Origin: Marnyiella aurantia
Lineage (GTDB): Bacteria; Bacteroidota; Bacteroidia; Flavobacteriales; Weeksellaceae
Length of the DNA stretch: 64,000 nucleotides
NCBI RefSeq assembly: GCF_014041915.1
Contig: NZ_CP059472.1
Location: 372,001 to 436,000 of the forward strand
Reading direction: 5' to 3'
Shown: in pieces, positions 1-64,000 of the stretch
Layout: each line of letters begins with the position of its first letter
Position numbering within the stretch: position 1 is the stretch's first letter
Translations under genes and position numbers: made by a program
The notes under the pieces: model-generated
Told to the model about the DNA's origin: nothing
Databases searched by the model: none
The model's input: the letters and a program-made list of their open reading frames with translations, nothing else

Positions 1-1
1 G

Positions 2-1036
2 AATATCCAGGCCGAAAACAGCTGGAAGACCATCCTTACCAGCTATGCAAGGATCATCGTGATCAACGGAATCATTATCATGGCCATTTATCTGCTTTTT
101 GCCAGATTTATTATTCCGGCCATCAACGATAACCTGGAAAGCAACAGCCTGAAAAATATTATAGGAAACGGGCTGCCGGTACTTTTTATACTTCCTTTCC
201 TTTGGGCACTAATGGTAAAGAGACCCAACTCGGTGGCTTACCGTGAACTCTGGACCAAGACCAAATACAGCCGCGGACCGCTGCTTATTATTGAAATTGT
301 CCGGTTTTCCATTGGTATCGGTATCCTGGGCTTTTTCCTGGACCGTTTTGCCTCAACAACAATATCATTCTTCATTACGATTCCTGTGGCGATTGTCCTG
401 ATGGTGATCTTCTCCAACAGGCTGAACAAATTTTACAGCCGTATTGAAAGAAGGTTTATCACCAACCTGAATGACCGTTCGGAGATGGGACACCCTGAAG
501 CTGTAGCCACGCTTGCCGGCACTTCCAATATAAAGGAGAGTCTGGCTGCCTGGGACGTACACATTATTGAACTTGAAGTAAAGCCGCTGGCCGATTATAT
601 AGGTAAAAGTCTGGTAGACCTGCAGTGGCGGGAGAAATATGGAATCAATATCGGCTATATACGCCGTGGCGGTAAACTCATTCACACGCCGGACCGGTAC
701 CAGGTCCTCATGCCTTATGACAAAGTAGGCATCATTGCCACCGATGATCAGTTCCAGATCTTTAAAGAGGTTTTTGACAGTCAGGAAATTATTGAAGAAG
801 AGAATATTGACCACATTAAACTTGGCAAAATCCTGATTAACCATCATTCACCCAAGAAAGGCCTTACCATACAGGAATCAGGCATCCGCGACAAGACAGA
901 CGGACTTGTAATTGCCATACGAAGAGGAGATGAACGTATCCTGAACCCCGAATCGTCTGAAATACTGCAGCTGGACGATATCGTTTGGGTGGTAGGTAAC
1001 CGGAAGAAAATTGAAAAACTAAATGTGGAAATCTAA
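2..1036 (+). CDS. Cation:proton antiporter, C-terminal part (CPA2 family with RCK_C domains), 5' truncated by window
   Basis: The reading frame is open from the left edge, so only the last ~344 residues are seen. The first ~130 residues hold about four hydrophobic segments, the end of a membrane transport domain. Two tandem TrkA-C/RCK_C-like regulatory modules follow, one around 'ELEVKPLADYIGKSL' and one around 'GLTIQESGIRDK', each ending in the typical 'D.V.VVG'-like strand. In this family such modules sit in the cytoplasm and gate monovalent cation/proton exchange by binding a ligand. A GTG at 59 could be read as a start, but the frame upstream codes sensibly, so it is internal. The HD-domain gene begins 7 bases after the stop and is probably co-transcribed. 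The transported ion cannot be told from this part. Confidence 0.85.
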   Translation, partial: NIQAENSWKTILTSYARIIVINGIIIMAIYLLFARFIIPAINDNLESNSLKNIIGNGLPVLFILPFLWALMVKRPNSVAYRELWTKTKYSRGPLLIIEIVRFSIGIGILGFFLDRFASTTISFFITIPVAIVLMVIFSNRLNKFYSRIERRFITNLNDRSEMGHPEAVATLAGTSNIKESLAAWDVHIIELEVKPLADYIGKSLVDLQWREKYGINIGYIRRGGKLIHTPDRYQVLMPYDKVGIIATDDQFQIFKEVFDSQEIIEEENIDHIKLGKILINHHSPKKGLTIQESGIRDKTDGLVIAIRRGDERILNPESSEILQLDDIVWVVGNRKKIEKLNVEI

Positions 1037-1043
1037 ATAACAG

Positions 1044-1484
1044 ATGAAAGAGGAACTTCTGAACAAAGCTGTAAACATCGCGACAAAAGCCCACAGGAAC
1101 CAAACCGATAAATTCGGCGCGCCTTATATAGGGCATATTATGAGGGTGATGAATTACGGCAAAACATACGACGAAAAAATCGTAGGCGTACTGCACGATG
1201 TGATAGAAGACTGTCCGGAAATCAGTCTGGATTATCTGCTGCAGGAAGGTTTCCCTAATCATATTGTTTTTGCTGTGGAATGCCTTACGAAAACTCCCTC
1301 CGACCAGGATTATACCGAATTCATCAAACAAACGGAAAGGTCACCACTGGCCGTAGCGGTTAAGCTGAATGACCTGCGCGACAATATGGACCTTAGACGG
1401 TTCACCAAACCGATAACGGAGAAAGATATGAAGAGACTTAACAAGTATCTGAAGGCCTACCTCTATCTCAAGGAGAAATACTGA
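1044..1484 (+). CDS. HD-domain hydrolase, small SpoT/MESH1-like
   Basis: This 146-residue protein has the metal-binding layout of HD phosphohydrolases close to the (p)ppGpp hydrolase domain of RelA/SpoT: H17 in 'KAHRNQTDK', H31, H51-D52 in 'VLHDVIED', and a later Asp in 'KLNDLRDN'. There is no synthetase, TGS or ACT domain, so it would act alone as a small alarmone or nucleotide hydrolase in the cytoplasm. The substrate is inferred from family resemblance only. It starts 7 bases after the antiporter stop, which suggests one transcript, and its end faces the convergent TonB receptor gene 18 bases away. Confidence 0.8.
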   Translation: MKEELLNKAVNIATKAHRNQTDKFGAPYIGHIMRVMNYGKTYDEKIVGVLHDVIEDCPEISLDYLLQEGFPNHIVFAVECLTKTPSDQDYTEFIKQTERSPLAVAVKLNDLRDNMDLRRFTKPITEKDMKRLNKYLKAYLYLKEKY

Positions 1485-1502
1485 TTTTAAATAGCAGTCC
1501 GC

Positions 1503-3311
1503 TTATAAACCGATACGGTAATTAAATCCAAGCTGAAACCATCTGCCCGGCATAGGTACACCAAAGGTCTCTGTATACCGGGTTGATGTAAGGTTATTTA
1601 TAAGTAGAAACAGCTGAAGGTCATTATACTGCCAGTTCAGTTTTAAATCCAGAAGGTGATAACTTCCCGTTGTGACTCTTTCATTATAGCGGTAAACCCA
1701 CTGAGCGGTTAGCTCTTTGTAAAGTTTATTCTCCATTTTCGCCACAACCTGATGCTTCAGGTTTTCCATTATATAGCGGGACCACAGGTTTTCCAGTTTC
1801 TCTGCCCTGCTGTCCAGGAAAGTGTAACCCAACGACCAGGACTGAACGAATGAATTAAGTTGCTGGCGGAGTTCCAGTTCAATTCCCTGCGTATAAATAC
1901 TTCCGATGTTTTCGGCGCGCCAAAGTTCGTTTTCGCTGGCTTTAACCCAGTCAATGGAATTGTCTGTATCCCGCAGGAAACCACTGGCTTTCAGCTCCAG
2001 ACCATTCCTGTGGTAACGGTAACCTACTTCTGCCGAAAAAGCGTGCTCGGGCTGCAGAAACGGGTTCCCCGCCTCGGTTTTACTCAGATAATAAAGGTCG
2101 GTGAAGGTAGGAATTCGGCTAACTTTTGCTGCGTTTCCATAAATTTTATGATTTGGGCTCAGGTTATAACCAACATCCACTCCGGGATAAAGGAAATTAC
2201 CTTCGCGGTCGTACGCGGACCATGAAATACCCGGCGCGATATCCATCCTGTCGTCAAAAAAAGAAAAATGATGCTCCAGAAACAGTTGGGTAATGAAACG
2301 TTCACGACGGCCCAGATTATTACTAGCCAGAAACTCCTTTCGGATCTCAACGCCAAGTCCCGTTCTTCCCAATGCCGAATTCAAGGTAGTATTAATCTCA
2401 CCACCGATATTATTGCCGATGTGGATATTACGGTACAGTTCGGGCCTGCCGCGCACATATTCGTAAATATCCTGTCCGCGGCGCCAGTAAATATTGGAGT
2501 TAAAGGTCCAGCTGTCCCATTTTCGGTCGGCACTTAAGCTTACAACAGAAGCCTGGGTTTCTTCGTACTGGTCTGTAGCTGCCGCCGTAGCATAGAAACC
2601 GTTGGCGCCAAATTTCTTCTCCTGGATTCCTGCCTGAAAGCGCACATTTGCGGAGGCAACGCGGAATTGATTCTGATAAAATATATTGTTGATTTTATAA
2701 TCGGTGTTGTACCGGTAGCCTTCGGAACTGGATGAGTTAAGCTGTACGAAATGCGCGACTTTTTCAGTGCTCATGTGGGTGCCAAGGCCCAGTGAATAAG
2801 TGCCAAAATCGCCGCCACTCGCAGAAACTGTGGTCGTATCTTCAGCAGCAGGTTTTGTAACGATATTGATTACTCCGGCATAAGCGTTTTGGCCAAAGCG
2901 CCTCGCTGCCGGTCCCTTAATCACTTCTATCCTTTCTACAGATGCCAGATCGAAGGGAACACTCATGGAGTTATGCCCCGTTTGGGAATCGTTCATCCGC
3001 ACACCATTTACGAGGATCAATACCTGTTCAAAGCTGCTGCCACGCAGTGAAATATCTGCCTGCACACCGTTACCGCCTCTCCTTCTGATATCGAAACCTG
3101 TGATTTGAGCCAGAACTTCTTCCACACTTGTAGCTGGAGAACTGCGTATTTCTTCTCTGTTAATTACAGTAATGTTCTCACTCACCTTTGTAACCGGAAG
3201 ATCCAGGAACTTGCCGTGGATGAAAACTTCACTTATTTCAGATTCTCCGGTTTGGGCTGAAATCTGGCTTATCATACCGAGGCACAGAAATCCAAAATAT
3301 TTTAACCTCAT
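1503..3311 (-). CDS. TonB-dependent outer-membrane receptor
   Basis: About 602 residues. I chose the ATG at 3311 because it begins a classic signal peptide (MRLKYFGFLCLGMISQISAQ). An upstream ATG at 3350 would add 13 charged residues in front of it. The plug domain follows (residues ~25-140: 'VNGVRMNDSQTGHNSMSVPFDLASVERIEV', 'AGVINIVTKP'), then a beta-barrel ending in 'GRWFQLGFNYRIGL', with the aromatic C-terminus expected for BAM insertion. The size and plug resemble BtuB/siderophore-type receptors, but the ligand cannot be assigned. No SusD partner or transporter gene is adjacent. A TATCTTTG -7 box lies at 3385-3392, about 75 bases upstream of the start. Confidence 0.88.
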   Translation of the reverse strand: MRLKYFGFLCLGMISQISAQTGESEISEVFIHGKFLDLPVTKVSENITVINREEIRSSPATSVEEVLAQITGFDIRRRGGNGVQADISLRGSSFEQVLILVNGVRMNDSQTGHNSMSVPFDLASVERIEVIKGPAARRFGQNAYAGVINIVTKPAAEDTTTVSASGGDFGTYSLGLGTHMSTEKVAHFVQLNSSSSEGYRYNTDYKINNIFYQNQFRVASANVRFQAGIQEKKFGANGFYATAAATDQYEETQASVVSLSADRKWDSWTFNSNIYWRRGQDIYEYVRGRPELYRNIHIGNNIGGEINTTLNSALGRTGLGVEIRKEFLASNNLGRRERFITQLFLEHHFSFFDDRMDIAPGISWSAYDREGNFLYPGVDVGYNLSPNHKIYGNAAKVSRIPTFTDLYYLSKTEAGNPFLQPEHAFSAEVGYRYHRNGLELKASGFLRDTDNSIDWVKASENELWRAENIGSIYTQGIELELRQQLNSFVQSWSLGYTFLDSRAEKLENLWSRYIMENLKHQVVAKMENKLYKELTAQWVYRYNERVTTGSYHLLDLKLNWQYNDLQLFLLINNLTSTRYTETFGVPMPGRWFQLGFNYRIGL

Positions 3312-3384
3312 TTTACACCTGCATTGATAATATAGTGACAGATTCCGCATCTTTACCTGCGGAACAGCCCTGAATTGGAAGCGG

Positions 3385-3392
3385 CAAAGATA
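3385..3392 (-). promoter_or_regulatory. Promoter -7 box of the TonB receptor gene
   Basis: The minus strand reads TATCTTTG, matching the Bacteroidota TAnnTTTG element. Transcription would start near 3378, leaving a leader of ~65 bases before the ATG at 3311. Confidence 0.5.
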
Positions 3393-3537
3393 AATAAAGT
3401 TGGGTGATCCTGAACACAGGAAATACCGCAGATATAAATTTAACAGTACTAATTCCCACCGAATTGGATACCGTTCCTGCGACGGTTTACCCTTTTCTGT
3501 TGCCTAAAGTCCGGAAGGTTTACACTTAAATTTTATG

Positions 3538-3545
3538 TATTTTTG
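3538..3545 (+). promoter_or_regulatory. Promoter -7 box of uvrA
   Basis: TATTTTTG, 19 bases before the uvrA ATG, matches TAnnTTTG. A TTTAC sequence at 3519 may serve as the -33 element. Confidence 0.55.
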
Positions 3546-3563
3546 TAGTCCTCAAATTCATAC

Positions 3564-6350
3564 ATGGATACATCCGAAAACATAGATATAAAGAAAGAAA
3601 TTTTTGTTAAGAATGCGCATCTTAACAATCTTAAGAACATAGATGTACGCATTCCGAAAAACAAACTTGTAGTCATTACCGGAGTCTCGGGCAGCGGGAA
3701 ATCCTCCCTGGCCTTCGATACCATTTATGCCGAAGGCCAGCGCAGGTATGTGGAAAGTCTGAGTTCCTACGCCAGGCAGTTCCTGGGCAAACTGGAGAAA
3801 CCCAAAATTGACAGTATAAAAGGGCTGGCACCGTCCATCGCCATTCAGCAGAAAGTTATATCGTCCAATCCGCGTTCTACAGTAGGTACATCAACCGAAA
3901 TTTACGATTATATAAAACTGCTCTTTGCCAGAATAGGACATACATTTTCGCCGGTTTCTGGGCGGGAAGTCCGCAAAGACAGCGTTACTGATGTCATCAA
4001 CTTTATAAAACAGGCTGAAGGAACCGCTTTTCTGCTTCGTGCACCGCTGCAGTTCAGTCCGGACACCTTTACCCAGACTCTAAACTCCCTTAAGGTCACC
4101 GGTTTTACAAGACTGGAGGTAAACGGGAATGTGGCGGGAATAGAAGATCTTGAGAGTTTCGGCTTTACTCCCGAAAAAGGAATGGAAATCCATCTCGTAA
4201 TAGACCGGTTCGTTTATGAGGATGATGAGCATTTCCTGCAAAGACTCGCCGACTCTATACAAATGGCTTTTTACGAAGGTCACGGATACAGTTCGCTTAA
4301 AAATATTGAGACCGGTGAAGTACACGAATTTTCAAATAAATTCGAGTTGGACGGAATGGAATTTATGGAGCCCAATGTTCATTTCTTCAGCTTTAATAAT
4401 CCCTACGGTGCCTGTCCGCAGTGTGAGGGTTATGGAAAAGTGATCGGCATTGACGAAGACCTTGTAATTCCAAATAAAAATCTGTCGGTTTTTGAGGATG
4501 CTGTGGCAGCCTGGAAAGGAGAAAGTATGGGCGAATGGAAAAAATCATTCATTAAATGGGTGGGCGGCGAATTCCCGATTCACAAACCCTATTTCCAGCT
4601 AACCAAAGAGCAGCGCAACCTTCTTTGGAAGGGCGACGGTTCGGCCAATTTCCCCTCGCTGAACGCCTTTTTCAAAATGGTGGAAGGCAATCTTTACAAG
4701 ATCCAGTACCGGGTGATGCTTTCACGGTACCGAGGTAAAACCCTCTGCCCTACCTGTGAAGGACTCAGGCTTCGAGAGGAAACCCAATGGGTAAAAATTG
4801 ACGGACACAATATCCAGTCAATGATTGAACTGCCGCTGGATGAGCTTCTGCCGCTGGTAAAATCGCTGAAATTAAGTGCACACGATGCCGAAATTGCAAA
4901 AAGACTGCTGTATGAAATTACGACCAGACTGGAATTCCTGGAGAAAGTAGGTTTGGGTTACCTAAGCCTGAACCGTACCTCCAACACGCTTTCGGGTGGT
5001 GAAAGCCAGCGTATTAACCTGGCAACCAGTCTGGGAAGTTCACTGGTGGGATCCATTTATATCCTGGACGAGCCCTCGATCGGTCTGCACAGTAAAGACA
5101 CTGAAAACCTGATTGGTGTACTTAAGAATTTAAGGGATTTGGGAAATACCGTTATTGTTGTAGAACACGACGAAGATGTCATGCGCGCGGCCGATTATAT
5201 TATTGATATTGGTCCTGAAGCAGGTTATTTGGGTGGTGAACTTGTTTTTGCCGGTCATTTTGACGAACTTCAGTCATCAGACTCACTTACGGCTCAATAC
5301 CTAACCGGAAAGCTGGAAATAAAAACACCTAAGAAGCGCCGTAAAGCAAAGGAATTTATCGAGATAAAAGGCGCTCGTGAAAATAACCTGAAAAACATTG
5401 ATGTTTCGGTTCCGCTGGAAGGTCTCGTTGTAATTTCTGGCGTTTCCGGCTCAGGGAAATCCACCCTGATGAAGGAAATCCTGACCAATGAGATCCAGAT
5501 CCAATTGGGAATGGGTGGTAAAAAAGGCGACTATGACAGTGTAGACTTCCCAAAAAAGCTCATTAAAAACATCGAACTCATTGACCAGAATCCAATCGGT
5601 AAATCGTCACGCTCCAATCCTGTTACCTACCTGAAAGCCTATGACGACATTAGGGAGCTTTTCACAAAGCAGAAGCTTTCGAAAATGATGGGTTACAAAG
5701 CAAAACATTTCTCGTTCAATGTGGACGGCGGCCGTTGTGAAGAATGCAAAGGTGAAGGTGTGATCAATGTATCCATGCAGTTTATGGCCGATATTGAACT
5801 GCTGTGCGAGAGTTGCAACGGTACACGGTTCCGAAGTGAAATTCTGGAAGTGAAGTTTGACGACAAGAATATTTCCGATATCCTGCACATGACTGTGGAT
5901 GAGGCACTGGAATTCTTCTCCGATAATAAAGAAACAAAGATTGTAACCAAGATACAGCCGCTACAAGATGTAGGTTTGGGTTACCTCCAGCTGGGACAAA
6001 GCTCCTCCACCCTGTCCGGTGGTGAGGCACAGCGGATTAAGCTGGCGTCTTTCCTGGTGAAAGGATTCACAACCGATAAAACCCTTTTTATCTTTGATGA
6101 ACCTTCCACCGGACTGCATTTCCACGATATCAATAAACTGCTGGTTTCTCTTCAGGCTTTAATTGAATTGGGACATTCCGTGATCGTCATAGAACACCAA
6201 CCCGATATTATAAAGTCGGCAGATTATATCATTGACATTGGTCCCGATGCGGGCAAGCACGGTGGTGAAGTGGTTTTCGCCGGCACACCGGAAGACCTTG
6301 TAAAAGACAAAAAATCCCATACCGCAAGGTTTCTGAAGGAAAAACTGTAG
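3564..6350 (+). CDS. uvrA: Excinuclease ABC subunit UvrA
   Basis: A full-length 928-residue UvrA. Two ABC ATPase halves are visible: Walker A GVSGSGKS at 40-47 and again at 626-633, signatures LSGGESQR and LSGGEAQR, and Walker B segments '[10 protein letters not shown]' and '[10 protein letters not shown]'. The zinc modules show as CPQC/CPTC in the first half and CEEC...CESC in the second. The region at ~130-250 with '[11 protein letters not shown]' corresponds to the UvrB-binding domain, so this is canonical UvrA and not the shorter UvrA2 class. UvrA dimers find bulky DNA lesions and load UvrB in nucleotide excision repair. A CPBP protease gene begins one base after its stop. Confidence 0.97.
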
Positions 6351-6351
6351 A

Positions 6352-7257
6352 ATGATAAATGATATTAGCCAAACATTAAAGGACTTCTTACATTTTTTAA
6401 AAAGTCCGAGGGACCGCTTTTCTGAAAAGATAAGTACAAACGACCGCTACAGGATCTTCACGGTGCTGTTTTTTACCATACTACTTTTAAATGCTCTTTT
6501 TATAGTGCCTTTATTAGGCTTCGTACACGAATACATCATGAAAATTGAAGCGGCGGGCCTGCTGCGCAACTTTTCCATCGGCATGATGCTCTTTATGGCG
6601 GTCGTTGCTGCACCGATTTTGGAAGAAATTCTATTCAGGCTTCCACTGAAGTATGAAAGAAATTATGTACTCCGTGTTCTTGACAAAATTGCAGGCAAGC
6701 CGGTATTTTTTAATTTTTGGAAACGGAATTTCGCAGTGATTTTTTATCTGGTGGCTATACTGTTTGGCTTTGTGCATTCTTTTAACTATAAAAACGAGTG
6801 GAATGCCCTTTTCCTGGTTTTGTTGCCAATTATTATCTTATCGCAGTCCATTGGTGGACTATTTATGGGTTATATACGTCTGCGGTTGGGATTCTTTTGG
6901 GCTATTTTATTCCATGCCTGTTTTAATTTTGTAGTAATCACTGTTCCTTATCTTTTACACGAAAATATTGAGTATATCAACCAAAAAAACGGTGATTACG
7001 AACTTCGGGTTGAAGGTCTGTTTTGTAAGGAAAGCAGCAGTACAACAATTACACATCAAAAAACTGTTGACGAAAAAATACTGATGATTGAGGCAACAAA
7101 TACTGATTTACAGACTCTTGTAGAACTGACTATTGGTAAAGGGCATAAAGTTTTGGACAATGAACTTGTCCATTTTTATTTCAAATCTGAAAAAGGCCTG
7201 ACAGAGCAGGAACTGATCAAACTTCTTAAAGAGGAATTTGAGATTACAAAAAAGTAA
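6352..7257 (+). CDS. CPBP family intramembrane metalloprotease (CAAX/Abi-type)
   Basis: A 301-residue membrane protein with the three motifs of the CPBP/Rce1-like family: EExxxR ('LEEILFR', near residue 90), a central H in 'FGFVHSFN', and HxxxN in 'FHACFNFV'. These residues bind the metal and activate water inside the membrane. About six hydrophobic segments fill residues 35-210, followed by a ~90-residue soluble tail of unknown role. The ATG comes one base after the uvrA stop, so translation is probably coupled to uvrA and no separate promoter is seen. The substrate is unknown. Confidence 0.85.
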   Translation: MINDISQTLKDFLHFLKSPRDRFSEKISTNDRYRIFTVLFFTILLLNALFIVPLLGFVHEYIMKIEAAGLLRNFSIGMMLFMAVVAAPILEEILFRLPLKYERNYVLRVLDKIAGKPVFFNFWKRNFAVIFYLVAILFGFVHSFNYKNEWNALFLVLLPIIILSQSIGGLFMGYIRLRLGFFWAILFHACFNFVVITVPYLLHENIEYINQKNGDYELRVEGLFCKESSSTTITHQKTVDEKILMIEATNTDLQTLVELTIGKGHKVLDNELVHFYFKSEKGLTEQELIKLLKEEFEITKK

Positions 7258-7284
7258 ATTCTCCCCGCTATTAACCTTACTGAC

Positions 7285-7403
7285 TGGCACTTATCCACAA
7301 AAATATGTTGGTAAAATGTGAATTTTAACATTGGGTTCATATTCCGTATTGATTTAAATCCTACATTTACAGTAAATTAAATACGATATGAGGACAAGTG
7401 CCA
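7285..7403. repeat. Distant near-perfect inverted repeat around a leader-like ORF
   Basis: TGGCACTTATCC (7285-7296) and GGACAAGTGCCA (7392-7403) are complementary except for one position. The second arm lies in the first codons of the 17-codon ORF at 7388. If one transcript covers both arms they could form a long stem that hides the start of the small ORF. No promoter was placed upstream of the first arm. Confidence 0.4.
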
Positions 7404-7441
7404 CATCCCGGACTGAAACTATTAAACTTACTATATTTTGA
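7388..7441 (+). CDS. Possible 17-codon leader peptide, Thr-rich
   Basis: ATG to TGA encodes MRTSATSRTETIKLTIF, with five Thr in 17 residues. The stop codon touches the first base of a terminator stem-loop (7441-7463), the usual layout of an attenuator leader peptide. However, no amino-acid biosynthesis gene follows; a second terminator and tRNA-Arg come next. It may be a relic, a small regulatory RNA or chance. Confidence 0.35.
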   Translation: MRTSATSRTETIKLTIF

Positions 7442-7469
7442 GAGAAGCACCGTCGGCTTCTCTTTTTTT
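7441..7469 (+). terminator. Rho-independent terminator after the small ORF
   Basis: An 8-bp stem AGAGAAGC/GCTTCTCT with a 7-base loop is followed by seven T. It directly follows the stop codon of the 17-codon ORF. Confidence 0.8.
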
Positions 7470-7505
7470 GTTGTCTAATTAAAAAATGAGATGTCTTTAT
7501 CTGCT

Positions 7506-7536
7506 GAATCCGTTCCTAAAGAGCGGATTCTTTTTT
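7506..7536 (+). terminator. Second rho-independent terminator
   Basis: A stem GAATCCG (7506-7512) / CGGATTC (7524-7530) is followed by six T. It lies 37 bases beyond the first terminator with no clear gene between them. A 15-codon frame (ATG 7491, TGA 7536) runs through this hairpin but has no other support. Confidence 0.7.
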
Positions 7537-7626
7537 GAATAAGTAATCGCCTGGTGAATTGGCAGCTACCAATTTAGTCCCCAGAAGATTTGAATATTTT
7601 TCGCGGTAATTTTTTCAAAACTTTTG

Positions 7627-7634
7627 TAAATTTG
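7627..7634 (+). promoter_or_regulatory. Promoter -7 box of tRNA-Arg
   Basis: TAAATTTG matches TAnnTTTG and puts the transcript start about 4 bases before the mature tRNA 5' end. Confidence 0.55.
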
Positions 7635-7644
7635 CGCACCAAAA

Positions 7645-7716
7645 GGCCTCATAGTTCAACGGATAGAATAGAAGTTTCCTAAACTTTAGATCCAGGTTCG
7701 ATTCCTGGTGAGGCTA
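7645..7716 (+). tRNA. tRNA-Arg, anticodon CCT
   Basis: The sequence folds as a cloverleaf: acceptor GGCCTCA/TGAGGCT, a D-arm, anticodon stem GAAGT/ACTTT with loop TTCCTAA (anticodon CCT, reading AGG), and T-arm CCAGG-TTCGATT-CCTGG. The variable loop is four bases, the discriminator base is A, and CCA is not encoded. It sits alone between two terminators. Confidence 0.93.
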
Positions 7717-7725
7717 CTTACAACG

Positions 7726-7754
7726 AAAGCCGTTTCATATGCTGAAACGGCTTT
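7726..7754. terminator. Terminator hairpin between tRNA-Arg and the convergent M28 peptidase gene
   Basis: A perfect 12-bp stem AAAGCCGTTTCA/TGAAACGGCTTT with a 5-base loop lies between the tRNA and the end of the minus-strand peptidase gene. It is symmetric enough to work in both directions. Confidence 0.75.
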
Positions 7755-7785
7755 GTTATGTTCTATTATTTAGTTTCGCGGAAGC

Positions 7786-8790
7786 CTACTTATCCACCAC
7801 AATCCTGGCCTCGCGGTTGGCCAGTTCCCAGGCCGTAGCGTATACGAGTTGGGCACGTTTACGCAGCAATTTGTAATCTATCTTCTCGGGATCATCAGTA
7901 GGCTGATGGTAATCTGCATGCACACCATCAAAGAAGAAAGCTACAGGAATCCCGTTTTTTGCGAAATTATAATGGTCGGAGCGGTAATACAAACGCTGCG
8001 GATCATTAGGGTCGTCATATTTATAGTTAAGTTCAAGTTTTTGGGTGGCATTGTTGGCGGCCTCGTTAATCACCTTCAGCTGACTGGACAGCATTTCGGA
8101 GCCAATGACGTACAAATAATCCTTACCTTCATTTTCGGGATCGCTGCGACCGATCATATCGATATTGAGGTTCACCACCGTGTTTGCCAAAGGGTATACA
8201 GGATTGTCAGCATAATATTTCGAACCTAAAAGGCCATGCTCCTCGCCGGTAACATGCAGGAACAGCACCGACCGTTTCGGAGATTTGCCCATTTTCTGCG
8301 CTTTTTTAAAGGCTTCAGCAATTTCCATTAAAGCCACTGTACCGCTGCCGTCGTCATCGGCACCGTTGTAAATCTGGCCGTTCTTGATGCCTACATGGTC
8401 ATAATGTGCGGAGATCACGATGATCTCTTCCGGTTTTTCACTGCCTTTTATAAATGCCAGGATATTTTCAGAATCCGGCAATGTACCGCGGCGGCTGTTC
8501 AGTGCCTCTTTCGGAACTTTCTGGTAATAATCCTTCAGCACCTCTGGATGAGACACACCCATTTTCCTATACTCTGCTATCATATACCTCCCGGCTTTTT
8601 TCTGACCTTCAGAACCTGTTTCGCGGCCTTCCATCTCGTCTGATGCAATAACATAAAGATGTCGTTTTAAATCCGCCTCAGTTATACTCTCAGAACTGGT
8701 TTTGAAGGCGCGTCCATCATAAGATAGATTCGAACTGGCACAGGAGGTAAGTATAAATGCGGCAGCAATTGCGGTAAAAGCTCTGTTCAT
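7786..8790 (-). CDS. M28 family metallopeptidase, lipoprotein
   Basis: 334 residues. The N-terminus is a lipoprotein signal with lipobox LTSC (Cys17), so the mature enzyme is probably anchored in the cell envelope. The co-catalytic zinc site of M28 aminopeptidases is complete: H and D in 'ISAHYDHVG', D in 'NGADDDGSG', the EE pair in 'VTGEEHGLLGS', D in 'NLNIDMIG', and H in 'YYRSDHYNF'. It probably trims N-terminal residues from peptides outside the cytoplasm. It is monocistronic, with a TATCTTTA-like -7 box just upstream, and is convergent with tRNA-Arg. Confidence 0.9.
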   Translation of the reverse strand: MNRAFTAIAAAFILTSCASSNLSYDGRAFKTSSESITEADLKRHLYVIASDEMEGRETGSEGQKKAGRYMIAEYRKMGVSHPEVLKDYYQKVPKEALNSRRGTLPDSENILAFIKGSEKPEEIIVISAHYDHVGIKNGQIYNGADDDGSGTVALMEIAEAFKKAQKMGKSPKRSVLFLHVTGEEHGLLGSKYYADNPVYPLANTVVNLNIDMIGRSDPENEGKDYLYVIGSEMLSSQLKVINEAANNATQKLELNYKYDDPNDPQRLYYRSDHYNFAKNGIPVAFFFDGVHADYHQPTDDPEKIDYKLLRKRAQLVYATAWELANREARIVVDK

Positions 8791-8946
8791 TCTTTTTAAA
8801 TTTTTCTAAAGATAGAAAATTATCCGATATGTATGTGCGATGCACGGCATAACTTTATTACTGAATTTCAGTCGGTTATATGAAGTTAAATCCTCTTCAA
8901 GTCATAATAATCAGTACTTTTATAAGTAATAAAAAAAAAATTTACT

Positions 8947-10122
8947 TTGGCCATTGAATTTAAGGACCGGCATTCGGGTAATGATCTGAATATTTTCTCG
9001 GAGCTAGCCGCGAAAGCAGAACAGTACGGGGCCATTAATCTGGCGCAGGGTTCGCCTGATTATGCTCCGGACAGCAGGCTGACTGAATTTTTGCAGCAGG
9101 CCATCCACCATGATATGAATGCCTATGCTTCAGCCTGCGTACTGCCCCTTATGCAGGAAAAGCTGATCAGGTTTAATCTGAACAGGCCAAAACCAATTTC
9201 TGTTACCGAAGATGAAGTAACGCTGGTTCCGGGAGCCACCTACGGAATGTATGTGGCCTTTGCAAGCTTTCTGGAACCCGGCGATGAGGTGATCATTATT
9301 GAACCCTGTTACAATACCTACGTTCCGGCAGTGGAAATCAGGCGCGCGCAGCCGGTTTTTGTACAGATGCCCAATTCAGAAATTCCCTGGGAGCTTATAC
9401 AGCAAGCCATCACTCCCCGTACAAAAGCCATCATCGTCAATTCACCTAATAATCCGACCGGTAAGGTTTGGGATCCGACCGACTGGGATCTCCTTTGGGA
9501 GCTCATTAAGGATACGGATATCATTGTAATTTCTGATGAAGTGTATGACCTCTTATGTTATGACGGTTGCGAATTCCTGAGTGCCAGCCACCATCCGGAA
9601 ATCGCGCAGCGGTGCTTCTGCATTTACTCCTTCGAAAAAATGTTTCATATTTCCGGGTGGAAAGCCAGTTATATCATCGCGCCGCCGGAGTACACCGCAG
9701 CGTTCAGAAAGATTCACCAATACCTCACATTCACGGTGAATGCCCATGCGCAGTTTGCGCTGGGGAATTTTCTACAGGTTTTCGACGTAAATCAGAACAG
9801 GGAATTGTTCCGGGCCAAGCGCGATTTGTTTTGTGAACTGTTTACAGGATTACCTCTTGAAATTCTACAAAAAGCCGAAGGCGGTTACTTTCAGACCTTA
9901 AGCTTTTGCCGGCAGACATTTCCTTACACCGACCGTGAGTTTGCCGAATTGCTGATCCGTGAGGCAAAGGTGGCCTGTGTACCCTACTCCGCTTTTTATC
10001 ATGACGGCAGGGACACGGGACAGTTACGGTTTTGCTTTGCAAAAAAGGATGAGACGCTGATCCGGGCAGCAGAACAGTTGAAAGAATTTTTCGCGAAGAA
10101 TTTAAGCACCGAAACGGTTTGA
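8947..10122 (+). CDS. PLP-dependent aminotransferase class I/II (methionine/kynurenine aminotransferase-like)
   Basis: 391 residues starting at a TTG codon. No other start is possible, because an in-frame stop lies at 8923 and the next Met is residue 57, inside the fold. Fold type I motifs: 'GAINLAQGSPDY', 'PGATYGMY', 'NSPNNPTGK' (PLP-binding Asn), 'ISDEVYDLL' (Asp/Tyr), and the Schiff-base Lys231 in 'SFEKMFHISGWK'. It resembles methionine and kynurenine aminotransferases; the substrate is inferred. A run of ten A lies just before the start and no Shine-Dalgarno is visible. A decayed copy of its last ~22 codons recurs at 18632-18697, across the adjacent island. Confidence 0.88.
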   Translation: MAIEFKDRHSGNDLNIFSELAAKAEQYGAINLAQGSPDYAPDSRLTEFLQQAIHHDMNAYASACVLPLMQEKLIRFNLNRPKPISVTEDEVTLVPGATYGMYVAFASFLEPGDEVIIIEPCYNTYVPAVEIRRAQPVFVQMPNSEIPWELIQQAITPRTKAIIVNSPNNPTGKVWDPTDWDLLWELIKDTDIIVISDEVYDLLCYDGCEFLSASHHPEIAQRCFCIYSFEKMFHISGWKASYIIAPPEYTAAFRKIHQYLTFTVNAHAQFALGNFLQVFDVNQNRELFRAKRDLFCELFTGLPLEILQKAEGGYFQTLSFCRQTFPYTDREFAELLIREAKVACVPYSAFYHDGRDTGQLRFCFAKKDETLIRAAEQLKEFFAKNLSTETV

Positions 10123-10236
10123 GAACAAAAAATCTTCAACAGACGGTGACATGGCCGATGGAGCAAGTTTGCCTACCTGTTCCCAGCAGATTCGGAAGGG
10201 TTGATTTTAAATAATCTTGGATTACTATTTTAGTCA

Positions 10237-10266
10237 CGCGATTGGAATCGCGCGGTAGCGCGGATT
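10237..10266. repeat. REP-like palindromic element
   Basis: Two overlapping hairpins can form: CGCGATT-GG-AATCGCG (10237-10252) and AATCGCGC-GGTA-GCGC(G)GATT (10246-10266). The core CGCGGTAGCG recurs in inverted orientation at 18510-18519 near the other island end. Confidence 0.5.
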
Positions 10267-10327
10267 AGAAAGGTCAGTTAATTTTATAAGGCAACAATAG
10301 ATAAGTAAATGGGCTTAAAATGAGGGC

Positions 10328-10349
10328 ACTTGGGGACTTGGGACTTGGG
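10328..10349 (+). repeat. Three short tandem ACTTGGG copies
   Basis: ACTTGGG occurs at 10328-10334, 10336-10342 and 10343-10349. It is a small repeat with no known function. Confidence 0.5.
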
Positions 10350-10560
10350 ATTTTGCAGCAGGGATTTTCGTAGTGGTGCCGTGTAAATTATTTCCGCCCT
10401 CTTCCGCCTTTTCTATCGTATTCTGCACTTTGTTTTTTTGGAGACGAGACTATTCCCTTGCCTAATTGATTCTCAAAGCTGGTTTCTATGTAAAATACCT
10501 GAATGCCGGTTCAGATGCTAAATAATATTGAATATAACTAATATGGTCTTAACAACTGAA

Positions 10561-10833
10561 TTAGAAGCCAAGTTCTGGTTTGTTTTTTGGCGAGTTTGAC
10601 AAATACATCTGATAATGTGGTAACTCTGGCTTATCCTCATCCAAAGAATGAACTAAAATATTTTTAATATAACTTTTGACAGTGTATATATTTGGATCAA
10701 GTTTACTGGCATTAAAATGTTGCCTTTCATAAAACCAAAATATATCCATTCTTCTCTCTCTATGTTCAGCACTTGTAAAAGGATTTTCGGTTTCTCCGTC
10801 GAAATATAGGTATTGGGAATATGATAAGATCAT
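10561..10833 (-). CDS. Hypothetical 90-residue protein at the end of the Zorya-like operon
   Basis: A compact soluble 90-residue protein rich in Tyr, Asn and charged residues ('YSQYLYFDGETENPF', 'RRMDIFWFYERQHF'). I recognise no domain. It begins 95 bases after the helicase stop on the same strand, with A+T-rich base use like the rest of the island, so it may be the fifth gene of the operon (inhibitor, sensor or toxin-like partner) or an unrelated small gene. No promoter of its own could be identified with confidence. Confidence 0.5.
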   Translation of the reverse strand: MILSYSQYLYFDGETENPFTSAEHRERRMDIFWFYERQHFNASKLDPNIYTVKSYIKNILVHSLDEDKPELPHYQMYLSNSPKNKPELGF

Positions 10834-10928
10834 TTTCTATTTATTTATAATTGCTTATTAATTAATTTGTAAAATTTCTTCACTAAAAATAAAAAGTATT
10901 TGCAGGAGTCAATGCGATTTAGTGAAAA

Positions 10929-13900
10929 TTATTCGATACCTAAAATTTCCACAAAATTATCAACTCCCTCGATGCTTGCAATATCGCCGATCGATTTGCC
11001 CATTATTGATTTTGCTAATGGTTGTGTAAATAAAACTTCGCGTATACCACTTTTTTGATTTGTTGACATGGTTTGTGGAGAAACTATTTTAAATACATAG
11101 ACCTCGGCTTTATTGTTGTATTTCACTTTTACGGTTGAATTAATTTCAACAACTGATTTGCTCTCTTCCTTTAAAATAATATCCTCTTCAGGAAATAATG
11201 AATCAATACTTTCCTGCGGTAATTGAGGTTCTACTTCCGGAGAATTGTCATCATCAGTTTCTACGATAATGTCATCTGTAAAAGGTTTTTCCGAATCTGA
11301 TCCTTGGGCAAACATATCTATTGGTTTCGGACTCCTTACCTCATTAATGAAATCAATTAATTTCTGCAATTCGTACTCTGGATTACGCCACCAATTTGTG
11401 CTCCATATTCTGTGGAATTTAAAACCATGAGATTCTAGAATTTTTTGACGATGGAAATCATAAAGATATGCTTCATTACTAGAGTGGAATTTTGCTCCGT
11501 CACACTCGATGGCAATAACAGGTATTCCTGAGATTTTAAAATCAATAATCATGTCGATTCTAAAACCGCCGATTTTGTGTTGTAATTTAATAAAGTCTTT
11601 AAACTCCGTTTCTAATAATCGGTTGTAAACTTCTTCCTCGAAATATGATTCTAATTTATCTTCCTGCGATGAAATGCTATCTGAAGATGCAGGATTATTA
11701 TGAGCAAGCGCTTGTAACACTGAGATACGTGCATTATCGTCTTTTTCTGATACTGCTTTTGCATAGGCCAAATATGCCATGAGCGGAGCCTTGCCGTGGT
11801 TAGTGCCAGCAGTTGCTAAATCTGATTTGTAATTCAGAATGTGATCTTCAGGAATCGATGTAATAATGTAATTTTTGTATTTTGCCCTGGTCACAATTAC
11901 GTTCAGTAATTTATAGCCTTTTTGGTTATTCAATTGTCCAAACATTCTTGTAAACCTTCCTTCAGAAGTAGTGCCATAGGTGGTGGACATAATTATTATA
12001 TCCCTTTCATCTCCCTGTATGTTCTCAAGATTTTTTATGAACATACCGTCCTTCTCAAATTCATCTAATTTTTTTATAAAATCTTTATCCTTGCCAACTT
12101 GCTTAATCTGTAAAATTTTGGTTTGTATTAAGTCTCTCTGTTTGATGTTGAAAGTGGCAATTCCGACTGACGGATATTTGCCCACGGAATTTTTGTGAAT
12201 ATTATTTTTTAAAATTGAGAGTACGGTTTCCGCTTCCTTCTCATTAGTATTAGATTCATAAACCCCATGGACATTTACATAAGTAATTGGTGTATAATGA
12301 CTTGAAATAGGTAGTGAAACTAATTTTTGGGCATAAAATGCATAGTTACTGAAATCAATTAAATACGGATGCTGTGAACGATAATGAAAATTGAGATGTT
12401 TATTTTGGAAATTTAGTTCTGTAACAGCATCAAGGAGAGATATCGAAGATAAAAGAGCAGACTCAACTGATGTCTTATCCTTATTTGCAAACTGTTGTTC
12501 CTCATCATCTTCTTCGCTATCGAGTTCCCCTGCAATTAGTTTTTTATCAAAAAAAGATGAGGGTGGCATCTGATGTTCATCTCCTGCAATTATAATTTGT
12601 TTACCCTTCAAAATTGCAGGTAAATTATCTTCTAAACGTAACTGACTGGCTTCATCAAATACAACAAAATCAAAGTAACCATTTTTATTATGAAATAAGT
12701 TTGATGCAACATCAGGGGTTGTAAGAATGATTGGGTTCAATTCTGTAAAAAGATCAATGTCTTTTTCAATGATGTAACGGAGAGAATATCTTCTATTACC
12801 TGCAGAACCACGCAGATTAAATAAATTATTTACTTGAAAATCAGGAGATTTAGAATTAAACAATTTTACAGTATTCTGCTGTCTTCCATACCAAATATTA
12901 TTAATATTTTCAATTTGTGAAGCACTAAAATCATTTGACGATTTAATATACTTTTTCAATTGAGACTCCTCTGTAGGTAAGGTATCGGAAGCCTTTTCTT
13001 TCAATAGCCTGTCAAAATAGTATGACAAGAAATAATATTCCCAATTCTCCTCATTTAGAATTTGCTTGAAAATCTCTTGTTCCTCTTTTGAACGTTTTTC
13101 AAAAAAATTAAACCATTTGTATGCACTTGTAAACGCATTAGGATATTTAGCATTAATCTCCTTGACCTCTTTTAGTCGTTGTGATACATACTCAACATAA
13201 GCGTTAAGATTTGCAGACGGTTGAAAATTATACAGATAATTATCGCTCGCAATACTGCTAGAAAGCGAATTTAGTTTATCCTGTAAATCTTGGTAAGATT
13301 CTAGGTGGGAAAACAAATGTTTATCTTTTAGTATATCTCCGTTTAGAAATTCATATTCAACCGTAGTTGTGATTGATTCTACAACAATAGCCAAACGTTT
13401 TTCTATTCTGCATAACGAAGTTTCTATATCAAGATGTGAGGCATCATAACTAAAATCAAAATTAAAATCAGGAGCATTATCTAATTTTTGTTTGACATCT
13501 GCCCACTTTATACATCTATCAGAGAAAAAATTATTAATGCTTACCGATAGACTATCTAAAATATTATGCTGATTTGTAGATAAAAATTTACGTTGTTTTA
13601 GTAAATCAATATGCTCTGCAATGCTTGCTGAACTGTTAAAAGTAAGTAGATAATTTAAGTCTAAAGAATTAAAATTCTGTTCAGCATTTCTATTAAATTC
13701 CGCTATTTTACTATCAAAAATTCTCTTAAAAGCGTACAGCGAATTCAGGTTAGTTTGAAGTTCTCTACTGTTATAAAACGGTTCAAAATTTGGGGATGAT
13801 GCAACAGAATTAACCAAAGTTCTAAATCCTTCATTAAAAAATTTTGTATCAGCAAGGGTTTGTTTTTTTTCTTGCGAGAACACGCTACCAATTTTGTAAA

Positions 13901-15767
13901 AAATTGACTTTTGTTTATTTTCATCAAGAAAATCTTGATTGTTTTGATTACGAATCGCTACATCATAGAGTTTGTGAACCAAATTGCTAAATCGCGAAAT
14001 ATCTAAATCAAAATCATTTCTTTCTTTTGCAATATATTCATCTTTAAGATTTTGAAGTAAGGCAGGTAATTCTAGTTTAGATGCTCGCAGATTTTTTATA
14101 GAGGATTCAATGCTGTCTTTTTGTGCGAATACAGTTTGATTTCTGTCCCTAACAAACTGCTCAAACAAAGAATTTTTTAAAAAAGATAAATTTTCCAGTT
14201 TTTCTTCATACGAATCTAATATTTCGGTTAGATCAGCAATGAATTTATAAGAGTTTGTAGACAAATACTTTTCCTTGTTAATGATTGTAATTTTTCCATT
14301 CTCTAAGTAATCACGGTAAATCTCCTGACCATTTTGCAGGATTTCTCTCCAATGAATATATTCTTCATAGTCGAATTTAAACGGCGCTACTGATCGTATT
14401 TTAAGTGAATCATTACCACTATGGCGATGGTTCTGTAAATATTTACCTACTATATGCGTCCAATTATATTTCGCTAATAACTCCTGACCAATACTTTCAT
14501 GTTGTACATTAATTTCCTCAATAATTTTATTGATTAGATTAAGTGACGCTTTATAGCGAAATGGTGCATTAGGACTTGCATTGGCAAGTTGCCGCAGATG
14601 AGGAATCTTATTGCGGAGAGAGGAAACAATAGATTGCCGAGCCTTCGAAGCATCTACTATCATTGCGGTGTGATTAGATAAACCAACCTTTTCCAATGAT
14701 TTCTGAAGTACATCTAATGCTGTGTGCTTTTCGCAAACTACAATACTTTTTTTGCCATTTTCCAAAGCATTTATAAGTAGGGCTGTAAGCGTCTGGCTTT
14801 TTCCTGTACCAGGAGGCCCCTGAATAACTGTATTTCTAACAGTAGCCAATGAGTTAAGAAATGATTGCTGAGATGGATCTGTTTTGATGGATGTTACAGA
14901 TTGAAAAATGTTATCTTCCAGAGGGTCTTGAACAATCTCTGTACCTGCCAATTTTAGCAACTCTTCATAATCCTTAATAATACTATGTTTTTGTATTTCA
15001 AAATATGAAAACAAGCCGGAACAAGATAAAATACTGTTCGTATCATTTAAGGCAAGGTTTTCACAATGTTCTTCTGTGGGAATTGACGTAATTGTAGAAA
15101 AAATTTCGTCTAACTTTTGATCAATATCTGCGATTTTAGAAATGTTTGTTGCTATTAAAACATCTTTACAAACCTTCAATAACTCTTGCCTTGAAATTAT
15201 CCCATCTTCTAGCATTTCAGCGCTTAGCGGATCTAATAAGATTTCAGAATCTGCCTGAAGGTGGTTGATTAACACCTCATTTAAATAGATTGTAGCATCT
15301 TCATCTTTTATGATAATCCAGGAATCATTTTTTTTGGAACGTTGCAAAGTAAGTTTCCAAATAATGAGAGGCGCTACTGTTAACTTCTTATCCTTTCGAT
15401 CTTTCCGGATTAATAAAGGAAATCCAAAACCAAAGGTTTCGACACCTTTTTCCTGTTTAATAACTTTAACCTGGTTAAAGAGATTGGTAAAAGTTTTACT
15501 AATGGTTGTAAACTTTTTCTGTTCGCCGGTACTTAAATTGAACAAGTCTATTTCCTTATCCTTCCAAGAGATTTCAAAATTAAATTTTGCCTTTGTAAGC
15601 AATTTCTCTAAAAATTCCGAAGGTATATTTTCATCAATAACTGATAAAATATTAAAATCAAGTTTGTAACCAGATTTTTTTGGCAAGGCGTTAAGGTGGG
15701 TAGATAATCTATTACCAACTTTTAAGCGGTTTTGAAGTTCTTGTAGAAATGGTAATGATAGTTTCAT
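10929..15767 (-). CDS. SF1 (UPF1-like) helicase fused to a Vsr/DUF559-like nuclease and a Gre-like C-terminal domain
   Basis: 1612 residues. Walker A GPPGTGKS lies at 317-324 and the DEAS Walker B at ~1038, with a ~700-residue Asn/Lys/Leu-rich, mostly helical insertion between them. Later helicase motifs include 'NIQGDERDIIIMSTTYG' (~1250) and 'VIVTRAKYKNY' (~1290), the AAA_11/AAA_12 pattern of UPF1-like SF1 enzymes. Residues ~1370-1470 look like a PD-(D/E)XK nuclease of the Vsr/DUF559 type, with 'FRIDMII' and 'IAIECDGAKFHS'. The last ~70 residues ('PLAKSIMGKSIGDIASIEG') resemble the C-terminal domain of GreA/GreB. It begins 33 bases after the HNH gene and is the probable effector of the ZorAB-like motor: DNA unwinding plus cleavage. 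The substrate is unknown. The described ZorD is instead an SF2-type helicase. Confidence 0.85.
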   Translation of the reverse strand: MKLSLPFLQELQNRLKVGNRLSTHLNALPKKSGYKLDFNILSVIDENIPSEFLEKLLTKAKFNFEISWKDKEIDLFNLSTGEQKKFTTISKTFTNLFNQVKVIKQEKGVETFGFGFPLLIRKDRKDKKLTVAPLIIWKLTLQRSKKNDSWIIIKDEDATIYLNEVLINHLQADSEILLDPLSAEMLEDGIISRQELLKVCKDVLIATNISKIADIDQKLDEIFSTITSIPTEEHCENLALNDTNSILSCSGLFSYFEIQKHSIIKDYEELLKLAGTEIVQDPLEDNIFQSVTSIKTDPSQQSFLNSLATVRNTVIQGPPGTGKSQTLTALLINALENGKKSIVVCEKHTALDVLQKSLEKVGLSNHTAMIVDASKARQSIVSSLRNKIPHLRQLANASPNAPFRYKASLNLINKIIEEINVQHESIGQELLAKYNWTHIVGKYLQNHRHSGNDSLKIRSVAPFKFDYEEYIHWREILQNGQEIYRDYLENGKITIINKEKYLSTNSYKFIADLTEILDSYEEKLENLSFLKNSLFEQFVRDRNQTVFAQKDSIESSIKNLRASKLELPALLQNLKDEYIAKERNDFDLDISRFSNLVHKLYDVAIRNQNNQDFLDENKQKSIFYKIGSVFSQEKKQTLADTKFFNEGFRTLVNSVASSPNFEPFYNSRELQTNLNSLYAFKRIFDSKIAEFNRNAEQNFNSLDLNYLLTFNSSASIAEHIDLLKQRKFLSTNQHNILDSLSVSINNFFSDRCIKWADVKQKLDNAPDFNFDFSYDASHLDIETSLCRIEKRLAIVVESITTTVEYEFLNGDILKDKHLFSHLESYQDLQDKLNSLSSSIASDNYLYNFQPSANLNAYVEYVSQRLKEVKEINAKYPNAFTSAYKWFNFFEKRSKEEQEIFKQILNEENWEYYFLSYYFDRLLKEKASDTLPTEESQLKKYIKSSNDFSASQIENINNIWYGRQQNTVKLFNSKSPDFQVNNLFNLRGSAGNRRYSLRYIIEKDIDLFTELNPIILTTPDVASNLFHNKNGYFDFVVFDEASQLRLEDNLPAILKGKQIIIAGDEHQMPPSSFFDKKLIAGELDSEEDDEEQQFANKDKTSVESALLSSISLLDAVTELNFQNKHLNFHYRSQHPYLIDFSNYAFYAQKLVSLPISSHYTPITYVNVHGVYESNTNEKEAETVLSILKNNIHKNSVGKYPSVGIATFNIKQRDLIQTKILQIKQVGKDKDFIKKLDEFEKDGMFIKNLENIQGDERDIIIMSTTYGTTSEGRFTRMFGQLNNQKGYKLLNVIVTRAKYKNYIITSIPEDHILNYKSDLATAGTNHGKAPLMAYLAYAKAVSEKDDNARISVLQALAHNNPASSDSISSQEDKLESYFEEEVYNRLLETEFKDFIKLQHKIGGFRIDMIIDFKISGIPVIAIECDGAKFHSSNEAYLYDFHRQKILESHGFKFHRIWSTNWWRNPEYELQKLIDFINEVRSPKPIDMFAQGSDSEKPFTDDIIVETDDDNSPEVEPQLPQESIDSLFPEEDIILKEESKSVVEINSTVKVKYNNKAEVYVFKIVSPQTMSTNQKSGIREVLFTQPLAKSIMGKSIGDIASIEGVDNFVEILGIE

Positions 15768-15800
15768 ATTTTTTATTCTAGAGTTTCGCTAGAACTATTT

Positions 15801-16544
15801 TTAATTTATGTTTGCGCGGATTTGTTCAAACTCCAATAGTTGTGATAATCCTTCTAGAGCAAATTTCTTTTGATGATGATCGTCAACTTCTGAATGGCAT
15901 TTTACGCAAAGGCACTGGAGGTTACTGCGCTGATTGTCTGTTTTAACACCACTAATATGATGAGTATGCAGATACTTATAATGTTGTTCATTGTTGGCTT
16001 TATAACCGCATTTCTCGCATGTAAATCTTTTCAAATCCCGAAAACAATGGGAGACCTGGCGCCAATTTATAATGTAACCTGAAGAATCTACCAACGTTTG
16101 TTTTGTTCTGCTACTTTCTTCTAATGCTAAGATAAAATTATTGAAGGTATTAGTACCCATTGAAATTTTATAGTGGTTGCGAAGGTGTTTTGCACACACC
16201 TTACAAATCTGAAGTTCCGCCTGAACGTGTTTACTCCTGTCCCTGGACCAATAATTGTTTCGTGAGGAATTTGCTATTTGCATTTTAAAACCTTTTTCCT
16301 CAGTTGTTTCACATTGATAGATATGTAGTGCCGGGGTGGATGCGTAGGTGATATCTTTATATTGAGGTAGAAATGCTCCAAGACGTACCATGCCATTGTT
16401 TTTAGTTCTTTTGAAATAACCAATTTCATCTTGTTGCAACTGCTCTCGTGATAATGTAATTTCTTCTACATCAAAGTCGTAATTAATTGTGAGCAGTTTT
16501 GAAAAATACTGTGCGGAATGCCCTTTTCTAAAATCGTAGATCAT
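15801..16544 (-). CDS. HNH endonuclease domain protein of the Zorya-like operon
   Basis: 247 residues. The C-terminal ~60 residues form a zinc-supported HNH module: C-x2-C in 'CEKCGYKA', the catalytic HH in 'YLHTHHISG', Asn in 'QRSNLQCLCVKCH', a second C-x2-C in that segment, and a final His pair. The first ~165 residues are unassigned and contain a further C-x2-C ('ICKVCAKH'). It overlaps zorB by four bases (ATGA), so translation is coupled. Type II Zorya also pairs ZorAB with an HNH protein (ZorE), but that one is about twice as long and has no helicase partner. Probably a DNA nickase or nuclease. Confidence 0.8.
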   Translation of the reverse strand: MIYDFRKGHSAQYFSKLLTINYDFDVEEITLSREQLQQDEIGYFKRTKNNGMVRLGAFLPQYKDITYASTPALHIYQCETTEEKGFKMQIANSSRNNYWSRDRSKHVQAELQICKVCAKHLRNHYKISMGTNTFNNFILALEESSRTKQTLVDSSGYIINWRQVSHCFRDLKRFTCEKCGYKANNEQHYKYLHTHHISGVKTDNQRSNLQCLCVKCHSEVDDHHQKKFALEGLSQLLEFEQIRANIN

Positions 16545-17248
16545 TTCGTAGATAGATTTTTTTGAAGTTCTTCGTTTGATGTATTGATTCTAAACTCAAC
16601 TCTTCTAGATTTATTTAAATCAATTGACTGATCTGTCTTACTTAATGCCGAAATTTCGCCTTCTGAATTTAATGCCCTAGAATAAGACATACCATTTGCA
16701 GTAAGTAGAAAATCCAGTTTTTCTTTTTGTGCAGGAGGCAAAGAGTTGTAACTCTCCAACGAACGGATATAGGAAAGAACAGATTGTGCCCGGGCAGATG
16801 ATAAATTTAAGTTGTACAAGTAACTTTCTGTTTGATCCTTCTTCGGTGCAATCGTATCTGTGTGACCTTCAATTCTAATTTCACTTATGTATGGCAAATT
16901 GTCTTTATTCAAAAGAATCTGTTGGTATTTTGGCCAAATATCAGCCACTTTAGATTTGAATGACGGTGTCATTTCAGCAGAACCAATTTGAAATAACTCA
17001 TCCGTTTTATTGATGTTATCTTGCAAAAATTTAAGGGACATATCTTTATCAAGTTCCACATTTTTACTTTTGAAATCTTTTTTTAGATCCTCTCCAATAG
17101 CATTATAAATATCATCTTTTACTATTTTGTCTGATATACCTTCCAAAATGTAGGCTACTGCAATGAATAAAAAGATAATAGCCAATCCCGTCATGATATC
17201 AGAATAGGCGATGAAGTTATAATCTCCTTTAGAACGCGGTCTAGCCAT
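16541..17248 (-). CDS. zorB: ZorB-like stator protein: MotB-type transmembrane segment plus OmpA peptidoglycan-binding domain
   Basis: 235 residues in the MotB/ZorB layout: a short basic cytoplasmic N-terminus, one transmembrane helix (residues ~17-36) opening with Asp17 in 'YSDIMTGLAIIFLF', a linker, and an OmpA-like domain ('EIRIEGHTDT', 'NLSSARAQSVLSY', 'SRRVEFRI') that binds peptidoglycan. In MotB and ZorB the Asp at this place carries the ion that drives the motor. The ATG lies inside the last 8 bases of zorA. A flagellar role is unlikely because no other motility gene is near. Confidence 0.88.
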   Translation of the reverse strand: MARPRSKGDYNFIAYSDIMTGLAIIFLFIAVAYILEGISDKIVKDDIYNAIGEDLKKDFKSKNVELDKDMSLKFLQDNINKTDELFQIGSAEMTPSFKSKVADIWPKYQQILLNKDNLPYISEIRIEGHTDTIAPKKDQTESYLYNLNLSSARAQSVLSYIRSLESYNSLPPAQKEKLDFLLTANGMSYSRALNSEGEISALSKTDQSIDLNKSRRVEFRINTSNEELQKNLSTK

Positions 17249-18401
17249 TTGCTACTGCTTTTAAGTTTTGGTCGATCAATCTTGGAATTGCCTCATAGTG
17301 ACGTTTAAACATTTCATCCATCGATGCCATCGTTTGCGAAATACCCGTCATGTATAATCTTTCTTCCTCTGCATCAATATGTTTTAACTCTGCTAATTTT
17401 GCAATCAGAAGTTCAATATTAACACGCAGATTGGCTATAGCCTGCAGCTGGGTTCTAGTAGTTTGAAGTTCGGAGTTAAATTCAATTACACTACTTTTTA
17501 TCGTAGCGGAGGCCTCATTAAGATTAGAAGTTATTTGGACAAATTTTTCATCCTTAACCATGACAGAATTTAAAGCATTTACAATGTCGTAGAGGGAACT
17601 GTTTTGAGATAAAAGATTTGCGTTAGTGTTTACAATTTTCTCTAAATTAGTGTTAATGTCGTTAGTGTGCTGAACAATTTTTTCATATCGCTCTGCAAAA
17701 TTTTCGATATATGCCTTGTTTTCTTTTTGCCAATTATTAAGACTTTCAATAGAGTTAGTTAATTCCGAGAAATTCTGTTTTACTAGCAGTCCTAAAGTAT
17801 CTCTAAAACCGGAGTTTAAATCTTCACAAACTTCTTGTAATGCTTCAATCAAAGCATCATGATTTGAAGTAGCCAAATTTTCTCCAAATTTTGAAAGATT
17901 ATCAGCCAATTTTTTATTTGACTCTTGAATTTTGGAAATTAGATCGTCAGAAAATGCTCTGTTCAATGTTGAAATTCCTCGGCTTAAATCTGCTAAAAGC
18001 ATATTTGATTTTTGCATTTCCTCTAGTTCCGGGGAGGCAGGTGGTTGTATATCTCCATATATATTGAGAATTCTGTTTACTCTTTGCTTATAAAAAAGTG
18101 AAAATATTAGACCGATAATTGTTACTAAAAATGCAAAGCGTAATCCTGAAAGAAGATCTTTTACGCTAGACTTGATTTGACCAGCATCAGTATTGAAATT
18201 TAGAAGCCCAAGGAAAATTCCGGCACAAGTACCCAAAAGACCGATAGTAACAAATGTTGAGGGCGCATTTTCAAGTTCGTAGTAATTTATCAGTTTTCGG
18301 CTTTCTGGTGACTTTGCCTTTGAAATCAACGTTTCGTAGTAGATTATGAAGGCAAGCATTATAAAGCCTGCGCCAATCATTATTAAAAGTTCGTAGTTCA
18401 T
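17241..18401 (-). CDS. zorA: ZorA-like motor channel (MotA/TolQ/ExbB superfamily) with long helical tail
   Basis: 386 residues. Three hydrophobic segments (about 3-22, 49-68 and 86-105) form the proton-channel core with small-residue-rich helices ('TIGLLGTCAGIFLGLL'). Residues ~115-380 are a long polar, helix-forming tail. This combination of a MotA-type core, an extended cytoplasmic tail and an OmpA-domain partner is what marks ZorA rather than ExbB or TolQ. In Zorya, ZorA5-ZorB2 is an ion-driven rotary complex thought to sense envelope disturbance and signal through the tail. It is the first gene of the operon. A 12-base palindrome lies ~10 bases upstream of the start. Confidence 0.87.
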   Translation of the reverse strand: MNYELLIMIGAGFIMLAFIIYYETLISKAKSPESRKLINYYELENAPSTFVTIGLLGTCAGIFLGLLNFNTDAGQIKSSVKDLLSGLRFAFLVTIIGLIFSLFYKQRVNRILNIYGDIQPPASPELEEMQKSNMLLADLSRGISTLNRAFSDDLISKIQESNKKLADNLSKFGENLATSNHDALIEALQEVCEDLNSGFRDTLGLLVKQNFSELTNSIESLNNWQKENKAYIENFAERYEKIVQHTNDINTNLEKIVNTNANLLSQNSSLYDIVNALNSVMVKDEKFVQITSNLNEASATIKSSVIEFNSELQTTRTQLQAIANLRVNIELLIAKLAELKHIDAEEERLYMTGISQTMASMDEMFKRHYEAIPRLIDQNLKAVANG

Positions 18402-18410
18402 ATTATTTGT

Positions 18411-18422
18411 TTATTCGAATAA
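18411..18422. promoter_or_regulatory. Palindrome in the zorA leader, possible operator
   Basis: TTATTCGAATAA is a perfect 12-base palindrome ending 10 bases before the zorA ATG. On the minus strand a weak -7-like TATTTTTA lies just upstream. A dimeric regulator could bind here; none is encoded in the island. Confidence 0.35.
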
Positions 18423-18631
18423 TTCATAAAAATATTTGACGTTTTATCGTAAAGGTTGATGGTCACCCGCTGCGCAAAGTCTCCTAACTTTGAGCCATTC
18501 TCAATTGCCCGCTACCGCGGGATCCGTCACTGAAATGTGATATAAACAACATGGTTATTTATCAGTTTCGCAATGTGACTGACCGAATATTTACACGGAA
18601 TGAATATAAACATTTATTTTGAATCATCGAA
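18423..18631. other. Non-coding right end of the island
   Basis: No gene is seen. There are small hairpins CAAAGT/ACTTTG (around 18476-18493) and CCCGC-TACC-GCGGG (18508-18521). The latter shares CGCTACCGCG with the inverted copy at 10251-10260. Confidence 0.55.
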
Positions 18632-18697
18632 GGTTTTGCCAAGCAGCATGAAACGCTGATAAAGGCGGCCGAACAGCTAAAAATTTTTCCAGCAATG
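18632..18697 (+). pseudogene. Remnant of an aminotransferase 3' end
   Basis: Translated on the plus strand this reads GFAKQHETLIKAAEQLKIFP. That aligns with FAKKDETLIRAAEQLKEFFA at the end of the complete aminotransferase gene (around 10036-10100), with clear DNA similarity but many differences. It has no start, no upstream homology before ~18630, and runs into the hppA terminator. It is best explained as the old 3' end left behind when the island and a diverged gene copy arrived. Confidence 0.75.
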
Positions 18698-18700
18698 ATC

Positions 18701-18728
18701 AAAAAAAAGCGTCACCAATCGGTGACGC
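18701..18728 (-). terminator. Terminator of hppA
   Basis: The minus strand reads an 8-bp stem GCGTCACC/GGTGACGC with a 4-base loop followed by eight T. It lies 24 bases after the hppA stop. Confidence 0.85.
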
Positions 18729-18751
18729 TAATTATACAATATTCCGGTAGT

Positions 18752-21511
18752 TTAAAGTGCCAGAGCCCTGATATCTACCCTGCGGTTCATCGCCTTACAT
18801 TCGTCGCTTTCGTCTGTGGAACAAACCGGGAACTGAGGTCCGTAACCTTCTGTTTCAATACGGTCGGCAGCAATACCTAATTCCATCAGCTTCAACTTTG
18901 CAGTATCGGCACGGAGTTTAGACAGTCTCATATTGGTGTCTTCATTGCCGGTATTGTCGGTGTAACCACCCATCTTGATTTTCAGATTAGGGTAGGCTTC
19001 CATCATCTTGAAGATATTCTCAATGGCCTCTTGAGATTCGGGTTTCAAATCACTACTGCCGCTTACGAAATACAGGTTTTCTACGGTAAACCAACGGTTT
19101 TCATCCAGCAAGGTTTGGTCATTCTGTGAAAGACCCTGTGCGAAATAGTTCAACCGGCTGTTTTCACCCAAATTAATCACCTGTCCGTTTGGTAAGGTTA
19201 CCGGTGTGATGTTTCCCGTATCATACACAAAATCACCATCGGCATTAAGCATTCCTGTAGGCTCAGGCATTACGGCAACTACGCCCGGTGCTCCCGGTAC
19301 GGCAGGTGCCGCAACGTGTGCGCCGTTTACAGCAGTACCGTTGGAGGCCAGTTGCAGTGCCTCTAATTTAGCTGCGCGGTTATCGCGAATCTGATCTGCA
19401 TGCATAATGGCCAGTGTAGGTGCTATAACCAGCGAAACAATAGACATCAGTTTGATAAGAATGTTCATGGACGGTCCGGACGTGTCTTTGAACGGATCAC
19501 CCACGGTATCCCCGGTTACGGAAGCTTTGTGCGGTTCGGAACCTTTGTAGAAAGTCTTACCGTTAATATCAACGCCTTTCTCAAATGATTTCTTGGCATT
19601 GTCCCACGCGCCACCGGCATTGTTCTGGAACATTCCCATAAGTACTCCGGAAACCGTGGCGCCCGCCAGGAAGCCACCCAGGACCTCAGGCCCGAAAATA
19701 AAACCTACCAGTAGTGGTGAAACAATTGCGATGGCTCCCGGAAGCATCATCTTCTTAATGGATGCATCAGTAGAGATAGCTACACACTTCTCATACTCCG
19801 GCTCGCTGGTACCTTCCAGGATTCCCGGAATTTCGCGGAACTGGCGGCGAACTTCCTCCACCATTGCCATAGCGGCCTGTCCTACGGCTGTAATGGCAAG
19901 TGACGAGAATATAAATGGAATCATAGCGCCTACAAACAGACCGGCAAGTACGTCTGCACGGTAAATATCAATGCCGTCAATTCCCGCAATACCTACAAAG
20001 GCTGCGAAAAGTGCAAGTGCGGTAAGCGCGGCAGACGCAATTGCAAAACCTTTACCCGTAGCGGCAGTTGTGTTCCCTACGGCATCCAGGATATCCGTCC
20101 TTTCACGAACTTCTTTGGGAAGGTCACTCATCTCGGCGATACCACCGGCATTATCAGCAATTGGTCCGAACGCGTCAATAGCCAGCTGCATCGCTGTTGT
20201 CGCCATCATACCGGCAGCTGCAATAGCTACACCGTAAAGTCCGGCACAAAGGAATGAGCCGTAAATACCACCGGCCAAAACAAGGATGGGCAACAGTGTA
20301 CTTTCCATACCTACGCTAAGACCTCCGATAATATTGGTTGCATGCCCGGTGGAGGATTGCCTTACGATACTGCTCACCGGGCGCTTGCCCATGGCGGTAT
20401 AATACTCTGTGATGATGCTCATCAGCGTACCTACCACCAAACCTACGATGATGGCACCAAAGACGCCCATCTTCGTAAACTCGTGTCCGCGGAGAACCAT
20501 GGTTTCCGGAAGCAGGTAATTAACAAGGAAATAGGAAGATATTGCCGTAATAACAATACTTCCGTAGTTACCCAGGTTAAGTGCACTCTGAACGTTGGAG
20601 GTAGATGCACCGTCGTTATCGTTTATTTTTACGAACAAAGTTCCAATCATTGAGAAGATGACACCAGTACCGGCGATAAGCATAGGAAGTAAGATCGGTG
20701 CAAAACCACCAAAGGCATCCTGAGAGAATGTTTCGCGGCCCAAAACCATAGTCGCAAGCACCGTGGCTACGTAGGAGCCGAAAAGGTCGGCACCCATACC
20801 GGCAACATCGCCTACATTATCGCCTACGTTATCGGCAATCGTGGCTGGGTTACGCGGATCGTCTTCGGGAATTCCAGCTTCCACCTTACCTACAAGGTCG
20901 GCGCCCACGTCGGCAGCTTTGGTGTAAATACCACCGCCTACCCTGGCAAAGAGTGCAATACTTTCGGCACCCAGGGAGAAACCTGTAAGGATCTCGATGG
21001 TACGTTCCATCTCGTGGCTGTCCACGCCCGAATCGGGTGCGAATATCTGTTTTAATATAATAAAAAGGGTACCTAAACCTAAAACGGCAAGCCCGGCCAC
21101 ACCCATTCCCATTACCGAACCGCCGGTAAAGGAAACCTTAAGTGCTTTTGCAAGGCTGGTTTTGGCAGCTTCGGCAGTCCTTACGTTTGCTTTTGTAGCG
21201 ATCTTCATCCCGATGTATCCCGCAGCAGCGCTGAGCACCGCACCGAAAATAAATGAGATTCCGATGGTCCAGTGGGAATTACTGTTGGAAAATCCCATCA
21301 GTGCCAGAAGGATGGCTACAACAATTACGAAATAGGTTAAGATCCTGTACTCGGCATGCAAAAAGGCCATGGCCCCATCTGCGATGTGGCCGCTGATCGT
21401 TCGCATACGCTCATTGCCGGCATCCTGCTTGCTCACCCAGGCACTCTGAACAAAAGTGTAAATCAGGGCAATGATGCCGAATATGGGCACCAAATAAAAC
21501 AAATCCATCAT
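18752..21511 (-). CDS. hppA: Membrane-bound ion-translocating pyrophosphatase with C-terminal OmpA-like domain
   Basis: 919 residues. Residues ~1-730 are a multi-span H+/Na+-PPase with the diagnostic catalytic stretch '[15 protein letters not shown]' and '[19 protein letters not shown]'. The '[10 protein letters not shown]' signature has Ala where K+-independent enzymes have Lys, which suggests the K+-dependent class; these often pump Na+ in Bacteroidota. A Pro/Ala-rich linker follows, then an OmpA-like domain over the last ~130 residues ('[19 protein letters not shown]', 'GYGPQFP', 'MNRRVDI'). M-PPases have their C-terminus outside, so the extra domain would reach the peptidoglycan. The soluble pyrophosphatase gene lies directly upstream. 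Confidence 0.95.
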
Positions 21512-21606
21512 AGTTTATATTTTTAATGTTTGGTTAATAAGAATTAAAGATAATAAAAACATGATAACAGCGGTAGGTTTCGAAAAATATATGTTATGGA
21601 CTGCCA

Positions 21607-21633
21607 AAAAAAAAGACAGGCAAAAAACCTGTC
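21607..21633 (-). terminator. Terminator of ppa
   Basis: The stem GACAGG/CCTGTC with a 7-base loop is followed on the minus strand by about nine T. It separates ppa from hppA, so they are likely separate transcripts. Confidence 0.75.
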
Positions 21634-21657
21634 TTCAATATATTGGATCATAAAATA

Positions 21658-22269
21658 CTACCCGCCGAATTTGCTGGCGTAATCTCTTCTGGAAGCTTCC
21701 ACAACTTCTTTGGCATGAGCAGCACCATACACTTCCTGAATCCTGCATTTCGCAGGTTCATCCGGAAGGTTTTTGTAGGTAAGGAAGTAGTGCATCAGAC
21801 GTTTCACCTCGGCCTGAGGCAACTCTGCAATATCGCGGAAATGCCCGAAAGCATGGTCGCCCACCATTACAGCTACAATCTTATCATCAGCTTCACCTTT
21901 ATCAATCATCTTGAAACCGCCGATTGGGATGGCCTCCATCAGCATACCGCCGGAATGGATATTGTGTGAGCTAAGTACGCAGATATCCAAAGGGTCATGA
22001 TCGCCCATGGTTACATCTTCAGCCCCACTTTCCAGTGCAAGCTTCAACACTTCATTATGACAATACGTCCTTGGTACAAAACCATAAAGTGCGGGAATAA
22101 TGTTCGAAAACTGCTGCGGACGGTCTACTTTAAGGTAACCGCTGGCCTTATCGACCTCATATTTTATGGTATCACTTGGAACAATCTCTACAAAAACGTT
22201 TACAACGTTTGGAGCGTCGGCACCGGCAGAGATGCCATGCCAGGGATGTGCTTTAAAATTTGGTATCAT
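21658..22269 (-). CDS. ppa: Inorganic pyrophosphatase, family I (soluble)
   Basis: 203 residues from the ATG at 22269 (MIPNFKAHPWHG); an ATG two codons upstream is possible. The metal-binding signature appears as 'DHDPLDICVL', a variant of the usual DGDPLDVLV, with further acidic residues 'DKGEADDK' and 'KNLPDEPAKC'. It hydrolyses cytoplasmic pyrophosphate to phosphate. Its product-sharing neighbour hppA uses the same substrate to pump ions, so the cell here keeps both a wasteful and an energy-saving route side by side. Confidence 0.93.
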   Translation of the reverse strand: MIPNFKAHPWHGISAGADAPNVVNVFVEIVPSDTIKYEVDKASGYLKVDRPQQFSNIIPALYGFVPRTYCHNEVLKLALESGAEDVTMGDHDPLDICVLSSHNIHSGGMLMEAIPIGGFKMIDKGEADDKIVAVMVGDHAFGHFRDIAELPQAEVKRLMHYFLTYKNLPDEPAKCRIQEVYGAAHAKEVVEASRRDYASKFGG

Positions 22270-22293
22270 TATCATTTGAATGTTAAAATAGTA

Positions 22294-22821
22294 TCAGGTC
22301 ACCAGAAGAACTTCTCTTCTAAGTGCATCTATGTTTTCTGAAATAAAATCGGGACCGTTCATGTAGTTCATGAGGAAGATGGTCTTAAAATCCGACAGGT
22401 CAGCATTTTCGCCTAAACTTTCGTAGGTATCGTGCAGCATCTTCAGCATCGCATTTTTGGACTCCACCGTGTCCCGCCAGGAGTTTGATGTAATGTAAAT
22501 CTGCTGTGAAGCATTGTACTCAAACTCTTCATTTATGGATTTTTCCAGCAGGTAAAGGTATTCGTGCTTGGCCAGATCGCTGTCAAATTTCGTAACCAGG
22601 TTGGCAGGTTTCAGCCTTTCCAGAAACAGAACCATTCGCTCGTAGGCCTGGCTCTTGTTCTGGGCATTGCCTTTTACTGAAAGCATCTTGAGTTCCTGGT
22701 TCTTCATCTTAATATACTCGAACACGAACTGCCTTAGCAGAACGAGAAAAGGTATAGCCAGCACCACCGCAAACAGGTAGGGAAAATACGGTGAATTAAT
22801 ATAACTGCTGAAGTTGAACAT
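22294..22821 (-). CDS. Conserved hypothetical protein with one N-terminal transmembrane helix
   Basis: 175 residues from the ATG at 22821. A longer frame from 22902 is rejected because a TACTTTTG -7 box (22840-22847) sits between the two starts and would put the transcript start near 22833. After a short N-terminus comes one hydrophobic helix ('YFPYLFAVVLAIPFLVLLRQF'), then a soluble, charged, helical domain ('KSQAYERMVLFLERLKPANLV'). Similar proteins occur in Chryseobacterium-like genomes as uncharacterised families. The function is unknown. Confidence 0.7.
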   Translation of the reverse strand: MFNFSSYINSPYFPYLFAVVLAIPFLVLLRQFVFEYIKMKNQELKMLSVKGNAQNKSQAYERMVLFLERLKPANLVTKFDSDLAKHEYLYLLEKSINEEFEYNASQQIYITSNSWRDTVESKNAMLKMLHDTYESLGENADLSDFKTIFLMNYMNGPDFISENIDALRREVLLVT

Positions 22822-22839
22822 CCATAAAATTTGAGACTG

Positions 22840-22847
22840 CAAAAGTA
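22840..22847 (-). promoter_or_regulatory. Promoter -7 box deciding the start at 22821
   Basis: The minus strand reads TACTTTTG, matching TAnnTTTG, 18 bases before the chosen ATG. Confidence 0.55.
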
Positions 22848-22924
22848 ATAAATAAAAGGCAGATTTTACCAGATGCTTTTGAGGAATGAAACCCAGCCTC
22901 AATTATCAATGGTGACGCTTCTGC

Positions 22925-23692
22925 TCAACTCTTTGTAACCAGGTAGATCAGTTCTCTGCGGCCGTTGCCCAGGGCCATCCTCTGTCGATCTTCTTCGCTG
23001 AATTCTCTGCGGTAATCAATTCTATCAATCCGGACAATATCAGCTTTAATCCTGTCGGCAAAATCATTCCCATAGAGTCTCTCCAGGTCTTTTTCACCGT
23101 AATGACGAACTTTCTGTTCAGGAGAATTGAAATCCGGGTTTTCCAGCGTGTGTTCCGCATCCAAATTCATAAGTGAAAGGAGAAACAAACTTCCGCCACT
23201 TTTCAGGACCCGGTAGAGTTCCTGCAGTGCCTTCTGCTCGTTTGGTACATGACCCAGTACGTGCGAACAGATGATAAAATCAAAATAATTATCAGGAAAG
23301 CTAATTTCCGTAATGTCCATTTGATGCGTGGCAAGATTTGGGTTCAGGTCTGCATCAATATAATTTGGATTGGTTGTAAAATATTTTTTCAGAGCATCTT
23401 CCGGCGCAAAATGGAGTACATGCGGGTTATTTTCAAAGATTTGGGTATTGTCTTTTAGATAAAGGAAAAGCAAACGTGTCCTTTCCAGGGAGCCACAGTG
23501 CGGACAAACGGCGTTACTGCGAATTTCAATACCGTTGCCCTTCTCCAGAAACCTATGGGCCGACTTACTGCAACAGGGACAGTAAAAGCTGTTTCCTGAA
23601 AGAAAAAATGCTTTGGCTTTCCGCAGATTGATATGGAAATTGTAGCGGGTTTTCTCCGAAAATATTTTCTGATATAAAGATTTAATCATCAT
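22925..23692 (-). CDS. Class I SAM-dependent methyltransferase with N-terminal zinc ribbon
   Basis: 255 residues. A four-Cys zinc ribbon occupies residues ~38-70 ('CPCCSKSAH' and 'CPHCGSLER'). A Methyltransf_11-type Rossmann domain follows, with 'VLHFAPEDALKKYF', an acidic residue in 'DADLNPN' for SAM ribose binding, and the post-motif 'FDFIICSHVLGHVPNEQKALQELYRVLKSGG'. The substrate is unknown; this family is often found in polysaccharide or natural-product gene neighbourhoods. A second ATG lies one codon in. The adjacent FemAB-like gene upstream on the same strand suggests a shared envelope-related role, which is inference. Confidence 0.8.
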   Translation of the reverse strand: MMIKSLYQKIFSEKTRYNFHINLRKAKAFFLSGNSFYCPCCSKSAHRFLEKGNGIEIRSNAVCPHCGSLERTRLLFLYLKDNTQIFENNPHVLHFAPEDALKKYFTTNPNYIDADLNPNLATHQMDITEISFPDNYFDFIICSHVLGHVPNEQKALQELYRVLKSGGSLFLLSLMNLDAEHTLENPDFNSPEQKVRHYGEKDLERLYGNDFADRIKADIVRIDRIDYRREFSEEDRQRMALGNGRRELIYLVTKS

Positions 23693-23716
23693 TAAATTTG
23701 TCTTGACTGGCCAAAT

Positions 23717-24604
23717 TTATTTCACCAGCGATTTGAGCCACGAAGCTGCCAGTTCTTTTTTTGAAAATTGAATTACCGGATACTCCTGGAGGTCCGCACC
23801 GAAACTGCTGTTAAAGATGCCGATACTTCGCACGTTACTGCCCATAAAGCTGAAACTACGGTTTTCAATATACTTCTCAAGGATTTTATCCACCAAAAAT
23901 GAGGCTGGATTTTCCTTCCTAAACTTTTCATCGCTCACCAGGGCCAATAAATAAATCGCCGTTCCGTCGTCAATTATCGCCGCAACCGTCAGCAGTTTAC
24001 CCTCCAGAAAAGCACCATACAGCCTAAGCATATTTTTTTTCACCAGAAAAGTCATTAAACTGATCATTGTCTCCAGATCCGACTGCTTGGCCAGCCCTTT
24101 ATGAAACTGACTTACAAAATTAAGGCTATCACTGTTAAATTCAACCTTTTTAAACTGTAGGTGGCCCGCGGACTTAACTGCGGATTTTCTGCCTTTTGAA
24201 TATTTCCGGCGCTGTACATCATAGGGTCCGCTGGGTATAGAGTAGTTTTTTCTCAGAATTAACGCTCTGTTAAAAGTGTTTTCGGCGTTGAAGGAATACA
24301 GATAAGTGCTGAATTTCTTGAGGGTAAACTGCAGGAACTCTTCATTAACTCTAGAATTATCATCCTGACCAAAAATTCCTAGCTGCTGACAAAAAATCGG
24401 ACAAGTAACGAACTTCTGCCTCAAACGTCTTCTGAACGGAAGCGGCATTACATAATCGTAGTCATTAAACACAAGCAGTTCCCAGCTTTCGCATAAAAAA
24501 TCAAGGATTTCCTTTCGCGCAAAAACATTTTTCTGCTTGGCATTTGCGAGACATACTTCATATTTAACGAAATCAATTTCAGGGTATGTAAGGTGTTTTA
24601 TCAT
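23717..24604 (-). CDS. GNAT/FemAB-like acyltransferase fold protein, hypothetical
   Basis: 295 residues. The layout 'WELLVFNDYDYVMPLPFRRR' early on and 'FLVDKILEKYIENRSFSFMGSN' late is like that of FemAB/GNAT-type proteins that transfer amino acids or acyl groups to cell-surface precursors. No catalytic residue can be named. Its start overlaps the radC stop by four bases (ATGA), so the two are translationally coupled, although nothing connects their functions. Confidence 0.6.
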   Translation of the reverse strand: MIKHLTYPEIDFVKYEVCLANAKQKNVFARKEILDFLCESWELLVFNDYDYVMPLPFRRRLRQKFVTCPIFCQQLGIFGQDDNSRVNEEFLQFTLKKFSTYLYSFNAENTFNRALILRKNYSIPSGPYDVQRRKYSKGRKSAVKSAGHLQFKKVEFNSDSLNFVSQFHKGLAKQSDLETMISLMTFLVKKNMLRLYGAFLEGKLLTVAAIIDDGTAIYLLALVSDEKFRKENPASFLVDKILEKYIENRSFSFMGSNVRSIGIFNSSFGADLQEYPVIQFSKKELAASWLKSLVK

Positions 24605-25278
24605 AATATACCCTCGTCTGAGAAACTGAAATAAGAATTTTGGTTGATAATCAGATGGTCGATTAATGTCACATTCAGAAGTTTGCCGGCCTCCACCACC
24701 TGTTTGGTAATTTTTTTGTCTTCTTCACTTGGCCTCAGATTACCGGATGGATGATTATGTGCGATGAAGATTCCTGTGGCAAACTGCTCCAAAGCTGTCT
24801 TAAAAAGAATCCGCACATCCACCACGGAATAATTGATACCGCCACTTGTAAGCTGGCAGAAATGAAGCACTTTGTTATTTTGGTTAACAAAGACTGCCCA
24901 GAATTCCTCGGTCTGAAGATCGCCAAGGTAGGGTTTAAGAAAAAGGAAAGCCTCGTGGCTGCTTACCAGCTGTTTACGGTCCGGCACTTCCTGTGCCGCA
25001 CGCCTTCGTCCTATTTCAAGCGCTGCAGAGATTGAAATGGCTTTAGCCTCACCCACCCCATTGAATTTGCAAAGATCAGCAATGCTCAGTCGGCTCAGGT
25101 CGTGCCAGTTTTCACCCACAGATTTCAGGATGCGTCTGGCAAGATCCACAGCACTTTCCTCGCGGTTGCCGCTGCCCATTATAATGGCCAAAAGTTCAGC
25201 ATCAGACAGGGCGTTTTTGCCTTTCATCAAGAACTTCTCGCGGGGCCTGTCGTCTTCGGCAAGGTGTTTAAGAGACAT
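24601..25278 (-). CDS. radC: RadC family JAB/JAMM-domain protein
   Basis: 225 residues. The N-terminal helix-hairpin-helix part ('LLAIIMGSGNREESAVDLARRIL', 'FNGVGEAKAISI') is followed by the JAMM metalloprotease-like domain with Glu in 'QTEEFWAVF' and the H-x-H-x-n-D site in 'FIAHNHPSGNLRPSEED'. This is the standard RadC family. Despite the name its role in DNA repair is doubtful, and the biochemical activity is not established. First gene of a short coupled pair. Confidence 0.93.
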   Translation of the reverse strand: MSLKHLAEDDRPREKFLMKGKNALSDAELLAIIMGSGNREESAVDLARRILKSVGENWHDLSRLSIADLCKFNGVGEAKAISISAALEIGRRRAAQEVPDRKQLVSSHEAFLFLKPYLGDLQTEEFWAVFVNQNNKVLHFCQLTSGGINYSVVDVRILFKTALEQFATGIFIAHNHPSGNLRPSEEDKKITKQVVEAGKLLNVTLIDHLIINQNSYFSFSDEGIL

Positions 25279-25355
25279 TTTGTTGAATCCTGTAACTTAA
25301 TTATTAAAGATATAAAGTTATCAAATTTAAGTAAGCTTTGCGTAAAGCTGCAATT

Positions 25356-26024
25356 TTAATATAGAATCTGTCCGTCTTTCATGACCAGTTTCCGGTCTGT
25401 AATTTCCGCCAAGTTAGGGTTATGCGTCACAATTACAAAGGTCTGGTTGTACTTGTCCCGAAGGTCAAAGAACAGCCGGTGCAGGTCATCCGCATTTTTG
25501 GAGTCCAGGTTTCCTGTAGGCTCATCGGCATAAATAATCTTCGGCGAATTGATCAGGGCACGTGCAACAGCGGCCCGCTGCGCCTCGCCACCCGACATTT
25601 CACTGGGCTTATGGTGAATTCGGTCTGCAATATGAAGGTCTTCAAAAAGTCTGTATGCTTTTTCGAGGCTCTCCTTTTCATTACGGCCCGAAATGCGTGT
25701 AGGCAGCAGCACATTTTCCAGCGCTGTAAACTCGGGCAGGAGCTGGTGGAACTGAAAAACGAAACCGATATTCTGATTCCGAAAACGCGAAAGTTCGCGG
25801 TCATTCATGTTGATATAAGACTGACCGTCCAGAGCGATCTGGGTTCCATATTTATCTGGATTTGAAGGAAGGTCCAGCGTTCCAAGGATTTGGAGCAAAG
25901 TAGATTTTCCGGCACCGGACTCGCCCACAATAGATACAACCTCTCCTTCTTTTATATGGATATCGACTCCCTTCAAAACTTCCAGGTCGCCGTAGGATTT
26001 ATGAATATTTTTTGCTCTGATCAT
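25356..26024 (-). CDS. lolD: ABC transporter ATP-binding protein, LolD-like
   Basis: 222 residues with a complete ABC ATPase: Walker A 'GESGAGKST', Q-loop 'FVFQFHQLLPEFTALENV', signature 'MSGGEAQRAAVARAL', Walker B 'IIYADEPTGNLDS', and the switch His in 'VTHN'. The 'GTLDLPSNP' and 'HQLLPEFTALENVLLP' phrases are typical of the LolD/MacB branch, which extracts lipoproteins from the inner membrane or drives efflux. The permease is not adjacent, so the substrate is inferred. Confidence 0.85.
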   Translation of the reverse strand: MIRAKNIHKSYGDLEVLKGVDIHIKEGEVVSIVGESGAGKSTLLQILGTLDLPSNPDKYGTQIALDGQSYINMNDRELSRFRNQNIGFVFQFHQLLPEFTALENVLLPTRISGRNEKESLEKAYRLFEDLHIADRIHHKPSEMSGGEAQRAAVARALINSPKIIYADEPTGNLDSKNADDLHRLFFDLRDKYNQTFVIVTHNPNLAEITDRKLVMKDGQILY

Positions 26025-26061
26025 GGTCTCAAAAGTACTTATATTTTTTGGAATCTTTGTT

Positions 26062-26097
26062 AAAAAACCCTCCTAGATAAGGAATCAGGGAGGGTTT
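26062..26097 (-). terminator. Terminator of the PDH E2 gene
   Basis: AAACCCTCC (26065-26073) pairs with GGAGGGTTT (26089-26097). On the minus strand it ends in a T-rich run. Confidence 0.75.
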
Positions 26098-26119
26098 ATC
26101 AGTTTATCTAAAATTACTG

Positions 26120-27811
26120 TTACAGCAATAAAGTGAGCGGCTGTTCCAGATAAGTTCTCAGCGTTTGCAGGAACTGGGCTCCGGTTGCACCGTCAACTAC
26201 CCTATGGTCACATGCCAAGGACAGTTTCATGGTATTGCCCACTACAATCTGTCCGTCCTTAACCACCGGTTTCTCAATAATTGCCCCAACGGACAGAATT
26301 GCTGAGTTCGGCTGGTTGATGATGGAGGTAAAAGTTTCGATACCGAACATTCCCAGGTTTGAGACAGAGAAGGTAGAACCTTCCATTTCGTTTGCCTTCA
26401 GTCCTTTTGATTTTGCTCTTGAAGCCATATCCTTAACAGCGGAAGATATCTCCAGGTAGTTCATACGATCCGTGTTGCGGAGCACAGGAACCACAAGACC
26501 GTCCGGAATTGCTACGGCTACCCCAACGTTGATGTCGCCATGGTGAATGATTTTATCGCCTGCCCAGGAAGAGTTCACCTGTGGATGCTTGCGCAATGCC
26601 ATAGCCGTGGCCTTGATGATCATATCGTTAAATGAAATCTTTGTATCCGGCAGTGAATTGATCTCTTTACGGGCCTCAATTGCCTTATCCATATTGATCT
26701 CCACCATCAGGTAGTAATGAGGAGCCGAGAATTTACTTTCAGCAAGACGTTTTGCGATTATATTCCGTACCTGTGAGTTAGGTGTCTCGGTAGTTTCACC
26801 TGAAACGAAATCAGCAGCCACTTTCGTAGCAGGAGAAGCCTGTTGAGTTGCTTTCGCCTGATCTGCAGAAGAAGATTGCTTAGCAGGAGTATAAGATTCG
26901 ACATCCTTTTTCACGATCCTGCCGTTTTCGCCTGAACCCTGAAGCTGGTTAACGTCTATTCCTTTTTCCGCTGCCATTTTTTTGGCGAGGGGTGAAATAG
27001 CAAGACGCTCGCCATCATTACTTTGTGATACTTCCGCTGTTGCCGTATCCTCTTTAATTTCTTTTGGTTTTTCAGCAGCTGCTTTATTTTCAGATTTTGT
27101 GGTCCCTCCCGAAAGAATTGCCGACACATCTGCTCCCACAGGTCCGATGATCGCCAAAACAGAATCTACAGGACCACCGTTACCTTCAGCAACACCCTGG
27201 TGCAGAAGTGTGCCGTTAAATTCGGATTCGAAATCCTGTACAGCCTTATCGGTTTCAATTTCAGCCAGAATATCGCCTTCCTTTACCTCATCGCCTACAT
27301 TTTTATGCCACTTGGCCACCTTCCCTTCAGTCATGGTATCCGACAGGCGGGGTACTGTAATCACTTCTACACCTTTTGGAATTTCAGCCGAAGCTGAAGA
27401 AGTTCCTTCATTTGAAGATCCGCCTTCTTTCTCGACAGGCTCAGTAGTTTCTACTGCGGTATTTTCATTTTCAGTTTTAAAATCTTCGGGAATTCCTGAT
27501 GCCGAACCAGATTCAGGCTTTTCCGAAGTTGCGCCAGTGCTTCCTTTGCCAGTTAATGAAGAAATATCCTCGCCAGGCTCCCCAATAATGGCAAGTACAG
27601 AATCTACCGGTGCGGCCTGTCCTTCCTCTACACCAATGTAAAGAAGTACTCCCTTCACCTCAGATTCAAAATCCTGAACGGCTTTATCTGTTTCAATTTC
27701 TGCTAAAACATCACCCTCGTTTACGGGATCGTTGAGTTTCAGGTTCCATTTTGCAACTTTACCTTCCGTCATGGTATCGGACAGACGGGGCATTGTAATT
27801 ACTTCTGCCAT
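26120..27811 (-). CDS. pdhC: Pyruvate dehydrogenase E2, dihydrolipoamide acetyltransferase
   Basis: 563 residues: two lipoyl domains (about 1-76 and 150-225), each with the lipoylated Lys in 'EIETDKAVQDFES'; Ala/Glu/Ser-rich linkers; a peripheral subunit-binding domain near 270-307 ('SPLAKKMAAEKGIDV'); and the acetyltransferase core from ~335 with catalytic His in 'DHRVVDGA'. It moves the acetyl group from E1 to CoA and forms the core of the PDH complex. The E1-alpha gene lies directly upstream. E1-beta and E3 are not in the window. Confidence 0.95.
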   Translation of the reverse strand: MAEVITMPRLSDTMTEGKVAKWNLKLNDPVNEGDVLAEIETDKAVQDFESEVKGVLLYIGVEEGQAAPVDSVLAIIGEPGEDISSLTGKGSTGATSEKPESGSASGIPEDFKTENENTAVETTEPVEKEGGSSNEGTSSASAEIPKGVEVITVPRLSDTMTEGKVAKWHKNVGDEVKEGDILAEIETDKAVQDFESEFNGTLLHQGVAEGNGGPVDSVLAIIGPVGADVSAILSGGTTKSENKAAAEKPKEIKEDTATAEVSQSNDGERLAISPLAKKMAAEKGIDVNQLQGSGENGRIVKKDVESYTPAKQSSSADQAKATQQASPATKVAADFVSGETTETPNSQVRNIIAKRLAESKFSAPHYYLMVEINMDKAIEARKEINSLPDTKISFNDMIIKATAMALRKHPQVNSSWAGDKIIHHGDINVGVAVAIPDGLVVPVLRNTDRMNYLEISSAVKDMASRAKSKGLKANEMEGSTFSVSNLGMFGIETFTSIINQPNSAILSVGAIIEKPVVKDGQIVVGNTMKLSLACDHRVVDGATGAQFLQTLRTYLEQPLTLLL

Positions 27812-27887
27812 AATTATTTATGTGATATGTGTTGAAAGTGAATGCCCTGCGGTCAAATTTCAGCAGAGCATCACTTATTGGATTAAT

Positions 27888-28892
27888 CTAGTTATTTTCC
27901 ACCTTGTCCAGGAATGGGTAATCTTCCTGAGCATACACGTATTCGTAGATCTTTTCAGGATCCGGGTACGGTGAATTTTCCATAAACTCTATACAGTCCT
28001 CCACGAAAGCGCGGGACTTGGTATCAATATCTTCAAGTTCTGCCTCGGTAGCCCAGCTTTTCTCCAGAATTCGCTGCTTAATAAGTTGGATTGGGTCATC
28101 CTGCTTGTGAAGCTCAACCTCGTCCTTGCTTCTGTAATGCTCGGCATCTGACATGGAGTGACCTCTGAATCGGTAAGTACGTGCTTCAATAAACGTAGGC
28201 CCGTCGCCTCTTCTGGCTCTTTCGATGGCTTCGTAAGCAATTTCGGCTACTTTTTCAGGATCCATGGCATCTACGGCCATACATGGCATCTCGTAACCAA
28301 GACCCAATTTATAAATATCTTCGTGGTTGGCAGTTCTTTTTACTGAAGTACCCATTGCATACTGGTTGTTCTCTACAACAAATACTACAGGCAGTTTCCA
28401 GTTCATCGCCATGTTAAAAGTTTCATGCAGCGAACCCTGTCTGGCAGCACCATCGCCAAAGAAACAGATATTTACGGCCTTACGGTCGAAATATTTATCC
28501 GCAAAAGCGATTCCGGCTCCTAATGGGATCTGACCGCCTACGATTCCGTGGCCGCCATAAAAACGGTGCTCCTTACTGAAGATGTGCATAGATCCACCCA
28601 TACCCCCGGAAGTTCCTGTAGCCTTACCGCAAAGTTCGGCCATAATCCGTTTAGGATCCACACCCATAGCCATTGGATGTATGTGACATCTGTACGCGGT
28701 GATCATACTGTCCTTAGTAAGGTCCATTGCATGTGCAAAACCGGCAGGAATTGCTTCCTGACCATTGTATAGATGTAAAAACCCTCTGATTTTCTGTTTT
28801 AGATAGAGCGAGCGGCATTTGTCCTCAAACCTTCTCCACATGGTCATATCATTGTACCACTGCAGGTAAACTTCTTTCGAAAATTCTTTCAT
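27888..28892 (-). CDS. pdhA: Pyruvate dehydrogenase E1 component, alpha subunit
   Basis: 334 residues with the thiamine-diphosphate motif: 'FFGDGAARQGSLHE' starting at GDG and ending ~27 residues later in 'VENNQYAMGTS'. Other family marks are 'YRCHIHPMAMGV', 'GTSGGMGGSMH' and the phosphorylation-loop region 'RFRGHSMSDAEHYR'. It pairs with E1-beta to decarboxylate pyruvate. The gap to the E2 gene is 76 bases without a terminator, so an operon is likely. A TATTTTTG -7 box lies at 28913-28920. Confidence 0.95.
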   Translation of the reverse strand: MKEFSKEVYLQWYNDMTMWRRFEDKCRSLYLKQKIRGFLHLYNGQEAIPAGFAHAMDLTKDSMITAYRCHIHPMAMGVDPKRIMAELCGKATGTSGGMGGSMHIFSKEHRFYGGHGIVGGQIPLGAGIAFADKYFDRKAVNICFFGDGAARQGSLHETFNMAMNWKLPVVFVVENNQYAMGTSVKRTANHEDIYKLGLGYEMPCMAVDAMDPEKVAEIAYEAIERARRGDGPTFIEARTYRFRGHSMSDAEHYRSKDEVELHKQDDPIQLIKQRILEKSWATEAELEDIDTKSRAFVEDCIEFMENSPYPDPEKIYEYVYAQEDYPFLDKVENN

Positions 28893-28912
28893 TTTAAGCG
28901 AAAATTATCAGG

Positions 28913-28920
28913 CAAAAATA
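28913..28920 (-). promoter_or_regulatory. Promoter -7 box of pdhA-pdhC
   Basis: The minus strand reads TATTTTTG, 21 bases before the pdhA ATG. It is divergent from the box at 28968. Confidence 0.55.
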
Positions 28921-28967
28921 GGAAAAATCTTTGGCTCGGCATAACATTAGATTCAGCGTAAAATAGT

Positions 28968-28975
28968 TAGTTTTG
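28968..28975 (+). promoter_or_regulatory. Promoter -7 box of the PAP2-like gene
   Basis: TAGTTTTG. A possible TTG start at 28973 lies inside this box, so the true start is the ATG at 28994. Confidence 0.5.
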
Positions 28976-28993
28976 ACTACGCAGTTCTATTTT

Positions 28994-29608
28994 ATGACCC
29001 CACCTACCACAAACTCATCGCCGCTGATCCTCATTTCCAGGTTCATATCCAATTTTTTTAATCCGCTCACCTCACTGTTCCTGTATTATGTATATTACAG
29101 TTATCTGCATTACGGCTGGCAGCAGGCACTCCTGGAGTTTCTGCCTATCCTCTTCATTTTAATCCTGCCCATAACCATCTGGATTTACTGGAATGTTAAG
29201 AAAGGAAATTACACCAATATGGATGTATCCAACCGCAATCAGCGGAAGAGCCTTTATATGATTATCGCGCTGGCGCTGCTCCTTTATGTTGCAATAAATT
29301 ACCTTATGGACGGACAGATTGATCTTACCATACTCTTCCTTTTTGTACTCCTGATCATGATGCAGATAAGCAATTTTTATATTAAAAGCTCCATGCATAC
29401 TGCCCTGAACTTTTACGCTGCTGCACTCTTTTATACGTTTGATTCACCTGTAGGACTCATTTGGTGCGGAATTGCCATTCTGGTGGGAATTACACGGGTA
29501 GTCCTGAAGAGACATACCGTCAGCGAAGTCCTGATGGGTACTGCGTTGGCTCTCACGGCATCTTTTGCCTATCTTTATACCGACAACCTGCTGAATGCGG
29601 GTGTATAA
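28994..29608 (+). CDS. PAP2-like membrane phosphatase
   Basis: 204 residues with about six hydrophobic segments. The last third has the spacing of PAP2 phosphatase motifs: 'SSMHTALNFYAA' (motif 2, with SMH in place of the usual SGH) and 'GITRVVLKRHTVSEVLMG' (motif 3: R and H). The motif 1 segment is not clear, so activity is uncertain. Possible substrates are lipid phosphates or undecaprenyl pyrophosphate. The downstream BlaI-type gene starts 16 bases after the stop. Confidence 0.7.
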   Translation: MTPPTTNSSPLILISRFISNFFNPLTSLFLYYVYYSYLHYGWQQALLEFLPILFILILPITIWIYWNVKKGNYTNMDVSNRNQRKSLYMIIALALLLYVAINYLMDGQIDLTILFLFVLLIMMQISNFYIKSSMHTALNFYAAALFYTFDSPVGLIWCGIAILVGITRVVLKRHTVSEVLMGTALALTASFAYLYTDNLLNAGV

Positions 29609-29624
29609 CAATGAAGCCAATCTA

Positions 29625-30068
29625 ATGAACATAAACAGCCTGACTACCGCCGAAGAAAAACTGATGACCGTACTGTGGAAACTAAACTCTTTTTATATGA
29701 AGAATGTAATGGAGGAACATCCTGAGCCTAAACCTCATCAGAACACGGTTTCCACCTATCTAAAAATACTGGTTGAAAAGGGTTATCTCACAACTGAAAA
29801 AGAAGGAAGGATCTTTAAATACTCCGTGGTCATTCCTTATGAGGATTACCGGAGTTTCGTACTGAGGAATTTCCTGAAGCAGTTCTGTAACAACTCAACA
29901 GAAGAATTGATTGGCTTGCTTGAGGACGAAAAAATGCTGCAGCCACAAGTAGTGAAATCTAAAGTAAAACCAGTTTCGACACCTGAGAAGAAAAAAAAGA
30001 AGCAACGCTTTAAGATTGCCGATGAAATCCTGAAATCGGCAAAGAAGAAAAAGAAAAAGAAAAAGTAA
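29625..30068 (+). CDS. BlaI/MecI/CopY family transcriptional regulator with Lys-rich tail
   Basis: 147 residues from the ATG at 29625. A frame opening at 29595 overlaps the previous gene and is not needed. The winged helix appears in 'LTTAEEKLMTVLWKLNSFYMKNVME' and 'PHQNTVSTYLKILVEKGYLTTEKEGRIFKY', typical of repressors that are cleaved by a BlaR/MecR-type protease. The last ~30 residues are almost all Lys, an unusual extension. No BlaR1-like peptidase follows; a DUF4153 membrane protein does. Confidence 0.85.
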   Translation: MNINSLTTAEEKLMTVLWKLNSFYMKNVMEEHPEPKPHQNTVSTYLKILVEKGYLTTEKEGRIFKYSVVIPYEDYRSFVLRNFLKQFCNNSTEELIGLLEDEKMLQPQVVKSKVKPVSTPEKKKKKQRFKIADEILKSAKKKKKKKK

Positions 30069-30089
30069 TTGGACCCAGACAATCTACTA

Positions 30090-31871
30090 ATGAAACAAAA
30101 ATTAATACAAATTTGGGGCCTGGCCGGTGACACCCTTTTCCGGTATCCACTGATTATTACAATGGCTGTTATTGCAGCAGTATCAGCGGTGACGGCAATT
30201 GAACATGGAGGTCCGGAAAACAGTTTCTGGGTTACTAAGCTCATAATTACTTCCTGTTTGGGTATTTCTCTGCTGTTTGGTGCAAAGATGCTGGCTCAGC
30301 GGATTGGGAAAGGTTTGGTGCTGGAAACTGCAGTTTTGGTTTTTCTGACAGGCTTTTATTTTTTTCTGCCTGCAAAGGAGAAGGACTTTACAGAGATGTA
30401 TGCCTTTATCCTGATCCCGACATTTATCCTGAGTCATTTGCTTGTCTCTTTTATTCCCTTTATAAGGAAAAGTAAGGAATTGAACTTCTGGCAATACAAT
30501 AAGAATCTTTTTATCAATCTTTTTCAAACCGCTGTCTTTACCGGTGTCCTTACGGGTGGTGTGATGCTGGCCATACTTGCTGTAGACCAACTTTTTGATC
30601 TTGCGCTTGATGAACTGCTCTATCCAAAAACCTTAGCTGTTTTGTCTATTACAGGCAGCTGCTTTATATTCCTGCTGTTTAATGGTCGCGGTTTATCTCA
30701 ACTGGAAAGAGATGATAAATATCCGCAAATCCTTAAATTCTTTACACAGTATGTACTTATTCCGCTGCTCTTCATTTATGTGATTATCCTTTATTTCTAT
30801 TCCGCAAAGATCCTTATCAATTGGGAACTTCCCCGGGGATGGGTTTCCTACCTCATCATTGCTTATTCTGTTATCGGCATATTTGCCCTTCTGTTGGTAT
30901 TCCCGCTAAAAGAGGACGGCAAGAAGTCCTGGGTTAAAGGTTTCAGCAGGGCCTTCTATTATACTCTGGCTCCACTCATCATCCTGCTTTTCACAGCTGT
31001 TTTCACCCGGATTCTGGAGTACGGTTATACGGAACCCCGTTACTATGTGCTGCTTATCGCTGTTTGGCTTACAATAGTAGTCATTTATTATATCATTTTT
31101 AAGAACGGAAGTATCCGGTTTATTCCTGTATCACTTTTCACATTAGGTCTCTTTTCCCTTGTCCTGCCTTATTTCAATGCACTGGCTGTATCTAAAAGGA
31201 GCCAGCAAAATGAGCTTACCGGTCTTTTGGCAACCAATAATTTATTGGTGAACGGCAAGATTGACTTCAGCAAAAAAATACCTTCCAAGACAGTAAGCGA
31301 GATCGCCGATAAGTTTAACTTTCTCTACCAGAGGGGCAACCGCACTCTACTATATCATTATATGGATAAATCACAGCTCAGTTCTTTAGAACGAAGCGAA
31401 GAAAGCCAACCGTTCAGAAATATTAACGGAATGGTGTCAGGATTTTTTAAAAATGTAGCACCCGAAATAAGCACAGATAAACGCCGGGAGATTTACTCAC
31501 CTGTTAAGGCATACTCAACTGAAGGTTATCAATATGTTGTCAAACTAAACAGTTTCGAAAATCCCCATGAGGACAATTCTTTATCTGTTAATGGTGACCG
31601 GATAATTTTTTCCAACAGTCAGGACAGAAAAAACCAGATTCTGGAACTGAAGGTAAACGGCGATGAAACCTTCGATCTTCTGCCATTTATAAAAAATAAG
31701 ATAGCTCAGTATCCTGCACACACGGAGCGCATTGCCGTAGGAGAAATCTCAACCATCGCGGATTTTAAAAAATATCAGATCAAAGTAATATTTTTAAACC
31801 TTTCCTGTGACGGGGCCAACCCAAACCGATATTATTTCACGGATGCGTTCATGCTGATTAAGGTTAAGTAG
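30090..31871 (+). CDS. DUF4153 family multi-pass membrane protein
   Basis: About 593 residues from the ATG at 30090; a TTG at 30069 is the alternative. The first ~370 residues hold some ten to twelve hydrophobic segments. The remaining ~220 residues are soluble, with 'SSLERSEESQPFRNINGMV'. The layout and spacing match DUF4153. The function is unknown. It follows the BlaI-type regulator so closely that co-expression, and perhaps sensing by this protein, is plausible. Confidence 0.75.
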   Translation: MKQKLIQIWGLAGDTLFRYPLIITMAVIAAVSAVTAIEHGGPENSFWVTKLIITSCLGISLLFGAKMLAQRIGKGLVLETAVLVFLTGFYFFLPAKEKDFTEMYAFILIPTFILSHLLVSFIPFIRKSKELNFWQYNKNLFINLFQTAVFTGVLTGGVMLAILAVDQLFDLALDELLYPKTLAVLSITGSCFIFLLFNGRGLSQLERDDKYPQILKFFTQYVLIPLLFIYVIILYFYSAKILINWELPRGWVSYLIIAYSVIGIFALLLVFPLKEDGKKSWVKGFSRAFYYTLAPLIILLFTAVFTRILEYGYTEPRYYVLLIAVWLTIVVIYYIIFKNGSIRFIPVSLFTLGLFSLVLPYFNALAVSKRSQQNELTGLLATNNLLVNGKIDFSKKIPSKTVSEIADKFNFLYQRGNRTLLYHYMDKSQLSSLERSEESQPFRNINGMVSGFFKNVAPEISTDKRREIYSPVKAYSTEGYQYVVKLNSFENPHEDNSLSVNGDRIIFSNSQDRKNQILELKVNGDETFDLLPFIKNKIAQYPAHTERIAVGEISTIADFKKYQIKVIFLNLSCDGANPNRYYFTDAFMLIKVK

Positions 31872-32051
31872 AAAGCTGATTTATCCTGCAACAGCGTTTC
31901 GCTGTGGAAATATAAAGCGAAATATTTATTCGCCGGAAATCATTACCTTTATTACCTGATTTTTTTGCAGCTGACTACGCAGATTTAGTTTGATTATCCT
32001 CTTATTTAGTTCGCTTCATTTTCTTATTTCGGTCATTTAAAACTTATCGTT

Positions 32052-33510
32052 ATGAAAAGAATTTCTCTACTACTTACAATTTGCCTTTCGCTGATCCTGA
32101 ATGCACAGTTCACCAGTCCGGGAACGGGAATTACCTATACCCTAACCAGCCTTTCTGCAGCAGCACCAACTGTTCTTACTAATAATGGCACTTCGTACAC
32201 AATGACTGCAAATGTGACTATCGCAGGCGGAGATACTTTATTGATGGATGAAAACACCACACTTACCATAAATCCGGGTATAAAATTGACAGTCACAGGA
32301 ACCTATAACACTACAGCGACCAACCTGATAATAACTTCGGGCACACCTACCTCGGTGTTTAACGGTATTCAGTTCGATGCCGGCTCCACTGTAGCTATGA
32401 GAAACACAACGCTGGAATACGGTGGCGGAATTCGTGTTTCCACAGGTAATTTCCTCATGGACAACTGCATCGTAAGGGATTTCAAAGCCGGTCTGGTTAC
32501 AAGCGGTACGATGTCTTTCTCTACCGGAAGCCCTGTGGTGCAGAACTCACAGTTTCTTACAAATGATTATCCTGCTTTTTCGTCGGCTGCCAATGCTACA
32601 GTTTCTGCAGTTTTCCAAAATAATTATCTTTTCGGCAATTCTAAACTCAACACCAACAGACCTCAGATCAACATGGGTCCGGGCGGTACAGATTCCATTA
32701 AAATCGTAAATAATACAATATTGGGCAACCGCGCTCTTACAATGGTGGGCGGGATTTCTGCCTCAGCGCTTATCGGAGGCACCAACAGGATTAAGATCAT
32801 TAACAACACAATAAAAGACAACCGTTACGGAATTACAGTCGCAGGCAGCAGTTCTGCCGGTATAATAAAAGGAAATATTATTGAGGATAACGATTCGCAA
32901 AACCTTCCCAACAGTGGCGGAAGTGGTATTTCGCTAACTGCTACAACGGATCAGCTCTACATAACTCAAAACCAAATCCGAAGAAATCTGTGGGGCATCA
33001 CCCTGCTGTCCAATGCCAGTGTAAACCTGGGAAGTGATACTCCCGGAAATGTGAATCCGGGACTTAATATCTTTAAGGATAACGGGAACGGTGGAAATAC
33101 ATATGCACTGTTCAACAACACACCAAATACTATACAGGCCAAATTTAACTGCTGGCGCGAGACTGAACTTTCTACAGATATGATGGTTGAAAGTGTGATT
33201 TCACATCAGGCAGATGATCCGGCGCTGGGTCCTGTAATTTATTCACCCTTTAACTGTGCGGTACTTAAAGTTTCCGAAACACAGGCAGTTAAGACATCAC
33301 TTTATCCCAATCCGAGTGACGGTAATTTTGTTTTTGAATCTGCCGCTGCCGGAAATATGAATATTACAGATCTTTCAGGCCCGGCTGATACATTCCGCGG
33401 TAGTTCAGAAAGGAAAAAACAGTTACAGACTGAATATCCCTGCAGGAGTTTATATGATGGTATTTATTTCAGACGGGCAAAAGTTTTCGCATAAAATTAT
33501 TATCAGGTAA
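32052..33510 (+). CDS. Secreted right-handed beta-helix protein with T9SS sorting domain, frameshifted near the C-terminus
   Basis: A signal peptide (MKRISLLLTICLSLILNA) precedes a repetitive Asn/Thr/Gly-rich body with 'NNTILGNRAL', 'NNTIKDNRYG' and 'GNIIEDNDS' units typical of parallel beta-helix surface proteins. The T9SS C-terminal domain starts at 'LYPNPSDGNF'. The unshifted frame ends at 33494 with nonsense residues. Removing one C from the CCC at 33380-33382 restores 'DLSG-RLIHSAVVQKGKNSYRL' and an ending 'KFSHKIIIR' at 33510, the classic T9SS end. So the gene has a single-base insertion, or the assembly has an error there. If real, secretion would fail. Confidence 0.8.
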
Positions 33511-33569
33511 AGACTAACCAAAGTTGCAACCGCTTTTCAATATTTATTAAATAATAAAACCAGACAAAA

Positions 33570-33965
33570 GTGAATTATCATACAAGAAAGTGGATTAAAC
33601 CCGAAGACCTGAACCCAAATCATACGCTGTTCGGCGGAAAACTTCTGCAGTGGATAGACGAGGAAGCCGCACTTTATGCTATTGTACAGCTGGAAACGCC
33701 GCGTTGTGTTACCAAATACATTTCCGAAATCAACTTTATAAGTTCTGCCCGCCAGGGTGATATCATTGAGATTGGGATAGAGGCCACCAGTTTTGGCCAT
33801 ACTTCTATTACGCTGGCCTGCCATGTAAGGAATATGATGACACGCCAAACGATCATTACCATAGACAGGATTACTTTTGTGGGCGTAAACGAAGACGGGA
33901 AACCAACCAGGCACGGAAAAACTAAGATTGAATTTATTTCCGACAGACTCAAGGATAAATTATAA
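33570..33965 (+). CDS. Acyl-CoA thioesterase, hot-dog fold
   Basis: 131 residues from a GTG start. The N-terminal pattern 'DLNPNHTLFGGKLLQWIDEEAA' with its Asn/Gly/Asp arrangement, and 'FISSARQGDIIEIGIEATSFG', are those of the YciA-like hot-dog thioesterases, which release CoA from acyl-CoAs in the cytoplasm. The stop overlaps the ATG of the next gene by one base (TAATG), so the AraC-type regulator is probably translated from the same message. Confidence 0.85.
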   Translation: MNYHTRKWIKPEDLNPNHTLFGGKLLQWIDEEAALYAIVQLETPRCVTKYISEINFISSARQGDIIEIGIEATSFGHTSITLACHVRNMMTRQTIITIDRITFVGVNEDGKPTRHGKTKIEFISDRLKDKL

Positions 33966-34525
33966 TGCAGATATTCATTAAAAACATGGTTTGTGACCGC
34001 TGTATCGCAGCAGTGCAAAGTATTTTTGATGACCTTACTATTCCGGTGGAACATATTCATCTGGGAAGTGCAGAAACTGCTGCAGACCTGGATGAATCTG
34101 AACTGACCGCTCTGCAACAGCAACTGGAAATGCAGGGTTTTGGACTTCTGAAGACCAATGCAGAAAAACTCACAGAGCAGATAAAAAACGAGATTATTCT
34201 GCTGATTGCGGGACTGGATATTCGGGAAGATTTTGTCCTTTCTGAATTCCTTGCAGCGCAGTTCCATAAACACTATACCGTCATTTCAAAAACATTCTCC
34301 CAGCAGGAAAACATGACACTGGAGCAGTACTTTATCCATCAGAAAATAGAAAAAGTGAAGGAACTGCTGATATATAATGAGCTGACGCTTACTGAAATTT
34401 CCAACAGATTAGGTTACAGGAGTGTGCAGCATCTTTCTTCCCAGTTCAGAAATATAACAGGATACAGTCCAACAGCTTTTAAGTCAAAAGACCTTCCACA
34501 GCGCATACCTTTGGATAAAATCTGA
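33965..34525 (+). CDS. AraC-type regulator with N-terminal Cys motif, probable copper sensor
   Basis: 186 residues. The N-terminus 'FIKNMVCDRCIAAV' has the MxCxxC motif of heavy-metal-associated domains, and the C-terminal ~80 residues are an AraC DNA-binding domain ('LTEISNRLGYRSVQHLSSQFRNITGYSPTAFK'). The copper-exporting ATPase gene follows 76 bases later. It is therefore likely to be a small one-component metal-responsive regulator of copA; the metal is inferred from the neighbour. Confidence 0.8.
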   Translation: MQIFIKNMVCDRCIAAVQSIFDDLTIPVEHIHLGSAETAADLDESELTALQQQLEMQGFGLLKTNAEKLTEQIKNEIILLIAGLDIREDFVLSEFLAAQFHKHYTVISKTFSQQENMTLEQYFIHQKIEKVKELLIYNELTLTEISNRLGYRSVQHLSSQFRNITGYSPTAFKSKDLPQRIPLDKI

Positions 34526-34601
34526 ATTTTATAAGCTTAAACTACGTGCTTGTAACTGTTTTTATGTGGATTTCAGCATCTTTGGTTTTTAAACAGCCAA
34601 A

Positions 34602-37160
34602 ATGGAAAATCAACATAAAAAGCAAAATCATATTCATCCCTCAGAAAGAATATCACCCAGTTCCGTCTATTATTGTCCTATGGAATGTGAGGGCGAAAAA
34701 GTTTACTTTTCCCCCGGGAAACGCTGTCCGGTCTGCAATATGTTCCTGGTACCTATAGAAGAACGTGCCGATTACCGGGATAAGCCACAAACATTTTCTA
34801 AAACCAACCTTCCGGAAAGTTTCAGTGAAAAAGTTGGGGAGTATTTCTGTCCGATGTTTTGCGAAACAGACAAAACCTATGGTTCAGATGTTGGATGCCC
34901 GGTCTGCCATATGCACCTAGAGAAAATTACAGCTGATTTACTACAAAATGCCGCAGGAAGCATAATTGACCATAATTCGGCAAATACGGATCATCGTGCT
35001 GAATCTACGGTACCTAATGCCGGCAATGCGGGGAAATACTACTGTCCAATGTTTTGTGAGGGCGATAAACTGTATGACAGCAACGTGGGATGTCCCGTTT
35101 GTGGCATGGACCTCGTGCAGATTCCGGGGGCTGCGGTGGGAGGAGAGGACAAAACATACGAAACTTTAAAGAAGAAGTTTATTACCTCACTGGTCTTCAC
35201 CGTACCTGTTTTTATTCTGTCAATGGGCGGCATGTTGATCAGTTTTCCATTTTCGCACCGGGTGCAGGCCATATTGGAGCTGTTATTAACCCTGCCGGTC
35301 CTCTTCTATTCAGGATGGTTCCTTATGAAGCGTGGCTGGGTTTCCTTCAAAACATGGAACCTTAATATGTTCAGTTTGATCGCACTTGGAATAGCTGCGG
35401 CTTTCCTGTTCAGTTTGGTTGCACTGGCTACACCCGGAATCTTTCCTCATGAGATGACGCATAGCGGAAGTATCCCACTTTATTTTGAAGCTGTATGTGT
35501 CATTCTTACACTTGTGATTTTGGGTCAGCTGCTGGAGGCGGGGGCGCATAAAAAAACCGGCAGTGCTATTAAAGAACTGATGAACCTGTCTCCTGATCAA
35601 GCTACCCTGATGTTGAATGGCCAGGAAACAAATGTATCACTTGCCGATGTTAAAATTGGAGATTTGCTGAAGGTGAAGCCGGGTGAAAAAATTCCTGTTG
35701 ACGGAAAAGTAACTGAAGGTGCTTCAAGCATTGATGAAAGCATGATTTCCGGCGAACCGATACCTGTTGAAAAGAATGAGGGCGACCGCGTAAATTCCGG
35801 CACCATCAACGGTAACGGCGTATTCATAATGGAGGCCGAAAAAGTTGGAGATGAAACGCTTCTGGCGCAAATCATAAAGATGGTTCATGATGCAAGCCGC
35901 AGTCGGGCTCCAATCCAGAAACTTGTAGATAAGGTTTCCCGTGTGTTTGTTCCCACTGTAATTGCGATTTCTGTACTTACCTTTATATGCTGGCTGATCT
36001 GGGGAGGCGAAAACAGAATTACCATGGCTTTTCTGAATTCCGTAGCCGTGCTCATTGTTGCATGTCCCTGTGCATTGGGACTGGCCACGCCGATGAGCCT
36101 AATGGTAGGTATTGGTAAAGGCGCGAAGAACGGTATCCTGATCAGAAATGCGGAGGCCCTGGAGCAGATGCAAAAAGTTGAGGTTCTGATCACTGATAAA
36201 ACAGGCACTCTAACTGAAGGAAAACCGAGCGTAGACGGAATCTTTGCAGTAAATAAATACAGCAGGGAGGAAATCCTGAAATTTGCTGCTGCACTTAACA
36301 GCAATTCCGAACATCCATTGGCCGCAGCGGTCCTTAGGGCGCACAAAGATGGGCAAGCAGCGGAATTAGAAGCCACTTCAGTTCAACATTTTGAGAATAT
36401 TGCCGGCAAGGGTCTGAAGGCTGAAATAAACAGCGAGGTTGTTCTCCTTGGAAACGCTGCCCTTCTACAGCAATTTGGTGTGACTTTACCGAAGCAGGCA
36501 TCTGACTACGCTGCTGAACATCAGCGACAGGCAAAAACGGTTTCTTTCCTGGCAAAAGGTATTGAAGTCTTAGGAGTCCTGAGTTTTTCAGACCGGATTA
36601 AACCTGCTTCACCAGATGCTGTGAACTATCTGCAGCAGCACGGAATTAAAGTCATTATGCTGACGGGCGATAATGAACATACTGCACAGGCCGTAGCGAA
36701 TGAGCTTGGCATCGCAGAACATCACGGAGCGCAATTGCCCGGGGATAAACTTAATTATATTAAAAAACTTCAGGAAAGCGGAAAAGTGGTGGCAATGACT
36801 GGTGACGGAATCAATGATGCCCCGGCACTTGCACAGTCGGATGTTGGCATTGCCATGGGCACCGGAACCGACGTGGCAATAGAAAGTGCTGAAATCACAC
36901 TGCTGAAAGGCGACATCCTGGGCGTGGCAAAAGCCCGGATCTTAAGTGAACAGCTCCTTAAAAACATCAGGCAAAACCTATTTTTCGCTTTTGTATACAA
37001 TATTTTTGGCATCCCGATTGCAGCGGGATTACTTTATCCCTTCTTCGGTATTTTATTGAGTCCAATGATCGCAGCTGCGGCAATGAGCTTAAGTTCAGTA
37101 TCCGTTATTTTAAATTCATTAAGGTTAAATTCTGTTGATATCAATATAAAAAAGTCCTAA
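34602..37160 (+). CDS. copA: Copper-exporting P1B-type ATPase with three N-terminal HMBD repeats
   Basis: 852 residues. Three zinc-finger-like heavy-metal-binding units open the protein ('[12 protein letters not shown]...CPVCNM', '[12 protein letters not shown]...CPVCHM', '[12 protein letters not shown]...CPVCGM') in place of the usual MxCxxC HMA domains. The ATPase core follows: membrane CPC in '[13 protein letters not shown]', phosphorylated Asp in '[11 protein letters not shown]', the HP motif 'NSEHPLAAA', and the hinge '[16 protein letters not shown]'. CPC marks Cu(I) export across the inner membrane. It lies just downstream of a probable metal sensor. Confidence 0.93.
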
Positions 37161-37194
37161 CTGATATACCGAAACACTAAATATTAAGAATATT

Positions 37195-37725
37195 ATGGCT
37201 AAGAAAACAACCAATGGAAAAGTAGCTGCAAAAGCTGATGCGGCAGACAAACTAAAAGATTTTATGGTAGACGGCATGAAAGACCTTTACTGGGCTGAGA
37301 AAGCTTTGGTAAAAAACCTACCGAAAATGGCAAAAAATGCCACCTCGAAAAAACTGAAAGATGCAATCAACCTACACCTGGAAGAAACCAGGGAGCAGGT
37401 AAACAGGCTGGAAGCAGCATTTAAGGCTTTAAAATTGAAGCCTGAAGCTGTAAAATGCGACGCAATGGACGGCCTTATAAAGGAAGCAGCTGGTATTTTG
37501 GAGGAAACCGAACCTGGTGCAGTACGTGACGCAGGTATCATTGCAGCAGCTCAAAAAGTGGAACACTACGAAATCGCGTCCTATGGCACGTTGGCCACTT
37601 ACGCCAAACTTCTCGGAAATAAAGAAGTAATGGAGCTTATGCTTACTACTTTGAGGGAAGAAAAAGCCTGTGATAAGGACCTGACTAAACTGGCAAAATC
37701 CGAGATAAACCTAAAGGCAAAATAA
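37195..37725 (+). CDS. Ferritin-like DUF892 (YciE/YciF-like) protein
   Basis: 176 residues. A basic, Lys/Ala-rich N-terminal tail is followed by a four-helix bundle with regularly placed Glu/His ('DLYWAEKALVKNLPKM', 'HLEETREQVNRLE', 'KVEHYEIASYGTL', 'LREEKACDKDL'), the ferritin-like pattern of DUF892. It may bind a di-metal centre and is often stress-induced. It heads a run of plus-strand genes with a stress-response flavour. Confidence 0.85.
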   Translation: MAKKTTNGKVAAKADAADKLKDFMVDGMKDLYWAEKALVKNLPKMAKNATSKKLKDAINLHLEETREQVNRLEAAFKALKLKPEAVKCDAMDGLIKEAAGILEETEPGAVRDAGIIAAAQKVEHYEIASYGTLATYAKLLGNKEVMELMLTTLREEKACDKDLTKLAKSEINLKAK

Positions 37726-37776
37726 ACTAGCCCAACATAACCAAGTATATCAAAATATTAACTGAAAAGAAAACCT

Positions 37777-38313
37777 ATGTCAAATTTAGAAAACAAAAAG
37801 ATTGCAGTATTAGCGACAGACGGTTATGAGCAGTCCGAACTGGACAGCCCCGTAGAAGCACTTAGATCTGCCGGCGCTGAGGTTAAAATCATTTCCCTTA
37901 AATCAGGGAAGATTAAGGCGATGAAAGACCACGAATGGAGCACATCTGTCAATGTAGATCATATGGTAAAAGATGTTAAGGCTGATGATTTTAATGCATT
38001 GCTACTACCGGGCGGCGTAATAAATCCCGACAGTTTGAGGGCAGACCAGGATGCGGTAAAGTTTGTGAAGGATTTCTTTACGCAGAATAAACCTGTGGCA
38101 GCGATCTGCCATGGACCTCAAACCATTATTAATGCGGAGGAAGTGAAAGGACGCAAAATGACTTCGTATAATGCCATCTCCAAAGACCTTATTAATGCAG
38201 GTGCAAATTGGGTTGATGAGGAAGTGGTAACAGACGGAAATCTTACCACAAGCCGGAAACCGGATGATCTTCCCGCTTTTAATGAGAGGATTGTTCAGGA
38301 ATTCGCTAAATAA
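37777..38313 (+). CDS. DJ-1/PfpI family class I glutamine amidotransferase-like protein
   Basis: 178 residues with the nucleophile elbow 'AAICHGPQTII' (Cys111-His112) and the early Glu/Asp site ('ATDGYEQSELDSP') of the PfpI/YhbO type. Members act in stress protection, as glycation repair or weak proteases. It lies between the DUF892 gene and two conserved small genes, probably in the same transcript. Confidence 0.88.
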   Translation: MSNLENKKIAVLATDGYEQSELDSPVEALRSAGAEVKIISLKSGKIKAMKDHEWSTSVNVDHMVKDVKADDFNALLLPGGVINPDSLRADQDAVKFVKDFFTQNKPVAAICHGPQTIINAEEVKGRKMTSYNAISKDLINAGANWVDEEVVTDGNLTTSRKPDDLPAFNERIVQEFAK

Positions 38314-38329
38314 ATACTAATTCAGCATC

Positions 38330-38932
38330 ATGCACGAGAAGATTCCACCACAAAGAAAAGGAGCCAAAACAGATACCAGTTCTGAGGTTACCTTTGATAC
38401 TCCTGTCATGGCGCAAAAGCATTTTATAACCGTAAAGAAGCGTTTTCTGGACATTAATTCCTGGGAACTGTTTGCCGGTGAGGAAAAAGCTGAATTTGCT
38501 TTGCGCGATTCCAAAGGAGAGCTTTTATTGAGGTCACCTGAGACAGGAGATTATATGACTATAAAGGTGCCGGGACTTCATAATACCGGGCCCGACGGTT
38601 ATGACTGGGTACAGATTGAGGAAATTGAAAATGAAGCCACCGACAACCGCGACTGCGCTTACATAAGAGTTCGCCCGGTGGCGAATCCCACTGTTCCGGA
38701 AAATTCCACCGCTCATTTTTTTGATAAAGAAGCAACATCAAATTTTCTCATCTGGCGTGAAGGTAACACTGTAGGTGCCGAAGTTCATGGCCGTAATGAA
38801 ACGCCAAATATGGAAAATGCCAGCTTGCTGGATAAAATTAGAAATGGGCTGGTTGCTGTTGGCGGGATGTTCATTGCCAGCGAATTCCAGTGGAGTTCGT
38901 TCACAGCAGGGTTGATTAAAAATGATAAATAA
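38330..38932 (+). CDS. Conserved hypothetical protein
   Basis: 200 residues, soluble, with no signal peptide. A central segment 'TIKVPGLHNTGPDGYDWVQIEEIENE' looks like a small beta-rich domain, and the C-terminus ('LLDKIRNGLVAVGGMFIASEFQW') is mildly hydrophobic. I do not recognise a family. Its last bases overlap the start of the DUF72 gene (38922), so the two are likely translated together. Confidence 0.7.
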   Translation: MHEKIPPQRKGAKTDTSSEVTFDTPVMAQKHFITVKKRFLDINSWELFAGEEKAEFALRDSKGELLLRSPETGDYMTIKVPGLHNTGPDGYDWVQIEEIENEATDNRDCAYIRVRPVANPTVPENSTAHFFDKEATSNFLIWREGNTVGAEVHGRNETPNMENASLLDKIRNGLVAVGGMFIASEFQWSSFTAGLIKNDK

Positions 38933-39647
38933 TGTTTTCGTCGGCTGCGCCGGCTTTACCGGACGAGACTGGAAAGGATTCTTCTTTCCGGAAGGTTTGG
39001 CAGGCAAAGATGAACTTACTTATTATTCGTCAAGGTTTAACGCAGTAGAAATCAATTCCACATTTTACCGTAAACCCCGTGGAACAACACTTGAGAATTG
39101 GTATAACCGGACGAATGACGGGTTTAAGTTTTTCATAAAGATTCCGAAAGATTTTACCCATATCAGGAGAATGGTTGAAACGGCGCCGGATACGTTGGAT
39201 TTCTGCAATTATATTACGGACGGAATCCGCGAAAAGTTAGCGGGCTTCCTGTACCAGTTCCCGCCAGGTTTCCATTACAATAAACAAAATCTCGATTTAA
39301 TCCTGCAGGGTATACCTGCAGGATTTATCAGTGTAGTGGAGTTTCGTCATGAATCTTGGTGGAACAGCGATGCAGCAAAAATTCTTGCAGACCGCGGAAT
39401 CGTGTTTGCCGGTGTAAGCTATCCCGGTAAAATTCCTGATGATGTGATCACTGTTCATCCGAATATGGCTTATTACAGGTTACACGGAGTCCCAATAATG
39501 TTTAAGTCTGAATACAGCGAAGATTTCCTTTCTGATATTCTACAGAATGTTAAAGCCAGTGGCCGTGAATTCTATGTTTTTTTCAACAATACGTGGGGAA
39601 CTGCAGCGTTAAAGAATGCTCTTCACCTAAATAACTTATTACAGTGA
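38922..39647 (+). CDS. DUF72 family TIM-barrel protein
   Basis: 241 residues. The signature openings 'VFVGCAGFTGRDWKGFFFP' and 'NAVEINSTFYRKP', then 'FKFFIKIPKDFTHIRR' and 'VVEFRHESW', are those of DUF72 (YecE-like) TIM-barrel proteins. Activity is unproven; a nuclease or sugar-isomerase-like role has been suggested for the family. It overlaps its neighbours on both sides by a few bases. Confidence 0.88.
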   Translation: MINNVFVGCAGFTGRDWKGFFFPEGLAGKDELTYYSSRFNAVEINSTFYRKPRGTTLENWYNRTNDGFKFFIKIPKDFTHIRRMVETAPDTLDFCNYITDGIREKLAGFLYQFPPGFHYNKQNLDLILQGIPAGFISVVEFRHESWWNSDAAKILADRGIVFAGVSYPGKIPDDVITVHPNMAYYRLHGVPIMFKSEYSEDFLSDILQNVKASGREFYVFFNNTWGTAALKNALHLNNLLQ

Positions 39648-40333
39648 AAAAGAATCTGGTTGTACTCTCAGGTGCTGGGATTTCAGCCGAAAGCGGAGTC
39701 CGGACTTTTCGTGACAGTAACGGTTTGTGGGAAAATCACCGCGTTGAAGATGTTGCTTCACCTGAAGGTTTTGAACGTAACCCACAACTTGTCCTTGACT
39801 TTTATAATGAAAGGCGGCGACAGCTGAACGCCGTTCAACCTAATGAAGCACACAGGTTATTAGCCGAACTTGAGCAGGATTTTAATGTGCGGATTATAAC
39901 TCAGAATGTTGATGACCTTCATGAACGTGCCGGCTCAAGTAATGTGCTGCACCTGCATGGGGAATTGAAAAAAGTAAGGTCCGTACTGCCAGGCAGCGAA
40001 CCGATGGAGTGGACAGCGGATTTGAATATTGGAGATACAGATTCGCGGGGAAATCAATTAAGACCGCATATTGTCTGGTTTGGCGAAGAAGTTCCCGAGA
40101 TGGCTGCGGCTGAAAAAATTGTAGAACTGGCCGACCTGTTTCTTCTGATTGGAACCTCACTGCAGGTGTACCCTGCAGCCGGCCTGCTTCATTATATTCC
40201 CGGCGACTGCGAACTTTTCGTCATAGATCCTCATTTAACGCTTAATATAACAAATGCCGATAATTTCTATCGCACCACCGCCACCGAAGGTATGCGCCTC
40301 CTTCTGCCAAGACTACGAAAAATACGTAATTAG
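39644..40333 (+). CDS. cobB: Sirtuin, class III NAD-dependent protein deacylase
   Basis: 229 residues from a GTG start overlapping the DUF72 stop by four bases. NAD-binding motifs: 'LSGAGISAESGVRTFRD', 'ITQNVDDLHERAG' and catalytic His in 'LHLHGEL'. Tyr and Arg in 'FYNERRRQL' match the Y-x2-R pair that gives class III sirtuins (CobB, SIRT5) their preference for succinyl/malonyl-lysine. The zinc-binding Cys pairs are absent between 'HGELKKV' and 'RPHIVWFGE'. The protein is thus probably a zinc-free desuccinylase. Confidence 0.85.
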   Translation: MKKNLVVLSGAGISAESGVRTFRDSNGLWENHRVEDVASPEGFERNPQLVLDFYNERRRQLNAVQPNEAHRLLAELEQDFNVRIITQNVDDLHERAGSSNVLHLHGELKKVRSVLPGSEPMEWTADLNIGDTDSRGNQLRPHIVWFGEEVPEMAAAEKIVELADLFLLIGTSLQVYPAAGLLHYIPGDCELFVIDPHLTLNITNADNFYRTTATEGMRLLLPRLRKIRN

Positions 40334-40357
40334 CGCAGGTTGACTAAACGAAAAGAA

Positions 40358-40373
40358 GCCGGCTAAAGCCGGC
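40358..40373 (-). terminator. Hairpin between convergent sirtuin and response-regulator genes
   Basis: The stem GCCGGC-TAAA-GCCGGC is followed on the minus strand by TTCTTTT. It lies ~97 bases beyond the response-regulator stop; on the plus strand there is no T run. Confidence 0.5.
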
Positions 40374-40469
40374 CTCAAATCATCATTTGTGTTTTGGTGT
40401 TCTGTTTTCAAATTTAATCCAAACTTCCAGAATAAGAAAGAGGTAAAACACCCGAATACACTTTACTTT

Positions 40470-41114
40470 TTAAATCATATTATGTTTTAGTGCGAAGAGC
40501 ACAAGTCCTACCCTGCTTTTTACATCCATCTTGGCAAATACGCTGTCCCGGTAACCGTCTATAGTTTTCGGGCTCATACACATTTTATCTGCAATCTCCT
40601 TGTAGGTGATTTCCGTGCACGCCAGCCTGAGGAACTCTTTTTCTTTCGCCTTAAGTTCATCCAGAATATTCCGGGCAGTATCTTCCTCATTTTTCACTTT
40701 CATAAGACGCTGCGTAAGATAATCGGTGTAAAAACTGCCTTTACTGTAAACAGTTTCAATAGCCTCAAAAAGAAGTTCCGGCGACATATCTTTCAGAAGA
40801 TAACCTTTGGCACCGGCACGCATCATTCGGATTATGGTATGTTCATTATCCTCCATCGTGAGCGCAACTACCTTTACCTTAGGTTTTTCGCGGTGAAGCC
40901 AGGCCGTTGTTTCCACACCGTCACGAAATGGCATATTAATATCCATCAGCACCACATCCGGATCCATATTTCGTTTAGTAAGGCTTGCAATAAAATCGTC
41001 TCCGTTACAGCAGTTATAAACCACTTCATATTTAGGATTTGCGGAAATCATATCTTCAATAGCTTTGGAGACCATCTTGTGGTCATCAACGATTGCAATT
41101 TTAATTCTGTACAT
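40470..41114 (-). CDS. NarL/FixJ family response regulator
   Basis: 214 residues from the ATG at 41114; an earlier ATG at 41138 lies inside the kinase gene. The receiver domain has the phosphorylated Asp in 'VVLMDINMPFRDG' and the acidic pair in 'AIVDDHK'. The LuxR-type DNA-binding domain follows ('ITYKEIADKMCMSPKTIDGYRDSVFAKM'). It is the partner of the sensor kinase encoded upstream, with which it forms the end of a four-gene operon. Confidence 0.92.
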   Translation of the reverse strand: MYRIKIAIVDDHKMVSKAIEDMISANPKYEVVYNCCNGDDFIASLTKRNMDPDVVLMDINMPFRDGVETTAWLHREKPKVKVVALTMEDNEHTIIRMMRAGAKGYLLKDMSPELLFEAIETVYSKGSFYTDYLTQRLMKVKNEEDTARNILDELKAKEKEFLRLACTEITYKEIADKMCMSPKTIDGYRDSVFAKMDVKSRVGLVLFALKHNMI

Positions 41115-41118
41115 ATTG

Positions 41119-41892
41119 TCAGATTTTCGGGTAAACAATTTTAACTTCTGTGCCCTGGTCCTTCACCGTATCAATTGTGAAGTCGGCGTTTATAACCTGC
41201 GCACGGTTTGTAATATTTCTAAGGCCGCTGCCGTCCTCACCGGAGTTTTCAGGAATTCCTATTCCCTGATCAATGATTCGGATTTCAAGTGTTTTTATGC
41301 AGTCGTCCAGTACAATGTCCAGCTTTTTGGAGCGCGAATGCTTCAAAACATTATTTACGCATTCCTGTATGATCCGGAAAAGAATCAGGGAATGCTTTGG
41401 GTCAATATTTATCTCCTTAACGTTGTGGATATAGTTTACCGTTATAAAATCCAGTTTTTTAATTCTCCTCACTTCGCGCTCTATAGACTCAATTAACCCT
41501 ATATGCTCGATGTGATGTGATATAAAAGTTTTGGAAAGATTTCTGATATCGCTGATGCACTCGCCAAGAAGGTCATTTATTTCCTTCAGGAATTCGCGCT
41601 CGGAAAGCTGCAGTTGGGAGCTCAGTTTATTGTTTAGAAGTTTGGCTACGGAAAGTTTCTGCCCGATATCATCATGCAGTTCCTGGCCCACATACCGAAG
41701 CGTCTGCTCCCGCATTTCTATTTGCGAAAGAGCCAGTTCCTGTGCAAATTTCAGTTCCTTCTCCTGTTCCTGAAGTATCATTTCGGACTTCTTTCTCAGG
41801 AAACCCACATAGATGAGAACCATCATGATGAGCACCATGAGGATTATTAATGAAGAAAAAATAATCAGTAATTCTGCACCTTCAAATTTCAT
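41119..41892 (-). CDS. Sensor histidine kinase, HisKA_3 type
   Basis: 257 residues. One N-terminal transmembrane helix (residues ~6-30), then a helical dimerisation domain with the phospho-acceptor His in 'QELHDDIGQKLSVAK', and a HATPase domain with N-box 'IIQECVNNVLKHS' and G-box 'DQGIGIPENSGEDGSGL'. It has almost no periplasmic part, so sensing likely comes from the multi-pass protein encoded just upstream, which it overlaps by four bases. It phosphorylates the NarL-type regulator downstream. Confidence 0.92.
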   Translation of the reverse strand: MKFEGAELLIIFSSLIILMVLIMMVLIYVGFLRKKSEMILQEQEKELKFAQELALSQIEMREQTLRYVGQELHDDIGQKLSVAKLLNNKLSSQLQLSEREFLKEINDLLGECISDIRNLSKTFISHHIEHIGLIESIEREVRRIKKLDFITVNYIHNVKEINIDPKHSLILFRIIQECVNNVLKHSRSKKLDIVLDDCIKTLEIRIIDQGIGIPENSGEDGSGLRNITNRAQVINADFTIDTVKDQGTEVKIVYPKI

Positions 41893-42563
41893 ACTATTAA
41901 ATTATGCTTTTTTTTTTGATTCTTGGCAAAAAAAATTCCCGCCAGCATAATTGAATAACCTATTATATTGATGGAATACAGCATAATGTAGAAAATCAGT
42001 TTCTCAGTTTCCAGAATAATCCTGTTACTGAAAAATAGAATAGGCACAAGACCAACATAGATAAAAGTCAGGCTCACAGCCACAAAGAACGGAAAGAAGG
42101 CTTTAATCAGCAGTATCTTATCTGAATTAAAAGTGTCATTCAGAAAGATAAAAAGTGAAACCAAAATCAGGAAAATACTTGTAAAATTGGTGATATCAGG
42201 AAAAACATTAAAAAAGTTTTCGTTCAGTACAGCCGAAACAGAAAAGTTAATTATATGTGCAGCTACAATTCCCAACTGTATTTTCTTCAGCTGGGGGTTC
42301 TGCATAAGTTTATAAAAATAAAGCAGGAAAAGCAGGTAGACAATACCGATAATACCTACCACATAATACGGTGTAGTAAACTTAATGATATGCATTCGCT
42401 GCAATACAACAGTTGTTGTTTCTGTGAGTAATGTTACAGTCATCGCGGCAATCACAATACCGATGTGTTTGCCCAGATGCTTACGGTAATAAAGCATTAA
42501 AATAATGATTGAAAGGTACAGCAGGTTTATCACCGTACCACCGAAATCTTTGATCAGATCCAT
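41889..42563 (-). CDS. Seven-helix membrane protein of a two-component operon
   Basis: 224 residues with about seven hydrophobic segments spread over residues 7-208 and a Lys-rich cytoplasmic end. It has no recognised enzyme motif. Its four-base overlap with the histidine kinase gene, and the kinase's lack of a sensor domain, suggest it acts as the membrane sensor. This is inference from gene order. Confidence 0.75.
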   Translation of the reverse strand: MDLIKDFGGTVINLLYLSIIILMLYYRKHLGKHIGIVIAAMTVTLLTETTTVVLQRMHIIKFTTPYYVVGIIGIVYLLFLLYFYKLMQNPQLKKIQLGIVAAHIINFSVSAVLNENFFNVFPDITNFTSIFLILVSLFIFLNDTFNSDKILLIKAFFPFFVAVSLTFIYVGLVPILFFSNRIILETEKLIFYIMLYSINIIGYSIMLAGIFFAKNQKKKHNLIV

Positions 42564-42572
42564 AGTAAGTAG

Positions 42573-42962
42573 CTAGAAATTTGGTGGGCAAATGTTTGAG
42601 TAATCCAGGGCGTCTATGCCTTCAATTCGGGTCCAGTTGGGCTGCGAGCCGTCGTCACCGCGCAGAAAGACTGTCTGCTGACCATTATACTTTGTATTGA
42701 GGCGGGAGCTGAAATTACTCACCGGGTACTGACCAAAACAAACCGTGATCCTCACGTCGGAAATTCCCTGATGCTCCGCATGAGATTTTACATAGTCCAG
42801 AAAACTCTGCACAACACTCAGTTCAAAACTGCATTCCAGGGTGTCCGGTGCATCTTCAGGCCGTTCAGCATTAATCAGCGCATAATTATTTTCCTTGTAT
42901 GTCGCAACAAGTTGATGTTCCTCCTGCAGTGTGAGGAGGTGATCCTGTAAATTACCCATCAT
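42573..42962 (-). CDS. Hypothetical protein, first gene of the two-component operon
   Basis: About 129 residues from the ATG at 42962; ATGs at 42980 or 42959 are alternatives. A -7 box TAAATTTG on the minus strand (42982-42989) puts the transcript start near 42975, which would exclude 42980. The protein is soluble, acidic and Cys-poor ('DTLECSFELSVVQSFLDYVKSHAEHQG', 'ICPPNF'). No family recognised. It lies 9 bases ahead of the membrane sensor gene. Confidence 0.65.
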   Translation of the reverse strand: MMGNLQDHLLTLQEEHQLVATYKENNYALINAERPEDAPDTLECSFELSVVQSFLDYVKSHAEHQGISDVRITVCFGQYPVSNFSSRLNTKYNGQQTVFLRGDDGSQPNWTRIEGIDALDYSNICPPNF

Positions 42963-42981
42963 TTGTGTTTTAGTGTTCAAA

Positions 42982-43000
42982 CAAATTTATGGTATATTTG
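42982..43000. promoter_or_regulatory. Back-to-back promoter boxes for two divergent genes
   Basis: TAAATTTG on the minus strand (42989-42982) serves the two-component operon. TATATTTG on the plus strand (42993-43000) serves the YggS gene. They are three bases apart. Confidence 0.5.
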
Positions 43001-43031
43001 AGGTTTACAAAACAGGAAAAACACCTTTTTT

Positions 43032-43700
43032 ATGAATTCTGCCTCAATTCGTGACCGATATACCTTTTTTCGGACACAATTACCTCCGGAAGTCAAACTT
43101 ATTGTAGTTACAAAGACCCATCCCGCGGAAACCTTACAGGAACTATATTCATTCGGACACCGCAGCTTCGGTGAAAACAAGGTGCAGGAATTGATTTCTA
43201 AACAAGAGGTGTTGCCGGCAGATATTCAATGGCACCTCATTGGACATCTTCAAACCAACAAAGTAAAGCAGATTGCAGGCTTCATCCATCTGATTGAAAG
43301 TGTGGACAGTGAAAAACTTCTGCAGGAAATAGACAGGCAGGCAGAAAAGAATGACAGGAAAATCAATGTTCTGCTACAGGTACGGATTGCCTCCGAAGAC
43401 ACTAAATTTGGACTGGAAATTTCTGAAGCCAAAGAACTTTTCCAGAAATGGACGCAAGGGCATTTTCCGAACGTGGAAATTTGCGGCCTGATGGGGATGG
43501 CTACCTTTACCGACAATCAGTCCGTTATCAGAAGGGAATTCAGCACCCTGAAACAACTTTTCGATCAACTGTCAGTTCGGCATCCACTGCAGACTCTTTC
43601 AATGGGTATGAGCAGCGATTACAGGCTGGCCATAGAATGCGGCTCCAATTCCGTGCGTGTGGGTTCTGCCATATGTGGCGATCGGGATTACAGCAACTAA
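43032..43700 (+). CDS. yggS: YggS/PROSC family PLP-binding protein
   Basis: 222 residues, an alanine-racemase-like fold. The PLP Lys lies in 'LIVVTKTHPAETLQ', with 'SFGENKVQEL', 'WHLIGHLQTNKVK' and a phosphate-binding 'SMGMSSDYRLAIECGSNSVRVGSAICG' at the end. Members keep free PLP and amino-acid pools in balance and lack known catalysis. Monocistronic with its own -7 box. Confidence 0.93.
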   Translation: MNSASIRDRYTFFRTQLPPEVKLIVVTKTHPAETLQELYSFGHRSFGENKVQELISKQEVLPADIQWHLIGHLQTNKVKQIAGFIHLIESVDSEKLLQEIDRQAEKNDRKINVLLQVRIASEDTKFGLEISEAKELFQKWTQGHFPNVEICGLMGMATFTDNQSVIRREFSTLKQLFDQLSVRHPLQTLSMGMSSDYRLAIECGSNSVRVGSAICGDRDYSN

Positions 43701-43797
43701 TCACACTGGAAAATATTCACAGGAAGCTCCTTACCCAATAGGAACGGTTTTTGTTACACATCCAAACTTAACATTAAAATAATTCAATCTAGCTCTT

Positions 43798-44982
43798 ATG
43801 CAGAAAATCCTTATCGTAGAAGATGAAACCGCTATTTCAAGTGTGCTTCAAAGTATTCTTTCAGACGAATTACCAACACATGAATTTATTATAGCCGCCG
43901 ACGGGCTTGAAGGCTTTAAATATATTGAGAAAGAGGATTTTGACCTTATCATTTCAGATATTAAGATGCCCAAGGTTTCTGGTACAGAATTGCTGAAGCA
44001 AGCCCTGCAGGTAAAACCTGAGTCCACGTTTGTTATGATTTCGGGTCATGCGGATATTGATACCGCTGTGGATTGCCTTAAGGAAGGTGCATATGATTTT
44101 ATCTCGAAGCCAATTGACATCAACCGTCTTATTACAAGTGTTAAAAACGCCCTGAACAAGGAAAAACTCGCAAAAGAGAATAAAACGCTGCAGAAGGAAA
44201 ATTCAACGCTTAAGAAAAAGGTGAGCAAGAAATACCAGATGATTGGTGAAAGCCCTGCCCTGAAGAAAATACACGACATGATTGCGAAAGTGGCTTCATC
44301 CGACGCAAGGGTCCTGATTACCGGTCCCAATGGTGCAGGAAAGGAACTGGTTGCTCACGCCATACATTCACAAAGCGAAAGAAGCCGCGGACCCATGGTG
44401 GAGGTAAACTGCGCCGCCATTCCGTCTGAACTGATTGAGAGTGAACTTTTCGGACATGTAAAAGGATCTTTTACCGGTGCTATAAAAGATAAGCAGGGGA
44501 AATTTGAACTTGCTCACAACGGAACCATATTTCTGGATGAAATTGGCGATATGAGTCTTATCGCGCAGGCTAAAGTCCTTCGCGCGCTCCAGGAGAGCAA
44601 GGTTTCACCAGTAGGTAGCGACAAGGAAATTAAAGTAGACGTCCGTGTCCTTGCTGCTACAAACAAAAACATGCAGAAAGAAATTGAAGCAGGCAGATTC
44701 AGGGAAGACCTTTATCATCGTCTCTCAGTTATAGAAATTTATGTTCCGCCATTGGACGACAGAAAAGAAGATATCAAACTTTTGGTTGATTATTTTGCCA
44801 AAGCGCTGGCCGATGAACAGGGAACTGCTCCAAAATTCTTTGAAGAAGGTGCACTGAAAAGTCTTGAAAGCTTCTCCTGGACCGGGAACATCCGTGAGCT
44901 TCGTAATATTGTAGAGCGACTTATTATCCTGGGCGGCAATACAGTAACGGCAGAAGATGTAGCCGCATTCGTACGAAAATAA
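43798..44982 (+). CDS. NtrC-like sigma-54 activator without DNA-binding domain
   Basis: 394 residues. A receiver domain (1-120, phospho-Asp in 'DLIISDIKMPKVSG') and an AAA+ sigma-54 interaction domain (~145-380) with Walker A 'GPNGAGKE', the sigma-54 contact loop 'GSFTGA' and 'IFLDEIGDM'. It stops after 'FSWTGNIRELRNIVERLIILGGNTVTAEDVAAFVRK' and has no Fis-type helix-turn-helix. It would therefore activate sigma-54 promoters from solution, or work with another DNA-binding partner. No kinase is adjacent. Confidence 0.9.
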   Translation: MQKILIVEDETAISSVLQSILSDELPTHEFIIAADGLEGFKYIEKEDFDLIISDIKMPKVSGTELLKQALQVKPESTFVMISGHADIDTAVDCLKEGAYDFISKPIDINRLITSVKNALNKEKLAKENKTLQKENSTLKKKVSKKYQMIGESPALKKIHDMIAKVASSDARVLITGPNGAGKELVAHAIHSQSERSRGPMVEVNCAAIPSELIESELFGHVKGSFTGAIKDKQGKFELAHNGTIFLDEIGDMSLIAQAKVLRALQESKVSPVGSDKEIKVDVRVLAATNKNMQKEIEAGRFREDLYHRLSVIEIYVPPLDDRKEDIKLLVDYFAKALADEQGTAPKFFEEGALKSLESFSWTGNIRELRNIVERLIILGGNTVTAEDVAAFVRK

Positions 44983-45011
44983 TTTTCAATTACACACAAC
45001 GTTATAATCAT

Positions 45012-45043
45012 AGTTTGCAGTAATTTTACTGCAAACTTTTTTT
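45012..45043 (+). terminator. Terminator abutting the MATE start codon
   Basis: A 10-bp stem AGTTTGCAGT (45012-45021) / ACTGCAAACT (45028-45037) with a 6-base loop is followed by six T, ending 1 base before the MATE ATG. Confidence 0.75.
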
Positions 45044-45044
45044 A

Positions 45045-46388
45045 ATGCTCCTTAACCGAAAATACACCAAAGAAGCGCTTATACTTGCAGTACCGGTAAT
45101 GCTCACTCAGCTTGGGCAGGTTTCGGTACAGCTTTTTGACAATATAATTGTGGGCAACCTGCTCGGTGCCAAGGCACTTGCCGCTGTTTCACTGGGCAAT
45201 GCCGTATTCTTTTCCGTATTTGTTTTTGGACTGGGAATCTCATTTGCAATTCCACCGCTTATATCTGAGGCACATGCCCAAAAAAAACACCAGCGGATCA
45301 ACTCCGTATTCCGTCACGGTTTTGTGTTGAATCTATGCGTAGGAATACTGTTAATGCTTTTATTACTGGGCTTTATCCCCATTCTTCCTTACCTGAATCA
45401 GCCTCCTGAAATCATACCCGACACCCAGGATTACTTATTCATGATGGCACTTAGCGTATTGCCGTTTATGGCATTTCAAACCCTGAGAGAAGTATCCGAA
45501 GGCTTAGGGTATACCGTGGGTGTTACAGTCGCAACAATTATTGCCAATATTGTAAATATTGGCCTTAACTACATTTTGATAAAAGGCATGTTCGGCTTCC
45601 CGCCTATGGGAGTAAAAGGTTCGGCCATTGCCACACTTGTTGCCAGGATCTTTATGTTGGTTATGCTTTATTTCATCTTGCGCAGGCATGAGACCACCCG
45701 ACGCTATATCACAGCATTTACGCTTAAGATAAATGAATTGCGGATTAAAATGTTCAGCCGAATGCTGAAACTGGGTTTACCTACTGCATTGCAGATGTTT
45801 TTTGAAGTAACCGCATTTGCCGGAGCTGCATTTATCTGCGGTCTGGTGAGTGCCCGCGATATAGCCTCACATCAGATCGCATTAAGTATGGCCTCCTTTA
45901 CATTTAACTTATGTATCGGTTTCAGTGTGGCCTCCACGGTTATGGTAGGCCGCAAAATGGGAGAAAAGAACTTTGTAGAACTGCGCCGGCTGGGTATTAA
46001 CAACCTTAAGCTGTCCTTTATTTTTATGACGGTGTGCGGTCTGTTCTTTATTTTCGGCAGGGAAATTCTGCCAACATTTTTTACCAGGAAAGAAGATGTA
46101 GAAGTTATCCTGCTTGCGTCCCAACTGTTAATTATTGCCGCCTTATTTCAACTTTCAGACGGAGTACAGGTAACAGCGCTTGGAATACTTCGGGGTATTC
46201 AGGATGTTAAGATCCCAAGCATACTTACATTTATTGCCTACTGGATTATCACCATCCCTCTCGGATATTTCCTTTGCATAACGTTGGAAATGGGTGCGTT
46301 CGGAATGTGGATTGCCCTGGGTCTTGGACTCACCATTTCGGCAGTGATGCTTGTAGTAAGGTTCAACAGACTGTCGGCTAAAAAATAA
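45045..46388 (+). CDS. MATE family multidrug/cation exporter
   Basis: 447 residues with about twelve hydrophobic segments in two halves. The first half opens 'EALILAVPVMLTQLGQVSVQLFDNIIVG' and the second 'MLKLGLPTALQMFFEVTAFAGAAFICG', the repeated MATE pattern. These proteins export cationic drugs in exchange for Na+ or H+. The ATG comes one base after a terminator T run, which is odd, yet the N-terminus fits the family well. Confidence 0.9.
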   Translation: MLLNRKYTKEALILAVPVMLTQLGQVSVQLFDNIIVGNLLGAKALAAVSLGNAVFFSVFVFGLGISFAIPPLISEAHAQKKHQRINSVFRHGFVLNLCVGILLMLLLLGFIPILPYLNQPPEIIPDTQDYLFMMALSVLPFMAFQTLREVSEGLGYTVGVTVATIIANIVNIGLNYILIKGMFGFPPMGVKGSAIATLVARIFMLVMLYFILRRHETTRRYITAFTLKINELRIKMFSRMLKLGLPTALQMFFEVTAFAGAAFICGLVSARDIASHQIALSMASFTFNLCIGFSVASTVMVGRKMGEKNFVELRRLGINNLKLSFIFMTVCGLFFIFGREILPTFFTRKEDVEVILLASQLLIIAALFQLSDGVQVTALGILRGIQDVKIPSILTFIAYWIITIPLGYFLCITLEMGAFGMWIALGLGLTISAVMLVVRFNRLSAKK

Positions 46389-46418
46389 GACAGCAGGCTG
46401 CCTCCTTAAGCCAGCTTC

Positions 46419-48293
46419 CTACCTCTTGATAAACCGGAAAGATTGGTCACCCAGCTTCAGAATATAGACACCCGGTTGAAGGAATGTGACGTCAATTCTT
46501 CTAACCTTGTTTGCGGTAAGTGTTACGGTCTGTAAAAGCTTACCGGAAAAATCCAAAATTTGTGCTTCTGACGCATTATTTATATCCTGCCCTGCGAAAT
46601 ACAGCACATCGGCTACAGGGTTTGGGTAAATAACAATATCTTGCCCGGCCGTAGTATAGCCTTCCTCAGAAGCCGCCAATGTCCCCAGGTTCTGACAGTA
46701 ATCCGTAGGATAGCTTTGCCATTCTGACGGTGTGAAAACGGTATTCGGCTGAGTTGTGTATTGCCTGTACAGTGATACATCTCCCAAACTGTTAAAGACA
46801 TCTTTGGAACCAATCGCATCAACCGTCGCGTTACCATTGTATGCCAACTCCACATACTGCGTCCCAGTATATGTTAAGGGATCTGAAGCAGTGACAAATT
46901 TAGCCTGTTCATTGCTGTAGCAGTTGAAGGTCGCCCGTGGATTACGGACAACGAACGTTTCCCCCGCCGCAGCCTTTCCTTCCAGCTGAAACGCTTCAGA
47001 AAAATAGTAGTTACCGTTTACAGAATTATAAAACTGGATTCTTAAATTATAATTGTTAAGGTTCACTTCGTGACCGGTGTTATTGGTAATTTCTACCGCA
47101 TTATTAAATCCGCTGCCGTCAATAAACTTGGTGATCATCAGGTCTTTGGCAAAAGAATCGCTGTATAGTGTAGTGGCAGAAATCTGATTGGTGTGTGGCG
47201 ATTCCAGGTAAGCCTTATCATATGACTTAACAGTAAAAGAATATGTCGTTTCAGCAGTCAGTCGGTCAAGTGTAACAGTGGTGGATTTGGTACTTGTTGT
47301 GGGGACGGGATTCCCGTTTACATATACATGATAGCCTAAAACATCTGTGTCGGGACCCGGAGTCCAGCTCAAACTCACAAAATGTGCTCCTGTGCCTGTC
47401 ACCGTAAGGTTGGACGGTGCTTGTGGCGGAATACTGTCCGGAGTCTCAGACCAAATTAAATCTACCCAGCCGGGCTGGTCAATAAAGGGATTTCTGTTTT
47501 TCTGGATACTGTAAACTGCCTCGTTCCGCTCTATTTCCCGCGTAGAAACCGGGTCATTATTGTGCCATTGTTTCAGCATCTCAAGATAACCGGGATCAAA
47601 TGCGTATTCTGCAGTACCGTTTAATACGCTGGTATCATTTGCCGGTCCCGAACCGGTAGCATAATTAAATGACTTTAACTTCGATTCATATCTTACAGAA
47701 AAGTACAGTATCATGCGGGCCACATCACCTTTATAAGCGTCCACAAGCTCATATACCCTACCCGTGTAGGCATAGGCCGGCGTATTATCATTCTGAATCT
47801 TTGATGAATTTGTAAAGGTGTAGAAAGTTGTACCTCCTCCTATGGCGTGCGGATAGTTACTCCTCAACTGGTTAATGCGGGCATCCGTAGGAACCACGAA
47901 ATGTAAATCTGAATACATAGGATAATAACTGTCGAATGTACTTTGCGGAATAATATGCTCCCGGTTGTAGCCATTCCCTTCGGCTGATGCTGAACCGATC
48001 AGCTGGCTTACAGTATATTCATAGACATCCGGGCCACCGGGAACTTCAGAATAAATATCAAGTAATATATCGGTATTTGTGATGTCATGATCATCATAAC
48101 GGTCCAGGTCGGTAAGACCGTAGTAGGCTGGCAAATCACCATAATTCCAGTTATAATTTCTGGCGATGATTTCGTGCAGTTTGGTCTTGAGTGCATAACC
48201 CGACAGCGCAGCAGTTCCGTTATAGTAACCTGGCGGCACCTGTGAGAAAAGTACAGCTGGCATAAAACTGGTTAAAAAGGCAAGTTTATTCAT
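46419..48293 (-). CDS. Secreted endonuclease I family protein with FN3, lamin-tail-like and T9SS domains
   Basis: 624 residues: signal peptide (MNKLAFLTSFMPAVLFSQ); endonuclease I domain (~20-270) with the metal-dependent nuclease site 'NGYNREHIIPQSTF' and 'SDLHFVVPTDARINQLRSNYPH'; a fibronectin-III domain (~295-380); a beta-sandwich like lamin-tail domains (~385-510); and a T9SS C-terminal domain from 'VIYPNPVADVLYF' to 'SFRFIKR'. It is secreted or surface-bound and probably degrades extracellular DNA. Confidence 0.92.
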   Translation of the reverse strand: MNKLAFLTSFMPAVLFSQVPPGYYNGTAALSGYALKTKLHEIIARNYNWNYGDLPAYYGLTDLDRYDDHDITNTDILLDIYSEVPGGPDVYEYTVSQLIGSASAEGNGYNREHIIPQSTFDSYYPMYSDLHFVVPTDARINQLRSNYPHAIGGGTTFYTFTNSSKIQNDNTPAYAYTGRVYELVDAYKGDVARMILYFSVRYESKLKSFNYATGSGPANDTSVLNGTAEYAFDPGYLEMLKQWHNNDPVSTREIERNEAVYSIQKNRNPFIDQPGWVDLIWSETPDSIPPQAPSNLTVTGTGAHFVSLSWTPGPDTDVLGYHVYVNGNPVPTTSTKSTTVTLDRLTAETTYSFTVKSYDKAYLESPHTNQISATTLYSDSFAKDLMITKFIDGSGFNNAVEITNNTGHEVNLNNYNLRIQFYNSVNGNYYFSEAFQLEGKAAAGETFVVRNPRATFNCYSNEQAKFVTASDPLTYTGTQYVELAYNGNATVDAIGSKDVFNSLGDVSLYRQYTTQPNTVFTPSEWQSYPTDYCQNLGTLAASEEGYTTAGQDIVIYPNPVADVLYFAGQDINNASEAQILDFSGKLLQTVTLTANKVRRIDVTFLQPGVYILKLGDQSFRFIKR

Positions 48294-48450
48294 CTGGATT
48301 TAAAGTGTAAAAGTAAGAATTTCAAATATATGGAGGTGAAAATCTGAAACTGTCGTCAGCATATGCGCCCACATCTGATCTTTAAAGCCTGGCTACAGCC
48401 TAATACCGGATAAACGCTAAATATTTTTTCCGATTCGGCTACATTTTAAG

Positions 48451-48458
48451 TATATTTG
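48451..48458 (+). promoter_or_regulatory. Promoter -7 box of the acyl-CoA dehydrogenase gene
   Basis: TATATTTG matches TAnnTTTG, 17 bases before the ATG. Confidence 0.5.
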
Positions 48459-48474
48459 GCGACAAAACAATTTT

Positions 48475-49614
48475 ATGGATATCCAGATGCAAGACAACAT
48501 CAAAATGGTAGCAGAAACTGCAAGAGATTTTGCTGAAAAAAATATTAGACCAAATATCATGGAATGGGACGAAAGTCAGACATTCCCTGTCGAACTTTTT
48601 CACCAGCTTGGTGAAATGGGATTCATGGGTATCGTAATTCCCGAGGAGTACGGCGGTTCCGGTCTTGGCTATCATGAATATGTAACTATACTGGACGAAA
48701 TATCTCAGGTTGACCCATCTATCGGCCTTTCCGTTGCGGCTCACAATTCTTTATGCACCAATCATATTTACGAATTCGGGACGGAAGAGCAACGCCACAA
48801 GTGGCTTCCAAAACTGGCTTCAGGTCAGGTTATCGGCGCCTGGGGTCTTACCGAACACAATACAGGATCAGACTCCGGTGGAATGAGCACAACTGCGGTA
48901 AAAGACGGTGACGACTGGATCATCAGCGGAGCTAAAAACTTCATCACCCACGCAATCTCCGGTGACATTGCAGTAGTAATGACCCGCACAGGTGAAAAAG
49001 GAGCCAAAAACAATTCTACGGCATTTGTCCTGGAAAAAGGAATGGCTGGATTCACTTCAGGAAAGAAAGAAAACAAACTGGGCATGAGAGCGTCTGAAAC
49101 CGCGGAACTCATCTTTGACAGCGTTCGTGTACCGGATGCTAACCGTCTTGGCGAAGTTGGTTCAGGCTTCAAGCAGGCAATGAAAATCCTGGATGGCGGA
49201 CGTATCTCCATCGCAGCATTAAGCCTTGGTATAGCGCGCGGTGCTTACAAAGCAGCCCTTAAATATTCATTGGAAAGACATCAGTTCGGTAAGCCGATCA
49301 ACAGTTTTCAGTCTATCAATTTCATGCTTGCTGATATGGCTACAGAAATTGACGCGGCAGAACTTCTTATCCAGCGTGCTTCCAACCTTAAAAACGCAAA
49401 GAAACCGATGACTAAGGAAGGGGCGATGGCAAAACTTTACGCTTCTGAAGCATGTGTACGTATTGCCAATAACGCGGTACAGATCTTTGGCGGCTACGGT
49501 TATACAAAGGATTTCCCTGCAGAAAAATACTACAGAGATTCAAAACTTTGTACTATTGGCGAAGGAACTTCCGAAATCCAGAAACTGGTGATCGGCAGAG
49601 AAATATCCAAATAA
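48475..49614 (+). CDS. Acyl-CoA dehydrogenase
   Basis: 379 residues, the normal length for the short/medium/branched-chain class. FAD and substrate motifs: 'GAWGLTEHNTGSDSGGMST', 'LGIARGAYKAALKYSLERHQFGKPI', 'NNAVQIFGGYGYTKDFPAEKYYRD' and 'IGEGTSEIQKLVIGREI', where the Glu before 'GTSEIQ' is the catalytic base position of this branch. It oxidises acyl-CoA to enoyl-CoA and passes electrons to ETF. Monocistronic. Confidence 0.94.
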   Translation: MDIQMQDNIKMVAETARDFAEKNIRPNIMEWDESQTFPVELFHQLGEMGFMGIVIPEEYGGSGLGYHEYVTILDEISQVDPSIGLSVAAHNSLCTNHIYEFGTEEQRHKWLPKLASGQVIGAWGLTEHNTGSDSGGMSTTAVKDGDDWIISGAKNFITHAISGDIAVVMTRTGEKGAKNNSTAFVLEKGMAGFTSGKKENKLGMRASETAELIFDSVRVPDANRLGEVGSGFKQAMKILDGGRISIAALSLGIARGAYKAALKYSLERHQFGKPINSFQSINFMLADMATEIDAAELLIQRASNLKNAKKPMTKEGAMAKLYASEACVRIANNAVQIFGGYGYTKDFPAEKYYRDSKLCTIGEGTSEIQKLVIGREISK

Positions 49615-49636
49615 ACACAGCAAACAATTTATTCAG

Positions 49637-49660
49637 GCACCTCGCAGAGGTGCTTTTTTT
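49637..49660 (+). terminator. Terminator of the acyl-CoA dehydrogenase gene
   Basis: Stem GCACCTC-GCA-GAGGTGC followed by seven T. Confidence 0.88.
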
Positions 49661-49803
49661 GTTGGATACTATTGGAAATAATGCGGAAAGTGAATGTTTC
49701 TGGCTCACAAATTCTGCTTGAAAATAATGTCTGAAATTTTAAAAATAAGGGATGATTTTAAATTTCAAATATTTATTACATTTATATCTTAAAAGCAAAT
49801 GCC

Positions 49804-50253
49804 ATGGCGACTGAAAATATTTCCGGCAAACCCTCATTAGCAGCCACAATTACTGCAGTTGCCACACTTATCACTGCTGTCGGTGGCCTGATATACGCAC
49901 TTAAAACCGGAAATTTATCGGCTGAAGGCAATAGAGAGGAAGTAAAATCCGCTGTTGCCCTCCGCGCGCAGAAGGTCGAAAAAATCCTGAACGGCACGGT
50001 GGGTAAAATGCAGGCGGTATTTACATTAACATTTAATAATAGTTCGGTAGCCGGCTCATACTATTATAATGCTCGACCGCAAAAAATCTATGACCTCAGA
50101 GGGACACTAAACCAAAATGAATTACACCTTAATGAATACACCAAAGGTGTTCTGAGCGCGAAATGTGTTCTGGAATCCGGTCAGGACGGCTGTTACACGG
50201 GAACAATGTATAATACTGACGGACGGGTTTTTCCAATGCAACTCTGTGAATGA
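49804..50253 (+). CDS. Hypothetical protein with one transmembrane helix
   Basis: 149 residues. A hydrophobic helix near the N-terminus ('ATITAVATLITAVGGLIYAL') is followed by a small soluble domain with two late Cys ('SAKCVLESGQDGCYTGTMY') that may be disulphide-bonded outside the membrane. No family recognised and no close neighbour to suggest a role. Confidence 0.65.
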   Translation: MATENISGKPSLAATITAVATLITAVGGLIYALKTGNLSAEGNREEVKSAVALRAQKVEKILNGTVGKMQAVFTLTFNNSSVAGSYYYNARPQKIYDLRGTLNQNELHLNEYTKGVLSAKCVLESGQDGCYTGTMYNTDGRVFPMQLCE

Positions 50254-50333
50254 AACCTTAATCATTTTTATTCCGGCCAAAACAGAAATCCTAAAAGGCA
50301 GTCAAATTATTTCAGGTACCTGAACAGAATCTT

Positions 50334-50341
50334 TACCTTTG
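50334..50341 (+). promoter_or_regulatory. Promoter -7 box of the MazG-like gene cluster
   Basis: TACCTTTG, 16 bases before the ATG at 50357. It probably serves the three closely packed genes that follow. Confidence 0.5.
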
Positions 50342-50356
50342 GCAAAATTTTACTGA

Positions 50357-50824
50357 ATGGAAAAAATTGACAGTCTGAATATGGTAGCTGAGTTTCACAA
50401 TACATTTAATGCACCTGTGCTGGACAGGCCACAGATACCGCCCAGGGAAAGATGTGATTTGCGCGTCGCCTTACTGCAGGAGGAACTCAACGAACTGAAG
50501 CAGGCTATTGAAGATAATGATTTGGTTGAGATTGCCGATGCACTTTGCGATCTGCAATATGTACTTAGTGGCGCGGTTTTGGAATTTGGTTTGGGAGAGA
50601 AATTTCCGGAGCTTTTTGCCGAGGTGCAGCGCTCAAATATGTCCAAGGCTTGTGCAGATGAAGAACAGGCATTGGAAACCGTAAAGTATTACAAAGACAA
50701 AGGAGAAGAAAGCTTTTATGAAAAATCCGGTGATAAATTCAACGTACACCGTAAATCGGACAATAAAGTGCTGAAAAGTGTACACTACTCTCCCGCAGAC
50801 CTTAAAACAATCTTAGAAAATTAA
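50357..50824 (+). CDS. MazG-like nucleotide pyrophosphohydrolase
   Basis: 155 residues. The all-alpha NTP-PPase motifs are present: EE-x2-E in 'LLQEELNELKQA' and E-x2-D in 'EIADALCDLQYVLSG', which bind Mg2+. The C-terminal ~50 residues add a small domain ('DKFNVHRKSDNKVLKSVHYSPADLK'). It probably cleans up non-canonical nucleoside triphosphates. The next gene starts one base after its stop. Confidence 0.85.
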   Translation: MEKIDSLNMVAEFHNTFNAPVLDRPQIPPRERCDLRVALLQEELNELKQAIEDNDLVEIADALCDLQYVLSGAVLEFGLGEKFPELFAEVQRSNMSKACADEEQALETVKYYKDKGEESFYEKSGDKFNVHRKSDNKVLKSVHYSPADLKTILEN

Positions 50825-50825
50825 A

Positions 50826-51362
50826 ATGAACAGAATAATTACCTCCATTCTTATAACAGGTGCGCTTTTCCTGAATTTCCAGGCATGTAAAGCCCAGACG
50901 GAGGCCAAACTAAATGTGGAAACCGTAACCGAAGGCGACGGTAAGATGCTTCTTGGTCCCCAAATGCTGACCCAGTTCGATAACGCACCTTATAATGACT
51001 GGTTCGGCAAAGAATATCTTGAATATGCCTTGGACAGTAAATCCATTGCTGAACTGCGGAATCATAACTGGAACAATATAAACATGACCGTTTTTGTAGG
51101 TACCTGGTGCTCCGACAGTCACCGCGAATTTCCACGGCTCATTAAAATCCTGAATGAGATTAACTTTCCGGTAGAAAAACTGACAATCATTGCGACCGAC
51201 AGAAAGAAACAGACTCCGGGCGGCGAACATGCCATCTTCAAAGTGGAGAAGGTACCCACAGTTATCCTCAGCAAAGATGCTCAGGAGCTGGGTCGAATTA
51301 CAGAATCCCCGTTATCCGGTTATCTTGAACGTGACCTGCTGCAGATTTTGAAAGGTAAATAG
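50826..51362 (+). CDS. Exported thioredoxin-fold protein
   Basis: 178 residues with an N-terminal signal ('IITSILITGALFLNFQACKAQ'; Cys near residue 21 may be a lipidation site, but the lipobox is poor). A thioredoxin-like domain follows, with 'VFVGTWCSDSHREFPRL', where the active site is C-x3-H instead of CxxC, and the cis-Pro in 'KVEKVPTVILS'. With only one Cys it would be a reductase with a mono-thiol site or a binding protein. It lies between the MazG-like and DUF4230 genes, one transcript likely. Confidence 0.78.
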   Translation: MNRIITSILITGALFLNFQACKAQTEAKLNVETVTEGDGKMLLGPQMLTQFDNAPYNDWFGKEYLEYALDSKSIAELRNHNWNNINMTVFVGTWCSDSHREFPRLIKILNEINFPVEKLTIIATDRKKQTPGGEHAIFKVEKVPTVILSKDAQELGRITESPLSGYLERDLLQILKGK

Positions 51363-51378
51363 GTAACAGATTTATATA

Positions 51379-51993
51379 TTGAAGAATACAAATGTCATAA
51401 AAGGAATCCTGATTGGCGCTGCCGCCATGCTGATCATTTTTCTCATGTTCCGTCGCTGCACCAAAGTAGTGGAGGAAAAAACACGTAACGATTATTACAT
51501 TCTGAAAAACCAGATTACCAAAATGAATAAAATGGTAGTCATGGAGCAGGATTTCTCAACAATGCAGAAAACCAAGGTGGCCTTTGAAGTCTTTGGCAGA
51601 AAAATGTCCGAGAATGAGATAATGGCATTTACCAAGACCAATGCCCAGGTTTCCTATAATTTGAACAAACTGGTGATGGAAGTGGATTCTGTGAACAGGA
51701 AGCTGATCATTAAGGAAATTCCGCCGGCCGATATCCGGATTACCCCTGTAGTGGAAATACAGTCTATGGACGATTCCTTCTTCAACAGGATTGATGATGT
51801 GCAAATCAAAAAGGTTACAAAAGCCGCTAAAGATGATGCTTACAAGCGCGTAGACCAAAACAGGCTGCGCAGCGAAGGCCGGAAGCAGCTGATGGATAAT
51901 CTGAACAGTATTTTTGTACTCGCAAAGGCTTTGGACTACACCATTGAAGATGAAACCCGAACGCTGGACCTTTCGGACCTGTCTAAATTATAA
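51379..51993 (+). CDS. DUF4230 family membrane-anchored protein
   Basis: 204 residues from a TTG start. One N-terminal transmembrane helix ('ILIGAAAMLIIFLMF') precedes a periplasmic or cytoplasmic DUF4230-like domain ('NAQVSYNLNKLVMEVDSVNRKLIIKEIPPADIR', 'RIDDVQIKKVTKAAKDDAY'). The function of the family is unknown. It follows the thioredoxin-like gene by 16 bases. Confidence 0.78.
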   Translation: MKNTNVIKGILIGAAAMLIIFLMFRRCTKVVEEKTRNDYYILKNQITKMNKMVVMEQDFSTMQKTKVAFEVFGRKMSENEIMAFTKTNAQVSYNLNKLVMEVDSVNRKLIIKEIPPADIRITPVVEIQSMDDSFFNRIDDVQIKKVTKAAKDDAYKRVDQNRLRSEGRKQLMDNLNSIFVLAKALDYTIEDETRTLDLSDLSKL

Positions 51994-52060
51994 TGAAAAT
52001 TTGCAATCGCAGATAGATTGGCACTGAATTTTCAGACTTCTGATCAATAAATTTACTACC

Positions 52061-52258
52061 ATGGAAAAAGAAAAAAATGTTGGCGGATCCAAAGACGGAA
52101 AATCAGACGTAAAGAAGGAAAACCAGGATTATCAAAACGTGCCTGCTTCATCCGAAAAAGTAAAAAGCGGCGGCAGTATGAAAAAGGAAGTACGGGAGAC
52201 CTCAAAAACACATAAAGACGGGAAAACCCACAATAATGATGAACACAGCGGAAATTGA
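52061..52258 (+). CDS. Small Lys/Ser-rich hydrophilic protein
   Basis: 65 residues, almost wholly polar (Lys, Glu, Ser, Gly, Asn), likely disordered. The stop codon lies in the loop of a strong terminator, so the gene ends exactly where the transcript does, which supports it as real. Such small proteins are common in this group and may be stress- or desiccation-related, which is conjecture. Confidence 0.6.
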   Translation: MEKEKNVGGSKDGKSDVKKENQDYQNVPASSEKVKSGGSMKKEVRETSKTHKDGKTHNNDEHSGN

Positions 52259-52272
52259 TTTCCGCTTTTTTT
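52247..52272 (+). terminator. Terminator overlapping the stop of the small hydrophilic protein gene
   Basis: Stem AGCGGAAAT / ATTTCCGCT followed by six T, with the TGA stop at the loop. Confidence 0.85.
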
Positions 52273-52355
52273 GGTCACGTAATATGCAGTTTTAGAGCCC
52301 ATATTTCAGGACGGAATTTATCCGCGTGCTGCTGTGCAGTTGATGCGGATTTTCG

Positions 52356-52363
52356 TATTTTTG
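52356..52363 (+). promoter_or_regulatory. Promoter -7 box of thrS-infC
   Basis: TATTTTTG, 23 bases before the thrS ATG. Confidence 0.5.
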
Positions 52364-52386
52364 CATCTTAATTTTGTCTAAAGTAT

Positions 52387-54324
52387 ATGGTAAAGATCAC
52401 TCTTCCGGACGGAAGCATCAGAGAATTTGAGAATGCGGTAACACCGCTCGAGGTGGCAAAATCTATTTCGGAAGGTTTGGCAAGAAACACAATTTCCGCG
52501 GTGGTAAACGGTACACAGGTTGAAGTTTCAACAACCATAGATGCCGATGCCACGGTTCAGCTGCTTACCTGGAATGATGATCTTGGCAAAAAAGCCTTCT
52601 GGCACTCCTCTGCTCACCTGTTGGCCCAAGCCATACTTGATTATTACCCGGCCGCAAAGCTCACCATTGGTCCTGCCATTGAAAATGGTTTCTACTATGA
52701 CGTTGATTTTGGTGATGAAACCCTGAGTGAAAAGGATTTTGAGAAGATTGAGAAAAAAATGCTGGAGAACGCAAAAAAGAACTCCACCTTCAGCCTCTAT
52801 CCTGTTTCCAAAGCCGACGCGCTGAAAGAATATGCAGACAACCCTTACAAAACCGAACTTATATCAAATCTGGAAGACGGTCAGATTACCTTCTGCAGCC
52901 ATGATAATTTCACTGACCTTTGCCGTGGCGGACATTTGCCGTCCACTGGAATCGTGAAGGCTGTAAAAGTGCTGAACGCTGCCGGAGCTTACTGGAGAGG
53001 TGATGAGAAAAACCCGCAACTTACAAGAGTTTACGGAATTTCCTTCCCAAAACAGAAGGACCTTACCGAATATATGGAAAGGCTGGAAGAGGCCAAGCGC
53101 CGCGACCACAGAAAACTTGGAAAAGAACTTGGTATTTTTGCTTTTTCTGACAAAGTAGGTGCCGGTTTGCCGCTTTGGCTTCCAAAAGGTGCCGCCCTCA
53201 GAAAAAAACTGGAGAACTTCCTTTCCGACGCACAGAAAAAAGCAGGTTACGAATTTGTAATCTCACCGCATATCGGTTCCAAGGAACTTTACGTGACGTC
53301 CGGTCACTGGGATAAGTACGGTGCCGACAGTTTTCAGCCAATAAAAACTCCAAATGAAGGCGAAGAGTTTATGCTGAAGCCAATGAACTGCCCTCACCAT
53401 TGCGAAATCTATAAAGTAGGTCAGTGGTCTTACCGCGACCTGCCAAAGCGTTTTGCTGAATTCGGAACGGTGTACCGTTACGAGCAGTCCGGAGAACTTC
53501 ACGGTCTTACCAGAGTGCGCGGATTTACCCAGGATGATGCTCACCTGTTCTGTACACCCGACCAACTGATGACCGAGTTTGAAGGCGTGATAGACCTTGT
53601 AATGTATGTTTTCCGGAACCTTGGTTTCGAAGATTTTGTAACCCAGGTTTCGCTTAGAGACCCGGAGAACAGAGAAAAATATATCGGCAGCGATGAAAAC
53701 TGGGAAAAAGCGGAGAACGCAATAATAACGGCCGCTAAAAACAAAGGTTTGAACACCATTGTCGAATACGGTGAAGCCGCTTTCTATGGTCCGAAACTGG
53801 ACTTTATGGTGAAGGACGCTTTAGGCAGAAAATGGCAGTTAGGAACCATTCAGGTGGACTATAACCTGCCGGAACGTTTCGACCTTACTTATATAGGCAG
53901 CGATGGTGAAAAACACCGGCCCGTAATGATTCACCGTGCACCTTTTGGCTCCATGGAACGTTTCATTGCCATACTGCTTGAAAATACGGCTGGAGATTTT
54001 CCTCTTTGGCTGGCACCGGATCAGTTTATTATCCTTCCTATTTCAGAAAAATATTTAGAATATTCTAAAAAAGTTTCACATTTATTGGAAAATGACGATA
54101 TTAGCGGCTTGATTGACGACCGTAATGAAAAGACCGGAAAAAAGATCCGGGATGCGGAGATCAACAAATATCCGTTCATGCTTATCGTAGGAGAAAATGA
54201 AGAACAGTCCGGCACAGTATCTGTAAGGAGACGTGGCGAGGGTGACCTGGGGACGATGACCATTGAGGAGTTCACCGCTTACTTTAAGAATGCCTCGGCA
54301 CTCAACGCTGAGTTCGGAGCGTAA
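52387..54324 (+). CDS. thrS: Threonyl-tRNA synthetase
   Basis: 645 residues: TGS domain at the N-terminus; the editing domain with its metal-binding H-x3-H ('[10 protein letters not shown]') and '[10 protein letters not shown]'; the class II catalytic core with motif 1 '[11 protein letters not shown]', motif 2 '[22 protein letters not shown]', zinc-binding Cys in '[10 protein letters not shown]', motif 3 'APFGSMERF'; and the anticodon-binding domain at the end. It charges tRNA-Thr. It sits 41 bases upstream of infC, the usual order. Confidence 0.97.
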
Positions 54325-54365
54325 TTCCGGATATTTGAATAAAGAATAACTTAAAATTTAAAACA

Positions 54366-54929
54366 ATAGCACAGAAATTTAATTACCGAGGTAGAGGCCC
54401 ACAAAGAAGGGTGCAGGAAGATTTGCATCAGATCAACGAAAAAATTCGGGCTCGTGAAGTCCGTTTGGTGGGCGATAACGTGGAACCGGGGGTTTATCCG
54501 CTGGCAAAAGCACTGGAAATTGCTAAGGAACAGGAACTTGATCTTGTTGTAATTTCGGACAAGGCAGAACCGTATATCTCGCGGATTCTGGATTATAAAA
54601 AATTCCTTTACGAGCAGAAGAAAAAGACCAAGGAACTTAAAGCCAAGCAGGTAAAAGTGGTGGTTAAGGAAATCCGTTTCGGTCCGCAAACAGATGACCA
54701 CGATTACGAATTCAAGAAAAAGCACGCCGAGAAGTTTCTGGAAGAAGGATCAAAGCTGAAAACCTATGTTTTCTTCAAAGGCCGTTCTATCATCTTTAAG
54801 GATCAGGGAGAAATCTTGTTGCTGAAACTGGCCCAGGAACTGGAACACGTAGGCAAAGTAGACCAACTGCCAAAACTTGAAGGCAAGCGTATGATTATGA
54901 TGATGAGCCCTAAGAAGCCGGCGAAATAA
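54366..54929 (+). CDS. infC: Translation initiation factor IF-3, AUA start codon
   Basis: 187 residues if it starts at ATA (54366). A GTG at 54411 would cut off the conserved N-terminus: upstream codons read [19 protein letters not shown], which matches IF-3 N-termini of this group, and the frame has a stop at 54336 with no ATG, GTG or TTG in between. Non-canonical AUU/AUA/AUC starts are known for infC, because IF-3 itself rejects them and so limits its own synthesis. The N-domain, the linker helix and the C-domain ('[20 protein letters not shown]') are complete. A strong terminator follows, unlike the usual infC-rpmI-rplT run. Confidence 0.92.
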
Positions 54930-54975
54930 TTAGATAATTTTAAGATGTGATAATTTGCTTTTACATCGAAGATAT

Positions 54976-55009
54976 AAAAAAGAGACTTGAAGGAGTCTCT
55001 TTTTTTTGT
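54976..55009. terminator. Strong terminator after infC, usable in both directions
   Basis: AAAAAGAGACT / AGTCTCTTTTT stem with a short loop and a long T run. Confidence 0.88.
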
Positions 55010-55156
55010 TTGCTATAAAACCTTGGGGATCACTTACCGAAGCTACTACCCTCGCCTGCCTATTTAATTACATTTTCAATTTCTCAAATAGGATCGTCTT
55101 CCTATTCTTCCAATTTTCTAGCGACTGATTGATGTGGATGTTAAACAGTTTCACCA

Positions 55157-56026
55157 TCATCTTCCATAATGGTATTTTTCCAAATCGTATTCAAAAGTTG
55201 ACACGGTTATATTCCATAATTTTAGAGTTTGTACCGCCCTTAGCTTTCCTTTATTTTCCGTTACAGTCAGTTTGTCTGTGAATGATGGTATATATTTGCT
55301 CCAGAAATTTCCCTTAGAATCATTCAGCAAAAAGTAAAATCCCGCATCGCCAAAGCGCTCCCCGGATGAGTTTAAAATGGGTTCGCCACTATCCCCTACT
55401 GATGGTTGTAAAATTACCGTCGCATTTCCTTTTGGGAGAGGAAAAACAGCTTTAACACAAGTATTACCGGACGGTACTTTGCACGTACTGTAAATCCCTG
55501 AATAAATAATTTTCCCTGTTAACCTGAATTTACGCAACCACAGCGTATATTTTAATTCTCCGGTTTCCCTGCAAACCAATTTTATTATTTCACTTGTAAG
55601 ATCTTCAGACTTATGGATTCTATTTACGGGAATATTCAACTGGTTAATTCTTTGACTGAAGAGTCGGTTTACTGAGTAACCAAATAGTTTGAAAACCGGA
55701 TTCCACTTTACTTTGAACTTTAATCTATATGCAGAGGTGTTCTCATAAAAATCAATCACATTTTTAGACAAGCTAGAAATCTCGTGTACAGATAAATTTA
55801 AATTGTTAATTGAATCCAGCAATCCCGCAGATTCGAAGTCTTTTACAATTTCTAAGTTTTCTCTTTCTGTCAATTGCTCAATAAATTTCTCACCGATACC
55901 ATTTATTTCTCCAAAGGGACCCATAAGCCATAAATTCTGCGAAGGGTTAACTCTGCGCCCGAAGCTGATCACCCATTGTTGAGTAATCCAGTCCTGGAAT
56001 TTCTGCATACGATATGCTACATTCAT
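55157..56026 (-). CDS. Hypothetical protein, partner of the CrtA-like gene
   Basis: 289 residues from the ATG at 56026; an earlier ATG at 56068 overlaps the upstream gene. It begins 5 bases after the CrtA-like stop, so the two form a pair. Soluble with no signal. A segment 'FYENTSAYRLKFKVKWNPVFKLFGYSVNRLFSQRINQLNIP' resembles a short conserved block in uncharacterised proteins of other phyla. The function is unknown. Confidence 0.7.
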   Translation of the reverse strand: MNVAYRMQKFQDWITQQWVISFGRRVNPSQNLWLMGPFGEINGIGEKFIEQLTERENLEIVKDFESAGLLDSINNLNLSVHEISSLSKNVIDFYENTSAYRLKFKVKWNPVFKLFGYSVNRLFSQRINQLNIPVNRIHKSEDLTSEIIKLVCRETGELKYTLWLRKFRLTGKIIYSGIYSTCKVPSGNTCVKAVFPLPKGNATVILQPSVGDSGEPILNSSGERFGDAGFYFLLNDSKGNFWSKYIPSFTDKLTVTENKGKLRAVQTLKLWNITVSTFEYDLEKYHYGR

Positions 56027-56031
56027 TTGTC

Positions 56032-56730
56032 TCAGCTCTTTGGAATATAGGATGAATGACCATCCCATTCTCCATGTTCAGATATTGGCCTGAAACGCAT
56101 TGTGGTAAACTCAAAATGGAAGTCTTTTCTTTCCCGCTCCTTCATTGCGTGTAGATGTGCTTTGGGACGTGACATGTTGCTGTGCCCACTAACCATATCC
56201 GTCATATACTTTTGCGTTTTCCAAATTGAAAATGTAGAAATTAGATTTGGATACCGGATCGAAGCTAAAGATAAGGTTGTATTAGCATTATCCCGAACCT
56301 GCTTTTCCACTGGTCTGCCCCACTTCAGAAACCTGGGAATCTGCCTGTACTTCATCCTGGCAATAGTCACCGCAACCATGGGATTATCTTCATTAATTAT
56401 TTTCTGCATATCGGGTACTTGAAATCCTGAAATGCTTCCCCATTTTCTGAGATACTCTAAACGAATGTGCCAGCCCTCTGCAATCTGATTTCCTCTCTCA
56501 TTTAAGCGGAGAAAATCATCCAGGAAGGTTTCATTTTCCCACTGTGCAAACACTATAATTTTTCGGTTAAAGAATCTTGACTTTGAAAGCAAGCGGGACC
56601 CTAAAACCATTTCGGACATTACTTCCGCATGAATAAGCCCTTTGGTATCTGCTGGCTTGATGGGAAAAAACAGCATTTTAATTGCTGCAATAGTTGGGAG
56701 TTTTACAAGATGATAGGAAAATACGGTCAT
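56032..56730 (-). CDS. CrtA-like (spheroidene monooxygenase family) heme-monooxygenase fold protein
   Basis: 232 residues. 'KIIVFAQWENETFLDDFLR', 'SKSRFFNRK', 'FSIWKTQKYMTDMVSGHSN' and 'HLHAMKERERKDFHFEFTTMRFRPI' follow the CrtA family layout, a dimeric alpha/beta barrel-like fold. True CrtA makes ketocarotenoids; no carotenoid gene is near here, so the substrate is unknown. It sits on the minus strand between infC and rpmI. Confidence 0.7.
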   Translation of the reverse strand: MTVFSYHLVKLPTIAAIKMLFFPIKPADTKGLIHAEVMSEMVLGSRLLSKSRFFNRKIIVFAQWENETFLDDFLRLNERGNQIAEGWHIRLEYLRKWGSISGFQVPDMQKIINEDNPMVAVTIARMKYRQIPRFLKWGRPVEKQVRDNANTTLSLASIRYPNLISTFSIWKTQKYMTDMVSGHSNMSRPKAHLHAMKERERKDFHFEFTTMRFRPISEHGEWDGHSSYIPKS

Positions 56731-57010
56731 TGGCAGGTCTTCACGGTTGCTTATGTGTTGATGGTCAGAGTTTGTTAGAATTCAAATATACAAAGTTTCA
56801 CTACCTCCGGATAGCTTATGGATGTATTAATCTCTCCGCGTGAGGGATCGCAACGGTTACCCCGCAGGCCCGGGCGCCGCCAGGCGCCCGGGACGAGGAG
56901 TATGAGTGCAGAGCCCGGCGCGAAGGAGCAAACGCAGCGCAGCGCAGTGCGCGACTGAAGCGACACGCCCAAAAACGAACTCTAATCAGGAATCAAACTA
57001 AGTAAATGCT
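56731..57010. other. Non-coding stretch with a GC-rich structured element
   Basis: No gene is seen. The middle (about 56840-56975) is much richer in G+C than the surroundings and holds a perfect hairpin at 56869-56892 and repeated GCGCA units near 56935-56952. The pattern 'gagggat..cgcaacgg' then hairpin then 'gcagagcccgg' resembles, from memory, a dispersed intergenic element of flavobacteria. Confidence 0.5.
56869..56892. repeat. GC-rich perfect hairpin
   Basis: CCCGGGCGCC pairs perfectly with GGCGCCCGGG across a GCCA loop. There is no T run on either side, so it is not a simple terminator. Confidence 0.75.
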
Positions 57011-57039
57011 TTGTAATTGCATAGAAAGTCGTACTTTTG
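57011..57039 (+). promoter_or_regulatory. Promoter of rpmI-rplT
   Basis: TTG (57011-57013), 18 bases, then TACTTTTG (57032-57039): the full -33/-7 arrangement of Bacteroidota. The leader to the rpmI ATG is ~78 bases. Confidence 0.6.
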
Positions 57040-57123
57040 CAGTCTGAAAACTGTGCTTTGCTCAGGCAAGTGCGGGATGAAGACCAAACAGATATTGATA
57101 ACAAACAGATAAAATTAAGCAAA

Positions 57124-57321
57124 ATGCCAAAATTAAAAACTAAATCAGGTGCTAAGAAGCGTTTTAAGCTTACCGGAACCGGGAAGATTAAAAGAAAAGG
57201 TGCTTACAAAAGCCACATTCTGACCAAAAAAGAGACCAAGCAAAAGAGAAATCTTACGCAAACTTCTTACGTGGCCGAGGTGGACAAGAAAAGCGTACTT
57301 CGCCAATTAGCGTTAAAGTAG
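57124..57321 (+). CDS. rpmI: Ribosomal protein bL35
   Basis: 65 residues starting at '[33 protein letters not shown]', the standard bL35 N-terminus; an open frame extends upstream but is not part of it. Part of the large ribosomal subunit. With infC cut off by a terminator and a two-gene cassette, it has its own promoter. Confidence 0.96.
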
Positions 57322-57438
57322 TTTTTATAAATCAAAGCGGTTTATAAGAATTAACAAATTCAACAAAATTTAACCCTGAAACGGTGCACCTAAGATCTGC
57401 CGCGGCGGACGCCCTTTTCAAAAAAAAACATTTAAATT

Positions 57439-57783
57439 ATGCCAAGATCAGTAAACGCGGTGGCTTCCAGAGCCCGCAGAAAAAAAGTAATGAAGTTGGC
57501 CAAAGGTTTCTTCGGAAGAAGAAAAAACGTTTGGACTGTAGCTAAGAATGCCGTGGAAAAGGCGATGCAGTATGCATACCGTGGCAGAAAAGAGAAGAAA
57601 AGAAACTTCAGAGCACTTTGGATTACCAGAATTAACGCTGGTGCAAGAGAACACGGACTGACTTATTCTCAGTTTATGGGAGCTCTTAAGAAAAACAACA
57701 TCGAATTGAACAGAAAAGTTTTAGCCGATTTAGCAATGAATCACCCTGAAGCGTTCAAAGCTGTTGTAGATCAAATTAAATAA
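57439..57783 (+). CDS. rplT: Ribosomal protein bL20
   Basis: 114 residues, full-length, basic: '[42 protein letters not shown]' and '[25 protein letters not shown]'. Needed for large-subunit assembly and, in other bacteria, it represses its own operon through the mRNA leader. A 117-base gap separates it from rpmI, and an rRNA-like GC-rich segment near 57395-57415 is a possible control site. Confidence 0.96.
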
Positions 57784-57808
57784 TGTAAAATTTTGTTATC
57801 AATATCTG

Positions 57809-57835
57809 ATCCCGGACTTTGTTCGGGATTTTTTT
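57809..57835 (+). terminator. Terminator of rplT
   Basis: ATCCCGGAC / GTTCGGGAT stem (one G-U pair) with a TTT loop, then seven T. Confidence 0.85.
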
Positions 57836-57836
57836 A

Positions 57837-57844
57837 TATTTTTG
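57837..57844 (+). promoter_or_regulatory. Promoter -7 box of the secreted M28 peptidase gene
   Basis: TATTTTTG, overlapping the T run of the rplT terminator and 16 bases before the ATG at 57861. It rules out the in-frame upstream start at 57819. Confidence 0.5.
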
Positions 57845-57860
57845 CCTCACAATTTCTTTC

Positions 57861-59045
57861 ATGAAAAAACTTCAGTATCTATTTGTATTTCTGTGTGTTA
57901 CACTGGCACAGGCACAAACTTTTATACCGGCCTACGGTGCACGTGTAAGCCAGGTTTCACAGAGCAATATCAATTCCGGACTTCAGGACTTTGTGAGCTT
58001 TGGAACCAAGACCACAGGCAGTACCAATAATGCCAACGCACTGAACTGGCTGAAAAGTAAATATGCCGCCTTCGGCTACTCCACCTCTCAGGTGATCGAA
58101 CATCCTTTCAATATCGGCAGCGTTACATCCAAAAATCTGGAGGTTACCAAAACAGGTACGCTTTATCCCAATACCTTCGTGCTGGTGATTGCTCATTTTG
58201 ATACCATAAACGGTGTGGGCGCCAATGATAACGGCAGCGGTACTAATGCTCTCCTGGAAATGGCGCGTATTATGAAAGACGTTCCTACGGAATACTCCAT
58301 AAAATTCATTCACTTTTCCGGTGAGGAGCAGGGTTTGTACGGAAGTCAGCATTATGTGAATAATGTAGTGAACGCTACCAGTCCAAAAATGAACATCAGG
58401 CTTGTTTTCAACCTGGATCAGGTGGGCGGAACCTCTGGTCAGACGCACAACACGATTTTCTGTGAGCAAGACACCAACAATTCACCGGCAGCTAATAACG
58501 CGTCTTCAGCATCGGTTACCCAGCAGCTTAAAAACTGTGTGGCCTTATATTCTACGCTGCAGACCAACACCGGCGTTGCTCCGGCCTACTCCTCAGATTA
58601 CATACCTTTCCAGAACAACGGTGAAGTGATTACCGGGCTTTACGAAGGTTATGGTGACAATAACCCCTATCCTCACACCTCCGGTGATATTATTGCCAAT
58701 ATGGATCCTGTATTTCTGTTCAATGTAACCAAGGCAGCCCTGGGAGCAGTCCAGCATTTCGCTATAGCCTCAACCACACTTTCAGTATCGGAACCGGGTG
58801 TAGAGCATGCAGCCAGCGACTGGACCGTCTACCCAAATCCGGCGAGGGATTATTTTGAAATTAAAGCGTCCGGTTCAGAATCCGGTAAGATGACTTTTGA
58901 GCTTACCGATATGAGCGGCAAATCCGTACTTCGCGTTCAGGATTCCAAAAAGATTGATGTTTCCGGAATACCGACCGGAGTTTATGTTGGAAAACTGCAG
59001 ACCGACGGTCAGAGTTCTTCAAAAAAAATAATGATTAAAAGATAA
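57861..59045 (+). CDS. Secreted M28 family metallopeptidase with T9SS sorting domain
   Basis: 394 residues from the ATG at 57861, which begins a signal peptide (MKKLQYLFVFLCVTLAQA). The M28 zinc site is complete: 'IAHFDT', 'GANDNGSGTNALLEMA', 'FSGEEQGLYGSQHYV', 'FNLDQVGG', and a final His in 'YPHTSGDII'. A T9SS C-terminal domain starts at 'TVYPNPARDYFEI' and ends 'SSKKIMIKR'. It is exported to the surface or medium to digest peptides. Confidence 0.93.
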   Translation: MKKLQYLFVFLCVTLAQAQTFIPAYGARVSQVSQSNINSGLQDFVSFGTKTTGSTNNANALNWLKSKYAAFGYSTSQVIEHPFNIGSVTSKNLEVTKTGTLYPNTFVLVIAHFDTINGVGANDNGSGTNALLEMARIMKDVPTEYSIKFIHFSGEEQGLYGSQHYVNNVVNATSPKMNIRLVFNLDQVGGTSGQTHNTIFCEQDTNNSPAANNASSASVTQQLKNCVALYSTLQTNTGVAPAYSSDYIPFQNNGEVITGLYEGYGDNNPYPHTSGDIIANMDPVFLFNVTKAALGAVQHFAIASTTLSVSEPGVEHAASDWTVYPNPARDYFEIKASGSESGKMTFELTDMSGKSVLRVQDSKKIDVSGIPTGVYVGKLQTDGQSSSKKIMIKR

Positions 59046-59048
59046 ATC

Positions 59049-59077
59049 AAAAATCCTGAGTTACGCTCAGGATTTTT
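59049..59077. terminator. Shared terminator between convergent M28 and glycosyltransferase genes
   Basis: A stem AAATCCTGAG / CTCAGGATTT with a 5-base loop and T runs on both strands. It slightly overlaps the 3' end of the minus-strand gene. Confidence 0.85.
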
Positions 59078-60179
59078 TGTTTAGAAGGCTTTCGTAAGCG
59101 TTTATCAGATCTTCTGCCACACGACTGTCGGTGTACCGCTGTGCATATTTCTGCCCTTTTTCAGCTCTGCGTTCGCGCTCGGCTTCACTGTTCCATAGGA
59201 AAGTAATTTTAGACTTCAGGTCCGGGACATTTAGTGGGTCTACATACATTGAATCGGGACCGCCGGCTTCAGGGAGTGAACTGGTATTGCTCGTAATGAC
59301 GGCGGTACCTGAAAAAAGAGCTTCAATTACCGGGATTCCGAAGCCTTCGAATAAACTGGGATAAACAAATATATCGGCCATTTTATAGAGTTCAGCCAGT
59401 TCGGCCATAGTCAGTCCTTCCAGAAACTGAACCTGATCCTGCATTTTATTTTTCCTGATGAATTTTTCTACTTTTTTGTAGTATGATGTTGTCTTTCCCA
59501 AAACCACCAAAGGAATACCCGTGCCTACTACCGCTTTTATGGTATTGAGCAGGTTCTTCCTGGCCTCTATGGTACCGACACTCAGCATAAAACGTTCAGG
59601 CAGCTGATGTTTCGTTCTTAATGAGCTTTGTAAATCTTCATCAGGCTTCGACTTAAAAGCCTCGTGGCAACCCTGATAAACCACCTTAATTTTTTCTGAA
59701 GGAATTTTAAGGTATTTGATGATGTCACGTTTGGTCTGTTCGGAAATCGCGATGACGAGGTCAGCATTTTCTGCCGCTTTTTTAAATTTCCAGAAATGGA
59801 TCTTACGGTCCGTCCAGGAATAGTAATTGGGATAGCGCAGAAAAATAAGGTCGTGGATGGTCACTACCTTTTTTATAGTTGAATCAGAACTCCACTTGAG
59901 AGGTAATTCACCGGAAAGTCCGTGAAAAATTTCTGCACCGGCCTGCTGAGCTTCCAGGCCCATTTTAAGCTGCCTGGAAAGGAAACTTTTTTTTGTCTGT
60001 ACCACAGAAACTCCCTGTAAAGCCGTGATTTCACTTCCCTTTTCCGTTGGCGCTGAATCCAGCAGCAGATAACTGTTTTCGGGATGATGAGCAGCTAAAA
60101 TCCGCACCAGATCGCGGGAATAGTTACCCAAACCTGAAGAATTATGGAAAAAACGTTTGGCATCATAGGCAATTTTCAT
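59067..60179 (-). CDS. Glycosyltransferase family 4 (GT-B)
   Basis: 370 residues. The acceptor half has 'SSGLGNYSRDLVRIL', the donor half 'LSVGTIEARKNLLNTIKAV' and the E-x7-E signature in 'PSLFEGFGIPVIEALFSG', as in GT4 enzymes. It transfers a sugar to a lipid- or cell-surface glycan; the sugar is not determined. It overlaps the GT32-type gene by four bases, so a two-gene sugar module. Confidence 0.9.
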   Translation of the reverse strand: MKIAYDAKRFFHNSSGLGNYSRDLVRILAAHHPENSYLLLDSAPTEKGSEITALQGVSVVQTKKSFLSRQLKMGLEAQQAGAEIFHGLSGELPLKWSSDSTIKKVVTIHDLIFLRYPNYYSWTDRKIHFWKFKKAAENADLVIAISEQTKRDIIKYLKIPSEKIKVVYQGCHEAFKSKPDEDLQSSLRTKHQLPERFMLSVGTIEARKNLLNTIKAVVGTGIPLVVLGKTTSYYKKVEKFIRKNKMQDQVQFLEGLTMAELAELYKMADIFVYPSLFEGFGIPVIEALFSGTAVITSNTSSLPEAGGPDSMYVDPLNVPDLKSKITFLWNSEAERERRAEKGQKYAQRYTDSRVAEDLINAYESLLNKKS

Positions 60180-60841
60180 TCGCCTGAGGGTTTTATAATG
60201 TCCTGAGACATCTGCTTTTTCTTCCAGTGTTCCGATTTCTTACCATACAGAAAAATTCGTCCCAACTTATACTTGAATTTCAGGTGGCCGTTAAAATCCG
60301 TTCCGAGCAGCCGGTGCGGCGTGTCCGGTTTTTCTTCCAGCACCTCATTGATTGCTTCGGTGTAGACTGTTGGACCGGTAGTCCGGTGCACATCGTTGGG
60401 ATAACGGTGAGTTTCAATATTGTCCACCACCTTCTCCAGGGTTCTCTTCAGGAATGGATGATCTTTGGCCGAAATGAGTCCCCACTGGCAGTAAAGTCCC
60501 GGATTTCCCTCGTGAGTAATGATGAAGTCATCGTCTTCCTGCAGAAATTTATCAAATGGAGTTTTCACGTAACTGTCGATATCCAGATAGACACCGCCAT
60601 ATCGGTAAAGCACAGCGTAGCGGAAAAAATCGGCCTTGGCTGCACCAATAGTCAGGCTTTTATAGGCCTTCAGATATCTCGGTGGGAATTCCTCTTCAAA
60701 AAAGCCAAGAATGCGTTTATCATCGTAAAAATGATAATTCCAGCCCGGATTTTTCTTCCTCATCCGGGAAATGTAAAACCGGGTGATCCACGGAAGATCA
60801 CCCGTTTTAAAGGTCTGAAAAATATTTTTAGGAATTGGCAT
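60176..60841 (-). CDS. GT32-like glycosyltransferase (DXD type)
   Basis: 221 residues. 'IPKNIFQTFKTGDLP' at the N-terminus, 'AAKADFFRYAVLYRYGGVYLDIDSYV' with the metal-binding DxD, and 'TGPTVYTEAINEVL' are those of OCH1/capsular GT32-like transferases. It uses a nucleotide sugar with Mn2+ or Mg2+ and acts in the cytoplasm with the GT4 enzyme encoded next, probably on a surface polysaccharide. The dapD gene upstream ends 14 bases away. Confidence 0.87.
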   Translation of the reverse strand: MPIPKNIFQTFKTGDLPWITRFYISRMRKKNPGWNYHFYDDKRILGFFEEEFPPRYLKAYKSLTIGAAKADFFRYAVLYRYGGVYLDIDSYVKTPFDKFLQEDDDFIITHEGNPGLYCQWGLISAKDHPFLKRTLEKVVDNIETHRYPNDVHRTTGPTVYTEAINEVLEEKPDTPHRLLGTDFNGHLKFKYKLGRIFLYGKKSEHWKKKQMSQDIIKPSGE

Positions 60842-60855
60842 AAATATCTTGGCGG

Positions 60856-61668
60856 TTAAACGGCTACGCTGTTATCCCTTAAAGCATCATTCAGCGAGGT
60901 TTTCTTGTCCGTGCTTTCCTTTCTTTGACCAATGATCAGCGCACACGGAACCTGATATTCGCCTGCAGGGTACTGCTTTGTATAACTTCCCGGAATCACT
61001 ACCGAGCGGGCCGGAACTCTGCCTTTAATCTCAACGGGCTCCGGGCCGGTAACATCAATTATTTTTGTTGATGCTGTAAGTACCACATTAGCACCCAAAA
61101 CAGCTTCTTTTTCTACATGGACACCCTCCACAACGATACAGCGGGAACCGATGAAACAGTCGTCTTCAATGATCACCGGCGCAGCCTGAAGCGGTTCCAG
61201 CACTCCTCCGATTCCTACGCCACCACTCAGGTGTACATTTTTGCCGATCTGCGCGCAGCTTCCCACCGTTGCCCAGGTATCTACCATAGTCCCGGAATCT
61301 ACGTAAGCGCCGATATTTACATAGGATGGCATCAAAATTACGCCGCTGGCCACGTAGCTGCCGTGTCTGGCAATGGCATGCGGTACTACGCGCACTCCTT
61401 TTTCAGCATAATTGGTCTTCAACGGGATTTTATCATGAAACTCAAATGGTCCCACCTCTATGGTTTCCATCTTCTGGATGGGAAAGTACATCACTACCGC
61501 TTTCTTCACCCATTCGTTTACAGTCCAGCCGTTTGGTGCAGGTTCTGCTACGCGCAGCTTACCTAAATCCAGTTGCGAAACCACCTCACGGATGGCCGCT
61601 TTGCTGTCTTCATTTTCCAGCAGTTCCCTGTTCTCCCAAATTTCCTCTATCTTCTGTTGTAGTGACAT
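60856..61668 (-). CDS. dapD: Tetrahydrodipicolinate N-succinyltransferase
   Basis: 270 residues, normal for DapD. An N-terminal helical part precedes a left-handed beta-helix of hexapeptide repeats ('ASGVILMPSYVNIGAYVDSGTMVDTWATVGSCAQIGKNVHLSGG') and a C-terminal extension 'PARSVVIPGSYTKQYPAG'. It succinylates tetrahydrodipicolinate in the lysine and diaminopimelate (peptidoglycan) pathway. A TATTTTTG box at 61693-61700 on the minus strand serves this gene and probably the two glycosyltransferase genes. Confidence 0.95.
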   Translation of the reverse strand: MSLQQKIEEIWENRELLENEDSKAAIREVVSQLDLGKLRVAEPAPNGWTVNEWVKKAVVMYFPIQKMETIEVGPFEFHDKIPLKTNYAEKGVRVVPHAIARHGSYVASGVILMPSYVNIGAYVDSGTMVDTWATVGSCAQIGKNVHLSGGVGIGGVLEPLQAAPVIIEDDCFIGSRCIVVEGVHVEKEAVLGANVVLTASTKIIDVTGPEPVEIKGRVPARSVVIPGSYTKQYPAGEYQVPCALIIGQRKESTDKKTSLNDALRDNSVAV

Positions 61669-61692
61669 ATCTTAGTTTAATATTTATATCTG

Positions 61693-61700
61693 CAAAAATA
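61693..61700 (-). promoter_or_regulatory. Promoter -7 box of dapD
   Basis: The minus strand reads TATTTTTG, 25 bases before the dapD ATG. Confidence 0.5.
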
Positions 61701-61724
61701 CAAATTGAATCTGCATTAATGAAT

Positions 61725-62162
61725 TCAAAGCGCAAGTTTTGAGAAGATGTTCCGCTTTGGCTTACGGATCACTTCAATCTTTGGATTGATTGCGAGCAGA
61801 TCCTTCAGGAACTCTTCTGTTCGCACCGGCGAAATAATTATGCTGTCGAATTTGTTGTAGAAAATTTCAAGTCTGTCCAGAGATGCGGCGGGTGAACTAA
61901 GCGGATTGTTGGTTTCCCTGATTTTACGGATGGCTGAAACAGGAATTTTGGTTCTTGAAAAAAAGGAACTGTGAACTGTAACATCTTTTTCATCCACCGA
62001 ATATTTAATGCCCAAAAAAACGAAGAGAAAAAATAAAATAACAGGAATCAAGAGGAGATCCAAGTCCGCAGCATTTTCGTGCGGCACAAAAATAAATGAG
62101 GCAAAAACGAGGAAGATGAACGCAATCAGTTCCAGGCCATATTTCGTTCTGTACTTTTTCAT
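61725..62162 (-). CDS. Small membrane protein with a bacterial PH-like domain
   Basis: 145 residues: two N-terminal hydrophobic helices ('LIAFIFLVFASFIFV', 'LLLIPVILFFLFVFLGI'), then a small beta-rich domain ('YSVDEKDVTVHSSFFSRTKIPVSAIRKIRET' and 'IISPVRTEEFLKDL') like bacterial PH domains. Function unknown. It follows the NlpC/P60 gene by 12 bases and is probably on the same message. Confidence 0.72.
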   Translation of the reverse strand: MKKYRTKYGLELIAFIFLVFASFIFVPHENAADLDLLLIPVILFFLFVFLGIKYSVDEKDVTVHSSFFSRTKIPVSAIRKIRETNNPLSSPAASLDRLEIFYNKFDSIIISPVRTEEFLKDLLAINPKIEVIRKPKRNIFSKLAL

Positions 62163-62174
62163 ACTACTTTTCTA

Positions 62175-62714
62175 TTAAAGAACCCTGCGGGCAAAGAGAT
62201 ATGCCTGGTTCCAGTACTTCTCGTTCAATGAAGAGATAATCACGCCTTTGGATGTGGATGAATGTATAAAGTTGATCTCACCGTCATTCAGGATACGGTG
62301 TACAATCCCTACATGCGAGATGCGGCTTCCACCTGATGTCGCGAAAAACAATAAGTCCCCGGGCTGCACTTTTGAAATATCAACCTCTTTTCCTTCCTTT
62401 CCCTGGTCTTCCGAACGGCGTGGAAGTTTCATGGAGTTTTCGTCAAAAACCTTGCAGACCAAACCTGAGCAGTCGAAGCCGGATGATGTGTTTCCGGCAT
62501 ATTTATAAGGGGCACCCAAATATTTTTCTGCATCCTTCAGCAGTTCCTCCACTTCCCTGGTGGTCTTACCGTTATACTTTGACATCAGGGAACGGAGTTC
62601 AGCAGCTTTTGTCACCGGTTTTACGTAAGGATCAGGTCTTTTTACAGGCTTTTTGGCGGTACCACACGAGATAATTATGGCCATAGCCATAAGTAAAGAC
62701 AATATCTGCTTCAT
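62175..62714 (-). CDS. NlpC/P60 (C40) family cell-wall peptidase, lipoprotein
   Basis: 179 residues. Lipobox 'IISC' with Cys17, then a Lys/Pro-rich linker and the NlpC/P60 domain with catalytic Cys in 'GFDCSGLVCKVF', His in 'SRISHVGIVHRI' and a third polar His in 'FIHSSTSKGV'. It cleaves peptide bonds in peptidoglycan stems from the envelope side. A TATTTTTG -7 box lies upstream at 62735-62742. Confidence 0.92.
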   Translation of the reverse strand: MKQILSLLMAMAIIISCGTAKKPVKRPDPYVKPVTKAAELRSLMSKYNGKTTREVEELLKDAEKYLGAPYKYAGNTSSGFDCSGLVCKVFDENSMKLPRRSEDQGKEGKEVDISKVQPGDLLFFATSGGSRISHVGIVHRILNDGEINFIHSSTSKGVIISSLNEKYWNQAYLFARRVL

Positions 62715-62734
62715 TATTCAGTCAGTTTTCAGCT

Positions 62735-62742
62735 CAAAAATA
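62735..62742 (-). promoter_or_regulatory. Promoter -7 box of the NlpC/P60 gene
   Basis: The minus strand reads TATTTTTG, about 21 bases before the ATG. Confidence 0.5.
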
Positions 62743-62769
62743 GATAATTTGAACTGAAACCTTTTAAGA

Positions 62770-64000
62770 TTATTCTGCAGTTCCCTTTTTTCCTTTGTTA
62801 ATAAACCAGTACACGGGCACTCCAATCAGGATCAGAAGGAAACCCGGCCATGTATATTGCGGCTTGTAAATGATAAGCAATACACAGAACATGGCACCGA
62901 TCAGGAGGTAAATCAGAGGCGTAACGGGGTACAGCCAAGTCTTGTACGGACGCTCAAGGTTGGGTTGCTTAAACCTTAACCAGATTACGCCAAAAACGGT
63001 AATCATATAAAAGAGTACGATAACAAAAGAAATCATATCCAAAAGATCGCCGTACTGTCCGGAAAGTGCCAACACCGATGCCCAGATTCCCTGCATCCAA
63101 AGTGATTTAGCCGGTACATCAAACCGGTTGTTTTCAATAGCGCTTTTAAAGAAAAGCCCATCCTTCGCCATGGTTTGGTAAACCCGTGCGCCAGCCAGAA
63201 CGAGGCCGTTTATACACCCGAATGTGGAAATCATAACCAATACTGCCATAATTACAGTTCCAACACTTCCAAATATCACCTCCGAAGCCGCAACTGCAGG
63301 GCGGTTTTTATCAGCAAAAGCAATCCCGTCCCGGTCCAACGCATTCAGGTAAACGAAATTAACGAGCATATAAAGAATCATAACGGCTGCGGTTCCCAAA
63401 ACCATTGACCGGACCACGTTCTTTTTAGGATTTTCCATTTCGCCGGACATAAAGGTTACATTCTCCCAGGCCACTGAGCTGAAAACCGATCCCACCATGG
63501 CCGCAGCGATACCGCCCATCAGGGCCATTCCTCCTATTTCTGTCCATCCGGTCGGAAGCAGGTTATTGCCGACCTCTTTGCCGAGATCCTGAAAGGCCGC
63601 CCATCCGAAACTCATATTGGCTGTCCACTGTGAATCTTTTATCAGCATAAAGCCAAAAATAATAAGTCCGAGAAGGGCTAAAATCTTGGATCCGGTAAAG
63701 ACATTCTGCAGAAGCTTTCCATTTTTTACTCCACGTGTATTAATATAGGTAAGCAGAAGAATAATGACGATGGCTAGAATCTGTACCCAGGTTATCCTGA
63801 ATCCGCCATTTTGGAAAATAGGCTCAGAATCATTAAGCCACGGAATTAAATACGCTGCAAACTTGCCGAAGGCCATGGCAACTGCGGCGATAGTTCCCGT
63901 TTGAATCACTGTAAAGAGACCCCATCCGTACAGAAAGCCGGGCATTTTGCCAAAAATTTCAGAAATATAGGTATACTGACCTCCGGCTTTGGGGTAAATG
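62770..64000 (-). CDS. APC family amino-acid permease, N-terminus beyond the window
   Basis: The frame continues to the right edge: codons before the ATG at 63945 read 'YPKAGGQYTYISEIFGKMPGF', the conserved APC motif after helix 1, so that ATG is internal. About 410 residues with ten hydrophobic segments remain, ending in 'GVPVYWFINKGKKGTAE'. It imports or exchanges amino acids; the substrate is not determined. No terminator found before the NlpC/P60 gene's promoter. Confidence 0.9.
   Translation of the reverse strand, partial: IYPKAGGQYTYISEIFGKMPGFLYGWGLFTVIQTGTIAAVAMAFGKFAAYLIPWLNDSEPIFQNGGFRITWVQILAIVIILLLTYINTRGVKNGKLLQNVFTGSKILALLGLIIFGFMLIKDSQWTANMSFGWAAFQDLGKEVGNNLLPTGWTEIGGMALMGGIAAAMVGSVFSSVAWENVTFMSGEMENPKKNVVRSMVLGTAAVMILYMLVNFVYLNALDRDGIAFADKNRPAVAASEVIFGSVGTVIMAVLVMISTFGCINGLVLAGARVYQTMAKDGLFFKSAIENNRFDVPAKSLWMQGIWASVLALSGQYGDLLDMISFVIVLFYMITVFGVIWLRFKQPNLERPYKTWLYPVTPLIYLLIGAMFCVLLIIYKPQYTWPGFLLILIGVPVYWFINKGKKGTAE

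Follow-up and report, generated by a model that had tools for sequence, protein, structure and literature searches.

The 8.5-kb block of antiphage defense-like genes that lies between the conserved neighbors aat and hppA ends on its right in a broken copy, about 65 bases long, of the 3' end of the nearby aat gene. We found this arrangement in a 64,000-nucleotide stretch of DNA (the window) from a 2.6-Mb genome, here called G000. The aat-end scar is real, it is correctly placed, and it is explained in outline; scars of this kind are already known. The remnant fixes the right edge of the island in the window, shows that the aminotransferase gene stayed intact, and bears on how defense blocks get swapped between related bacteria. 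The coding part of the insert has a low G+C content (about 0.29 to 0.37, versus about 0.41 to 0.53 in aat and hppA). Features are listed in Table 1.

Table 1. Positions in the window of the insert, its flanking genes, and the sequences at its edges
Feature	Positions	Strand	Remarks
aat, complete PLP-dependent aminotransferase, left flank, mosaic relative to G001	8947..10122	+	Pfam Aminotran_1_2, 6.4e-45
aat 3' segment matching the remnant	10036..10092	+	BLASTN
Spacer after aat, many-gapped alignment to the same site in G001	10126..10310	+	Score reached by 0/200 shuffles
90-aa ORF, left end of cargo	10561..10833	-	Weak similarities only
1612-aa protein, last gene of the operon	10929..15767	-	DUF4011, SF1-type helicase, MTES_1575 nuclease, and GreA/B-like domains
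ZorE-like HNH nuclease	15801..16544	-	PADLOC ZorE2, 7.1e-43
ZorB-like (MotB/OmpA)	16541..17248	-	PADLOC ZorB2, 2.5e-52
ZorA-like (MotA/ExbB)	17241..18401	-	PADLOC ZorA2, 2.6e-54
Diverged copy of dispersed hairpin repeat (CCGCTGCGCAAAGTC...ACTTTGAGC)	18466..18505		Also near the right edge of the G001 cargo
aat 3'-end remnant, right-hand insert junction	18632..18698	+	In-frame core 18635-18682; probable old stop TGA 18696-18698
hppA terminator	18708..18729	-	Stem of 9 pairs; minus-strand T run
hppA, membrane pyrophosphatase with C-terminal OmpA domain, right flank	18752..21511	-	Domain search

The aat remnant at the right edge of the insert

The core of the remnant translates as FAKQHETLIKAAEQLK and keeps the reading frame of the 3' end of complete aat, whose counterpart reads FAKKDETLIRAAEQLK; 13 of 16 amino acids and 36 of 48 nucleotides are identical. 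When positions 18401 to 18900 were compared with the window by BLASTN, the top nonself match was the end of aat, with 43 of 57 bases identical and one 2-base gap (E = 1.8e-4 for the 64 kb; E = 4e-6 when searched against 8947 to 10400). The next matches were the inverted repeat of the terminator itself (E = 0.007) and one at E = 0.32. Local alignment of the last 100 nucleotides of aat with positions 18402 to 18751 gave a score of 45, which was reached in none of 500 shuffles of either side (maxima of 28 and 34). Given these shuffles, along with the right frame, the right strand, and the place before the terminator, we assign a negligible probability to chance resemblance over so short a stretch; together with the comparison to empty sites described below, the shuffles rule it out.

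The details of the junction agree with much of a preliminary description of this DNA, which had noted a decayed aat 3' end here. The two copies lie on the same strand with aat upstream, 8.6 kb apart (8.5 kb had been stated). The similarity, said to start sharply near 18630, sets in at 18632; the exact GGTTTTGC there recurs at 10028, offset by five bases from the register of the remaining match. The probable old stop codon lies in the frame that complete aat would use past the 2-base gap (frame read by eye), and 9 bases separate it from the stem of the hppA terminator. The longest exact block shared by the remnant and the aat 3' end is at most 8 bases, and the identities given above bear out the view that the copies are too diverged for a recent duplication. 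Presumably the remnant itself has no function and the adjacent terminator continues to act for hppA.

We also considered whether the remnant belongs to a dispersed repeat and rejected this. In the four genus genomes searched with positions 18402 to 18760, the only nonself matches at an E value of 0.001 were a hairpin repeat and the hppA-terminator region of G001. The hairpin repeat is intergenic and dispersed, with the pattern GCAAAGTC-tcct-GACTTTG. Copies occur at G000:C1:1545132, 1546425, and 2246507 and at L031:4683, 5586, and 6332; they are clustered, and three lie within the G001 cargo. Counts for the pattern and for a reversed-pattern control were 5 and 4 in G000, 6 and 0 in G001, 9 and 0 in G003, and 12 and 0 in G002, where both strands are covered and perfect palindromes count twice, once per strand.

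The aat-hppA site in relatives

To characterize the site in relatives, we used the OmpA tail of hppA as a query and collected 80 loci from named genomes, out of 520 qualifying stretches. In 64 of the 80 loci, aat stands beside hppA in convergent orientation. The other 16 were excluded from the gap count; one contig (L125) ends 331 bp past hppA, and the remaining 15 loci have about 10 kb with no match to aat. The gap between aat and hppA is 434 bp or less in 61 of the 64 loci and 668, 939, and 1,608 bp in the other three. The preliminary description had proposed as a check that genomes lacking the island should have the aat end directly before the hppA terminator. The small gaps in 61 of the 64 loci bear this out, as do two close relatives with a small gap, G003 and G026, where no more than about 25 bases separate the aat stop from a hairpin that resembles a terminator and precedes hppA (hairpins identified by eye). 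Because the gap is small in relatives, the remnant sits where the resident aat should end. The comparison shows that the ancestral site was aat, terminator, hppA, and it upholds the remnant as the right-hand breakpoint of the island. The match to the OmpA-type tail reaches the tail end in all 80 relatives, which were fetched with the tail as the query. In a literature search for a pyrophosphatase-OmpA fusion, the pyrophosphatase phrase was absent among the matches listed.

The genome collection holds three genus-mates, G001, G002, and G003. The sister genome G001 (protein identity to G000, 92% for aat and 98% for hppA) has about 2.9 kb between the two genes (L031:3715-6634), occupied by small ORFs. 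Four of these ORFs, of 94 to 142 amino acids, were searched and had no Pfam match; some of the cargo ORFs look lipoprotein-like by eye. The aat remnant was not found at the G001 site. The first ~220 bp past aat in G001 align, with many gaps, to the spacer of the window (Table 1). Since this alignment persists despite the different cargo, an insert was probably already present at the site when the two lineages diverged. The left junction is thus probably old and common to G000 and G001, and the Zorya-like cargo may have arrived later.

The left edge of the insert is therefore not simply the aat stop, which corrects the preliminary description. A search with positions 10040 to 10560 matched only G001 (query 1 to 93) and, over a single 42-base match, G003. 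A palindrome in the spacer (10235 to 10252) is the only such site in G000 with up to 2 mismatches allowed; G001 has two sites, one at the same locus and one elsewhere with 2 mismatches. Shuffling weakly hints at terminator copies after intact aat. The score of the G000 left edge against its own right terminator was reached by 2 of 500 shuffles, and the scores against the terminators of G001 and G003 were reached by 76 and 328 of 500. For the G001 left edge, the corresponding numbers were 1 of 500 (own terminator), 3 of 500 (G000), and 131 of 500 (G003). A promoter scan returned 5 promoter-like sites at the left edge, versus 1.8 expected, and found no terminator there; at the right edge it returned 1 site, versus 1.3 expected, along with the hppA terminator. 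A scan for a Bacteroidota-type -7 motif upstream of zorA and aat gave no match.

Cargo at the site differs by genome. G000 has the Zorya-like operon, G001 has its 2.9 kb of small ORFs, and G032 has a gap of 4.8 kb. The G032 insertion (L037:2867-7669) encodes an OmpA/carboxypeptidase-regulatory protein, a DsbA-like thioredoxin, and an RDD protein. Two other loci have insertions between hppA and aat that encode an acetyltransferase (L103:10366-11975) and a glycosyl hydrolase 25 (L073:10366-11306). We sought the remnant between or beside the flanks in L031, L037, L103, L073, L050, and L033 and found nothing convincing; the best E values were 0.026 (L031) and 0.030 (L050), neither at the terminator. 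In G013 and G022, aat is also near hppA; for G014, G028, and G012, hppA lies outside the stretch fetched.

Recombination in aat and the origin of the displaced end

We compared the remnant with 80 distinct aat ends, including those of G000 and G001, taken from matches with an E value up to 1e-40 that reached residue 375 and had an FAK-like anchor, with identical ends counted once. In the list of the best 40 of the 80, the remnant is closest to the aat of G001 (38 of 48 bases), followed by its own genome's aat (36 of 48) and that of G014 (34). G026 and three other ends share 33 bases with it; G003, the hppA-proximal copy of G002, and two other ends share 32. When codons were resampled, the aat of G000 or G001 was closer than those of G003, G014, G026, L122, and G002 in 82% of cases (bootstrap value, 0.82). 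Seven of the 10 differences from G001 fall at third codon positions (P = 0.02), as do 7 of the 12 differences from the G000 gene (P = 0.07; 4, 1, and 7 by codon position). Such a third-position excess is what a copy still coding while it diverged would show. Among 48-base segments compared between G000 and G001, 38 or fewer identities occur in 132 of 549 for the gene at 26120 to 27811, 31 of 320 for the peptidase gene, 23 of 367 for aat, and 37 of 904 for hppA. The remnant's 38 of 48 identities to G001 are thus toward the low end of the range seen between the two genomes in coding DNA, yet within it.

Over these 48 bases, the remnant fits a resident allele of the G000 lineage that would have been displaced by a relative's incoming gene end. 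An old duplicate predating the split of G000 and G001 would fit less well, with much the same look over so few bases. The claim that one of the two copies came from another strain is accordingly plausible, though short of proof: the distance fits a resident allele and also an older duplication.

One such history is an old tandem duplication that placed two aat copies before hppA, after which the insert landed between them or the second copy was mostly deleted with its end left behind. Pairs of tandem aat paralogues do stand at this site in G002, G013, and G032 (L035, L036, and L037), and neutral decay of a duplicate is compatible with the 12 differences and their codon positions. However, the remnant is nearer to the aat of G001 and G000 than to the hppA-proximal copies of G002 and G013 (the latter sharing 29 bases), so the pair would need a separate, later duplication. 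In addition, G001, G003, and G026 have a single aat at the site. We consider the tandem duplication unlikely.

The intact aat gene is a recombination mosaic relative to G001. Across four other genes, the two genomes differ at 27 to 44% of fourfold-degenerate sites: 35 of 132 in the peptidase gene, 147 of 480 in hppA, 37 of 84 in the gene at 21658 to 22275 (which we take to be inorganic pyrophosphatase), and 112 of 267 in the gene at 26120 to 27811 (presumably pyruvate dehydrogenase E2). Within aat, the differences are 7 of 34 for codons 1 to 84, 1 of 55 for codons 85 to 196, 14 of 43 for codons 197 to 336, and 0 of 16 for codons 337 to 380. The longest run of identical codons in aat is 74, a length reached in none of 10,000 permutations. 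For hppA and the peptidase gene, the observed run was reached in 167 and 95 of 2,000 permutations, the latter borderline. A clear sign of recombination is seen in aat alone and is lacking in hppA. DNA has therefore moved recently within aat, either between the two lineages or from a common donor. Because the near-identical tracts stop at about 10022 and so reach neither the cargo nor the last 16 codons compared, they do not date the arrival of the cargo. They show recombination in aat, not cargo arriving along with aat.

The same tracts bear on a reversed order of events, in which an ancient insertion event generated an identical second copy, and conversion of the intact aat by G001-like DNA, together with decay, later made the copies diverge. 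This order would agree with the recent tracts and with a left spacer that looks old. Yet the last 48 bases of aat, which match G001 at 44 of 48 positions, lie beyond the tracts, so conversion does not explain the difference there. We assign the reversed order a small probability.

From the geometry of the site we infer a mechanism to which we give roughly an even chance: homologous recombination in aat combined with an illegitimate join on the right, with the cargo swapped in by housekeeping recombination. DNA of a related strain, with cargo behind its aat, would have entered the cell and paired with the resident aat on the left. The right-hand join would have formed inside the last codons of the resident gene with little or no homology. 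The incoming 3' end would have kept the aminotransferase whole, and the last ~65 bases of the resident gene would have ended up with their terminator 8.6 kb away, where the gene end decayed. Two homologous joins outside the aat end would leave no scar; a displaced end needs one join inside the resident aat end, which homology-facilitated illegitimate recombination would supply. The site would have been used more than once, given that in G001 the left spacer is related while the cargo differs and the remnant was not found. The remnant would then be the right-hand scar of defense-type cargo brought in by housekeeping recombination and not by an integrase. The right junction was seen once only, with no remnant found in G001, and the left spacer is strongly diverged from that of G001, so the insertion may predate the split. 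These points count against this mechanism, as do the small number of usable bases (48) with the bootstrap value of 0.82, the tracts that stop before the cargo, and the restriction of clear recombination to aat.

Islands in tRNA or guaA genes carry a replacement gene end. By analogy, the aat 3' end could have served as an attachment site for an element that carried a replacement end and later lost its integrase. The geometry would be the same, with an intact gene and end on one side and the displaced end on the other. Against this, five of the seven ATG-started ORFs of at least 60 amino acids in the insert were searched (the 90-aa ORF and the operon's four genes), and no integrase or transposase was found among them; the other two run antisense to operon genes. 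The two ends are also far from near-identical attachment repeats, with 43 of 57 bases matching and no exact block above 8 bases, although an old pair could have decayed. Finally, the occupied G001 site yielded no remnant. Site-specific integration is, in our judgment, quite improbable.

The site resembles integrase-free recombination hotspots, which likewise have conserved flanks, differing cargo, recombination in a flanking gene, and no mobile-element genes found. Here the flanks are conserved around a site that is near empty in relatives, and recombination is clear in the aat flank but not in the hppA flank. The published hotspot model invokes double homologous recombination at both flanks, from which no displaced end is expected; the displaced end here suggests one nonhomologous join. 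Flanking core-gene recombination as the motor of hotspots without mobile elements has statistical support (PMC5635113). Homology-facilitated illegitimate recombination has been put forward to explain orphan Rhs ends and the immunity arrays of the Vibrio T6SS, and called rare (Sci Rep 2017, PMC5361080). That case likewise has a homologous anchor on one side and an illegitimate join on the other; as described there, the anchor is in a weapon locus and the displaced immunity gene is retained, whereas here the anchor is metabolic, the cargo is defense-like, and the displaced end decays.

The core defense hotspots of Pseudomonas aeruginosa also have defense cargo of lower G+C content between core genes with no single mobilizing element (NAR 2023, PMC10250203). 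There, 83.7% of cDHS1 loci hold an immune system, whereas the aat-hppA site is nearly empty in 61 of 64 two-flank relatives. The same paper suggests flank recombination, leaves open how such sites are built, and states that transfer through conserved flanks would leave no mobile-element scars. The scar in the window is of a different kind: a 3' end has been displaced, and the flanking gene next to it is mosaic. We suggest that a remnant of this type, in which the end of a flanking gene recurs as a short, decayed copy immediately ahead of the terminator of its neighbor, could serve as a sequence signature for counting such events across genomes. A wider proposal, possible but doubtful in our view, is that the aat-hppA junction of the genus is an integrase-free defense hotspot where one-sided homologous plus illegitimate recombination exchanges the cargo. 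Every newcomer would bring its own aat end and push the old end outward, leaving a readable record of swaps.

The Zorya-like cargo

The cargo is a putative antiphage system, at most a diverged type II Zorya. Its predicted proteins lie well outside the curated core, since NCBIfam equivalog scores are far under the cutoffs (65.9 versus 700 bits for ZorA2, 75.6 versus 400 for ZorB2, and 45.8 versus 600 for ZorE). The best NCBIfam match of aat, methionine aminotransferase, scores 349.9 bits, under its cutoff of 420. Type II Zorya as described in two reports likewise has ZorA2, ZorB2, and ZorE homologs in one operon (PMC11890865, PMC8565338); unlike in those accounts, a fourth gene follows ZorE here, encoding the 1612-aa helicase-nuclease with its GreA/B-like domain at the C terminus. 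Four of the 296 family genomes, including G000, carry relatives of ZorE, and the order ZorA, ZorB, ZorE, helicase-nuclease is kept in all four (G000, G144, G211, and G178; the G178 contig holds only the first 32 residues of the helicase-nuclease). The four-gene operon is possibly an undescribed Zorya subtype and may merit more attention than the scar. Literature searches on Zorya together with the domains of the fourth gene, or with Chryseobacterium, returned no description of it among the matches listed.

In G090, G095, and G226, the fetched stretches contain relatives of the 1612-aa gene but no ZorABE matches. The 90-aa ORF at the left end of the cargo has weak relatives, at 30 to 38% identity, in 7 of 295 other family genomes.
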